A stretch of 64,000 bases of DNA from Liolophura sinensis. Its lineage: Eukaryota > Mollusca > Polyplacophora > Chitonida > Chitonidae. Under the pieces are notes generated by a model, which was not told where the DNA came from, searched no databases, and saw only the letters and a program-made list of their open reading frames with translations. Position numbers and translations under genes: made by a program. The stretch lies in the NCBI RefSeq assembly GCF_032854445.1, contig NC_088300.1, forward strand, positions 41,444,458 through 41,508,457, written 5' to 3'. Numbering within the stretch: position 1 is the stretch's first letter; the number at the start of each line of letters is the position of its first letter. This document shows, in pieces, positions 1 through 64,000 of the stretch.

Positions 1-3000
1 ATTTCAAGGAAAGTAAACAGTGCGAGGAGATTTCCCACGGTGCTGAGGCTAACAACCTGTACACTGTGCCTGAGGTCTGTCTGAGTACAATAAACGGGTC
101 AGAATGAAAGGCATCTCTGACAGTGATATGAGGATATTATTATGATATATTTATCATTATTTGACAGGGTCTTTGTTATCTGGACTTCTAATGATATCAT
201 TCACTTGAGAATCGGTTGGATCTACTTTATATATCCATTACATCATCTTATCAAAACTGGCCACTTAACCGTGTTTTTATTGGTGTTCCTCATTCTTTTT
301 TTTTTTGGGGGGGGGGGGGGGGAAGGGTGTTACTACATAGATAGAATAATTTGGGTATACTTGATGAAATGAAGTTTGAAGTAGCCAAAAAAAAATCTAA
401 ATTATCGATCAAAATTCTTCGCATATTTTTTAAGTTTGCTCTGTTCCATAATATGGTATAAACCCAAGAGGGATTTCTCGTCCGGAGTGTCAACAGACCG
501 GTACGCGACAAGCGGTACACGGGTACCAAGACAGAGCCACATCTAGGGGTCATCGCACAATAGCTTATATGTACAAAACAAATGAGGGTTCAAAATCATA
601 TTTCAAATTTACCCGAATTCAGAGGGATGTAGCTTGCTTTATTCCCCACACATTCTGGCGGAAACTATGTATGGACGCTTAAGGGCAAAGCTGTCTAAGT
701 CAATGCTATTCGGAATTTAAACTAGCTATTTCAGTAATTTTGTACGTGAACTATTGCAATCGTTGCTGGTGTTGGTCTCGCTGCGCACGACATTCAGCTA
801 TTGCTATTGCTGGTTATACTTCTGGAGGTTCCTTAGGTACTTGAAGAAAGACAGCAGTTTCCACTGGATTCTGTCCGGTTTCTTTTTTCATCTCCGAGAA
901 CATTAGCAGTGTAGGAAGAGCTATGTTGTTATACGGACAAACATGTGGATGTCGTAAAGTTAGTTCCCAATTAATAACACACTGGGTCATCAAGAGGATT
1001 GACACATGCGACAAACAATGCGTAGATAACTCCAAATATAACTCCAAATGTAATACTATCCAAATCAATCTGTCAGAGCAAACTGTGGTGGCTCTTATAA
1101 TCAAACTCAGTGACGCATTAAATTCCTTATTGCCAATGATCGGTAGTGCAAGCAATATGCACACGTCCTCAAATAATTTCTGGCGTGAAGCGGAGCTCAT
1201 ACAAGCCGAAAAACCCAACAAGCCTCGATATAATAACACGGCAAACAAAGCAGCCGTGCACCATGGCCTAAAATCCGCACTGAGGAGCTGTTGTGTTTGC
1301 AGACAGCCTACAACAGCTAAGGGACCACGAGTCACGATTGTGGTTTGGTTGTTGCAGACACATTCAGACATAGGATGCTTAATGTTAACAACGGCTTTAT
1401 TCATGTAATTAATTTTGAAATTTTTTTAAAAAGCTCTGACTTTTGGATTGTAGTTAAACATGTGGTAGACAGCATGCAGGCTAGATTGTACAAGATGATA
1501 AAAGGCGAATCTTGCATAAATCGACGAGATGCTGGAATAGATTGTTTATGCTTAATGTTTATCTTCCGAGTAACAGTTACAGTTCATGGGTTTGCTTTAA
1601 GGGGGGCAGATAATGTCAATATTTGGCATCAAGGAGTGTGGTGTAACAGACATGCGCTTGTAACATTCACAATATCCACACTGCCTAATTATTTTAATTG
1701 CATTGGGTCTGCCATTTCCTGTGTTCACTTTCGGATTAATCCAAATTCCGTACAGACAGGAAATCAAACAGAAACTTTTCTAAAGCATGGTTTCATGTCA
1801 GGCCGAGGGTGTGAAGCCCTCCATTATCATTATCAACCCTCAACTATATGAACCGTGTGTTTGAAGACCAATTTGTACTATGATAGCACATAGGTAGTTC
1901 CTCGATTTGTATCGCGTTTTAAATTCAGGTTTAAGTTGCTTAGTGCTACAAGTTGCTGAGTAACCCATTTTGGGTTACGGACTCACCTGTTAGTCATGAG
2001 AAAACAGCTTTACAGCTTTATTCCTCTATATACAGCATATTAAAATACTCTTGCACCGTCTGACCTATCTGCAGACATCTGACCCTAAAAGTTTGACTAA
2101 ATGAAGTTTGTGTGCAGCAGTTTAATAAGTTATATAACGGACCCTCAACCTTCGGCAAAACCTGACTATGTGTATGACTGTCTAAGCTTATTCCAACTCG
2201 ACCGTTTGCACGTCTAAATGTTCAGTGACCTGAACGTTTGAAAGCTCCCTTGGTCCACTACTCTTTGCCTACATGTACAAAGAAAAACCGGTTTTACGAT
2301 CAGTAACTGAAATCGTTAGCTCTCATGTACGGCAGAATATAACCATTCTCCCACCGTATGAAAGCTGTGTCAAGGTGACGCCCTATACAAGCAAGCGCCC
2401 GTATGGTGTGGTATACGGGCAATTTATATTTATATACGCATACACAATTTTATCATGAACTGGACATAAATAGGTGTCTTTAAACCGATTTCCCCGTAGA
2501 CTGTCATTTAAGCGTCGCATGAAATGGAACCGTACAGAAATTAGTCACGTTAAGCTTATTATTAAATTGTATAATTGTATTTCGAGTAATTTGAAACCAA
2601 CGACATCTAATAAATTAGACTTACCATCACCGTATTTTTTTTTATCTAATTCTGCTTAAGCCATGGTAGTGTAGGGGTGTGTGGAATTTGCTACTGTTTA
2701 TGCATTTATAGGTAAAATTAGAATACAACCCCAACCCAGATAAATGGACAAGATGGCGTATTTTCGCGTATTTTGGCGTATGGTTAAGTGTCACCATTGG
2801 CCAACTATCAAACTGTCGTTGCCCTGGTTTTACTCTCTGTGCTGTAAGTCTTTGATTATATTTGCATCATATATTTGGAAGGCTACTTTCTTGGAGGGTG
2901 AAAGCAACAGTTTCACAGAAAGCAAATGCTACAGAAGAGTAATCATTGTCCGATGATTAAAGAATGATTGTAATCTAGCAGTTCTCCTCAGTTCTGGAAA

Positions 3001-6000
3001 AACTCGACGAGAAGGTCGTTGTCGCGTGGGCGCCTATATACTGTCTATAGAACGAGGCCATCAGCTAATCGGGTTAGTGGGAAACTTACACACACCGGAC
3101 AAATTGACGAGAAATTGAGAAGCACTGGCAAATTCTGAGGTGTATGTCTAAATCTCTGTGTTATTTAACGTTATTCCTGTGATACTCGATTCTACGATCG
3201 TTTGTGTTTTATTTTTTCTATTGAAGAAATCAGTATGCATTGGCTTTAGTGTTAACCCCTGTATTAGGTGTGTGTCATTGACGGAGGAGATCACGGTCTT
3301 AAACCCATCGTCCCTTCCCACCTCTGCGCACCTTGGACAAGATCCCACGTACAAAGGTGACATAATACGGTTATCATTGATAGGATTTTAGGCAATGCCT
3401 TTACCCACAGCGTCATTTCATCCCTATAAGCCAAAAATATGTAGCCATGAATCGAACCAGTTGCCCTGAAACGTCTTATATAACCTGATGTAGCGTTAAG
3501 GCGATTGTCCAGCACAACATGTCTGCTCTCATTCACACCCGATCAGAGGGATATTAATACGAATACTATAACAAACAGAGAACGTTACCCGAGCTAATGC
3601 TGGGCCAGTATGCCTGTCTTTGTCTTAGCGACGTCGGTTTAAACAGAGCCACGAGGCGAGAAGTTAGGCATATCTTTTTTGTTGTTTCAGCACCTGACCG
3701 TCACGTTGTATTGAATATTTTGACACGGACCTCGGTGAAAGCATCCCGGCTCATACGAACAAACGAAAGCCGTGTAAACATTTCAGTGGTTAATGTCATG
3801 TCAGGGCATCTTAATGGCCGGGTCACATCGGAACTTTGAAAACATACATCAGGGCAAGAAACCGTTCAATGGACTTCGGTGTTTCTTTACTGTCACCGGT
3901 TTGTAAGAATTAGCAGTAATAAGCCAGTAATTACCGATCGCCCATTTTCCCATATTTAATTATGATAATAATCATAGGGCTAATATCGATGATATACATT
4001 TAGAGTGTTAACCTTTTAACTCTCACGACCATGCAGCTTCACACAAATCTGGAAGTATGTATTCTTTCCCTCCAATAACTGCTAATACCAGCTGTTTAAA
4101 CTGGTTAACTTCCTGGAAACGTGTACAAACAGCGATACTAACAACTGCGACAATAAGGATTATTTCCAGGGCATTAATCTGGTTCTGTGATTATATAGTC
4201 TGTGGTGACATTCCATGCATTTGTAACGGTTTCCTCTTAGGTTAAGTTCTGCTTTGTCATGTCGCCTTGGCACAGTCAGTTTTACAGTTTTCTGACAGGG
4301 GCTTGGTTTACATTGATCTATATGATTTGGCGACACTTTTCTCCTTGGCCGGACATCACCTTACACTGTGATGTGTTCTGCTTTCACCTCTGTATTTGGT
4401 GAGGACGTAAAGATGAAGCAGTGTCCAGTCGCAGATAATGTTATCAGTTCACCGTGCTTGTTGACAATACCCTGACATCAAGGCTCCAGCCCGACGGTCC
4501 GGTCTTCATGTCAATAGTATATTGACCATGTCCCCAGATCCCCACGGGTCAGTACAAACTTTGATCTGCATCTCTAACTGGAGACAAACATGTACTATCT
4601 TCACATGAACCCGTTACTGGTCATCAGTGTTAAGACTACAGTTGATCTCATCCGTGGAGTCTAACTGTAAATGGATGACTATGTTAACTGTTCGCAGTTC
4701 AACCTTGGACAACATTCACTCAATGGACGACAGCAGACAAAACTTCCCACAGTGTCCAAGATGAAAATATATACGACCTTGTATATACGTACACAAAATC
4801 GCGAATTATTGTCTCATTTAAGCGTCTAAAACCAAGAAAACCATAGACATTATTTAAGATATTCGTCATTTTTTTTGGCTCAGACAAAACACAAATGTTT
4901 GTCCGATCCTGGCAACGTCTCCGTTTGATTATGTAACATGCTCTAACAGTACTCACTGCAAAGAAGATAACCCTTTCAGTCATTGATAAATAAACAGGTT
5001 TGCTTTTTAGCAAAGGCAGCTTACACGTTTCTTTTTCTGTCCATCGGTTTGCATCCGAATCATCGTTTATATCGTCTGTTGTCTGTGCCAGAGATTTTGA
5101 GTTTTTACACGAAGTTTATTGACAAGGCTTTCGTTTGAAGGCCAGAGGTACATGTATAAGTGAGTGTGGACATAAAAGCCACGTACGAGCACTCCGTAGT
5201 AGTGCTTTCAACACATCTATGAACAAAGTCGCTCAGTCAAACGTCTTATCCTAAACATCATAGACATCTGTTGCGTTTCGGTAATTGGCATACACTGCAT
5301 AGTAACCTAGACCCCGTAATGCAGTGATACAGATTATTGAAAGCTTTGATGTCCCATGCGGGAAAACAAGGTGAGCTAATTGTTATATAGCCAATGCATT
5401 TGATACACCTTAAGTGTCACCCAATCAAAAAGACTTTTAAAATGGCGTGAAACCAACATAAATTAATCAGCCATATATAAGCGAAATCTGTTCGTTGCTC
5501 GAAAACTTCTAGTTTATTGATTTTCCACAAAATGTATTGAACTTATGCTTTTACTGTACTGTATTTGTCACATTCAGTAAACCATAATGGCTCGTCTTAT
5601 AACTAATGGTCCTCTCCGGCCGTACGTGGGAAGGTCTGCCACCAATCTGCGAATGGTCGTGGGTTTCCCCCGGCCTTTGCCCGGTTTCCTCCCACCATAA
5701 TGCTGGCCGCCGTCGTATAAGTGAAATATTTTGGAGTACGGAGTAAAACACCAATCAAATAAAAAAAAATAAATGTAACATAAATGTTGTGAAAAAAAAA
5801 AGCTGAAAAAAGTGTGGTATCAACAGCAATACCGTTTAACACCGAGTTAAACACAACGCCAGGAAACACTAAAAGCACTATTTCATAACACTTGACACAC
5901 AATACAAAGACACAGTCCTATCACTAATAACACTGTCCCTATCAGACGCCTACAGCCATGTATAAGCCGCATTACACGGATAACATCATGGTAACAGATA

Positions 6001-7904
6001 TATATTGTCACAGTTATATATAAAGGCCAATGTTTCATGACTCAACTATATCACTAATATCACCGTTTCTAACAAATCAACACGGACTGTCACAGTTATG
6101 TATAAAGACCAATGTTTCATGACGCAGACCTATCACTGATACCACAGTTTCTAACCAATGAACAACCAATGAAAGTCCATAACTTTTAAGTCTACTATAA
6201 AGTGAAAGAGACACGGGTATTCTACATGTATAAAAGTCCAACAAATAACTCGCAAAGAGTTCAAAGAGATTTCTCATTGCAGTAAATAAATTATGCAACA
6301 CACAAAAAATGCTCAAGATTACAAAATAAGGCAGTGAACTGACTTAGCCGGTATGTTCTGTATTAAATACAAACCACAACTTGTACTTTGTCTTAACATC
6401 TATAACATGAAAACGACGGAAAAGTATAAGAACGTTTGTTTTCGTTGCAGTATACTGTAATAAATGCCGAGAACACTGATGACAAAGTTATGAAATACTT
6501 ACCTGGGGTAGTTCAGATCCAGTGTAATTGTACAATAGCCAGGTGATGTTATCAAACTGTCAAGTGGGTTGTCCGATAAAACATACTGCTGCTTTAGGTA
6601 TAAGATCGAGAGGACACGTCAAGTACACCGCACACCGACGCGTCTGAGGACGGTGTCCTACTGGCAAGGTGACAGGGCAGGAGAACGCACTCACTCGGGG
6701 GGGAATGTTTACATCCACTCCACCGTACCTCGTATTGATCAGCCGCTCGTCAGCAGTCGTTTATGCTTAACAAGACGTCAACTTTGGTGAAGAACATTAA
6801 AAAGTTGAGATAAGACAACCACGCCTATACGTTTGCAAGTTGCGTCGCACCTTGAAGTAAAAATGGGATATAATAAAAATTACTGGACTGGGAGAAATGT
6901 GTGTTCATATAACATGACGAGAGTATTTGTTCTGAACAAAGGAACGGAAATCTATGCACGTTTAATGAGATGTAGACATTGTATACAGTTTAACAGGAGC
7001 TAAAGCCATTTCCTTCTTTGCTCAGAAAGCATTCCACCCATAACAAAGGTTTATTCGGTGTGGGGCCACACCCAGGTAATGTGACCGGATCGCACACACG
7101 GCCATCTAGGGCCTATCTACAGTGCTCACGATCACGAAACGCTGTCATAATGGTCGTGACACAGATTTTAGAATGGGAACGAATGTGACGAGCTAAGGCA
7201 TACTTGTCACTAGTCTACGGAACACGGTACGCGATCAAAAGACTTGGCATGTTGTGACAAAGCATTAAAAAATAACTTAGAATTTACTGTGTAAAGAGGC
7301 GTACAGTGTATACAAAACCAGGTATCTTAGTGCAGAATTTGGTTTGGACTAAGCTTACGCTGTTCGTGGGGCCATGCTGACAAAAAGCGGTCAACGACGA
7401 CCGCTTGGGTCATTTATGCAGTTTTAAGTTCCTGAGGACCAGTTGTCCTCCATCAATACAGCGAGCATTTCTGCACTTCACATATGGGATTAGTGCGGAC
7501 ACTCCGATTTCCTTAATTTTTAAGAGAAAAATTCTTAAGTATGGCGTTAAACGACAATTTTTGTTTTCAATTATAGTTCACAAGATCGATTCCAGTGGGG
7601 GAGGGGGTGGGAGAGGGGCGCTTCTATGTGCAATTCAAGCACAATAGTCCGAAATGAACCAGTGTGTAGTGTGTTGAACGCCGTGGTAGTTTTACATTAT
7701 GCTCAGTATTGGGCCTATAGCGGTACTTTCTTTTCTTCTAAACCAATATGTTCTGACATAGGCCCTATTGCCATTAGCGTTCTTAACTGATAAAGATCAG
7801 TGCGTCTCTGTATCTCGAGAAAATGGAATCTTCATTTATTTATATCCGGATTTTTTCCCGGATAAATGAAATAAAATAAATTGTAACAAATCTGTGACAC
7901 ACAA
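1..7904. other. No recognisable gene; repeats and SINE debris
   Basis: I see no ORF here with recognisable family signature or convincing exon structure. The stretch holds a G-homopolymer near 306-322, a group of overlapping ORFs at 814-1851 on both strands, and a SINE remnant at about 5611-5770. A minus-strand GGTTCGATTC-like B box lies near 3445, possibly an old tRNA-derived element. Upstream exons of the 8 kb gene could be hidden here. Confidence 0.5.
5611..5770 (+). mobile_element. tRNA-derived SINE, 5'-truncated (family A)
   Basis: The body reads through CCTCTCCGGCCGTACGTGGG, GTGGGTTTCCCCCGG, CACCATAATGCTGGCCGCCG and TCGTATAAGTGAAATATT, and ends in ACACCAATCAAAT plus an A-rich tail. The same blocks recur at 10.0-10.5, 18.2, 27.5, 35.9 and 56.3 kb. 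The tRNA-like head is missing here. This is the clearest local copy of the 3' half. Confidence 0.8.
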
Positions 7905-7966
7905 GAGATTTATTTATTTATTTGATTGATCTTTAACACCAGACTGAAGAATTTTTCACTTTTATA
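7905..7966 (-). mobile_element. SINE family A 3'-tail fragment abutting an acceptor site
   Basis: The stretch reads (TTTA)n TTTGATTGATCTTTAACACC, then AGAATTTTTCACTT. This is the reverse complement of the family A tail (compare 27459-27515). It runs into TTTATAG, the putative 3' splice site of the exon at 7968, so the pyrimidine-rich part of that acceptor appears SINE-derived. Confidence 0.55.
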
Positions 7967-7967
7967 G

Positions 7968-8190
7968 GAGTGGGAAACCGAAATGACCGGCGTAAACTAC
8001 CGCCTCTTGGCAAGTTACTAGCGAACGTTCCCATCAATACGAACACCACATCGGTGGGAGACAAGTGGAAAGTGCTAACGCTCATGCACGAGCGACTGGA
8101 AGACAAGCGCTTTAATTACTCGTCCACGGCCCGCTTTCCATCATACAGAGAGATCGCTCATCTCAGACATCGACGTTTACTAAGACTTAT
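7968..8190 (+). CDS. Putative exon of an unrecognised protein (partial)
   Basis: An open frame follows an acceptor-like TTTATAG. It encodes a basic, polar segment including LPPLGKLLANVPINTN, LMHERLEDKRFNYSS and FPSYREIAHLRHRRLLR. I recognise no family. A possible donor (AT|GTTACA) at 8191 leaves phase 2, which fits the acceptor CTGTCAG|GATG at 8777/8778 and would join it to the next ORF through an ATG codon split over the junction. The ORF also stays open to 8365, and another acceptor lies at 8380. The 5' end is not defined. Exon status is inferred from frame and splice signals only. Confidence 0.4.
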
Positions 8191-8778
8191 GTTACAGTGT
8201 CAGTTTATATTTACCTTTAAATACAGTAGTTTACAAAATGTGTCTTCTGGATTCCAGCGGCGTTCCCTTCTTCAAAACAATCGAATAACATTTATCACGG
8301 TTTGGAATGAAAGTAAAACATTACACAACATTCTTTTATTCTTTAAATTAAATTATAAGGATTAACTGTAATATTTCAGGTTTATCAGGATGATAACGAA
8401 AAGAAAAAAACGCTGTGCAAACTGTTTGAATCCTCTTAGCGATTCATGCAAAAGTTTGTACAGTGATTTTTTCGTTAATAACCCAATAAACCTAAAAAAC
8501 CATCACAGTCAATCCTTAATTCAACGATGTAGTGCCGTCGTGTTCTTGCTGTGACGCGATCGACGTCTATAGGGGTTATGTGATGACGTCAAATGTTATT
8601 GTTTCTTAGGATCACATGGCAAAGTGATTGTGACGTCATAAACATCCGACGGTGGTGAATCCAGAATCTCCATGCCGATGGGGGACACGTTAAATTGTCG
8701 AGTTTATCCGGGTATTTGATTAGATACACATGCGAGAGACAGTTCCGGATTCGTAGAGGCGACATTTTAACTGTCAGG

Positions 8779-9369
8779 ATGAATATAAGAACGTCAAAGA
8801 AAGTTTTTGGTCTTTCCGGCGTTCCACCTTCAGATAAGCACCCTCACTACAAGAACTCGTGGTCATACAGCCGCAATGTGAAGAACAGACGATCAGTGTC
8901 AGGTTTGCCGAAAACTCCGCCAACTATACCTTTCTTCAACGGAGTGAACAAACAGCGCAAATCGCCCATCCAACTCTCAGAGGGACAGATGCACACCATG
9001 TCACGGCTAAAACAGGTCAATAAGATGCTGACTACATTCACCTCTTTCTCACGGTACCTGGAAGAAGCTTCCACCTCGCGCTTGACAGTCTTTGACAAAC
9101 CATGTGAGACCGCCCCAAAGCCGCCAGCAGACACCAAGCCACGACGAACGGCTACAGCCTTGAAGAGGGACATTGAGGAGGTGTCACTGAGACACAGCAA
9201 GTATCTGGAGCAAGTGTCCAACAAAGCCAGATGTCACCGTATACGTGTGGGAGATGCTCAGGTGAACAGGTTAAGGGCTGAGGAACAGAGACAAAACCGC
9301 GTCTTGAAGAAAACTAGACATAAACTTGAACTACGTCAGTTAAAACATGAAGAATTCATGTGGATTTAA
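8779..9369 (+). CDS. Unrecognised basic protein, 196 aa, C-terminal coiled coil likely
   Basis: The ORF runs from ATG to TAA and is followed at once by a polyadenylation signal, so it is a credible last exon or single-exon gene. The N-terminal half is rich in Ser, Pro, Lys and Arg, with motifs such as VFGLSGVPPSDKHPHYKNSW and GLPKTPPTIPFFNGV. The C-terminal ~70 residues (KRDIEEVSLRHSKYLEQV ... RLRAEEQRQNRVLKKTRHKL) are highly charged and look helical. I see no signal peptide or membrane segment. The ATG overlaps an acceptor-like CTGTCAG|G, so it may instead continue the exon at 7968-8190. I do not recognise the family; a nuclear or cytoskeletal role would be a guess. Confidence 0.6.
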   Translation: MNIRTSKKVFGLSGVPPSDKHPHYKNSWSYSRNVKNRRSVSGLPKTPPTIPFFNGVNKQRKSPIQLSEGQMHTMSRLKQVNKMLTTFTSFSRYLEEASTSRLTVFDKPCETAPKPPADTKPRRTATALKRDIEEVSLRHSKYLEQVSNKARCHRIRVGDAQVNRLRAEEQRQNRVLKKTRHKLELRQLKHEEFMWI

Positions 9370-9384
9370 ATAGTGGTACCATAA

Positions 9385-9390
9385 AATAAA
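9385..9390 (+). promoter_or_regulatory. Polyadenylation signal AATAAA
   Basis: A canonical AATAAA lies 16 nt after the stop codon at 9367-9369, supporting a transcript end here for the unrecognised basic protein. Confidence 0.55.
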
Positions 9391-9635
9391 CAGCTCCATT
9401 ATTTATTTATTCACTTATTTATTCACATTGTTTTTGCCCCGCTGCTCCCAGTTCGTTCAAACCAACTTCATATACATTCATGTCTTTATCTTTCTCTTAT
9501 AACGGTTGTATCACATATATACTGTGCTCAAGCGACAGATATATCCGCATCCCTTCAACCATGAAGCTACCACTAACAAGGCTTCGACGCGTCCAAAGAA
9601 TCCCTCATGTTCCATGGCTTTGCGTCTTATCACCA

Positions 9636-9995
9636 ACATATCACCTCGTCATAGCATATCACCTCGCCATAACATATCCCTTGGTCATAACATATGACCT
9701 CGTCATAACACATCACTTCGTCATAACATGTGACCTCGCCATAACACATCACACCGTCATAAAATATCCCTTCCTTATAACATCACATGTCATCTCGTCA
9801 TTACATATTCCTCTTCATAACATAGCCCACCCACCCCCCACCCCCCACCCCCGTCATAACATATCACTTCATATCACATTCTTTATAATATATCCCCTAA
9901 TCTTAACATATCACCTCGTCATGATATAGTCTCTTGTAATGATATAGCCCCTCGTCATGATATAGCCCCTGGTAACACCATAGCCCTGCATCATG
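9636..9995. repeat. Degenerate 18-bp minisatellite
   Basis: About 18-20 units of a consensus close to CATAACATATCACCTCGT, with many substitutions and a C-rich interruption near 9826-9852. Because 18 is a multiple of 3, it keeps spurious ORFs open. Confidence 0.85.
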
Positions 9996-10032
9996 ACATA
10001 TCCTCACGGTTTCAGTTTCCCACAATATATCC

Positions 10033-10279
10033 CCATAAGAGCCTAATGGTTAGCGTGGAGGGGCATTCGTGACCAAGGCGGTTAGCATGTCAGTTCGGCG
10101 CAATGACCTAGGAGCCTCTCGCCAATGTGGTCGCTCTGAATTCAAGTCCAGCTAATGCTGGCTTCTTCTCTGGTCGTGCGTGGGAATGCCCGCAGCAACG
10201 TGCGGGTGGTCGTGGGTTTCCCCCGGGCTCCATCCGTGAAATATTCTTGCTTACGGTGTAAAACACCAGTCAAATAAAT
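10033..10279 (+). mobile_element. SINE family A, nearly full length
   Basis: A tRNA-like head (GAGCCTAATGGTTAGCGTGG ... GAATTCAAGTCCAGCTAATG) is followed by the shared body GTGGTCGTGGGTTTCCCCCG, then GTGAAATATTCTTGCTTACG and ACACCAGTCAAATAAATAAA. A central part of the body (the CACCATAATGCTGGCC block) is deleted. A second insertion follows directly. Confidence 0.8.
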
Positions 10280-10512
10280 AAACAAATGCTGGTTAGTGTG
10301 TGAGCGCAGCACAATACCCCAGAAGCCTCTCACCGGTGCCCATGATGGATTCCTCTCCGATCATACGTGGAAAGGCCTGCAAGCAACCTGCGGGTTTTCT
10401 CCGGGCTCCGTTCAGCTTTATCCACAATAACTGTGGCCGCTGTCGTATAGGTCCTTGACTCTTGACTAATATTGTTGACTACGACGTTGAACATCAATCA
10501 AATAAATAGATA
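10280..10512 (+). mobile_element. SINE family A, diverged copy
   Basis: It contains GGAAAGGCCTGCAAGCAACC, TTTTCTCCGGGCTCCG, a TGTGGCCGCTGTCGTATAGG block and the tail ACATCAATCAAATAAATAGA. It sits head-to-tail with the preceding SINE, which suggests insertion into the older copy's A-rich tail. Confidence 0.75.
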
Positions 10513-10679
10513 ATAAACATATCCCCATAGGTTTCGTCTTTTACCAAAATTGCCCATGAACCACATTGTCTGTGGTGGATTTATGTCTACAACCACTTTG
10601 TCTATACGCCATCTAGTCGCATTTTCTCTTGCTGATGCTCGACTTCTTTTTCACTTTTCATATATCTTCTACCGCTTCT

Positions 10680-10925
10680 GCTCGACCTGCATGGAAATTA
10701 TTCCCGGATGTGATGCACAGAAAATCATCCCTACATCTTTTAAAACTGCCGACTGCTTCCCTCTTACATGTTACCACATTTATTTACTATTTATATATTA
10801 TTTCTTCCATATTCCTTGGCAAATTGGTGACTTTGGTTATTTCGTAAACATGTTGTGCTATAATCGACTGGGAACGCCCTTTATGATTTATAAGTGGTAT
10901 ACCAATAATGGATTTGACGGTTAGA
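10680..10925 (+). repeat. ~230-bp interspersed repeat, copy 1
   Basis: Shared blocks include GACTGCTTCCCTCTTACATG, TTTATTTACTATTTATATAT and ATCGACTGGGAACGCCCTTT. The same ordered blocks occur at 42890-43115 (plus) and 12185-12400 (minus). No terminal repeat or coding capacity is seen. Confidence 0.65.
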
Positions 10926-12184
10926 TTTTGATATGTAGGCCTACAAAGCGGTTTGGTAACTTTCTTCAAGGGACCACGGTCACAAACTTGTCTACTTCCA
11001 CTATCTCTGACTAGCAAACACATGTGTGCGTATTATCTGGTTGTATGATGAGAACTCTCCAGATGCCAGTGCACCTACTCTATTATAATAAACTCTGACC
11101 ACTAACAAATATGGCACATAGCTTCGGGTATATAATAGGGTATAAGAGTCAAGAACTTGTAAACCGAATACAGGAAAACCGTTCAAAATGGAGAAGTGCT
11201 ATACGTATGGGGGAACCTATGGGACCCTGGGTTTACCATCAAATAACGCCATATGGGAGACAGAACCACTACTCCTGAAAACCAAAAGATCAGGTATAGT
11301 TGAAAAATTGTTCTGTCAAATTTGTAGACATATTCTCCACTAACTGCTACATGTAAATCTACGTATGCACACGTGTGTGGACATGTTTGACGATCTTTAC
11401 ATGACAACAATTTAATATTTTTTTGTGTTTACTCTCTGAACCATTTATGCCTCAAAGGACTTTATTTACGCCCGGACCTTTCTAAAATGCAGTTATACTT
11501 TTTTGGCATCATTTTATCGCCACCTTTTTCTGAATGGCGTTTGTGATACTATATCAAAAGGTTCAATTATTTCCGAGAAATATAATGAAATACAAACAGC
11601 GATAACTTAGAAAATTTTCCAAGTGACGCTATTTAATATAAAATAAATAAAATATATATTCACACCTATATATCATCACTAGCACATGGATCTGCTAAGT
11701 TTCATGGCAATCTGTTGAAAGCTACCTAAGAGCTGCGCTGACGAAGTCCAGATTCCATCTACAAACAGCGATATCTTTAAAAATATACTTATAATAGAAT
11801 GCTACATTAAACATGCATAGGTACATCTACATACCATTCCGAACACATCAACAAAGTTGTTGAAATAACTGAAATAAATTATTTTAGTCGTAGCAAAGTT
11901 CTTTCTAATAACTTATGCATTTTAGAATCATTTCTTGAGGCCGGTATACACGTTATGACGTTTAATATTGAAAGCAAGAAAACACACTCTTCTCACATTA
12001 ACACTATGATATTATTAAATGCAACGCGATTTTAAACCAATCTATCCTAACACAATTTATAATAATTAAGACTAATAATTACTATTTAAGTTAACATTCC
12101 CTAAAGTTTTTATAACATTTAAAGGCAATAGCGAGACATTTGATTGGTTAACTAAAAAATCTAAAGATTAACATTAACATTCGC

Positions 12185-12400
12185 GTATCACTCATAAACC
12201 ATCAAGGGGCCTTTCCAGCCGATAACTGCAATAAACATTTCCACAACGACGTAAAACACCAGTTCTCCAATGAAGAACTAAAAAAGAAATATATAAATAG
12301 TAAACAAAGTTGCTAACACTTGAGAAACAGTCATTATTTTTCAGTGATGCAGAAGAGACATTCATTATTCCAGGCATGACAACCATTTAACATTTCCATT
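12185..12400 (-). repeat. ~230-bp interspersed repeat, copy 2 (inverted)
   Basis: On the minus strand it reads TGTCTCTTCTGCATCACTGA, AATGACTGTTTCTC, TTTACTATTTATATA, TGGTGTTTTACGTCGTTGTG and TTATCGGCTGGAAAGGCCCC, collinear with the copies at 10.7 and 43.0 kb. Confidence 0.6.
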
Positions 12401-13008
12401 TCGTAGTTCGTGATTTAAAGTCGAAATGATTTTAAGTCGAATACAAATATGGGTATATAAGTTGCCCGTGGATTGCGACTGTTCATAAAAGCAACGGGTT
12501 TGTGTCATAAACATGAATGCTTACATAGCCCTTTATAGCTCCAGGGTCATATAAGCATCCGGTAACCAGCCGATCGAAAACCATCCGACATAGGCTTAAG
12601 CTGTATATATGCTTAATGTTAATGTGTTAATTACCCTGCAACGATAGACAATGACTAAAATAACTAACATGGTTGTGAATAGAGCAACTAAAGTTCAACA
12701 TTATATGTTGAGACAAACAGAAATCCCACTGGGATTATTAACGAGTTTGCGGGTGTGAAATAATATCTCAACTCCTTCGTGAAATTTGATTGAAACACTC
12801 CCCTCGCCTCCCCCCTCCCTCCCCCCCAAAAAATCTCAATATGGATTTTTATGCCAAATTTGCAAACCCTTTCGCTTTGCAACGGCACCACTACTAGCAT
12901 ATATTCAAACTTTCAAATTTCTAATCAATCTACTAGAAACCAAAAATTTTATACAAACAACCCAAGCTAAAACATGAACTTCTATCATCACAATGTATAT
13001 GAACGAGT

Positions 13009-13248
13009 GGCTGGTTGTTTAAAAAAGTCTTAAGACTTAATATCAGATTTAACTTTAAATGAAGTCTTCAGTTCTTTCCATTGGCCCATGAATAATTGTG
13101 GAACAGTTTATTAATACAAACTAAAGCTACTCCTGTTCCATTTGGTCTTCGTACAACTGTACTGTTCGCTGGGTTTTGCTAAAATCATAAACATACAAAG
13201 TAACTTAATACTGGTATTAGCTGATACACTTTTGAACAACCGGTCCCC
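13009..13248 (+). mobile_element. MITE-like element, copy 1
   Basis: The element starts CTGGTTGTTTAAAAAAGTCT and ends TTTTGAACAACCGGTCC, so the termini are imperfect inverted repeats around GGTTGTTCAAAA. Inside, AATAATTGTGGAACAGTTTA and TGTTCCATTTGGTCT match the copy at 39.4 kb in reverse orientation. No transposase is present, so it is non-autonomous. The superfamily is not assigned. Confidence 0.7.
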
Positions 13249-15908
13249 GAGTACCAACTATGAAATCCTTTCTAAAGGGGTTTGACTTCTACTTAGATCA
13301 TGAAATACAGACTGACGCAATCCCAAAGGTTTCTTTACTACATGTAGGAATAATTAAATAATAATGAAAAGTTTCGAAATGAGCACGTGGTTAGGAGAAT
13401 GACAGACGGACACCGTGACCACATAATTCCTTCAGGTTAATACCTTGCTAGGGTAAATATATACATTCGTCAGTCACTACAAACTTCTCCCGGTTGTAAA
13501 CTTGAACTGTTGTTTCAACATTAAGACCTTTGCTGGCTCACCTAAACCGTCTTTCTCCTCTTGTATTTGACCAGTTCCTGATGCGTCCACTCTGAACTGA
13601 TCGGTTGATTAACTCGTATCCAGTATACAAAGTGTCCTCTGCAGTGTGGCTTTTAAAAAGATTTTCAAAGTAATTTATAACATCAGACATTGTCACAAAA
13701 CTTCTTTGGGGCCTATTTCGTATTAAGACTAATCGCCATCACATCTCATTCAGCAGTGTTTATGTAATGTCCTTCAAACGTTCATTCAGACACCTTTTTA
13801 TGTTTGATAAAACATTCGTATTTGCTTATAAGCAAATGCCACTGAACTCCTAATAACGGACATATCCAATAAGCATTTTAGAAACAAACCACATATTTAT
13901 TCATGAAAATTAGCACCTTTAATTTGCTTATAGCACATCAATATGAATGCAGGCGTTTTGATTGATATACATGACCATACAGTCAAGGGTACACACGTGT
14001 CTTACATACTATACATCACATCCTAGTCATAGGCTTTAGACTATAAATTTACAGTCGAGAGCTACATATCCAAACACAGATTCAGAAGTACGATGTTGTC
14101 AATGTTGTCATATTAACACTATGGACAAACACTATAAATTCATATCATAAATGAATGGCATTATTTCAGACAGACATTTCTGAATCACTGACTGGTTCTT
14201 CAGCTAAAACCACAATGATTACTTTCCTAAAATATATTATGTAGACCTCCCATTACAAATAAGATAATTACTACCTGTCCTATAGATTGAAATTTACTCT
14301 GTCATCCTTTAGTCAGTTAGATATGTATGTGAGTACAGGGTAAATGACATCCACGTGAATACAAAAGGTATCAATCTTACCACACGTTAGGTTAGGATCG
14401 TCTGTAGTGGTGTTTAACCAAAGTTGAGGAACTGAAATGGACGACACGGATGCATCTTGAAACTTTGCTAACTTGTCAAGCCATATATAAATCCACTCCT
14501 CTTTTCAAACACACGGCTTTGTGGTGTGTGTTGGTGTGTATACAGCCATAACTGCCCAAATGAATGTGCTGTTGATTTAAATGCTGATCCTGGGAAAATA
14601 CACACTACTAGATTCATACTGATGTGCTGGTATGTAAATAAAACATTATCAAACTGAAAATGCCACTTGCACGTACATGTATTCATTTATACGCTCACAC
14701 ACCAGTCCGTTTATGGTGGACAATAGAACATATACAAAACCTTGACAGAGACAGTAATTCAGAAAACAGTGCATTACTGATCTTAGATTTGTTTGATCTA
14801 GTAACAAATGTGATCAACTAGTAAAAATAATTTGGTCAGCATGATTCAGTTTAAGTAAACAATATGATGAATCAATGTATCACTCATTCTATATGTATAT
14901 AATCCATCATTGCAACTCTAAAATTAAGTTTCTCCTTACTTCCATGACACATGTACATGTACTCATAATATTTCAGAAATTAGAAAAACGTGTGAAAATA
15001 TTCTTTAAACTTCATCTGACTACTACTGTAATCTGTTGAAATCCAATAGCTAACAAGATATGTACCTTCAGGATAAAACTTCCACTGCAAACTTGCCAAT
15101 GGGGCAATAAGACATTCATTCATTCATTCATTCATTTCACTGAAAATTTTACCTGTTATATGAAAGTATTACCTTTAATGTCTGTATCAGAATACCTTAT
15201 TTTACCAGTGTCCACAAAGACAAAGAATGTGCTTAAATCCACAAAAAATGTTAATTTTCTCCAAATCATAAGTTGGTGAAGATATAATAATGCTATATTA
15301 CAAAGCTTCACTTTGATATTTTTAAAGTAAAACTCAAAAATAACTCAGATCAGCAGGACCAGGGCTATGGGGATAGTTCTACTGTTACACGTATTTTTAC
15401 CCAAGGGCCATACACTGAAAAGAATTTAAAAAAACAAAATGGCATACACCTGGATGCTATAAACAAGATGACTTTTATAATGCTGTGCTTGATGTCAATG
15501 AATGAACAATACCTCTAAGAGATGCTATGCTACATAATACTTATTGTCAGTAAAGAAATGTCATATTAATTCAATAGTAAATATTTGTTAGAACAATACA
15601 ACTGATGACAAACTGTGAAGGGAAGATCAGTAAAAACTCAACCTTGAACAGGAAACTAACAGAACACCTTAACATCCCTTAACAGGCTTGTACAATGATG
15701 TGTTGACAGACAGCCTCGAGCAAGGGCAGTAACTCTTCCATTTCACTTCCAACAAGCCTGAGCTTCCCCTTACTCAGTTCAAAGAGCAGCACATTAAGTG
15801 GTAAATAATATAACCAGAAAATTTAACAAATATCACAAATTAACACCAAGAAGGGTAAACTATGGATTATACAGATCCTCACAATGTATGAACTCAATAA
15901 CAACTCAG

Positions 15909-18900
15909 TTAAGAGTGTGGTGACATTTTTGGGGTTGTTAGCCCTTCTGTCTGATGGTGTGTGGCAGGCGTTTGAGACAAGGACGGATCAACACCAGCAG
16001 CACAGCCTTCAGGTCTTTCACTGTATGTCCCTCGCCCAGTAGCAGTCAAACTATTTGGTGATGGCACTTCTCTAGCCCTTTCACTACGACTGCTCAACTC
16101 TAACGCTCGACACCTGGACTGACTCTGGGATACACCCTGGTCAGTCTCTACTTGAGAAGAGTCAGTTGCATCAGAGTTATCTTCCCTTGATCCCTCTCCT
16201 GCACGGTTTTGGCTGGAGGTCCGTCGGTCTATTGTGCTGTATGGGGGAGGTGGGGAGTCCCCTCTGGCTGGAGATGCCTCTGTAACACTGTCAGAGTACG
16301 GGGGTGGGGCTTCCATGAGAGAGGTGAAGCCCAGGCCAGGCACATATTGCACCCCATTGTTCACATTCAGTATGATGTTGCTGTGTGAAGACAAAACACG
16401 ACGGGACGACAGGAATGGGTCCATTTCAGGATATCGCCCATAACTAGGATGACCACCAAAAACTTCTCGTCGCCGCCGTTCTATAAAAAACATCTGCCTG
16501 CGAGCAGCAGCTCTTTTCATCTTAATTCTGAAAATGGCAATTACCAAGATAGCGATGAAGAGCACCACTCCAACAGTGCATCCTATAACACTGTAGACTG
16601 TAGTCTTCAGCCATCTCATCTGATCATCAACACTAGTCTGTCTCGGATGACTTGTGGCTACTGAGTGTGACGGTAAGAAATCTGAAACAAATGTCATGTG
16701 TAGTATTAAAATTCCAATTACTTTATTCAAATGAAATGGTTTAATCCAGAAAGCCAATCATAACAAGCAAAAAAATAAATACTGTATTTGATCTTAAGTT
16801 TCATCCATGACTAGTTACCTCATTTCCCTGATTCTGCGTGTTCTACAAAGGTGTTTTCATGATTGTTTGGATAGTACATGTAGGGTGAAAAATGTGGGTT
16901 TAAGTATCAAAAGTAATACCCTATCACTTTTACTTGCCTCTAACAATGCACTTTTGGGGGGAAACGCTTTAGGTCAAATACCATTGTTGAATTTCATGGC
17001 TTAAATTTGAACTCCTCCTAAATACATGTATAACTATAAGGCTATAACTAGTCATGCGTTGCTGTTACTATGGAGATGAATGAATAATAGGTAGGTTATC
17101 ATTTACACCCTACTTCCTCCAGTAAGTAAGACTAAATATCAAAAAAGATGCAAAACATTAACAACACAAATAACTTCCCAAAAATCTGGCTAAACATCTT
17201 AACTTCATGACACACATTAAAACCAATAGGTGGTAGTAGCTCGGAGGCAAATGTCAGAACCAGTACAGAAAATGTCACAAGCCTTCATTGGAATAAACAT
17301 GTGCAAGTCTAGTCCAGCCCACTACAAGACCAGTTTAACACTTGCCTTACTCAATGTAGAGCACAAGCATGAGTGGGGGTTATGTCCCTTTGTCTTCCAC
17401 AGATAGTTTTACTGATCAGTCTACCGTAGATAGCATAGGATTGTTATTTGGGCTAAGTATCATTTTCCATTAGTTACCTTCCAGTGCTACCTCTGTTAGA
17501 CGACACATCTCATCTGTCATATCTCCACAATCATCAGAATGGAACTCATCACACACTCGATCATGACTAATACATCTCTTATTGCGACACTTGAACTTTT
17601 GGTCACATTTAGCATCTGCAATCAAAACAAATCTGACTTGTTTAATGCCCTTCTTGCAGACATGTTTAGTCATTGAATACGTTTCCTGACATATGCACTG
17701 ATTCATGAATGTATTCATTTATTAAATTAGGTTTAATGCTAAGTGCCTTGGTAAGGTGTGGCTGTCAGTTTTATCTTTGGTAGAAAACAGAATTCCTTGA
17801 GTAAACCACTGGTTTTGGCATGAAACTGATAATCGTTCTCAAATGTTTTGCAGAAATTTTCACCAGCAGACTTAGCTCAATATTCATCTTATCCAGTGGA
17901 AGGCATGTCATCTCCAAATTTGTTGCATGCATTTCTAGAATTTTTATTTGGGACTGACACCTGAACAAATTAAATACTTACCCCCACAGTCCTCTTCATC
18001 TGAATTGTCCCCACAGTCATTTATGTTGTCACAGTGAAACTGGAGAAATATACATAAACCATTTTTGCAGCGGAACTCTGTTGAAGCACATGGGCGCATA
18101 TTTCCTGAAGAGAAAATATAGATCCATTTTAACACATATTATATTTGTTGTTATATATATATCATGACATGAACACATTATAGTGAGGTCTGTCTTCAGC
18201 CTACGAAGGGTGGTGGGGTTTTCCTGGGCTCTGTCCACAATACTGGCTGCCATGGTACAAGTAACGTATTATTGAGTATGGCATACAGCACCAATGAAAT
18301 AAATAATTATACAGAGCTTTTGGTTTGAAGCAGACAACACTTTGAATAGTTCCATGCAGACATGATCTTGTGGAATTTAGAAACAAAAACAAAAACAAAA
18401 AAAAAAAAACAATCAAAGCAATTGTTAACTCTCGAAGATAAACCAGCTGAAACTGAATAATGTAATGAACCAATAGTAGAACTCCACCTGTTGAGTGACT
18501 AGCTGCAACTGACACATGGACGGTCTTCTCAAATTTTCTCCCTTTTGGGAGAAACAAGTAGCATGTATAGAATCCTGCATCTGATCTATGTAGATTGTCA
18601 ATGACCAGGGCTACAGTTCGATTATCCAGCTTCTCGCTAGTCATGTGTTTGTTCACACGAGATGCATTCCACTGCATTTCCTTTGGCGTCTCATCTGAGT
18701 GAGAAGTACAATTTACAACGAGCTTTGTTCCTTCCACCACTCTTATCTTGGCACCGGGCAAAAGCTGCAACACTCCAGCTTCATTTCGAGATACTGCTGC
18801 CACTGAGGAATAAAAGGAGAATAATTTAGCAATACAAGTGTTGGTGTTACAAGGATAGATAGGACTCTGGTACTTGTAACAGATTATCTGATAAATATTT

Positions 18901-19348
18901 TTTACCATGTATTTGCACCTTATCTTCTAGATCGTATCTAGACTCCAAAAAAGCCTTGACTAGTGTGAGACTTTACAGGCCAAAGCAAGAGTCTGATAGC
19001 AGTAGACTCGCGTCTCGAAAGAATAAGAATCTAACATCCCAATACCGGTAAGTAGCAAAATTCAAAGAGTGACACTACCATAGTTTTCAAATAAATCTGA
19101 ATGGAGAATATATTCTAAAATGTGCAAAAAAGTTAGTGTATGTTCTAAAATATTCTGGAGTATTTGACATTTGCACGATTTTGCTGCACTTGAGAGTCCT
19201 GCTGGAAAATGAGGTCTGGCTTGAGAAACAACAACAACAACACTGCAGAAGAAGTCAACAAACTAAGCTGAAAAAAAAAAGAATCCGGCGGTGCATACTC
19301 ACCACAAAACACTGCAGACAAAAGAACAAGGATCAATGTGTTAGGCAT
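15909..19348 (-). CDS. Ig / LDLa type I membrane protein with PPxY tail, 464 aa
   Basis: Five exons: 19303-19348, 18488-18802, 17982-18104, 17478-17615 and 15909-16681. All introns are phase 1, as expected for shuffled extracellular modules. Exon 1 encodes a signal peptide ([15 protein letters not shown]). Exon 2 is one Ig-like domain (first Cys in LVVNCTSH, Trp in MQWNAS, second Cys in DAGFYTCY). Exons 3 and 4 are LDL-receptor class A domains, each with six Cys and an SDE/TDE acidic motif; the second has a longer loop before CGDMTDE. The last exon has a membrane span at residues ~236-258, a basic stop-transfer stretch (RIKMKR) and a Ser/Pro-rich tail with two PPPY motifs at ~333-336 and 352-355, which in other proteins bind WW domains of NEDD4-family ubiquitin ligases. 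The LDLa-TM-PPxY plan resembles vertebrate LDLRAD3, but the Ig domain does not, so I give no symbol. Probable cell-surface receptor; ligand unknown. Confidence 0.9.
18185..18308 (+). mobile_element. SINE family A fragment in an intron of the Ig/LDLa gene
   Basis: Diverged blocks GGGCTCTGTCCACAATACTG, GGCTGCCATGGTACAAGTAA, TATTGAGTATGGCATACAGC and ACCAATGAAATAAATAA match the family A 3' half. It lies between the Ig exon and the first LDLa exon, antisense to the gene. Confidence 0.65.
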
Positions 19349-19974
19349 AGTTGAAAAGTTACCGACGAGATTTCGTGAATCCTATCATTTTTCGCCAAAT
19401 TTTTCAGACAAGCCTTCTTCCGCAACGCCGTCTGGCGACAAGGTCAGATGTTATATACTCGGTAATCTTCGGCAATTTCCGTGTAAACATAGTATGTCTA
19501 TGCTACTATTTAAGCATCTTCAAATAGGTGTGTGTCCCGCCTGGGAAGAGCAACCAGGTCCCACGTTTGGACAAGATCCCTGGTTCACATTCATCCCTGT
19601 ACGTACCCAAGAGTGGGGCTGGATGCATTAGGTGGCAGAACAAGCTGTCCGAAATTTATAGGTCAATCCCTACAAGTCCACGTCCTATACGGACAGTTTG
19701 TGTTTTTTCATAACTGAGTTACGGGCCTATACATTGTTAAGTGGATAACATGTGTTTATTTTACACACTACTTAGTAAACCCTTGGAAACGATAGGGTTT
19801 ATTTGGTGGAGGGAAACTCATCATCAGTGCAGGCTTCCTGTATAGGCCTCGATTTATTATACAAGACTTTAAAAATGCTGCTTGCTCGTACTTCACTTGG
19901 CAGTCAACGCTGAGCGGTTACAGCAAGGGAACAAGATTGGTCGGCCAGGTGTCAGTATAATGTGACTGGGTGGG

Positions 19975-20335
19975 GTGTCATCTCTGGTGTCTTCGGCATG
20001 ATACTTCAGTGGTAGTAGCACTTGGTGGCGACATATACTCGCCCTTCCTCCAGAAGACAGAATATATATACGTACTGTAGGGATGTGGTTGTGGTGCCAA
20101 TAGGGTAATCAGTAGTGCTGCTTCGCTGAGACGCCTTATCGAAGGCAAGTAAGCCGCGCCGCTCGAGCCATTATACTGATACGGGTCAGTCAGTCGTTGC
20201 ACTATCCTCTTCATGCTGAATGCCAAGCGAGAAAGTCATAACTTCCTCTTTTAAGGTCTTAGGTGTGACTCGACCCAGGATTGACCCTGGGTCTACCGCT
20301 CCCAAACCGGACACTGTGCTATCTGGGCCGCCAGG
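19975..20335 (-). mobile_element. tRNA-derived SINE family C
   Basis: On the minus strand the head GATAGCACAGTGTCCGGTTT and B-box-like GGGTCAATCCTGGGTC precede ACACCTAAGACC, then GGATAGTGCAACGACTGA, TATAATGGCTCGAG and GGCGTCTCAGCGAAGCAGCA. The same blocks recur in order at 34.24-34.55 kb on the plus strand. Confidence 0.75.
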
Positions 20336-22009
20336 AAACGAAAAGAAAATCAATCCAAGATCCCTGACACGAATATAAGGAAACTATTTTGTAATTTAGT
20401 TGTATGTACAATTACGATACATGTTTAGAATAAAGTATTCCTGTGAGATAATGCCGTGTTCACAACTCTTGCAAACACAGAAAAAAATACAATGGAAACT
20501 GTCGTGTTAACATTTTACCTGACAGTACGCATGCACTTTATACAGAAGACACTTTGTTAGACCTGGGACTAATATATGTGTTATATTAGTCCCAAATTTC
20601 ACTAAAGATCTATAAAGAAATAACGTTAAGTGTCTGGTATGCGTAGGGTACTGTGGCCGAAATCCGCTTTATTTAAAGCTCCATGGCATGCTTAACTGCA
20701 TGGTCCAGATGGTTGGAGAAAAGGTCGAGAATCGGTCAAACTGGGATAGCCTATTATTATAGCCTATACACGTACCGTGACATCCTGTCTACATGACAAT
20801 AACCCAGGATGGTTCCTCTGGATCAATGACAAATCACACATGAATACACTGATTCTTTCTCCTCTCCTCCAGACCAATATGGCGACCAACAATGACCGGG
20901 TTTGTACTCGTCATGAAACTCTAACATCTATGAGAATAAAAAAAAAAAAAAAAAACAGCTCTCTTATACGATTTTCTCCACAACTAAGGACCGCTTAACT
21001 GTGTGGTGCCATTATACTATTTTTTTTTCGTATTTTTTCAAGTTTTACACTATTATCAAAGCTTTGAAACTGATATATATAAACTGATAGCTCTATGAAT
21101 GTTTTTTATATCTTTCAAAATGCCTTTAAAACTTTAAAAATACGAAATAAATAGCACTATGTCACCCCACGGGCTGCCCCCGTGTAGGTGGACCTTCGCC
21201 TGTAATTTTATACTTAGGCCCAACCCATTGCAAATGCTTCCGCTGCTCTCGAAACTGATGTATGCTATAAGTCAAACAGACTGTATGCTGTATGATATAC
21301 GCCAAGCAGATTACAGTGTGTGTACTGTAAATCAAGCAACGTGTAAGCAAGTGATGTAGGTTCACCTGGTGATGCGCGTACATAACTAGGCCAAATGTAT
21401 CCGATTTCTTCAAATTCACTGCATTCATTCAGCCCCCCCCCCCCCTCCCACACACACACACCAAGTGTAGGCCATGAACTCACCTGTACTGACCTAAAGC
21501 CAGCAGAGGGTGGACTGAATTGCTACTATTGTTCGAAGTCTTTTATGTCGCATGTCAATTCACATGCCTTCTTAAATAGACTTAATTTCAACTGAATTTT
21601 GTGCAGACTTTTTTCTTTACTGCTGAGCATATATTGAAGTGGATCCTTATTCTGTAGTCATGAAAAAACACAATCATAAAGTGATTTCCGATTCAGCCTA
21701 TCTAGTATGATATGAGTTTAGCTTCATCCTGGCGCAGTTCTGAGATCTGCAGTATACAGGTGAGTGCAATTCTGTATCACTCTACCTTTACACAGTCACT
21801 TCTACTTTTGTACATAAATGTATTACAGCTGTAACCCTATACACCCATTTCATCTTTACAGTTTTTCTAACACACCTTTAATCACTATTCATAAGTTACT
21901 AGAATGAATATTTATGTATGCTATAGCCATTTACTGTTGCTTCGAATACGATAGATGAACACATTCGCCAACACATCTTACTGTGTTAGATAGCCACTTG
22001 TACTTCTTA

Positions 22010-22113
22010 CTTGCCGAAGGTCGGTGGTTTATAAGGTCTCACTGGTCTCTCTTACCCAAGAACGTTGGAATGTCTTTGAGGATGTCGTTAAACATCAAGC
22101 AATCAATCAATCT
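22010..22113 (+). mobile_element. SINE family B 3' part
   Basis: CTTGCCGAAGGTCGGTGGTT near the 5' side, then GATGTCGTTAAACATCAAGC and the tail AATCAATCAATC. This is a second SINE tail type, sharing the idea of the family A tail but not its sequence. Confidence 0.6.
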
Positions 22114-25100
22114 TTCTATGTCAATCTAAAGTGCCGTCACTTTATACGTTTGCATGCATTCCAGGAGATGGAACATGGCTCAGTGGTTTACGGCGCACGG
22201 GCCTCTATCGTCATTACCTTGTTAACCCATGCACTGGATCTTGCGGTTATTGCCAAGGGGTATTTGTCGAATTGCTGTTTATTTCTACTGGGACGGGTTT
22301 CATGAAGCGCACTTAGTGTTAAGTTGCCCTTAGCTAGTTACACTGTATATCTCCATAACATCATGGAACCGGCCACTGGGCTTGCCAGTTTAATTGTTAG
22401 ATCTTACTCAATTTAAAGTGAAAGACAAATGCATTTGACCTCATCGAACCTGATTCTTTCGATATTGTATAAAACCCTCATTAGAAATTCGACATATGAC
22501 TTTGTTCTGTGAGAGAAACTCTGAAAGAATGAAAGTAAGATGACTATTGTACTGCTGAAACAAATGGAACATATGTTTCATGACAATAAAGCTCTGTATT
22601 GTTTGGCAATACCTCGTGACCTGTCCGACTTATCTACGTCGTTGAGTTACCGGTTTCGGAACTTCACCCGTTTCCGAGTGGCCTACGTTTATCCGTTGAT
22701 GTCACGGGAGTACACATTTTATAGAACATTTTAAAATTTGTACGGTATTATTGTTCTTAACTGATGTACAAACAAATCTGTATAAAGAAAAATAAGGTTA
22801 GAACAGTGTTAAGGTTAGAAAATGTTTCAAGTAGGTCTACTCATAAAAACACTATAGCACATGAGGATTATTTGCAGGTGTCCAGAAAATCCCTCTACTT
22901 TAGATGACCTATTTTCTTTTTGTGATGTTTGACAACTTTAGTGCTTACACTATGTAAATTTCACAAAAATCACACACATTGACTCTAAATGTAGTCTTCA
23001 CATCAAATATAGTAAACATGTTTCGGAATTCTTCAGAAGGTAATGCTTTGGTATAGGTATAATATTATTTTGTATCACTCTACCTGGTTGTATTTTGTCC
23101 TTCCGTTATCAGGGTCTTTGACACTGATATCCAATATTTTAAAAGTTTTTCTACGTGTTTTTGGTGGGTTCCCTGTTTTTTAACCTTTATTAAGCAAATT
23201 TTATTGCCTACATGCATGTTCTTATATCACCAAGTCGTGCATCCACTCTACCGTCGTTTAAAATCGGCAAACTTACCCCCAAAACTAACACAGCTATCTC
23301 GGCATGCGGACACACGATAACATGATCGATGTGACAGTTTCGAATGTTTGCTGATATTGTAAAAGGTTTCAAATCAGACAATCCCAAGGCTTTCAAAACG
23401 ACTCGTATGTACCGTACATAGTGCTTAGGGAAGATTGCACTGGACACGTCGCCCTGCGAGTCTTCCTTGGTGTGGCGTTGTTTGACTTGAAGTGAGGGGG
23501 AGTTTGTTCTCAGAAGAAAGCCGATTTAAACATTTGAAAGTTAGAATAGGTAGTGTTGTTGAACACCAGTGTACGTGACATTCCATGCGGAGGCAAAAAC
23601 AGACTTTTCTGTTCTCTCCACATAATTTAGCATTATTTACTCGTCACGGAGATGTACATGTGGACGTGTGTGTAACTACAGTGGACTGTGAAGACTTCAG
23701 ACCGCGAACAACTATTGTGTGAGTGTTCAGGAACCTCGCTCCGCCGTGGACACCGTGGACGTTGTGGGTATGGACGTGAGTTATAAGGTCTAGTACATCT
23801 TTGTTTCCCACCATACACCGCGTCTGTGTCCTGATGAGGCTAACCATACAGACACAAGGCAGGCTGTGAACAGTTGTCGTGTCAGCGTTTTGTAATTGGA
23901 TATAAACCAGTAGGCAATTGTGTAATAAACAGAGGCGGACAGTACCTGTTATATTTATCCATTTTCTATCCATTGATAGTAGCTCTTTGATGAAATGAAA
24001 TATAATTTCAAACCTTCTCCAAAGTTGACATAAAAACACCTTTACCCGGATTGAGACATGGACGCACGCATTGAAAAAACTTAGGTTTTGACTGGTATGT
24101 ACATGTACTGGTTCACAGCATTGTACTGTAGAGTATACTGTCACTCCGTTAAACTGTGCATGCACGCACAGTATGTGTGTATACTGTATCATATGAGCGT
24201 ATGAATGACAGACATAGGCGTTTCTGTTTACAAAGTGGGAACATTGCATCACTATGCCCCTCGTATACCGAGGCACTTGTGCGCACTGACCCAATATACG
24301 CATCCGTGATAAGGTAGGTACTTGAGTATGGTGTGAGATTTTAAAACATGCTTTTGTTGGGTTTTTCTAAAGTTATGTCAAATCGTCAAAAAAGATTGCG
24401 TCTATAGAAATACCACCTAGCCAAGCTATATGTGTTTAACTGGGATGAATTTTCACTTTAAGTCAATGCAGCGCATTTGTGAATGTTAGAGGCTGTCTGG
24501 CTCATTAATATAAAACGCTGTTCTCGCTACAGCCTTGCCATTGCCGTCGCAGGTTCGATCCTGGCGCAGTAAGCCATAAGATTTGTCATAAATGACTGTT
24601 GTTGGAAATTACATTCTCCTTAATTCTCGTCAGCAATAACGACTCTCTCAGAGCACTTGTCAATCCCAGATATACTCTTACTCAGTTTTTTTAATGTTTC
24701 TCTGGACAGGATCTATGCCCTTTACTCCATAAGAGCCTCCTCCAAAGTCCGGTGTAGTTTTAACACAAAGAACTAACCATCAAACAAAACAAGTCCTGTA
24801 CATACGTAATCAATGAGTCCAGGGGGTCTTAACTTTACACATAGTGTTCATATCCGCTAGATTCCCTCTAAGGGAAAACAGACACTGTATCACGCGGAGA
24901 TGAGTGCGAGTGGACTTGGTGCGAGTACAGATGGGGCACTTCGACCTAGGTACACAAAGCCATGGGCGTGGAATGTCAGTGATATTTATCACACAGATAA
25001 GACTAATTATAGTAAATATAACGTGTATAAGAGGCTCCTTTATCCTGTAATTTGTGTCCCACAAATGAAGTACTAGTATACCCACGGACAGCTGCTTGGA

Positions 25101-26136
25101 CATGTAAAAATTGGCTGCTTAGTTACTGTCGCTGACAGTTACATAACGGCATGTTAGAAAAGTTAAGGCGTTTAAAATTCTTAGCTCAGCCTGGTGTACT
25201 AGTTATATGAAAGAAAACCACGCTCAAATTTGGTTTCATTTTCGCTCAGCTTGTACTTTCTCTACGTGTGCGGATGCATAGGCTACTGTATCTGTTTATA
25301 ACGGTCAGTATGGTATTAATGCATGTCAGTAGAGTAACGGATATTCATGTTTAAATTTGTACGCAGATCGGTTTTAATTTAGTGAAAACTAAAACTTTGT
25401 CATTGAAAATAACCCGATGGTACCCATACTGTCGTCGTGTATTATAATGTGACTTTGTTTGGTAAATTATTAATGATTAAACAAAAACATTGATTCAGTG
25501 TTTGTGCTTAATCTACTTTACCTGGATGGCTCAAAGTATTCATTCGTATATCATGAATGATATGTTACATGTGTATCACATTATTCATTGAGCCTCGAAA
25601 CACACTTAAAAACGTTCACCTACATCTATAACGGCTGCTAGGGCATAAAACTTCTGGTGTAATCAGTTTTGGAATGTTGATTTGTGATCTTATGATCTTA
25701 AGAACAGCGCATCTCTTGAAAGAAAGGTCAAATAAAATTGATTTACGTGAAGTTTTGTGAAAATGGACACAGTTTCTGAATCTAGCCAAGAACACCAGGC
25801 TAACAGTCACTGAATATATCACTTGTGTATTTCTGGGACATTATTTATCATCTAATCGTGAAACTTTAACACGTCTTCATCACACGTGATTTGGAAAATA
25901 TATGATGTGTATATATGTACATATATGTCCATTGTCACGAGTGAACCTGTCATGTTTAAGCGATTTATACGTGTAAGATTTATAAGTGCAAACAAATTGG
26001 TACCTGCAAAAAATAGAAAATATTATTCCATCTTCCCCCAGTTTCAGTTATGATTTACAACTTATCTTCACGATTTATATCTATATGTAAATAACTTTTG
26101 ACTTACTTTTTTTTTTTTGTGGTGACAGAACCTAGC

Positions 26137-29100
26137 ATGCCACAGTTACTGGAGAAACTAGAAAAACTGATGAACGGTTCTGCGGGTCGGACAGGTAATG
26201 AGGTGACGAAAGGCTCAGTAGATGACAGTGGCGAGGTTCTAGCGGACATGAACATGAACCGACGCGGGAGTGTTACGTTTAATACCACCATAGACCCACC
26301 TTCCGACATTCTCAACGGCACCCTGGCCTCAGATAGCCTGGGCGAAATTGAGTCTTCTCGAGGGTGTAAACATTGTTTATCCAGATGCCGACTGGCCTGT
26401 GCTCCCTGCAATGCCAAACTTCACAAACCACACCCGAAACGGGCCACAAAATTGGAGCGTCTCAAATATGTGTTCATGTGCCCTCCCCACGGGTTTGTGG
26501 CCAAATGGGTGACTTTAGCCACGATTGCTGCGCTGATCTGGGCAGTCCTGTGGTCAGTACTTGGAAACGATGTTATGCCAGGAGGAAACATATTTGGAAT
26601 AGTTATTCTATTCATTGCCAGTACAATTGGAGGTTACTTAGCTGGAGTGATCAAGTTGCCGCCATTGTTAGGTAAGCCGCCCAGGAGTTAATAAAGTTGC
26701 CATATCAGGCAAGTCTGAGTTAATTTTAGCTTTTTTCAAACTCAGGAATTGTTAAGAATGTGAGTAAACATAAATTGTTGCGACTCTGTATAACGTAAAA
26801 AAAAATAAATAAGATGAATAAGACGATGACAGTGTTGCAAAAATAATTCTATACATTTTGAATAATACCCCAGGTATGTATAATGTTGGCTGTATTAATT
26901 AATGGAGCTCATGTAGAATTTTCTAGCGCAAATGGTCGAAGTTCGTAAGTGGATTATTAACTGTGTTCCATTAACTACGCATGAATCGCTCTCGATTTCT
27001 CTGTCTTGGTGACATTAAGTGACCATACATTCGTTGAAGACCACTTGTCTTCCACCCGTGGAGCGAGGAAGTCTTCTTGGGAAAGTTTCTTAATAACTTG
27101 CCAAAGGTAAATGGTTTACCACGGGCGCTCCCATATCCTCCATCCATAAAACTTACCACCATCGAATAAGTGGCAAATTAACAACAACAACAGTCAATCA
27201 TTCAATCAATCAGTCACAGTGATTTTGAAACAGGGATGCAATGGCGTCTATATTTACACCGTGTGCTTAGTAACTGTCTACCTAACAAACTTTCAGTGCT
27301 AATATGACCTCTGAGGTTATAGACCAATCCGGCTTTAAAACACGTTTGTAAAAATCGATATTGTGCATGGTAAGAATAGCTCTGCTACCAAGCAAATTTG
27401 ATTATGTCCTTGCCTGTGAACAGATATCCAACATAACGTATGAAAACTTTTCCTCTTATTTATTTATTTATTTATTTGATTGGTGTTTTACGCCGTACTC
27501 ACGAATATTTCACTTATACGACGGCGGCCAGCATTATGGTGGGAGGAAATTTTCTTCTTATAGTGAAGACACTAGCTAATATATATTATGAAACGATACT
27601 AATATTCTTCCACGATTGGATAATAATCATTGATTCTTCCCGGTCCATTAAGTGCTGTTCGTGATAACCCAATATGTACGGAGAAGATGAGAGAGTACAT
27701 GAGTGCTTAAATCCTTGCATGATGAGCTGGTCAAATTTTAGAGTGTTCTTTTTTTAACACAAGCTATAGTATTATCTCTCACATGGTAGAGACAAGCTTG
27801 TTGACCTTTCCCCTGGCAAGTAGCAGACCCCCCCCCCCTACTATCGCCCCCTTCACCCCTTCCCCCTCCACCAGAAACCGACATCCTGTTCGTCGTAACA
27901 GTCTCTGGTTGACAACTCAAAAATGGTGATTAGTAAGCTCAGAGCTTACACTGTTCAAACCTATACTGGCACTGGTAACACCGTGTAATGTAAAACGCAC
28001 CTGTATTTGGTTAGGGTACATTAGCTATTGCTTCATTGATCGCATTTCCTTACAATGTCATCATCATATACGGATATAACGGTAACAACCTGTATTACTC
28101 TCTTCGATGTAACGAAGTATTCAATTTGACTTAAACCTTGCATATATTGCTTTACGTTGCACGTGGAAAACACATGGGAAACACGTGGAATCGTCACCCT
28201 TTAGGTTCTTGAGCTCGTTTATTTTCCTTATTATTAAATTACTGTTTAACTACTATTAATATAGATCGTCGTAATATGGCTGAAAAACCGTTAAGTACGA
28301 ATTTAAACCCCAAGCACTCACTCACTCATTCATATTAATATATTAAATTTGTCTATCTGTAAACTCTATATAAAAAACATTTATCTCTAAACTTTCGCGC
28401 TGTGCTATGTCACACCTGCACATGCTGCTTGCACTTAATCTCTGCAACGTATAAAAAATCAACCTAGCAGACTCCTCGGTAGCCGTCGGGAGGTGGGTTG
28501 TGATCTGGGCAGAACCTTTTCAACTCTGTGAAAACAAAATGAAAGTATTTGTTCTTGAGTGATTATACAATCCGAGATGAGCCTTAGCATTCTTCAACTG
28601 GTAGGCAAAACTTGGACCTACCTGAACGAATTGCGCAAGTGTAACCTGTAAAATGACAGGTCATGCAGGTCAAAAGTTTCAGGCTAAATTCACACAAATT
28701 TACAACAAAAAATATATTTAATTATTTCACTGCTCTTAAACCGTCATTTTCACCTAGGTATAGGTTGATATATATAGTTTTATCGATGGATTAAACAAGC
28801 AGCCATTGGCGAATTTTTCTACGATATATTTTTACTCCTAGTCGTCATATGACTGAAAATGATCTTTATTGTGTTATAGGTATGTTGTTAGTGGGCATCA
28901 TTCTTGGCAATGTACCGCACATTAATGTGGGAGAGGACATCAAGAATTCCTGGTCATCGGCGCTCAGGTATTTGAAGTAGTTTCTTGCCTTTATTTTATG
29001 CCTTACATCACATAGCAGAATCTAACACACGGCCTTTCAAATAACGGTTGCGCGGTTAAAGCTCAACTTTTAAGAAAACGGAAGAAATTAAAACAATACA

Positions 29101-29303
29101 TAAGGCATTGCTGGGAAGAGAAACAAACACTGTACTACACATTTCACATGTTTCGAAATGTCCCTTGGATTGGTGTTTTCCCAGGCGCAGTATGTACGAA
29201 CCTTATCCGCCCAATATAATCAGAACAAGTTTATTGGCGTCTAATTAGCACTGGCAATATTTTACAAAAAGACAAAATTACACACATATATCTATGTATG
29301 TAA

Positions 29304-29401
<98 letters not shown>

Positions 29402-29503
29402 ATCTTACACTTTTCATTCTTGGTTAAAGCATGTTTTGGTGTATTTTGATGTGGGAAGCATGTCTAGATTGGTATCGGGATAGCAAAATAAAATTGTTAA
29501 CTG

Positions 29504-29534
<31 letters not shown>

Positions 29535-32500
29535 TTTAAGAATGGTTTTAATATATATATCCATAAAAACCAGCCACTCGGGATTTCGACCTCAGATCGT
29601 AAGTGTTGATGTTCTCTTTTTGCCAGGAAGATGGCGCTGGTCATCATCTTGATCCGGGCCGGTTTAGGACTGGACGTCCAGGCTTTGTTAAAACTCAAGT
29701 TCGTCATCGTACGATTAGCTTTCCTCCCCTGTTTGATTGAGGCCACCTCGATAGCAGTAGCTTCTAGATACATCTTAGACTTTCCTTGGGAGTTTGCCTA
29801 TATGTTGGGGTAAGCATCAAGAACCTTTTGTCATTATGACGTTTTTAGCGTCTTGTTTGATGACAAAAATACGTTCGGTTAACTTTTGAACTAGTGCGTT
29901 TGGAAGTAAACTCAACGTTGGCATTCTTACTTTCCACACGAAGTGAGTTGTTTTCCGTAAATATCATCCATGTTCCACTGCCGTCAAGCATTGTTGGAAT
30001 TCGGGTAATGACTTTATACATGAGGTTCATATTCATAACCAATATAGCAGTAGGGTATCCACCTTAATATATGTTACACGTTCTTTGAAACAAAAAACAT
30101 TGTTGTCAGTAAGTGCATTTTACTCCCGGTGACTAAAATGGCTGAATAAATCTTGTCAAATAACACTTAGGGGCCTATATAGACATGCCAGTTTTCAGAC
30201 TTGGGGGGAAATATGCCCCTTTATGTGTACACCCACGGGTGTGATTTGTGGACAGTTACTAAGATGTTACATTCTGGACTATTTTAATAGGTTTGTGATT
30301 GCAGCAGTATCAGCAGCTGTCGCCATTCCTTTCATGCTGCAGTTCCAAGCGGATGGATATGGGGTAGAAAAAGGAGTACCTACGTTGGTCATGGCGTGTG
30401 CTAGCATCGACAATGTATTGGCTATTACCTGTTTCAGTATTGTACTTGGAATTGGCTTTTCCAGTGGTACGTTGACTAGAAATGGTTAATTGTCTTTGAT
30501 GTAAATAGGTAGAACGTTAATTACTGTACACGACGGTTGAGGTGAACAGTAATAAATTACTGTACAATGTATACTTTATGTTAAAATTCAGTATATGTTC
30601 ACTATGGTAGAGAAAGACACCGACAGTGGATAGTGCTGGGAGGTTATATGCGAAATCACGGCGTATGATATAAGTCAAAGTGTATACTCCAGTCAACACG
30701 ACTGTCAATAAATCTGCCGTTTGGGGGGGGGGGGGGGACGAGGGTCATGGAAAAATGACCCTGTCATTATCTAAGTCACTAAGCCCTCATAAAATGTGGC
30801 CAATATATATCACAGCAATAAAACTGCTCGTCAAAACAATGACAGCTTAAACTTTACCTCTTAGACTGTGTACCGACAATGTCGGCTAAACACTCCAACC
30901 GCATGGCATGGGAAATCTTAAGTGAAACACGTGTGACCGAAAGAGGAAAATGTGTGCCAAGAAAGCATACAACTGTTTCAAAAAATCGGAGAAGTTGGGG
31001 ATTAATGGGTATCACTATAGAAGGGTCATCCAACAGGTTATTACAATGATCCACAGCAAATTGTGCAAATAAGGTTGTACTTGTATACTTTCAAAATTAT
31101 TCGTAAATCATTTCTTAGTAGCCTTTGTAGTTAGTTAAGTCACCTGATGATATACCACATACATGTCGTCATTTCAAAAAAAAAATGAATACTGGAATAA
31201 GGATTTACGATTGTTGGTGATCTACCTCATTGAGAATAGACGATTTGGACTACGATACAGGAACTGATCACGCTTATTACACAGCCCTTGTATATAAATA
31301 CATGAAAATAGATGAAACTAATATATCATAGCACTGGGTGTGCAGCGTTTGAGGCGAACGTCCGCAAGTCACTACATATGTCTCATTGTTCCAGGTGACC
31401 TAGCCTTCACGATCGCCAAAGGCCCTCTCCAGATCATCGTCGCCATTATTCTCGGCATACTGACTGGAATCTTTCTCTGGTTTTTTCCCAATAAGAAAAG
31501 TGTAGGTGCCGTTATTTAGGATCACATATTGTATATGGTGACTTCTTAATTTACGTTAAGCGACAGATCTTAAAGGGTTTCATGAGTGACTCAATGATTA
31601 ATCAGTAATGATATCTACTTTGAACATCTTGCTCACACTTCTGTCACTAATTTATAATACACGAGTACTAGGATGATATATTTAGGTGATATTTAAACAA
31701 TTATCATCGTTCTAACTAAAGAATTGTCATTCTAGACTCAGATTTTTTTCTTTCTTGTATATATGAAATGAGAACACAGGTCGATAAAATGATTCAATAC
31801 TGTTTTGTTTCTGTCCAACTCTGACGACGACGATTATATCGATGCTGTTTACAGCCCAACAAAGCCATCTACCGATTCCTGATTCTGTTTGGATGCTGTT
31901 TATTGGGTGTGTTTGGAAGTAGTGTGGCCGACTGGTCATCGTCGGGGCCCCTGGGGGTTCTCATTGCTGCTCTCGTGGCTGCATACAGGTGGAAGAAGCA
32001 AGGATGGAAAGGCAAAGACGTAAGACAATTCATGTTGATAAAGCTTTAATATCCAGTAAAGCTATACTGGTCGTCAAATTTGTTGAGTTTCTTAAGGATA
32101 TTAGGTCCATGTCATCATTAAAAAGATATAAACTTTTATTCTTTGCTTGGACCGAAACGTCTCTGCACAAATGTGGTAAGCCCAAACTATTCCCGAGCAG
32201 TGGCGACCTGGGCCCTAGCTGAAACTGGCCGTATTTGTTTATCTTACAGCAAAAATGATTACACGTAATGAAGCTGATAAGTCACTAACAGCGAATGCTT
32301 GTGCATGCTGTGCCTGTTCTAACGTTAGTCTCTATAGGGTGCTACCCCCATTGTTTACATTTGCAATGCACGAGTAGTAAGTTTCCAGTCTGCCCATAAA
32401 ATGTGAGCACAAAGTCAGGCATGGACAATGGACTTACAACTTAGGCCCGAGTTACTTTTGGCGGGAAATGTCCCTGTTAGCCACTGATTCGATAATTTGT

Positions 32501-35500
32501 TTACCGAACTAATGGAAAGAATGTATGTGTAAACCCGTGTCATTCTGCAAATTAATTTCACCAATACATGTATACTGTGTTTGCTCACCATTTCCCTCAA
32601 AAACCAAAGTGGAAAGAGGAAAATTAGCGTTTCATGCGGAATTTCTTGAATTTGGTACTCTCAAACATCATTGCAGAATCCTCTGGCACCCGTCTTTGGT
32701 CATTTGTGGACAATATTTCAAATCTTGCTCTTTGGACTTGTTGGAGCCCTTGTTAACATCAACGACCTGGAGTGGACCACTGTTGGTATGTATTAACAAC
32801 TTTTATGAGGGATAATATATATTGTATGTCTGTTTTATTAATAGAGGCTTGAAATTGTGCTTTGAGGCTTTTAATCAGGTTAATGTAAATAGTCGGCAAA
32901 AAAAATATAAAAACAGGTTTATGGGTTTTTTACATGCATCAGGTCAAAAATGTCGTGAAACTAGGAATTTGGCGGACACATTGATCGCCTTATAGGCATG
33001 TATTCAAGGCAAATTGTTCTCCATGGATCTTTAATTTTTCCGTTTGAATTAGGAGTTTGTTTCTGGCATATGATTTGTTCCTATTTCCCAGGTTTGGGCG
33101 TGGCCGTTATTACAATAGGACTCTGTTTCCGGCTGCTGTTTGCGTACCTCTCTCTTCTGGGAACAGATTTTAATGTCAAGGAACGAGTCTTCATTCTCTT
33201 CGCCTGGCTGCCTAAAGCTACGGTTCAGGTAATCGACTTCAATCCGTAGGGAATTTATAGAGAAACCTTTTCCGTCTGTGACGTTTAGAGGGTTCTTACA
33301 ACCATGCCAATAAGTACACAATCTGCTATCACAGTCGGCATCATTTGGTCCCAGCACATACTTTTAACTTCAAAAGTTTACTTCGATGTTGTTTTATTTA
33401 GTTAAGGATATTGTGTCATTGTATACTGCTGTATTTCTTTTATATTCATAGATTTACTTGCATGCCACTGTATTTAGTTACACATATATACTTGCTTTTG
33501 TGTTGTTATGGGTGACAACATACCGGGAGACCTCAGTCAGAAATCTACCCATCACCCAACATTTAAGATCCTTTGTCCAGTAGCTATCAAAGCATCCTTT
33601 TCCCGCTGGTTATGATCTAAGATTTTGTCTTAACGGTCATTTCTTAAGTTGTGTGTACGGTTCCATGGGTGTTTGCAGTTTTAAAAGCTTTACCTGATTT
33701 GTTTGACCACCAGCCCACCCTTGTATTTCCTGCATTTAGTTTCTTTTGCTTGCTTTTTTTTTACTGTAATATTTTACATATTTCCTGTGTGATTTTATAT
33801 AACATTACGTCAGCTTAAAGTACTTGTGTGGACTCAGTCTGGATTCTGTATACATTTACCCCCAAAGTCATTAATGACAGCCTTTTTATATCCTGTATTT
33901 GCTTTTCACTATTTTGTCTGTACTTTAGTTGATGCTATGCATGCAAGGTTAATCAACGCTGCTGTTCACTGCTGCTTAACTGTCCTGTATGTTATCAATG
34001 TAGGCGGCCATTGGGTCGATGGTGTTTGACAGAGCAGTCCAGGATCAAGCCCCCGAAGACGTTGTAAACTATGGAGCGACGGTAGGTTAGCTGTGTGTTA
34101 ACCACAACCATATCGCTGTTCTGATGTGATGCACTGCACATACACAAACATCTTTTAATATGCCAACTTTGTAACTCTTGTATTGTCATGTGAGTGTAAC
34201 AACGAAACTTTCAAAAAATTGTATACCGCCCCATATATCTCGGCTGGTAGAGCGTCCGCTTAGGGGACATTAGTTCCAGGATCAATCCTGGATCGGTCAC
34301 ACCTAAGCCCTTAATAGAGGAACTTGGAGCTTCCTTGCTTGGCGTTCAGGGGATAGTGCAACGACTGTTATCAGCATAATGGCTCGGGCTGGGCCGTCTG
34401 TAAGTCGTCTCAGTGAAGTAGCACTAGATAAACGAGCGGTGGAAATCCGTACTGCAGCAAGGAGGCACATTACATGCACTCCAAGGATTCCTTCATCGTC
34501 ATATGACCGAAAAATTGTTGAGTACGACGTTAAAAAATCTCAAAAATCGTGAAAAAAATTCTAGTCAAACAGTGAGCCTGTATATGTGTTTCTTGACATA
34601 AAAATATTTCAAATTAACCAAAACAGTAAATTTCAAAAATTATTTACAATCATTTCTTCGAGAACTACAAGCAACAATTTTATAGTCGTAAACTGGAACA
34701 GTGTTTTTTTTTCTCTGTAAGCACGATGTACCTTTTTACACAGAGTTCGGTAGCTAATAAATCGCTCACCTGTTTCATGTCTCATGTGTGTGCAGATTTT
34801 GATGTTGGGTGTGGTCTCCATCATCCTAACCTCTCCGATTGGTGCGCTTCTTGTTGCCGTGACCGGTGAGTGGTTTTGTGATGATACATCCTTTTAAGTG
34901 AAGTCATGTCCTGTGTGATTTTAGAGATACATCAAATCACATGTCTCACACTGTGATGTATGGTTATCTAATAGTGGTTGAAGCATCCACAGGAGACTAT
35001 CAGTCAGTCTATGGCACGGTCAGGTCTAGCATCGACCGCTAAAATCCACCCGCCTAACCTTACTTGGTTCAAAGAGTAATATGAGTAGACCAAGTTTTGG
35101 TTAGTTTTGTGTCACTGTATTGTAAACAGGTGGAGCATCATGTCAGGTGTCTTCAGCATGGCGCCTTAGTATTAACTATATGTGGGACATTGAAGCCGCG
35201 GCCTGTTACATTAATTAAACACTGTCCTAACACAACCGAAATTAGGCTAAAATTTCGCCAACCAATTAAAAAATAAAAAGCAGCCATTCAGACGGTTTGT
35301 TGTAAACATGTATTTATAGGTTTAAATACTTGTGAGCCATTTATTTTGATTATTTTGTATTAAAGCACAGAATACGTTATCCTTTACTCTTAATTTTGTG
35401 ACAGGTCCCCGTCTTCTAAGTAAATCTGGCTATGACGCGGAGGCTAATATAAGCCAAGATGAGGATAGCGGTGAGGATGTGCCAATGGAAGAGGAAGGCA

Positions 35501-35652
35501 AACAGGAGGACGCTGATAGTCGTGACGACAATAAATCAGGGGCAGACAACCCAGCATTTTCAATCGAGGAGAAGAGCCCTAATGGACAGGACCATCCAGA
35601 GGTGGTTGTTAACAGTGGAGACGGTAATGCGGAATCTACAACACGACTGTGA
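26137..35652 (+). CDS. SLC9B2: Sodium/hydrogen exchanger 9B (NHA) family, 631 aa, 11 exons
   Basis: Exons: 26129-26671 (CDS from 26137), 28880-28967, 29627-29809, 30291-30466, 31395-31501, 31855-32019, 32677-32785, 33092-33228, 34004-34081, 34796-34865 and 35405-35652; all junctions are GT/AG and in frame. The family exchanges Na+ or Li+ for H+ across plasma or organelle membranes. Diagnostic blocks: CPPHG (115-119) before the first membrane helix, PGGNIFGI, LIRAGLGLD, DGYGVEKGVPTLVMA, and FAWLPKATVQ (~491-500) followed by AAIGS. The Arg that pairs with the ion-site acids is kept (R468, CFRLL). The ion site reads CASIDNVLAIT, with Asp309-Asn310 where human NHA2 has Asp-Asp. The cytoplasmic C-tail is acidic (DEDSGEDVPMEEE). 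Met at 26137 lies 8 nt into the exon, so an upstream coding exon is possible. Paralogue number (9B1 or 9B2) cannot be told from invertebrate sequence; the symbol denotes the family. Introns carry SINEs and a (TA)n tract. Confidence 0.95.
26975..27218 (+). mobile_element. SINE family B, diverged copy in SLC9B intron 1
   Basis: AACTTGCCAAAGGTAAATGG, TTTACCACGGGCGCTCCCAT, CTTACCACCATCGAATAAGT and the tail CAATCATTCAATCAATCAGT match the family B body and tail. It is old and contains small indels. Confidence 0.55.
27452..27553 (-). mobile_element. SINE family A 3' fragment in SLC9B intron 1
   Basis: (TTTA)n TTTGATTGGTGTTTTACGCC GTACTCACGAATATTTCACT TATACGACGGCGGCCAGCAT TATGGTGGGAGGAAA: a well-preserved reverse-complement copy, probably one of the youngest in the window. 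Its 5' part is missing. Confidence 0.8.
29309..29400. repeat. (TA)n microsatellite
   Basis: About 40 TA units with one G interruption near the right end, in the SLC9B intron before exon 3. An A homopolymer follows at 29504-29532. Confidence 0.95.
34235..34550 (+). mobile_element. tRNA-derived SINE family C in an SLC9B intron
   Basis: An A-box-like GGCTGGTAGAGCGTCCGCTT and a B-box-like CCAGGATCAATCCTGGATCG form a tRNA-type head. CACACCTAAGCCCTTAATAG, GGATAGTGCAACGACTGTTA, ATAATGGCTCGGGCTGGGCC and GTCGTCTCAGTGAAGTAGCA follow. It ends near GAGTACGACGTTAAAAAATC. It lies between exons 9 and 10. Confidence 0.75.
35115..35172 (-). mobile_element. SINE family C 3' fragment
   Basis: CATCATGTCAGGTGTCTTCA GCATGGCGCCTTA resembles the block TCATCTCTGGTGTCTTCGGC ATGATAC at the left end of the 19.98 kb copy. 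It is short, so the assignment is tentative. Confidence 0.35.
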
Positions 35653-35859
35653 TAATAGACAAAGATCTACGAGTTCAAAGATCTGTAGTTAATCTCAGGA
35701 ATTAGGTCTACAACGACAGATTTCGAAGACACATAACTATACTTGGCTTTTGCCGTCCCAATGTGTCAGAAGGTGCCTGTCACTCTAGGCTACTAACCCT
35801 GCACCAACTAAGTTGCTTGCCAGAATCTAGTCTCACTTCATGTAGCCGCTAAGAGGTAG

Positions 35860-35975
35860 TGGTGATCTACAGGCTCTGTCCAGTTCCCTCCACCATGAAA
35901 CAGGGCCGCCGTCATGTATGCTGAGATATGAGTGAGTAGAGGACATAAAACATGAATCAACTAACTAAATAATTA
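35860..35975 (+). mobile_element. SINE family A 3' remnant
   Basis: CAGGCTCTGTCCAGTTCCCT CCACCATGAAACAGGGCCGC CGTCATGTATGCTGAGATAT GAGTGAGTAGAGG and a degenerate tail match the 3' half of the SINE, downstream of the SLC9B stop. Confidence 0.6.
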
Positions 35976-36329
35976 AAGCTAAACTGGTTACGTTTAAAAT
36001 TCGGAAGTTTAAACACGAGAGTGTATCAAGTGATACATCTTTATTAAATAACTTTTTTTTTAATTTCTAAAATAAATTTTTCATGTACTATGACATATGA
36101 ATAGAGCTTGGACTGAACGAGAAATCCTGAAAGCATTTCCATCGCAACCATAATGCGCTTGAGACCCACACACACGTCTCTAAAACATAACTGAAAACTT
36201 GTAAATAACTTGTTTATTTGACTAATTTGTGAGAGCAAATATTCTAACGCATCTGGTATCTGACAAAAACTAAGCCAATGCATAGCCAGTTTTCAGAAAC
36301 ATGCCTGTTGCATAGGCCCTGTTAAATAC

Positions 36330-36512
36330 TTCTGGTATGTTTTATTACTGCTGGTATGTTGCATTACTGCAGGTATGTTGTATTATTTCCGGTAGGTTGT
36401 ATTACTGCCGGTATGTTGCATTACTGGTGGCATGTTGTATTACTGCTGATACCGTTGCATTACTGCTGGTATGTTGTATTACTGCTGGTATGTTGCATTA
36501 CTGCTGGAATAA
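36330..36512. repeat. 19-bp minisatellite
   Basis: Roughly nine units of TGCTGGTATGTTGTATTAC with small variants. Confidence 0.85.
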
Positions 36513-38342
36513 CAAGAAAAGATGTAAATGTTCAACAGATCGGACCATTAGACCGGATCGGACATTTTTCCCGAAACTCTAATTAATACTTTTATTTTTA
36601 AGTCACGATACATTGTGTGAAAACATTCCAGAATTACCTAATCGGAGGAAAGCTCTGCAGGAGGTTCAGATGAGTCCAAAATGATAGTTTACATGTATAT
36701 CTCCTTATTTATCGAACGCATGTTCATGGTGTATACACAAGTGGGTGATATGAGCTGTTTTATTATGCAGAGTTTAATAGTGCATTCCTTGCCTATTGCA
36801 TTCCTTGTCTATTGCATTGGTTATCTATTGTACTCAGTCTGTGCACGAGAGCAGAATGATGTGACTTGCATAGATGGACGTTTATTCAATAAAGGAAAAC
36901 AGTCAAAGGAATATCAACCTGATCCAATCAACTTATAGATTATTGGGTATGTTTTTCAGGGATATGGTTTTCTGTTTGAATTTTAAATGTTGAATAATCG
37001 CGAGTAAAAATTTCTGATAACCTAATACATGTGACAAGAGCTAAATCTACGCACAGGCTCATGTCCAACTTATTTTCTAATCCATCATTTCGTATTATGT
37101 TTCCGTTACACTGAAAACAATGATTTGCATGCTTTGTAAACGCGTTGAACTTTCAAATAAAGATATTTTCAAATCCCAATGGAAACCCATGGATTCTTGT
37201 GATTTATGTAGTAATTGGTGTCCCGGCTTATGACGCTGTATTTTTAATGGCTTCACCATTTAAACTAAAAGTTTGTATCTATACCTTGTCATATGTAAAG
37301 TTTAACTGTTGACAATAAATGCACATTATATGATACCTGTATATACACGGATGGCCTAAATTAAATGTAAGTGGTTATAAGCATATGAAATAATTGTCAA
37401 CACGTGCATCGATATCTATATTTCAGCTATTTTGTACAATTATTTTGTTATTCTGAAATAAAATTTATTGTCCATACAAACAATTCTTCAAAGCCTTGGA
37501 CTTCCTCTTTCTATATAAATACATGTATTTCTAAGCCTGTAAAGTGACAAAGAACATACCTACTTTTAGTTACACACCGAAACACTTGCGAAGCTAAAAA
37601 GGTAGTGTGGGATTGTGTACTCAAACTCGTTATTTAAAATGACATGAAATACTGGGTCAGCTGAAGAGAAATAAAAGACTGTGACGTCATAAAAATCAGA
37701 CGTGGTACCTAAAGTTCCCCTAAGAATAAAATAAAAAAACAGGACTGAATTCGCTGAAAACAAATCTAATAAAAGTATCTGCTATAGTTCTCAGCAGTCT
37801 GTCTACTGACACTTCACTTTTTCTTCCACTTCATAGAATGGACTCCTATAAGCTCAATACCATCAACCAATAACTTTGATTATCTGATCTAATAATGCAG
37901 GCCATTATTGTCAGTGTAACAATGAGACGTTGCAAAGTACAGAAACAATCCGTGGGCTGCGTGCTCGGAATCCACACACATAACCATAACCGAGAGGTTA
38001 CGTCATCCTGTCAGTCGCTAGCTGTATGTCCCTCTTACAACATACTAAAATGGAATTCCCCGAATGCGTGATTTCTCAAGGAACCAGAAAATAAAACAGA
38101 GACTTTATCCTAAAGTGGCAATGAAAGGCCACGTTCTCCATTCGTGTTCACCTATTTCTCCTCTCTTTCTGAGTGGCAGAATATCAGTCATGATTTTCTC
38201 TCATATCTACATGTGGTTATCTGCGGAAGTTCACCAAGATAACGACCGTACGCATATTTCACACAAGGGGTAGCAATAGGTTTCAATTCTGGTATGTATG
38301 GGATACGGTTAAGGCCATCATAGTATTATAGATCCATCGTAA

Positions 38343-38480
38343 TATCCCCGTACGATGGCACCAATCGATGAGACAATAGAACAAGCAATGGTTCTATGAA
38401 ATGATGGCACGATAATACGGAGCGATGTCGCCATGATATAAAGTGATGACACGATCGCACAAAACAATGGCGCAATAACC
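38343..38480. repeat. Degenerate short tandem motif
   Basis: Loosely repeated GATGGCACGATAATACGG-like segments (GATGGCACC, GATGGCACG, GATGTCGCC, AATGGCGCA) with spacing of about 16-20 bp. Strongly decayed. Confidence 0.4.
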
Positions 38481-39375
38481 ATCGCTTCTTAGCTCTGGAT
38501 CTGCCATCGCGTCATGCCATAATCCTTTGGAATTTCTTACATGATCGAAGCTGTCCATTATGCCCGTTTTACTTTCTCACTAGACTTGTGTCGTGTTAAA
38601 ACACTGACACACAGGAAGCGTAACTAGAATAAATGATCATACTTCACGAAAACTGTCATCTATGAGTATTTAAAACTATTGCCAAAAGACCGATGAAATT
38701 AGGATGCGAAGCGATGGGACGGTTATACTCTGGTCTTTACATATTTGTCTTCATCACCAACTGCCCTATTACGAATGAACTAAATGCAAAAGACGGCTTA
38801 CCGGTGTTATGTTTCTGAATATATATAATGTTGCGTATATATTGTGTCGATATATGGTGACTGAGTGAATCAGGACTTTATCAATAAAAAAAAAGTTCGC
38901 GAAGACGAATGTTGTGAACGCACAGTTATATATTATCCGACGCTGCTCCAGGTGAGACGTGTTTACATTCAGATGGTGTCCAAATATCTGTCTTCGGTAT
39001 GAAGAAACTCCCAAGACACTTCAGGAAAACTTGGTAAATTCACTCTTTTTAGAGTTTTGTAAATGCTATAAATGTAATTACTTAATACCATAAATTGCTG
39101 TTATTTACAAAATACATTTACAAAAAAATCACGAAAAATAATTTACGATCTGTAAAACAAGGTCATACATATATTACTGTATTTTGTATATGATTATGGC
39201 CAGGTAGTACAACAGACGGTCCGACTGGAACTCCAAAACAACACGGCCGTCCTTACTTCTCACACACTCGTCACTACCTGGTAACAAACACAACAGTTCT
39301 ACAAAACGGTACAAACAGAGACGAAGGCCTACAGATTTACATGTAACAAAATTTAGTTGGCATATCACATTCACT

Positions 39376-39608
39376 GGGCCTGGTTGTTCAAAGGTATTTT
39401 AGCTAATACCTGTATTTAGCCATATGATATATTTACGATTTTAACAAAACCGAGACCAAATGGAACAGAATGCAGCAGATTTAGTTCATATTAATAAAGT
39501 GTTCCACAATTATTTATGGGCAAGTACAAAAACTATTGACTTGGTTGACTTGGACTAAAGTTAAATCTGGTATTAAGTCTTAAGGCAGTTTTGAACAATC
39601 GGCCCCTG
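39376..39608 (-). mobile_element. MITE-like element, copy 2 (inverted)
   Basis: On the plus strand it begins GGCCTGGTTGTTCAAAGGTA and ends GCAGTTTTGAACAATCGGCC. The internal TAAATAATTGTGGAACACTT and TGTTCCATTTGGTCTCGGTT, read on the minus strand, match copy 1 at 13.0 kb over most of the length. Confidence 0.7.
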
Positions 39609-40284
39609 TAGGGTATTCTGGCATTTTACAGTTAGGATATAGGCTCCATCTAGTATATACCCCCGCTATAGTTGTATCGTGCACGATATGAGTGAAATTA
39701 ATATTACCGTAATACAAGTAAATAGATATCTTGTGTACCTGTATAAACTCAGTAACATACTTGACCATCTTCGAAAAAGCCGTTTATGCTACTTCAGTTA
39801 TATCAGTGTCATTTCAATTGGCCACCATCTACCACGGTATCCACATTGCAACATTTTTCACAATCTAGTATTGTATAATATGATTAATTGATTTTCCTGT
39901 ATTTCATTTGTGTAACGCTGTACTCCATGATTTTACACTTATTAGCTTTATGGGTTCAGAAAGCAATACAGAATGACCGGAGTAGTACAAAACTTTTCGC
40001 CAGGTACACATGACAAATTGATTGACTTAAAGTCGCAATCCAGCCAACGAGGGCTGGTTTTGAACATTCCATCTGTGTGCTGGTGATCATTTGCGGATCT
40101 GTAATATGTGTGTGCACACTTATCTATCGGTTTTGACATATGTAGGTGTGTGCAATTACCTATAGACTTTGCAATTATGTACATATGTTTGTAAGCTTGG
40201 GTTTTACGCTGTACTTAACACTAGGAGTCATCCGGTGTGTGTACACCCTGTGTATTCTTGTGGCAGGGCGACTCTACGCCGCCA

Positions 40285-40690
40285 AAGTGGCCTAGGAGTT
40301 TGGGTATAAATGTTGAAGCGGGCAGCTATCTATGGTCTTTAGCATACATGTATATGGACGTGTAGACTTACCTAGGAATTTTGGTACAAACGTTTAAGGG
40401 GACAGCTATCTATGGATTTTCACATACATGTATGTGGGTGTGTACACTTACCTAGGAGTTTTGGTACACACGTGAAAGCGGACAGCTGTCCATGGGTTTT
40501 ATCATACATGTATATGTGCGTGTACACTTACCTAGGAATTTTAGTACACATGTGGAAGGGGACAGCTATATATGGGTTTTCACATACATGCATGTGGGTG
40601 TGTACTTACCTAGGAGTTTTGGTGCACACGTGGAAGCGGACAGTTATCCATGGGTTTTAGCATACATGTATGTGGGTGTATACACTTACC
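40285..40690. repeat. ~81-bp tandem array carrying copies of an exon 3' end and donor
   Basis: About five units of ~81 bp; older copies extend left to about 40100. On the minus strand each unit ends ACCAAAACTCCTAG|GTAAGT, matching the end of meteorin-like exon 2 (ACCAAAACCCATAG|GTAAGT at 40690/40689). Plus-strand ACTTACC motifs lie near 40367, 40449, 40529 and 40605, besides the real donor at 40685-40690. Confidence 0.85.
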
Positions 40691-41169
40691 TATGGGTTTT
40701 GGTATAAGGTTTCCTGTTCTAACATCGATAATCCTGTTTAAATTATAGCTGCCTCCATCCTTGGTCAAGCAGACCTCGAACGCATCTGAGGAACTCCTCC
40801 GTTCGAAGACCACACGGAGGTTACCTTCTGGGTAGTTCCAAAAGACTGATCCCTCCGCGCAATCTTTGTTGGTGTGAATAGTCATGGTGTTACCAATGCT
40901 AGGACCTCTGTACAAAAAGATGTATCCATGCATGAAGCACCACACTAAAAGCACGTCTCTGTCACATGTTAATACAAAGCACTCCAGGAATCAACAATTT
41001 CTCACGTGACGTTTAGAAAATCAGGAGTTTTATATCAGAGACTGTGATCCCATTATAGCCTGTCCGGTAATTAAGCTACCGGCAGAAAGCAAAACAATGA
41101 AATCAACTTCGAAGATTTTTTACCCTTACAGCGTTTTTTTCAGATTTCAGATTTGTGTATATGCTTAGC

Positions 41170-41251
<82 letters not shown>

Positions 41252-41395
41252 TATGTCTTTTAAATATGTCTTTCCATATTTCTTGCATATAGTGAATACT
41301 TACGGATTGGGAGTAAGCCTGCATGGCACCTCATATGGAAATTGACCATAACACAGAGCTGTACAAATCGTCAAGAGCAGCAAAAGTTTCTTCAT
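40690..41395 (-). CDS. Small secreted meteorin-like protein (exons 1-2; last exon unsure)
   Basis: Exon 1 (41304-41395) starts with a signal peptide (MKKLLLLLTICTALCYG). Exon 2 is 40690-40907. Intron phases (2 then 1) and exon 1 length (92 nt) equal those of the paralogue at 48.3 kb. The core HTNKDCAEGSVFWNYPEGNL RVVFERRS...FEVCL aligns with NKDCSYGNVWWDYPSGNL SVKFEQNG...FEVCL there, and resembles the meteorin N-terminal pattern C..G.V.W.YP.GAL.V ... VCL. The expected third exon lies at lower coordinates. A frame at about 39948-40070 on the minus strand with SCVPGEKFCTTPVILYCF is a candidate, but its acceptor is weak. A (TA)n tract fills part of intron 1. Probably an extracellular factor; function not shown. 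Confidence 0.75.
41175..41247. repeat. (TA)n microsatellite
   Basis: About 36 uninterrupted TA units inside intron 1 of the minus-strand meteorin-like gene. Confidence 0.95.
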
Positions 41396-42889
41396 TTTCT
41401 GAGACGCCAGATGGTCTTAAGAGCCTAATCTACAGAACGGAAATAACAAAAACAAAGTTCGATTGTTTAGGTTAATATGTCTAAGCCAGTCGGTCATAAA
41501 ACTTTCAAAAGTAAACAGTGTTTAAAATATTCGATGTTAAGAGAGGCAGACAAGATGTTGAATTATATTGCACTTACTTCTTTGCCCTTTAGCCGAAAAA
41601 TGTAGCTGGGGTCGTATCTGTGGAATGTCTCATTAAATGAGTGTATCATACAGCCAGGTGTGACTTTAAAGTTTATTTGGTTCATTTTGACTAACTATCT
41701 CTTATCTGTACAAAACAGATTACAGATAGGTTATACCATGTCAAGGATAGCTCCCTTTCACTACATTTGAATCCAAAAGAAATTCTACACATGGTGTATA
41801 ACCATAAACCCATAGGCTTTGTGAGAAGGCTATTAGGTTAGATAAAGAGATGGAAGAGCTATTAAACTTATTCCCTTCTATCCTTTAAACGTCGTGCTTA
41901 TCTATCCGTCTAATACCAGGTGAGCTAGGAATGTTTGGACAAACGACAGTGGTTTTTATAATATTTTTAAAAATGTAGTGAATAAAAATATTCAAGTGTT
42001 TGTGAACGACACGGTTGCCTATACATGCAAGGCTGGAACCAACAGAAAATAGTACTTTACTTGCCTTAATAATAGCTTTAATTGTCCTAGAGTGTTTTTC
42101 TGTTTCTTGTTGTTGTTTCTTTTTTTTTTTTTTGAGTGTTTATTTTACATGTCTGGACAGGGGATGTGATTAAAAACTATTGCACATGACGTTAGATGAG
42201 ACTTCGGGCAACACCTTTGATGGTTTTGAATGGTTTAAACTGATACTGTATCAGCAATGTGTACATCTTTCTCGTGTACACCTGCTTATGCTGTTCCCAA
42301 ATGACATTATCCGCGTCACAGGCTGTTAGTTCAAAAACTAGTTTGTCAAGGATACTCCATCAAACGCCTTCATTCTAAGTTTCTCAAATTTTACAATGAG
42401 TATAACACTCTCGTTGGCAGGTATGGACAGAGCGTTCAGAATCTCTGGTGATCTGCATTGTGATCAACCACAAAGAAGGCGCTGTTATCCTTATGTGCAT
42501 ATCTATCACCTACATGGTATTAACAACACAGATGGCGCTTGTTGCGGAGTGTAACGGTCTATCTTGTAGGCAGCTTTTATACAGACAAGCATGTTATGTG
42601 TAACATCATAGATGGCGCCTCTTGTAGTATGAGACCCTTACATATTAAAGGGAAAGAATCGTCCGTTACTTTTGAATCACAATCTGTTCGGTTGAGGTCT
42701 GTAACGCTCGTCATTTTCGAACTGTATCTAATACCGTTTATCCTGGGGCTAGGGGACCGTAAAGACAGCCATGCTCATTACATCTGCATGAGGCCTTTAT
42801 GAACAGTTGCAATCAAAGCGCTACTGAGATACCTTGTTTAATTGTTATTTGACCTGGAACTCATTCATGGACTACGAATTTGAACTTTG

Positions 42890-43115
42890 ATATGGAATTC
42901 ATGCCTGGAATATCCACTGTCTGCCCGGCGTCATTGAAAACTGATGACCGCTTCTCTCTTGTGTGTTACCGATTTTATTTCCTATTTGTATAATTTCTTA
43001 CATACCTTTGTCTTTGGGAGGTAGTGTTAAACGTTGTTTTGGAAATGGATCTTGCGATTATCGACTTGGAACGCCCTTTACGGACTACGAATGGTATACG
43101 AATGTGGGACATGAC
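42890..43115 (+). repeat. ~230-bp interspersed repeat, copy 3
   Basis: CTGTCTGCCCGGCGTCATTG, AAAACTGATGACCGCTTCTC, TCTTGTGTGTTACC, TTGCGATTATCGACTTGGAA and CGCCCTTTACGGACTACGAA are collinear with the copies at 10.7 and 12.3 kb. This appears to be the least decayed copy. Confidence 0.65.
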
Positions 43116-44006
43116 GCTTATATTTAATGTATCAACACTGATTTAACCCCATATCAAAAACATTCATTAAGAATTGCTCCAAGAGTATTGCATCTCCTAT
43201 TTCATTCATTTGTATATTACAAAACAAAGGACCAGACTATATGCTGAGGTATTGAAGTAACTATGTTAACCATGGCTGCCAAGATATGGGAAGGGTTTCT
43301 TTGTCATGTTTATGTATTTTGTGGTGGATTTGGATCCAGCGTGGTTGCGAAAGAAATATAACTGTGACGTATCTAGCAACAACAGGATTTTTGTGTTTTT
43401 TAGTGAATTAGACATATTGACTGTAACAAACAAAGAAATAGTGTTGTATCAATCACATGGTCATACAGGTAATAATAACACGGACTGATTGATGTACTGC
43501 ATGTTGCTGTTGTTGTTACATTACTGGGATCATACATTAGTGTAATAAACATTCAGAACATATTCTAGAGCGCTACATGGTATTACTTTACTATTTATAT
43601 GACTAGAACATCAAATTACCCGTTCTGTGTACCGTGAACTGCGAACTTATGAACTGTGGCACATCTCGCTAATATAGATTCACTATCTGTTTACATAACA
43701 AAAGGATGCGGGCTACGTGGTTTTGCTACACGTACCAAAATAACACAAATATTGAAACTAAATGAAGCAATAGCAAAAAGATATGCAGATTTCTGCTTAC
43801 TGTTACTGTTTATAATGGACAATAAACACATTATACTACGTACCGATTGGTATTCTTCCCACGATCGCTAACAGAGAGTAGAGGATTGAAGAACTCGTCT
43901 TCGCATGGAGGTGTGTTTAAGATGGCAGTGGATACACATGTATAAGATTGGGAAACCGCAGGTGACTTTAGAGAACTGGAGGAAACGAACTCTTCAGTAA
44001 CGGAGG

Positions 44007-46790
44007 GATTGTCGAACGCCTAATCATGTAATAGCGTCTAATCATGATAAAACGCTGTGCTTAATCGTGTAACAGCACCTAATCATGGGAAAGCGCTGCG
44101 CCTAATCGTGTAACATCACCTAATCATGTTAAAATGCTGCATTTAATCGTGTAACTGCGACTAATCGTGTTAAAATACGGCGACTAATCATGTAACATCG
44201 CTCAATCATGGTAAAACCCTGCGCCTAATCGTGTAAGAGTGCCCGACAATGGGAAAAGTGTGCGCTTAATCGTGGAACCTCGCTAATTGTAAAATATTGC
44301 CCAGTTTGTTTTAAATAACGATGCTGTTACATAGATGATATTAACTTCTAACATAAAACAAAAAAATAAATGAAAATTAAAGATTTATATTATTCAAATC
44401 TTTTTAACTGAATCCAATCCATAAACCCTGCATCGATACCAGCAGTAGTATCAGAATTTTTTTCTTTCCATTTCCATAGGCTTAAATCATGTTTAACTGA
44501 CATAATGAATACTTTTACACACTGAAATATTTAGGACGTATTTTGACTATGCTACAACACTGTTGTTGTGGTAAACAATATACGCATCATTTCGTACTGT
44601 TACGTATATATGACGTAACATATATGTAAGCGCAAGGTTACCACCAGAGAGTCGGGTACGGGACACTGAACCGTTAGCATCCAGTGATATACCTTCCTAC
44701 CAGAATAAAATCAGCCCTCTAGACAAAGCTTCTATAGCTTCATTTCTCGGCCTGATAATATAAACCGTTGGTTATTATTGTCTTGAAACCAATGAAACAT
44801 GGTAGAAATATGGATTTGCCAAATCACGGATTAAAAAGGGTCATAGGAGATCGAATCTTCTTTGCAAATGACTTTCGAAACATGGAATTAGTACCATTTG
44901 ATATGTTTATGAATGAAGACATGAAGTGACGCCATCAAACCTGTAGCTACTCTCTGGTTAGAAACAAAGTCAAGTCAGAATATTGATCACAATATACATA
45001 TATACGCTTTGCAAGTACCACACCAAAAACCTTTCCCCATATCTGTGGTTATCACTGTAACCATATAAAGTAAGCACCAGCTACTCACATTTCTCCATGC
45101 GTGTGACAAGCACGAACCACATTTCCCCATACGTGGAACAAGCACGAACCACATTTCCCCACGCGTGTAACAATTACGAACCACATTTTCCCGTCTGTTG
45201 TAAACATGTCACATTTCTACATGTCTGTAAAAAGCATATCTCACATTTCTACAAGTCTGTATTAAGCATGTCACATTTCTACATGTCTGTAGTAAGCATA
45301 TATCACATTTCTACAAGTCTGTAGTAAGCATGTCACATTTCTACATGTCTGTAGTAAGCATGTCACATTTCTACATGTCTGTAGTAAGCATATATCACAT
45401 TCCTTAAAGTCTGTAGTAAGCATATGTCACATTTCTACATGTCTGTGGTAAGCATATGTCAAATTTTTTTCGTGTATAGTAAGCATCTGTTACACTTCTA
45501 CATGTCCAGTGAGTATTTGTCGCATTTTCCAATGCCGGTAGTACAGGTACACTGGAACACAATAGTCACAATTCCCACCACTCATTGGCACGTAAAGGGT
45601 TAAAAATACATTTTCACATTACCTCTTTAGTCAGCATCAATCATAGTGGCGGGTTTTAATGTAAGGAAATTGATATAGGTTGGCTTATAGTTACTATTCT
45701 ATTGATTTGCTGTTAACCTCACACTTGTTCTCCTATACCTTGACCCACACTTATATGGACGGAGGAAACCTGGGCAAACTTGTGGCAAGTTACTTACATG
45801 TACAGAAAAAGTGTGGCACGCCATGATGGAAGACAAATGGTCGTCAACGAAGGTTGACGATAAGACTGGGTAAACGAAACCGCGGACGTCACTGACCGCT
45901 TTTTGCCACAAACTAATATAATTTAAGGAAACAATGAGGGCGGGGAGGTGTAGAAATTCCCTGTTCAATTACAGCTGAGCCACGTCTCGCTATTTCAGTT
46001 ACCAGTTTAAATGTTGTTTACAATCTCAGATGGCTGTACACGGGATACAAGTACAGCTGCGGATAAATACCCTAAGTCCCTTTTCCATACATAAGAGTTC
46101 AAGAAGGTGGCAACTGTTTAACAGATTCTTTAATCCCCATACTGTACTGCATATAGTCAAAATACGACCTATGGATATTTAAGATTTAAAATTTAAAGGG
46201 ATGTCAGTTAAACATGATTTTTAAAGCTTCTAGAAAATGAGAAAAAAAATAATTCTAATGATACTTTTGCTGGTATCGATGCAGGGATTATGGATTGAAT
46301 TCATTTAAAAAGATTTGAATAATATAATTCTTATAAGTACTTATAATATAAGCTCCGGAATGTACCGTTATTTTTTGTTTGTTTTACGTAACAAGTTAAT
46401 TTGACTTATCTGTCAGCATCGCCATCCACAACATACTGGACAATAGTTCAGTAGCGAGGTTCCACGATTAAGCACACTCTTTTACCATTGATGGGCGCCG
46501 TTACACGGTTAAGCGCAGAACTTTACCTTGATTAGGCAATGTTATTTACATGATTAGGATACGCATTTAACAAGGTTAGGCGCAGTTACACGATTAAACG
46601 CAGCATTTTACCATGATTATGCGCTGTTACACGATTAAGACCAGCGTTTTACCATGATTAGGCGCTATTACACGATTAGGCGCAGCGTCTTACCACGATT
46701 AGGAGCTGCTACACGATTATGCGCAGAGTTTTACCATGATCTGGCGCGGTTATACAGTTCGGCGAATTACACAATTAGGTGCTCGACAGG
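44007..46790. mobile_element. Foldback-like element with inverted arrays of a 41-bp repeat
   Basis: The left arm (about 44007-44320) is a direct array of a ~41-bp unit (CCTAATCGTGTAACAGCACC TAATCATGG then TAAAACGCTGCG). The right arm (about 46425-46790) is the same array in reverse orientation (TTTTACCATGATTAGGCGCT ATTACACGATTAGGCGCAGCG). Arm borders also match when one is inverted: the outer ends read TGTCGAACGCCTAAT and TGTCGAGCACCTAAT; the inner ends share CTTAATCGTGGAACCTCGCTA then TATTG.CCAGT.TGTT. The homology therefore extends past the repeats, so these are true long inverted terminal repeats. The ~2.1 kb core has a 32-bp minisatellite but no recognisable transposase. I could not identify a convincing target-site duplication. 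Confidence 0.7.
45075..45540. repeat. 32-33-bp minisatellite
   Basis: About 13-14 units. The first four resemble CACATTTCCCCATACGTGGA ACAAGCACGAAC; the rest are CACATTTCTACATGTCTGTA GTAAGCATATGT. It lies in the core of the foldback-like element. Confidence 0.85.
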
Positions 46791-46794
46791 GGTT

Positions 46795-46995
46795 TTGACT
46801 GCATCAACACATGTCCATCACTAATCAGGTCGCATGTTCGATACCAGCTCTCGCCAGATCATGCGAGGCTTTTTCTGATCCTGGATGTGTCAAATATTTG
46901 GGAAAGCACTGTACTGAGCAAAGCTCTGTGCCGTCCACTCCATCCATCCAGGGTCATCAAGTATAATATTCGCCATTACAAGGGCTGTGTGTGAA
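46795..46995 (+). mobile_element. tRNA-like SINE (family D), single copy
   Basis: A B-box-like CATGTTCGATACCAGC precedes GATCCTGGATGTGTCAAATA, GCACTGTACTGAGCAAAGCT, CTGTGCCGTCCACTCCATCC and AGGGTCATCAAGTATAATAT. Only one copy is in the window, so the call rests on the B box and adjacency to other elements. Confidence 0.4.
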
Positions 46996-47479
46996 TATAT
47001 CAATTTGAGCGTGTTGGTATGTGTTCCCGGAAGACCAGAACCGCAAACTGACGTTTACACGATAAATGCCGTTTTTAAAATTATCTTATTTGGCATTTCT
47101 TCAGTGCTCTGCATCCTTCATTCTAACATAAATTTCCATACCCTGCCATACTATTAATGTCCAGATGTTGTCAAATGTATATGACATCAATACCCTACAA
47201 GGTCACCATACCAATACATGACCGGGTTTTTTTTAAATACTAGGCCACAAAGAAAGTCACTAAGGCCAATTATTTTTTGAAAGTAGACTGTGCAAACATA
47301 CACAGGTGACAGGAAAAAACCCAGATCTTTCCACAATATAGTCAACAGCAACTGGTATTCTTAGACCCGCCAATCTTGGGTACAGCTTGTACACGTGAGT
47401 ATACTTTTTTAAAAATTATTTTTTTCACTTAACTGCGATGTATTTACCATATATTTACCATAACCCTTACGTGCCATAT

Positions 47480-47720
47480 TCTTATGTTTGTATTTATTTG
47501 ATTGGTGTTCAAATCCGAGCATTATAAGAGTGAATGATTCGGAGTACAAGTAACTGTAAACTTCCCCATGTGTAACACATAGCCGACAGTCTCCTCAAGG
47601 TGTAGTCCTATGCCATTTTGATCCCCAGCGAACTTTATTTCATTTAGTTAATTGCTGTTTAACGCCAATACGTGAGAATTTTTCACTTATACGATGGCCG
47701 TCAAGCACGATGTACTTGAG
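47480..47720 (-). mobile_element. Two decayed SINE family A tails
   Basis: Two reverse-complement 3' ends: TTTATTTGATTGGTGTTCAA ATCCGAGC at 47489, and TTAATTGCTGTTTAACGCCA ATACGTGAGAATTTTTCACT TATACGATGGCCGTCAAGCA at about 47645-47707. Confidence 0.6.
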
Positions 47721-48342
47721 TAAATGCTATAGTACAAAGAAATATATTCCGGAGTAACTATTTGTATCTGTATTCTTGTATAATTGTCGCGCGCCTTAAT
47801 CGTTAATGATTGGTCAGTGTGTGCCTGTTCAGAGTGTATACCATACCCCGCAATCGTATATGGTATGCTGGTTTTAATAGTTCTGAGACAAACGGAGTAA
47901 TACGTCTGTCTGTCTACAAACACAAAACGGTGTAGCCATGTAAACCATGACTTGGCTTTCCGACACCACATCGAAAACGCCCATCAGAAATTCTATCGTA
48001 CCGGATACAGTGCCTCTAATTTTAGCTTAATACGACACTTCATCTTCAGATGTGTGGATGTACGAGCTCACTGACTGAAGCAAAGGTAGTATAATTGTTC
48101 ACCTTTTTTCCGCGCAGTGTTTAATATGGACACAACATGACGTTATAATTCTATGTTTCTGGGCACATACATTGTTTATAGTTCACGCACGGGTTTCTGT
48201 CTGACTGGTTACAGTGTTGTCTGTGCCAGAACAACAAAAACCTAGATCCCTGGTGTACAGAACTAATTAGTGTATAACCGGAACCGCTACAATTTTATCA
48301 TTCTAGGCTTATCATTGACAAGACGACTTATAACAGGGGAGA

Positions 48343-50081
48343 ATGTTGAAGCTGGGGTTGATTGTTCTGGCCAGTGCAACCGTATGCTTTGGTCAGTCTC
48401 TATTTGGTGACAAATGTACCTTGTGGCCAATACGGTAAGCCATCAGTTAAATTAAGGCCATTTTGGAATTCTCTCGATTCCATATGAGCCCATTTGCATG
48501 CAATTGTGGGTCATGCACTACATTCATTATGAAACTTAATATACCTTCAGTAAGAATTTATCGGGTACCTAGAACAATATATACCAAATTGTTTTTTAAG
48601 ATCTGTCTGCTTACTGAAAACTGGTTTGAAAAGTATTATACTTTTTCATCTTAACTGGTATGGATTGGTATCCAGTTGTCTGTATCTTGACACTGTCTAC
48701 ATGTATTAACCGATGGTACGAAGACCATTTGGGGGTGGTTCCTGCTCAGTTTCAATAAATAAATCTCACGAGACTGTTGACGTTTGAAGTGCGCCTGATC
48801 ATCAGATCTGCTGTCGCATCCTTTCACTCATTGAAACCACTTCTACTAAAATATTTCACAACAGATTTTTACCCTCCGCTGAAGCTGGTTGACGGTGTAG
48901 TATTAGGCTTAGGGGTATACGCAATCCTAACTAACCTCGATAATGTCAAATTCAGGATTCCGTTTTGATCATTTAAAATTACGTCTTTCTTCTCGAAATA
49001 AATAATGCATATCGAACATTTCTGCTTGGACAGTGGACCAGAAGTAAGCGCCAATAAGGACTGTTCCTATGGTAACGTCTGGTGGGACTATCCGAGTGGC
49101 AATCTTAGTGTCAAATTCGAGCAGAATGGTCCATCAACAAGTTTCGAAGTGTGTCTGTCATCTGAGGGCGCTGCCTACCTGATTGACGGCATTTATGACG
49201 AGAGCAACGGGGCAAACGTACCTATCCCGACTGAAGGTAAATCTATTAGTCGAATTTATGATGCACAGTATCAGGCGTGAAAATACGCTTTGGTAAACCA
49301 AATTTTTTTTCCTGCGTCAAACAGCTCTCAGGTGCTTTCGCTGTCATGTAGGCCTATATCAATCGGTCAGTCTGTCGGCTATTCCGTCATTCGGTTAGTT
49401 GGCTCGTTCACACTGCTGACATTCTATCTTAGAATTGCGAATTTGCGCTTTTTTGGAAAATGTGTACATATATAACCCCACATGTACAGTCATCTTGCAT
49501 ATTCAATTTTAACTGCTTTTTGTTTAATCAATGCGGAAGCTGTTTCGAATCTACTCGCATCTTTTGGCTCATCAACTGATCTAACGATGTACTGCAAGCC
49601 AAGCAGCACTGACCAGCTCGACACGGCAATACCTTATTAAATCTGGTCTCAGGTTCATTCGTGAAGGTGCTTCGAATCTAACTCCCCCTCCTTCGGCGAC
49701 CTCACGAAGTCAAGAGAATTGCCAGGTGCCTGGTGAGGCCCGAATGTTTCTCGGGACACTGTTTTGCTTCTTCTATCCATAAATTATGACAGTTGTCGAA
49801 TAAATCAAGAGCCATATTCATCAGCAAGGCGTCAAATACGAATGTTTTTGTACAGGTGACACTGAGTATGAGGACTAGCTATTGTATATAGTTTTCCTTG
49901 GAATAACACAAAATTTGAAAAACTGTAACCACAGGCAGTTATTTTCTGTAATGTGTGTTTTTCGATTACAGGCTCTCCCTCCTGTGTGAATAGCGTGGAC
50001 GGCAAGGTCATTCTCTGCTTCCGGGCCAGTGACACGTTGTATTACATGGCGCTAATGCCTTACAAAATAAGCCACTCATAA
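48343..50081 (+). CDS. Small secreted meteorin-like protein, 134 aa, complete
   Basis: Three exons (48343-48434, 49034-49236, 49972-50081) with GT/AG junctions and phases 2 and 1. The signal peptide is MLKLGLIVLASATVCFG. The mature part holds five Cys: DKC, NKDC, FEVC, SPSC and VILC. The pattern C..G.V.W.YP.G.L.V followed by VCL, then SNGAN and CF...... LYYMALMPYKI, follows the order seen in the first ~110 mature residues of vertebrate meteorin/METRNL (their CUB-like part). It lacks the long C-terminal part (vertebrate proteins are ~290-310 aa). Paralogue of the minus-strand gene at 40.7 kb, arranged divergently. Meteorins are secreted neurotrophic or immune factors; whether that role holds here is unknown. 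Family assignment is from remembered patterns and is moderate; the gene model itself is strong. Confidence 0.8.
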
Positions 50082-50177
50082 TTATCCAGGAGTCTTGCTG
50101 ACTTACGTAGAGGAGCCCATATGGCTAAAGCTAGAACATTACATACATATATGTATTACACTGGGTAAACAATGTCA

Positions 50178-50183
50178 AATAAA
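50178..50183 (+). promoter_or_regulatory. Polyadenylation signal AATAAA
   Basis: TCAAATAAACTG lies about 97 nt after the stop codon at 50079-50081, a suitable place for the 3' end of the meteorin-like transcript. Confidence 0.5.
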
Positions 50184-51890
50184 CTGACGAAAAACATTTC
50201 TTTTTTAAGTCTTTCTTCCATTCCTTTATATTTATATATTTAATTGCGGTTTAATTTACGTGTCAAGAATATTTTTCGTGCAAAACGTCAGTGAGGTTTA
50301 TGGACGAGTTTAGGGGGCCCGCAAAAAAAACCCACTGCGAAATACGCCACAAACCCTCAAACTCAGAGCTACAGCCAAACAAAAGCGGGTTTTAGACCCA
50401 TGCACCGGAGAGGATCAAATTTACTGGCAAATCACACGACGTTCGACTGGCCACAAATGGGGTGCAACAAATATACAAAACAATGAGAGTTACACTGGTC
50501 AAGATTACAAATGTGTGCGCTTGTCTGCCTTATTTGGGCATAAATGTTAATTTTACGCCTTTTACTCAATATTTCTCGTTCACTGAACTTCAAAGTGCAA
50601 CAACAGACAAAACCAGAATGTTTTTTAACTTAATATTACCGCTCAACCCATGCTATCGACTTTGTACAAAAAATCCAAGTAAATTGTAGGCCCTTTAGAC
50701 CGTATGGAAATATAGCTACCATACTTACAGCCATGTGTGAACCAATATATGATATAAACGTCGGCTACAACAGTATTTGTGTAGGAGATGTCTTCACGGA
50801 TTTGAGACAAGCAAGAGCTACAGTATGTTTCCCATAATAACTTCTTAAACCTGAAGTTGAACTCAGACTGGCTTGGCGAGAGGAAAACCTAGATACACCA
50901 TAACAGTGACAAAATATCTGTCAGGCAGAGTTTCCACCACGTTAATAAACATAAAGTTCACCGCCTACACAATCTATACCATGTATATAGCTGTAATGGT
51001 GTCCCTGTTAGTGGTTTTGAAGGACATGCCGGTTAGAGCCTAATACAGCAAGAATTGTATTTCACCGAGTTTGGTATTTTTCAAGTGACACAGTTTGCTT
51101 GATTCAGATTAATTCACTGTCTGTATTGAGCCTTTTAAGATTTTTTTTTTGTAAAGTTTGATAAATGCCTTATTAGAAAAACTAATGTGTTTACATGAAA
51201 AATATCATTTTATGGTCTTAATGTACTTCTGAAAGATCATTTTTAGATGCACATACGGGAACCAAATTTTAGGTGAAATAGAGTAACTTGTGAGTGTGAA
51301 CAGAAATGACAACAGACAAAACATCATGCATTAATACATGTATTCAATAATAATTTAGGCCACCATTTGTAATACACACATTATTTGTAACATTTGGCTT
51401 GACACTTGATTCCTTGCTTTCCATCAAATTATTTTGGAAAATTAGCGCAGGAAGCAGAACAATTTTCATTATCATTATTTCTGCTACATTTTATGATAAT
51501 CACACTCTTTGTGACAATTTCTGACAAAAATGAAATAACGACTTTCAATGCGGGGGCGGAGGGGGAGGAGGCATGGACATGTGGGTGGTGACAGAAAACT
51601 AGGAATGCAGTGTGACTGGCCTTATGTTCTATATACCTATATGTTAATGTATAAGAGAAGGAATTAACTGCTATTAAGTATTTGGATATGCATGTAATAA
51701 TGCTTTGTGCTGAGTAATACTGACATGTATGTATTCTCCACAAAATTAGACTTCCAATATAGTTTTACATTTTTTTTGTAGGGGGGGGAGGGGGGGGGCA
51801 GATACAATAGGAGATTTTGCATGATCAGAATGTAATGCAGAATTATAAAACACTGCCAGAAGAGACTCAATGGTAAAATGAATTTTGACA
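50184..51890. other. Spacer between convergent genes
   Basis: It lies between the 3' ends of the plus-strand meteorin-like gene and the minus-strand MMS19. It has no recognisable coding sequence, a decayed SINE-like tail near 50225-50300, and a G-homopolymer tract at 51781-51798. The MMS19 3' UTR should occupy the right part. Confidence 0.5.
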
Positions 51891-54800
51891 TCATCTTGCT
51901 GACTTCATAGGCTCCCCAAGCAAAAACCTGTAACCATAAAAAACACAGTATTCAATGCGACAAGTGACAAAGATGTCCACAATATCGGATCTTCTTCCTC
52001 TTGAAATTCATTTTCGACCTAATATAACTTCAATACACCCAATCACACAGTATACACATACAATTACACAAGAGAAAACTATACATCAATCTACAACATG
52101 GTATATTTAGTAGACATGATTTCTGATGTATTCCCTGACGATGATTGCAACATCTTCATTTTCTGCGTTCATTCTAGTCAATCTCAGCCGAACAAGAAAC
52201 CTTCTTGATGCATTACTTACCATTCTCCTCTAGCATTGGCCTTGATGCATTACTTACCATTCTCCTCTAGCATTGACCTTGATGTGTAACTTACCATTCT
52301 CCTCTAGCACTCATCTTGATGTGTAATTTACCATTATCCTCTAGCAATGACATTAATGCGTAACTTACCATTCTCCTCTAGCACTGACCTTGATGCGTAA
52401 TTTACTATTCTCCCCTCGCACTGACCTTGATGCGTAACTTACCACTGTCCTCTAGCATTGACCTTGATGTGTAACTTACCATTCCCCTCTAGCAATGACT
52501 GCTTCTTTCCTCACTAGGCGCTTGTGGTCATCCAATGCTGGTTCCAGGGCTCGTATCACCTTTGACTTGTGAGGCATTATCACATGAGGGGGAAGGTGGG
52601 TGAATGAGGACAAACATTTCAAAGCTCCTATCCTCACTTTCTGCGAGGAAATGAAAAGTATTTTAATCTTTCATGTTTGAGTTCCAATGGTCAGGCGATA
52701 AAATAATGCTTGTGTGTAGTATCCGTTTAGTTTAACACAATCAATACATGAGGGAGAAATTTTTAAGACAAAAACAAATTCATAACCACATTTTCTGCTC
52801 AATTTACTTAAATACATATATTTGAATGCTAAATTTTTAGCTGTGACAAGCACCTCTAAAATATCTCTGTTTTTTAGTCAAATTTTTGTTATCCTATCTT
52901 TTGTTCCATGAGTGCGAGATAACATTGACGTTTTGAGGGATGCTGCAGCTCTTATGAGTTTTCACCTGTTATGCATCAGAAACCTATCAACAACCCAAAC
53001 TACTTCATACATGTCCTTCCTACCACATGACCTAAGGTTAATAAAAAATTCTATAAATTTCCTGCAAATTATGTGCCAATGAATAATTTTTTACGTCACC
53101 AGAGATTGCAAAATCTCGCAAAAACTATATCAACACTCAGAATACATGAACATAGTATTACCATTGTTTGACCTTTACATGACAGCTTCAGCAGCTGTGG
53201 CATTAAAGAGTCAACATGTTTGGAGATGAGGTCTGGGGCATCAGTGATCAAACTACGGAGTGTGGACAGGTTGGCTAACTGCAGGTCTATGTCATCACAC
53301 AGCAGGGAGTGCACCATCAAGGGAGCTAACTGCAACAAGTTCAAAATAGTTTCATGTACAGTACAATCATAGCATGAAAGATATTGTTTTTTTAATGGTT
53401 AACAGTATTTTTTAGTATCTAGGATTTTCTTAGTTCAAACAGGAAAAAGTATCAGGCAGTGTATGATGTGATACTTACTGAATATTTCATAAAATCTCAA
53501 AAATGTCAAATTTACAGGCAAAACAAAAAGCATGGAAAGTGACTGAGAACAGATTTTTATAAAAACTTACAGTGTTTGCTTCTGTGAGTAGGACTTGTTT
53601 TGGAACAAATGTCACGAGATGGGACAGAGCCAGCAGGTAGTGCTTCTTGTTATCTGTTTGAAGAGATAATAGCAAAAGTATCTAATTAAAATGGTTCCTA
53701 GCGAAGATCTTCACATCACCGTGGTGTGTACACAAGCAAAACTAAGACCTGAATAACACTATAGGGACAAATGTAAAAAATAAGGAATACATCAATGCAA
53801 AACAGTTTCCAAATATTTAATGTAGATAATATCTGTCATCACACAACAGAGAGTGCACTGTCAGGGGAAATAATTGTAAGAGACACAGAATAAAATCTCA
53901 CCGTGCTGAGTTTTGTTAAAGCCCTGCACAAGTTTGGGCAAGTTTTCAATGAAGATTCTCTGTCTGTACATAAGCTTGACATAAGCTTGTTGAGCCAGGG
54001 TCATTACATCATCACACTCCTGGAGTAGCACCCTAAAACCATCAGCCGCTGTACATCCCAGCTCAGTATCCTCCAGACAAGACACAATCTGAGGGGAAGA
54101 AATGTGGACAATATAATTAGAGGCCACTCAGACAATATAAACTGAGGCTACAAGGACATCATAAACAGAGGGAATATCAACACAAATAGTGATATCATGA
54201 GCATAAACATGAAAAAGATAAACAGAAACAACATAACATGAACACAAACAACATGAACAAGATATGCAGAGGCAACATGAACAGAAGCAACATGAAGAAT
54301 AACGAATGCAACATGAACAACATAAACAAGATACGCAGAGGCAACATGGACAACATGAACAGAGGCAACATCAATAAAATGAACAGAGGCAACATCAACA
54401 AGATGAAAAGAGGCAACATGAACAACATGAACATAAGCCACATGAACAAGATTAGCACACAATCAACATGAAAAGAAGCAACATGAACAAGGAAATCTGA
54501 AGCAACATAAACACAATCAACATGAACAAGACAAACAGATGCAACATCAACAACACTGAGTATTTTAAAGAACAAAACTGTCTTTTTTCAGTAGAGCTAT
54601 ATGTTTTGAATATTTCTTGACACACGTTGCCTATACATGTAAGATGAACCTTGATTGTGTATTTTGTGAAGTTAGCTACGAAATGGTGAGATGCTACTCA
54701 CCTGACTTATGAGGTCACTAGAAAAAGGGTGACCACGCAATACCAAAGCTTTAGTCAACCAGATTATTGCGGTCAAAGCTCTGCATCTCTCACTTTGGTT

Positions 54801-57800
54801 CATTTTTGATGTGACTACTTCGGATAGTCTCCCCTTTAACTTTGACGCCACTGATCCTAACTCCTGCTCTGTAAAATGTAAAACAGAAGTAAACATTGGC
54901 TGCATAAATCAACTTCAGGTCACAGAAAGACAAGAATCAAGCTTTGATTTTGAAGATGAAAAGATTAACTTTCACACTATTTGAGACTATAAACTTTACA
55001 CAATCCCAGACTTTTCCTACTTGAATAAGTAGTCTTACACGTCGCTACCAGCAGTTTCACATATATACTGAGCTCGCTCTGTCCGTTAGAATCAGTGTCA
55101 AATGATGGAATTTTCACCAGTCAGCTCCCAAAGACCACTGGATTGCTTCAGGCACTCATATTCCACACCCTGTCTCAATGTTTTCCCAGTGACAGAGCTT
55201 GGACTCATGGCAAATCATTGTACAACAGCATCAGTCCCTCACAACTAGGCTTATCTGCAAGTGTCTACAACCCCCAACACATTTGGCTGATGACTCACAG
55301 GTAAATGAGTGAGGATTCTTCGGGGCCAGGTTTGTCAGCTTCCCTATTAGCAAAAGTTTCTCACAAACAGATTTAACATCAGATATCTTGTTGACTAGAC
55401 CCCCAATACATTTGGCAGCTGACTCGCAGGTAAATGAGTGAGAATTCTTCAGCGCCAAGTCTGTCAGCTACCCTGTTAGCACAAGTTCCTCACAAACACT
55501 TACCATCAGGTATCTTGTTGACTAAACCTCCAATACACTTGGCTGCTGAGTCACTGGTAGCCGCGTGAAGATTCTTCAGGGCTAGGTCTGTCAGTTTCTC
55601 TAACAGCTCTGCCTCTTCTTTCAGTCTATCCTGTGTGGCCACAGTAACAAATAACACAGGCATGTCCCACATGATCTATTTTTTTTTTTTTTACATAATA
55701 TGAGTAATTACTAAACATGTACTTAAATTTGTTATTTGTTATTATTACTACTAATATTATTACTACTACTTTAAAAACTTTTATTATTACTACGTGTTAT
55801 CACCAATACATACATCAATCATGCTTGAAAGTCCTGACTGGATTTAGAGACATGATCTGGATTCAGCACTGTACCAATACTCAGCATTACATCGTGAACA
55901 GGAAATCAGATTAAACTAATGAGGATTATATCTGAACGTTTGACGGTTCAGAAAACTTTCATCATTTCTGGAAAGAGCACATTAAAACATGTAAACATTC
56001 ACAGTGTTACATTAGGTCAATTGTGATAAATTCAGATTGACCGTTAATATCATTTACCTCTTTAGGTAAGGAGCACACTACTGCAGTCAATACACAAACA
56101 AGCTGAGACTGTTTCCATGGTGATGAAACCTGCAAAAAACAACATCACTGTTAGCACTGCTATCACAACATTTAAGGTAAATCAGTGAAATGAGTTTATA
56201 ACACCAGCAACACCTGGTACATTAGTTTTAGGACTCGGCAATTTCTTTTACTTATTTGACTGGTGCAATGCACTGTGCTCAGGAATACTTACCATACCTA
56301 ATGGCATCCACCATTATAGTTGGAGGAAAATAAGCAGAGCTTTGCGCAAACAATGGCCACCTGCAGGTTGCTGCAGGAGCTTCCCCACATACAACCAGGG
56401 AGTAAGCCAGCATGAGCTGGACTGGAACTCAAAGAGATTGTGTTAGTGAGAACCTTCTGAGTCCTAGTGCTGGGCTAGCATGTTAAACACTTGGCAGGGA
56501 AGACCTACTACTAGGCAGGGCATCTCAATAAAATGTAAGAGAATGGTAACTTCTGGAGAAAGCAACATTAGACTTGAATGGTATCAGGGAGTTACTTAAG
56601 AATGTTTTTTTTATATATTTCAACAGACATTAACATGTAGAAAGTTAATGAAAACTAATTTATCGGAATTTATTTCAATTTATCAGAATATAAATTCCAT
56701 AAACATGTATGTGCATACTTGCAGTCCAATATAGTATTTTTTTCAGCTCGTGAGAAAAATACTTTGTGAATATAAAAAGACTGCTGTGAAAACTAGTACA
56801 AAGAAATTCCCCTGATTACTTACAGAGAGAGGCTGAAATGGCATATCAAGTTTGATATTGTAATCCCTTATAGAGGCAGGCAGGGTCCCTTGTAAAAACA
56901 GATCCACCATAGCAGTGGAGAAGTCCTTGCTCTCACTGAAACACAAGTGTACGTTTTTTGGTACTAAAAATAATATAAAATGAAGAAAAATACTATGGAA
57001 AATCAATAGTATACTGAAAATCAAAATACTGAAATCAATTTGACCTAACATTAAAAAAAAAAATGTTTGAAAGTTACATCTGGTAGCAAGGCTTCCACAG
57101 AGTTAGTCTGTAGGAGACTCATGGATGCAAAATTTCAGCTCAGTACAGAAAGCATTTAATACATGTAAATGGCAATTTAATTACCACACATGAAGACATC
57201 ACATGAATGATTTACATGTCCATGTATGCGAAACCTGAGCTCAATACATGCAATACTTTTGAGATCCCACCTCTAACACTTACCTTAAAACTGATTCCAA
57301 ATCGTAAATTTGTAACACGGGGCGCCAATGATGAAACAGCCGCCTCATGTTATTTGTTACCACCCATAACATTTACCATACTTTTGGTTTCAGTACACAA
57401 GAGGCTAAGATGATGGAACATCCTCTTCATGCCACTGTCCTTTACCCGTATGCAAAATGTGCGATCAATACAGGCAGTACTTTCTAAGATACCCTCCCTA
57501 ACATTCACACTAGTATTGCTCTTACTGTGATAGAATGCGAACAATCCGGGCATTACATTAGTTATGCTGTACTTTGGATATTAGCCAAGATAAACTTTAC
57601 CTGTAGAACACCTGTTCACCGTATTTGACAGAAGAGAAAAAAAACAACTCCTGAAAACAGTATACATGTAAGTAAAAAAAACCATTCACATTAAATTTGA
57701 AAACTTTGTCTTCTTACCTTTTAACACTGCTTTCTAGATTATTTCTGTCAATCCACATGTTTCCCAATGTTAACATATACGAGATAGTGCTGCCTCAGTG

Positions 57801-60800
57801 GATCATTAGCCAAAGACATGTCATGACACCTTAACCTGTCACAGCATAATGACACTGACAACTGGCTGACCAATACTTGCCCTGTCCCATTTATGTGGAG
57901 TGCCCAGCTAGACAGACACATACAAATAATTAATATTCCTATATACCCCTATCAATGAATTACCTTTTCGAGAGCTTTGTCATTAAAATCTGTACAGCTT
58001 TTGCGACGTTCTTCACAGCAGCATCAGAGTGGAGGAGAGAGCTAGTCTGAGGTTGGACGGCCTGGCTGACCAGGAGTCCTACCAGTTCAGGGATGGTGAC
58101 GGACAGACAGTACTGGACCACGGAGGCAGAGGTCATCATCTTCTCCATCACACGGTATATACACTCACACACACACACAGCACAGTCCTCCATGTCACCA
58201 CTATTGGATTCTGTTGACACAAAAGTTACAATCGTCAACATGACTACTTATAATGACAAACACACACCTGCACAACCTAGAGTCACTAAGCAGGGCCTCA
58301 GGAGGAGGGTATTTCACCCGAAGTTTGGAATGCAAAATTACACTCTCAGAAGCACATACAAGCCTAAAAATTATAATTTTCATTTCTCCACATAAGTTTT
58401 CATGAGAACAAATTGACCCAACTTCACAAATAACTCTTTAAGGTACCCTACAGCATAGGTGAATTATTCAGTATCAAACAAAACGTGTCACTTAAAAAAT
58501 GTTTAACTCTGAATGAAATACAGTACTTCATATAAATGTACAGTGTTCAACTGATATAAGCTGCCTTATTATAATTTATTTATTTCTGATGACCCAACGT
58601 CCAGAAGACAAAATAACCTGAGTCTATGATGCTACATGCAAGACAGAGATAATAGTAAATCTGCAAGATTGTACCAAAATACGTGCCCATGTAAGAGCGA
58701 AAAAGTTAAAAGCATGAAAGAGATAACTTTTAAGACAGATGTAAACATAAAAAGAAACAATGTCAGTTTAAGACGAGTATGGATAATATGTGACACTATT
58801 ATAAACAGATTAAAGGATTAAACTGTGTGCTTGTTATGTAATACTAACCTCTGGATAAGTATTTCAGATACTTAATAAATTCTGGCAGTACATTAAGTAC
58901 AATATTTTCATGTGTTGCTATGGATACCATGGTCTGCAGACAGAAGACATTGTTACACAATGAAGGATTTTGTCCATCAGTTTCCATGTGAACTACAATG
59001 AAAGAAGCATGACACATTGAACAGTGATTATCAAGCAATAAATACTAATAAATAAATAAACCGCATGAACGATTTAAATTTATATCTTGAAATTTCCTTA
59101 TTTCTAATATTCACATTTTAACAGTGATTTGAAACAAACTACATACTGAAAAAGTTTGTCTTACTTGGATATGCATGGATACTCAACAGATGTAAGAAAG
59201 ACCAACTGGCCTGTTTTAAATCAACCCACAGACGGAGAGTTTTACTGTCTGCCACTTTTCCAGAGTAAGTAATAATGAAAGGGGAGAAGAATTCATTACA
59301 TTAAGGTGTAAGTAGAGTTGATTAAATTAATTTTGTTCATATTTACAAAGTTGATGCGTGATATATATTCCATGTACTTCTTTATACTGGTAAATTATCT
59401 TCCCTTGATACAGGAAACCAGACAATTGTCTGTGAACACTAAAGGCACCTGACTTCACTCACCTGATTCTGCATGAAGGGAGTTAACCAGAGCTGGTATC
59501 ACTCTGTCTACGACCACAGAAGGGGAGGAGGCCCTAAACATGACAAGCTGTGTTCACTCGATGCCCTGTAAACACACAAATACATGCACAACGGCAAGAT
59601 CTACAAGTACATGTATGTCTCTCCTGATGTATGTCTCTCAACACAAAAATCTTACTGGATATATAATTTGATTGGTATGTAACATCATACTAAAAAAATT
59701 ATGACTTATATGACAGCCGTCCGGTTAATGGGTGGGGAAATTGGAATGGGAAGGGTTAATTCCCAACCTTATCCATGTACCTGATGTAAACTACAAACCT
59801 TATCAACGTACTTGATGTAAACTACCAGCATTATCCTTGTACCTGAAGTAAATTACCAGCCTTATCCTTGTACCTGATGTAAACTACCAGCCTTATCCAT
59901 GTACCTGATGTAAACTACCAGCCTTATCCACGTACCTGATGTAAACTACCAACCTTATCCACGTACCTGATGTAAACTACCAACCTTATCCATGTACCTG
60001 ATGTAAACTACCAACCTTATCCTTGTACATGAAGTAAACTACCAGCATTATCCATGTACCTGATGTAAACTACCAGCCTTATCCACGTACCTGATCTAAA
60101 CTGCCAGCCTTAACCACGTACCTGATGTAAACTACCAGCCTTATCCACGTACCTGATGTAAACTTCCAAACTTATCCACGTACCTGATGTAAACTACCAG
60201 CCTTATCCACGTACCTGATGTAAACTACCAGCCTTATCCACGTACCTGATGTAAACTACCAGCCTTATCCACGTACCTGATGTAAACTTCCAACCTTATC
60301 CACGTACCTGATGTAAACTACCAGCCCTATCCACGTACCTGATGTAAACTACCAGCCTTATCCACGTACCTGATGTAAACTACCAGCCTTATCCTTGTAC
60401 CTGAAGTAAACTACCAACCTTATCCACGTACCTGATGTAAACTACCAGCCTTATCCATGTACCTGATGTAAACTTCCAACCTTATCCACGTACCTGATGT
60501 AAACTACCAGCCTTATCCACGTACCTGATGTAAACTACCAGCCTTATCCACGTACCTGATGTAAACTACCAGCCTTATCCACATACCTGATGTAAACTAC
60601 CAGCCTGAATCCACGTACCTGATGTAAACTACCAGGCTTATCCACGTACCTGATGTAAACTACCAGCCTTATCCACGTACTCCACACACACACACAAATT
60701 TAAAGCAGCAGCCAAAACAGCAAACACTTGATTCAAGCATGCAACTGCACTGGTCAACAGTCTGATGGTCACAGGACAACAGTGCTTTAACCATCTCAGC

Positions 60801-62946
60801 CAAGGTAATACATGTAACTTCCTTACTCACATGAATCTGGTGCAGGACATTTGGGTGTTGTTCAGAACACAGGTATGAACGTTTCATTAACTCCAAATGT
60901 GCCTACAACATTTACAGCATACTTCAGGTCACCATTCTGTTCAGGAACATGCCTAATTATAACATTTAACACAGTACATGGACTACCTGAGTGTGGCATC
61001 TGTATCTGTGAGGACTAGTCCAGTCAAATGATCGGCCATCAGCTCCTGGTCTGCTGTACTAAGAAGCTTAGCTGACATCATGGCAGTCAGGCAGGTGACA
61101 GCATGCAGGCGTAATTCTGGGATGCTGCCCATAAGTAGATTGCAACATAACGTGAAAAGCTGTTCCTTGTACTTTATTAACGGGTTATCCACTGTAATAA
61201 AATAATATGAATTTTAAAAACTGCAACAATGGAATAGAAATAAAGCTGAAAATCACCTTTTTTAGATTAGATTCTGTTTTCACGATTTTCCTATTTTTCT
61301 AGGCTTTCTGATCATGTAATTATGTCTTTAACAGGAAGACAGGAAGTTGCCAGGATAGTTCACAAATTAGATATTAAAATTTTGAAGTTTTTATCTTAAC
61401 TTTTATACCCTCCTCCAACATTGAAAAAAGATTTGCCTGTCTACATGAAATTATACCATAATTGTTATTTCATGCAGTGTTTGAAGACTTATCATACCTG
61501 TTGATCTGTTGAGCACATTGGTGTATCTACATGATTAGTAGTACTAACCTTCTGTTGTGAAAGTGAAGTTATTGGAGAGTTTCACAAAGTTCTGTACAAC
61601 ATTTAAAATGGCTGTTCTTTCTGTGACCTGCAGAGAAATGTTTCAACCAGTTTAGTTAAAACTAATCATAAATGTCAACCATCACATTTAGTATTATGAT
61701 TATTAACATCTGAGCAATCCAAGACTTTTTCGTCCCAGTACACATGTCCTAAATGACTGAATGGCACTACGAAGATAAGCAAACAGTTTTTTAAGCAGAA
61801 ATTGTGTATTTGCCACAAAACTTCACCCAACAAATTGAATATTTAGAGGCAAATAAAAGTCATAAAATATTACTTTTGGAGCCAAAATTTAGATTTTCCC
61901 ATTTGTACCTTCCAAACAAACTTCAAAATACCTTCTAAGATCAACAGATCTGTCAAAATCAAGCAACATAAGTAACTTGGTCATGGACAAAACTGTAGGT
62001 CATTTACAGTACCTGGAAAAGTTTTACAGAAGTTTCTTAACATGAAACACACCCTATGGTAATCTGCAGCAACAATGAACATCACAACTCTGATTCCAAA
62101 CAGGTATAAAATGGATATGGTGATAAGCTCAATGGATATGGTGATAAGCTCAATGGATACGGTGATTAGCTCAATGGATATGGTGTTAAGCTCAGTGGAT
62201 ATGGTGATTAGCTCAATGGATATTGTGATTAGCTCAATGGATATTGTGATTAGCTCAATGGATATGGTGATAAGCTCAGTGGATATAGCATAACGCTCAA
62301 TGGATATGGTCACTGACAAAACATATATGGTGCCTGGCCAAATGGATATGATGATTAGCCAAATGGAAAAGGCCACTTGCCCAGTAGTTAGGGTGGCTGG
62401 CTAAATTGATAGAGTGACTTGCCAAATGGCCATAGTCACTTTCCAAATAGGAATGGTGACTGGTCAAGCGACACGGTGACTGGCCAAATGGATACGGTGA
62501 CTGGCCAAATTGATAGGGCCAAATGGATAGGGCCAAATGGATATGGTGACTGGCCAAATGGATACAGTGACTGGCCGAATGGATAAGATGACTAGCCCAC
62601 AAAATGTGACAACTAGCCCAGTAGATAAAGTGGGTGGTTAAATTGATAGAGTGATTGGCCAAATGGCTGCAGTGACTTTCCAAATAGATATAGTGACTGC
62701 TCAAATATTTATGGTGACCTTGAGCATTAGGACATACTTGCAAATCTAGTACTAAGAAAATAAAATCAAACAGTCCAGAAGCAGCACCTACCTGTGTATG
62801 AGACGAAAACTGCTCCATCAGTGTTGGCATGACAACCTGGGCTATTTTACAGAAGGCTGGGTCAGAACTTCCTCCCATGGCCTGTAGCATACGAGCAGTA
62901 GGTGCAAACAAACGCAGACCTGGCTCCTTTAGGGCTACCCTACAAT
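51891..62946 (-). CDS. MMS19: MMS19 cytosolic iron-sulfur assembly component, C-terminal 670 aa (partial)
   Basis: Fifteen in-frame exons, 5' to 3': 62792-62946, 61549-61627, 60987-61191, 59463-59533, 58849-58992, 57964-58210, 56824-56935, 56058-56129, 55504-55630, 54702-54868, 53902-54088, 53571-53653, 53162-53329, 52480-52640 and 51891-51927. MMS19 is a HEAT-repeat scaffold of the CIA targeting complex (with CIAO1 and CIAO2B/FAM96B) that delivers Fe-S clusters to DNA polymerases, helicases such as XPD, and primase. Signatures matching human MMS19: LTKALVLRGHP, TAADGFRVLLQECDDVM, YRQRIFIENLPKLVQGF, LSTLRSLITDAPDLISKHVD, and the C-terminus HKRLVRKEAVIARGEW followed by FLLGEPMKSAR. The split Trp codon (TG|G) joins 52480 to a tiny last exon at 51927. 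Human MMS19 is ~1030 aa, so about one third lies beyond 64000. Many introns hold minisatellites, and one exon is duplicated. The remainder of 62947-64000 shows no certain exon. Confidence 0.95.
52195..52499. repeat. 37-bp array duplicating the MMS19 penultimate exon tail and donor
   Basis: Eight units of ~37 bp; the one at about 52476-52494 is the real exon end and the other seven lie downstream of it in the intron. On the minus strand the unit reads GCTAGAGGAGAATGGTAAGT then TACGCATCAAGGTCAGT, that is, exon codons (ARGEW) plus the 5' splice site AATG|GTAAGT. Six of the eight keep GGTAAGT (plus-strand ACTTACC); two carry GTAAAT. Confidence 0.9.
54180..54560. repeat. Degenerate 15-18-bp minisatellite in an MMS19 intron
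   Basis: Many units around AACAACATGAACAGAGGC and AACATGAACAAGAT. Unit length is mostly a multiple of 3, so both strands show artificial ORFs with repeated Met-Asn or hydrophobic residues. Confidence 0.8.
55265..55480 (-). pseudogene. MMS19: Two decayed extra copies of an MMS19 exon
   Basis: The functional exon (55504-55630) encodes LTDLALKNLHAATSDSAAKC IGGLVNKIPDG. Downstream at intervals of ~127-129 bp are copy B (about 55375-55467: LALKNSHSFTCESAAKCIGG then LVNKISDV) and copy C (about 55270-55338: LAPKNPHSFTCESSAKCVGG, then diverging). Copies B and C share SHSFTCES/PHSFTCES, not present in the real exon, so C came from B or the reverse. The donor GATG|GTAAGT became GATGTTAAAT in B, and an in-frame TAG precedes its exon part. 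They appear non-functional. Confidence 0.8.
56238..56497 (-). mobile_element. SINE family A, near full length, in an MMS19 intron
   Basis: Read on the plus strand it runs TTATTTGACTGGTGCAATGC, GCATCCACCATTATAGTTGG, CACCTGCAGGTTGCTGCAGG, TAAGCCAGCATGAGCTGGAC TGGAACTCAAAGAGA and GTGCTGGGCTAGCATGTTAA. This is the reverse complement of tail, body and tRNA-like head. It lies between exons 56058-56129 and 56824-56935. Confidence 0.75.
59755..60682. repeat. 31-bp minisatellite in an MMS19 intron
   Basis: About 29-30 units of CTTATCCACGTACCTGATGT AAACTACCAGC with few variants (CATG for CACG, AACC for AGCC). It lies in the intron joining exon 60987-61191 to exon 59463-59533. On the transcribed strand every unit contains CATCAGGTACGTGG, a good donor-like CAG|GTACGT. 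Confidence 0.95.
62095..62720. repeat. 21-bp minisatellite grading into degenerate copies, MMS19 intron
   Basis: About ten well-conserved units of GATATGGTGATAAGCTCAATG (62095-62315), then diverged units around GACTGGCCAAATGGATACGGT as far as about 62720. It lies between exons 62792-62946 and 61549-61627. Confidence 0.9.
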
Positions 62947-62969
62947 CTGTGAGAGAGCAACAGCAGTTC

Positions 62970-63890
62970 ATGTTTTACACATTATATCCAGTACATTATC
63001 TACATTCATACTTTACATGCATGTTTTACACATAATATCTAGTACATTATCTACATTCATATTTGACATGCACGTTTTACACATAATATCTAGTACATTA
63101 TCTACATTCATACTTTACATGCATGTTTTACACATAATATCTAGTACATTATCTACATTCATACTTTACATGCATGTTTTACACATAATATCTAGTACAT
63201 TATCTACATTCATATTTGACATGCATGTTTTACACATAATATCTAGTACATTATCTACATTCATGCTTCACATGTATGTTTTACACATAATATCTAGTAC
63301 ATTATCTACATTCATACTTCACATGTGTGTTTTACACATAATATCCAGTACATTATCTACATTCATACTTTACATGCATGTTTTATACATAATATCTAGT
63401 ACATTATCTACATTCATACTTCACATGTATGTTTTACACATAATATCTAGTACATTATCTACATTCGTACTTCACATGTATGTTTTACACATAATATCTA
63501 GTACATTATCTACATTCGTACTTCACATGTATGTTTTACACATAATATCTAGTACATTATCTACATTCATACTTCACATGTATGTTTTACACATAATATC
63601 TAGTACATTATCTACATTCGTACTTCACATGTATGTTTTACACATAATAACCAGTACATTATCTACATTCATACTTCACATGTATGTTTTACATATAATA
63701 ACCAGTACATTATCTACATTCATACTTCACATGTATGTTTTACAAATAATATCCAGTACATTATCTACATTCATACTTCACATGTATGTTTTACAAATAA
63801 TATCCAGTACATTATCTACATTCATACTTCACATGTATGTTTTACAAATAATATCCAGTACATTATCTACATTCATACTTTACAAGTATA
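62970..63890. repeat. 51-bp minisatellite upstream of an MMS19 acceptor
   Basis: About 18 units of ATGTTTTACACATAATATCT AGTACATTATCTACATTCAT ACTTCACATGT. It starts about 22 bp upstream (in gene direction) of the acceptor of exon 62792-62946. As 51 is a multiple of 3, it yields a 307-codon plus-strand ORF of a 17-residue repeat, which I take as an artefact. Confidence 0.95.
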
Positions 63891-64000
63891 TATCCAATGA
63901 ATATGATAGTCAATGGTGGGTTCTGTTTCCAAAGTTTTAATTTATGTGAAAATGACGTTACAACAATGTCAGCCAGTTTGGCAGGCTGATTACTGTGAAA
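63891..64000. other. Window edge within the MMS19 5' part
   Basis: A minus-strand segment with CACAG then NQPAKLADIV and GTAACG looks slightly exon-like, but its phase does not fit the next exon (which needs one carried base). No firm call. Confidence 0.3.

Follow-up and report, generated by a model that had tools for sequence, protein, structure and literature searches.

Array at the end of the penultimate MMS19 exon

The window, i.e., the whole stretch of 64,000 bases analysed here, carries on its minus strand the last exons of a gene recognised as MMS19, in which a 37-bp sequence spanning an exon/intron boundary is repeated in tandem. The features concerned are the following (a slash marks the exon end):

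52480..52640 (-): penultimate MMS19 coding exon, 161 nt, ending with the ARGEW codons and GAATG (sequence and mouse MMS19 match)
51928..52479 (-): last MMS19 intron, 552 nt if donor 1 is used
51891..51927 (-): coding part of the last exon, FLLGEPMKSAR plus TGA (mouse MMS19 aligns over the junction through FLLG)
52204..52499 (-): tandem array of 8 x 37 bp, each unit being 20 nt of exon tail plus 17 nt of intron head (TRF and unit table)
52499-52463 (-): unit 1, containing the true exon end at 52480 (unit table)
52474..52480 (-): donor 1, G/GTAAGT, the inferred main 5' splice site; read-through TAA stop at 52478-52476
52215..52443 (-): donor-like sites 2 to 8, with the last exon-like base at 52443, 52406, 52369, 52332, 52295, 52258 and 52221

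The identity of the gene, named as MMS19 in an earlier note on this DNA, was confirmed by a search with the peptide encoded by the last three exons, built on an assumed join of the two exons before the last junction that lacks four residues present in mouse. This peptide matched mouse MMS19 (chains 6tbl, E 4.4e-31, and 6tc0, E 5.3e-29), with ARGEWFLLG aligned across the last junction. It also matched PF12460 (MMS19_C) with E 4e-13, covering residues 1-64 of 116 only, while the HEAT matches of the last two exons alone were all sub-threshold. The upstream exons likewise matched mouse MMS19, the joined VNKIPDG and EQELG being in line with mouse LNKQPPGQQLE. An acceptor, TTTCCTCGCAG, was recognised by eye immediately upstream of the penultimate exon. 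By this sequence likeness, the boundary of the penultimate exon is assigned to MMS19.

TRF analysis resolved the array as 8.0 head-to-tail copies of 37 bp with 86% matches, 0% indels and a score of 410. Twenty 64-kb sequences simulated with the dinucleotide statistics of the window scored 57 at best (period of at least 14), and thus the array is regarded as real. It starts inside the penultimate coding exon and extends into the last intron, all extra units being intronic, which agrees with the earlier description of eight units, each made of exon tail and donor, copied from the end of an MMS19 exon into the intron. The range of 52195..52640 assigned to it there needs correction, as the array proper occupies 52204-52499 and positions 52500-52640 are the rest of the exon. 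The first donor had been placed correctly, with its GT at 52479-52478, the exon end at 52480 and the context GAATG/GTAAGT. The GT is kept in all eight units, and the complete heptamer GGTAAGT, as previously counted, in six of them (units 1, 2, 4, 6, 7, and 8); at this position unit 3 reads AGTAAAT and unit 5 GGTAAAT.

Tandem arrays may be assembled wrongly, and the true locus might in principle consist of one or a few units. However, all units differ from one another (78-97% alike), which argues against reads having been placed twice, and the contig that holds the array is at least 41.5 Mb long; an assembly artefact is barely credible here. The similarity is 97% between units 7 and 8 and 78-92% in the remaining pairs, which suggests, from the unit sequences, that the array grew recently at its distal end, as expected from turnover at one end. 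A search of the genome (609,464,459 bases in 632 contigs), in which the best candidates were scored and common words skipped, matched the array at a single place. There was thus no sign of a dispersed element, and a mobile element was rejected as the source of the array on the basis of this one match among the candidates scored. Neither Rfam, at its gathering threshold, nor a tRNA search gave any match in the 64-kb window.

Reading-frame outcome and conservation of the donors

Read-through past donor 1 leads directly into an in-frame TGG TAA, as the earlier note had stated, and hence use of any of donors 2-8, or retention of the intron, gives a protein ending in ...ARGEW. The tail lost with any later donor is FLLGEPMKSAR, which has 11 residues and not the ten formerly counted. 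Since intron retention gives the identical stop, the early stop is a property of donor 1 and not of the array. The proposal that the bank of donors has one outcome is valid for the protein but not for the RNA, where the distance from stop to junction is 33, 70, 107, 144, 181, 218, and 255 nt for donors 2 to 8, respectively. Nonsense-mediated decay follows a rule of 50-55 nt between stop and junction, which may not hold in this species; under this rule, the RNA from donor 2 would escape decay and those from donors 3-8 would not.

The calculated pairing with the 5' end of U1 was -9.1 kcal/mol for donors 1, 2, 4, and 6 and -10.7 kcal/mol for donors 7 and 8, and was weak for donors 3 (-1.8 kcal/mol) and 5 (-5.3 kcal/mol). 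Donor 1 is therefore not the strongest by this measure, which argues against simply assuming that the first donor prevails. A role of RNA structure in hiding or exposing donors was also considered and rejected, as the fold of 52195-52540 was no better than those of 100 shuffles (z 0.59; 68 of the 100 folded at least as well).

Deviations from the majority letter were found in 3 of 56 cells in the donor columns (-1 to +6) and in 26 of 296 cells in the whole unit. Ten of the 37 circular seven-column windows, the donor's own included, deviated as little as the donor's when all units were compared, and 14 of 37 when only units 2-8 were, and column shuffles of units 2-8 showed the donor columns to be no better conserved than the others (P = 0.38). 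The heptamer is intact in five of the seven extra units, where 3.7 of seven would be expected at the mean deviation rate. These data gave no clear sign that the donors were either kept or purged; since conservation is no higher in the donor columns than elsewhere in the unit, there is no indication that the extra donors are under selection, and column conservation offers no support for it. The earlier note had left the choice between neutral slippage and tuning of the amount of full-length MMS19, and on this comparison neutral slippage is favoured.

Other minisatellites in the window and the genome

Minisatellites are abundant in this DNA: 22 arrays of period at least 14 cover 5,187 of the 64,000 bases of the window, and arrays of such period fill 33,775 of 200,000 bases sampled as 20 stretches, not selected for genes, from two contigs (C1 and C2). 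With the sampled genome so rich in minisatellites, an array over an exon end is to be expected now and then. Including the 37-bp array of MMS19, three arrays of the window span a donor, the two others being:

55269-55594 (-): 129-bp array, 2.5 copies, spanning the MMS19 exon end at 55504 and its donor (TRF)
40291-40704 (-): 80-bp array with 5.2 copies, lying across the donor of the exon that ends at 40690 (TRF)

In the 129-bp array, copy 2 reads GATGTTAAATC, with the donor GT changed to TT, and copy 3 is diverged at the donor. The 80-bp array has GGTAAGT at five sites, that of the exon included, and lacks it in the sixth unit; its read-through frame contains a TAG stop immediately before the second of these sites. 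The gene of the exon ending at 40690 was weakly similar to meteorin (24 residues, E 0.22), followed by CD2 (E 0.39), and a Pfam search for this gene gave no match. As three arrays within 64 kb span a donor, the genome appears well suited to the study by RNA-seq of how the spliceosome chooses among near-equal donors. An exon similar by eye to that of the 40-kb gene was also observed in the opposite orientation at 49227-49250 (+), running to GAAG/GTAAAT near 49236, where TRF listed no array and the use of the GT is an assumption.

The targeting of arrays to donors was rejected, since randomly placed arrays overlapped donors equally often, some of the donor positions being estimates. For the eight arrays of the MMS19 region, two donor overlaps were observed against a mean of 2.9 at random [P(>=2) 0.90], and the mean was 1.0 (P 0.26) when only arrays shorter than 500 bp were considered. 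Five of the 11 donor positions used were estimated (58990, 57960, 56900, 53590, and 53245), and compared with the printed exon-tail positions (58847, 57963, 56818, 53577, and 53174, respectively) two were off by more than 80 bases; not all printed tails have a clear donor next to them, and the tail HQTVDQ at 60 kb, which is not a clear exon end, was excluded.

The motif GGTANGT, picked after the data had been seen, occurred in 4 of 21 hand-listed units of window arrays (period of at least 14, the 129-bp array excluded), with a shuffle mean of 0.31 [P(>=3) 0.0026] and no occurrence in the reversed units. Eleven of the 4096 patterns of this form reached at least four of the 21 units, one of them reaching five, and when look-alike arrays were merged to 16, GGTANGT was the sole pattern at four, with 27 patterns at three or more. 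The excess was not repeated outside the window: in the 200-kb sample the motif was found in 1 of 68 arrays, with a shuffle mean of 1.8 (P 0.84) and four in reversed units, and GGTAAGT in none of the 68. A genome-wide enrichment of minisatellites in the donor motif was accordingly rejected; as the sampled stretches had not been selected for genes, this rejection concerns a genome-wide trait and not one limited to genes.

Some further arrays of the window were observed. A 31-bp array at 59763-60680 (-), with about 30 units and a CAG/GTACGT-like donor consensus, lies in the MMS19 region, where it coincides with no recognised exon end, while a 51-bp array at 62970-63889 (-) and a 24-bp array at 54106-54553 (-) end approximately 17-24 bases before MMS19 exon acceptors. 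A 19-bp array at 36327-36507 (+) contains repeated CTGGTATGT. Two 41-bp minisatellites, at 44017-44278 and 46576-46752 and 2.3 kb apart, have consensus units that by eye are reverse complements of each other, and they may belong to one dispersed element.

Known boundary arrays and origin of the MMS19 array

Minisatellite-like tandem duplications of exon/intron boundaries have been described in amphioxus as "mirages", in Adh3, globin (BflGb6 and BflGb9), troponin C and PGBD5 genes (PMC3087553, PMC3902484). In these two reports, the units measure 10-72 bp in Adh3, 150-160 bp in the globins, and 60 and 108 bp in PGBD5, those of BflGb6 are 81-100% alike, and unit number varies among haplotypes. 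Splicing is reported there to be normal, with globin RT-PCR and Adh3 data suggesting no disturbance despite the many units with AG/GT signals. As in the mirages, the units of the MMS19 array cover the end of an exon together with the splice site there, and many, but not all, of them keep the splice signal; the BflGb9 mirage, like the MMS19 array, duplicates the 3' boundary of an exon.

Arrays of a related form are known in human genes. The 31-bp VNTR of CBS at exon 13/intron 13, c.1444_1467+7(16_21), is polymorphic in unit number in people (PMC2630376), and by this notation the exon end and the first intron bases with the donor are repeated 16-21 times. The repetition of exon end and donor is also found in MMS19, although the exon and intron parts of the unit are 24 and 7 nt in CBS as compared to 20 and 17 nt in MMS19. 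The title of Lievers 2001 associates this VNTR with reduced activity, and the flattened table of a review seemingly lists raised homocysteine and, doubtfully, lower activity (PMC1395315); the reduced activity given in the title indicates that some boundary arrays may have an effect. Internal tandem repeats are likewise found in human genes of segmental duplications; these are minisatellites, located in some cases at exon-intron boundaries, and they alter gene structure (PMC2812944).

The mirages lie in other genes, with normal splicing and haplotype length differences reported for amphioxus, unit number in CBS is polymorphic and tied by title to activity, and the repeats of segmental-duplication genes are tied to transcript differences and novel introns, whereas the MMS19 array is known from the DNA of one assembly alone. 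A search of open-licence literature for MMS19 together with minisatellite or VNTR retrieved no MMS19 array by title, the matches dealing with yeast replication fidelity and cisplatin toxicity. Judged by its sequence, the MMS19 array is a further case of the boundary minisatellites already described. Repeats of this type are known but have received little study, and the array provides a clear example at a 5' splice site, in a conserved gene of Fe-S assembly; it is weak as a claim about MMS19 function.

The anatomy of the array, its outcome for the reading frame and the lack of special conservation of its donors are established, and the array is very probably a neutral boundary minisatellite of the mirage type that is spliced mainly at donor 1. 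A 37-bp stretch made up of 20 nt at the exon end and the 17 nt that follow in the intron would have been duplicated and expanded to eight units, presumably by replication slippage or unequal exchange. The splicing machinery would mostly act on donor 1 and yield normal MMS19, while an occasional later donor would give the ...RGEW-stop form, the longer versions of which would probably be removed by nonsense-mediated decay. The extra donors are proposed to persist as copies that have not yet decayed, rather than being kept by selection. Such an origin is supported by the regularity of the 8 x 37-bp array and the position of one of its ends within an exon, by the abundance of minisatellites in the sampled genome and by the amphioxus precedent; against it stand the U1 pairing of donor 1, which is not the strongest, the five of seven intact extra donors as compared to 3.7 expected, and the title on CBS.

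The same observations bear on the tuning of MMS19, in which the extra donors would compete for U1, a share dependent on copy number would go to the short form or to decay, and unit number would set the MMS19 level. The retention of GGTAAGT in five of seven extra units, the better U1 pairing of two donors than of donor 1, the common early stop of all later donors with at least 70 nt before the junction from donor 3 on, and the reduced activity that a title associates with the CBS VNTR would suit this proposal. With donor columns conserved no better than the rest of the unit and amphioxus mirages reported to splice normally (PMC3087553, PMC3902484), tuning is nevertheless unlikely. Far less probable still is that the array represents a step toward a new intron or exon, with a unit serving as an extra exon or splitting the exon, as in a model published for the amphioxus globin mirages (PMC3087553). 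Donors and AG dinucleotides are indeed present in the units, but no pyrimidine tract was seen by eye ahead of the unit AGs, and mouse MMS19 aligns straight over the last junction, so that no extra exon is needed.

A role for the short protein itself is hardly to be expected: the bank of donors would, in some conditions, yield an MMS19 ending in ...ARGEW that occupies the client site of the CIA complex and lowers its activity, with unit number acting as dose. For docking on the CIA targeting complex, Fe-S clients use a C-terminal [LIM]-[DES]-[WF]-COO- motif (PMC10623007), in which the terminal aromatic residue and its carboxylate are the dominant determinants (PMC13082141, a preprint), and Cia2b is bound by the last HEAT repeat of MMS19 (PMC10728100). 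The G-E-W end agrees with this motif at two of three positions, the antepenultimate residue being G and not L, I or M. MMS19 is itself part of the complex to which the client tails dock, and the GEW ending is equally produced by simple retention of the last intron, with or without the array. Yeast met18 (MMS19) mutants are described as mutators on GC-rich genes (PMC8191807), so that any repeat lowering MMS19 might have an influence on how stable repeats are.
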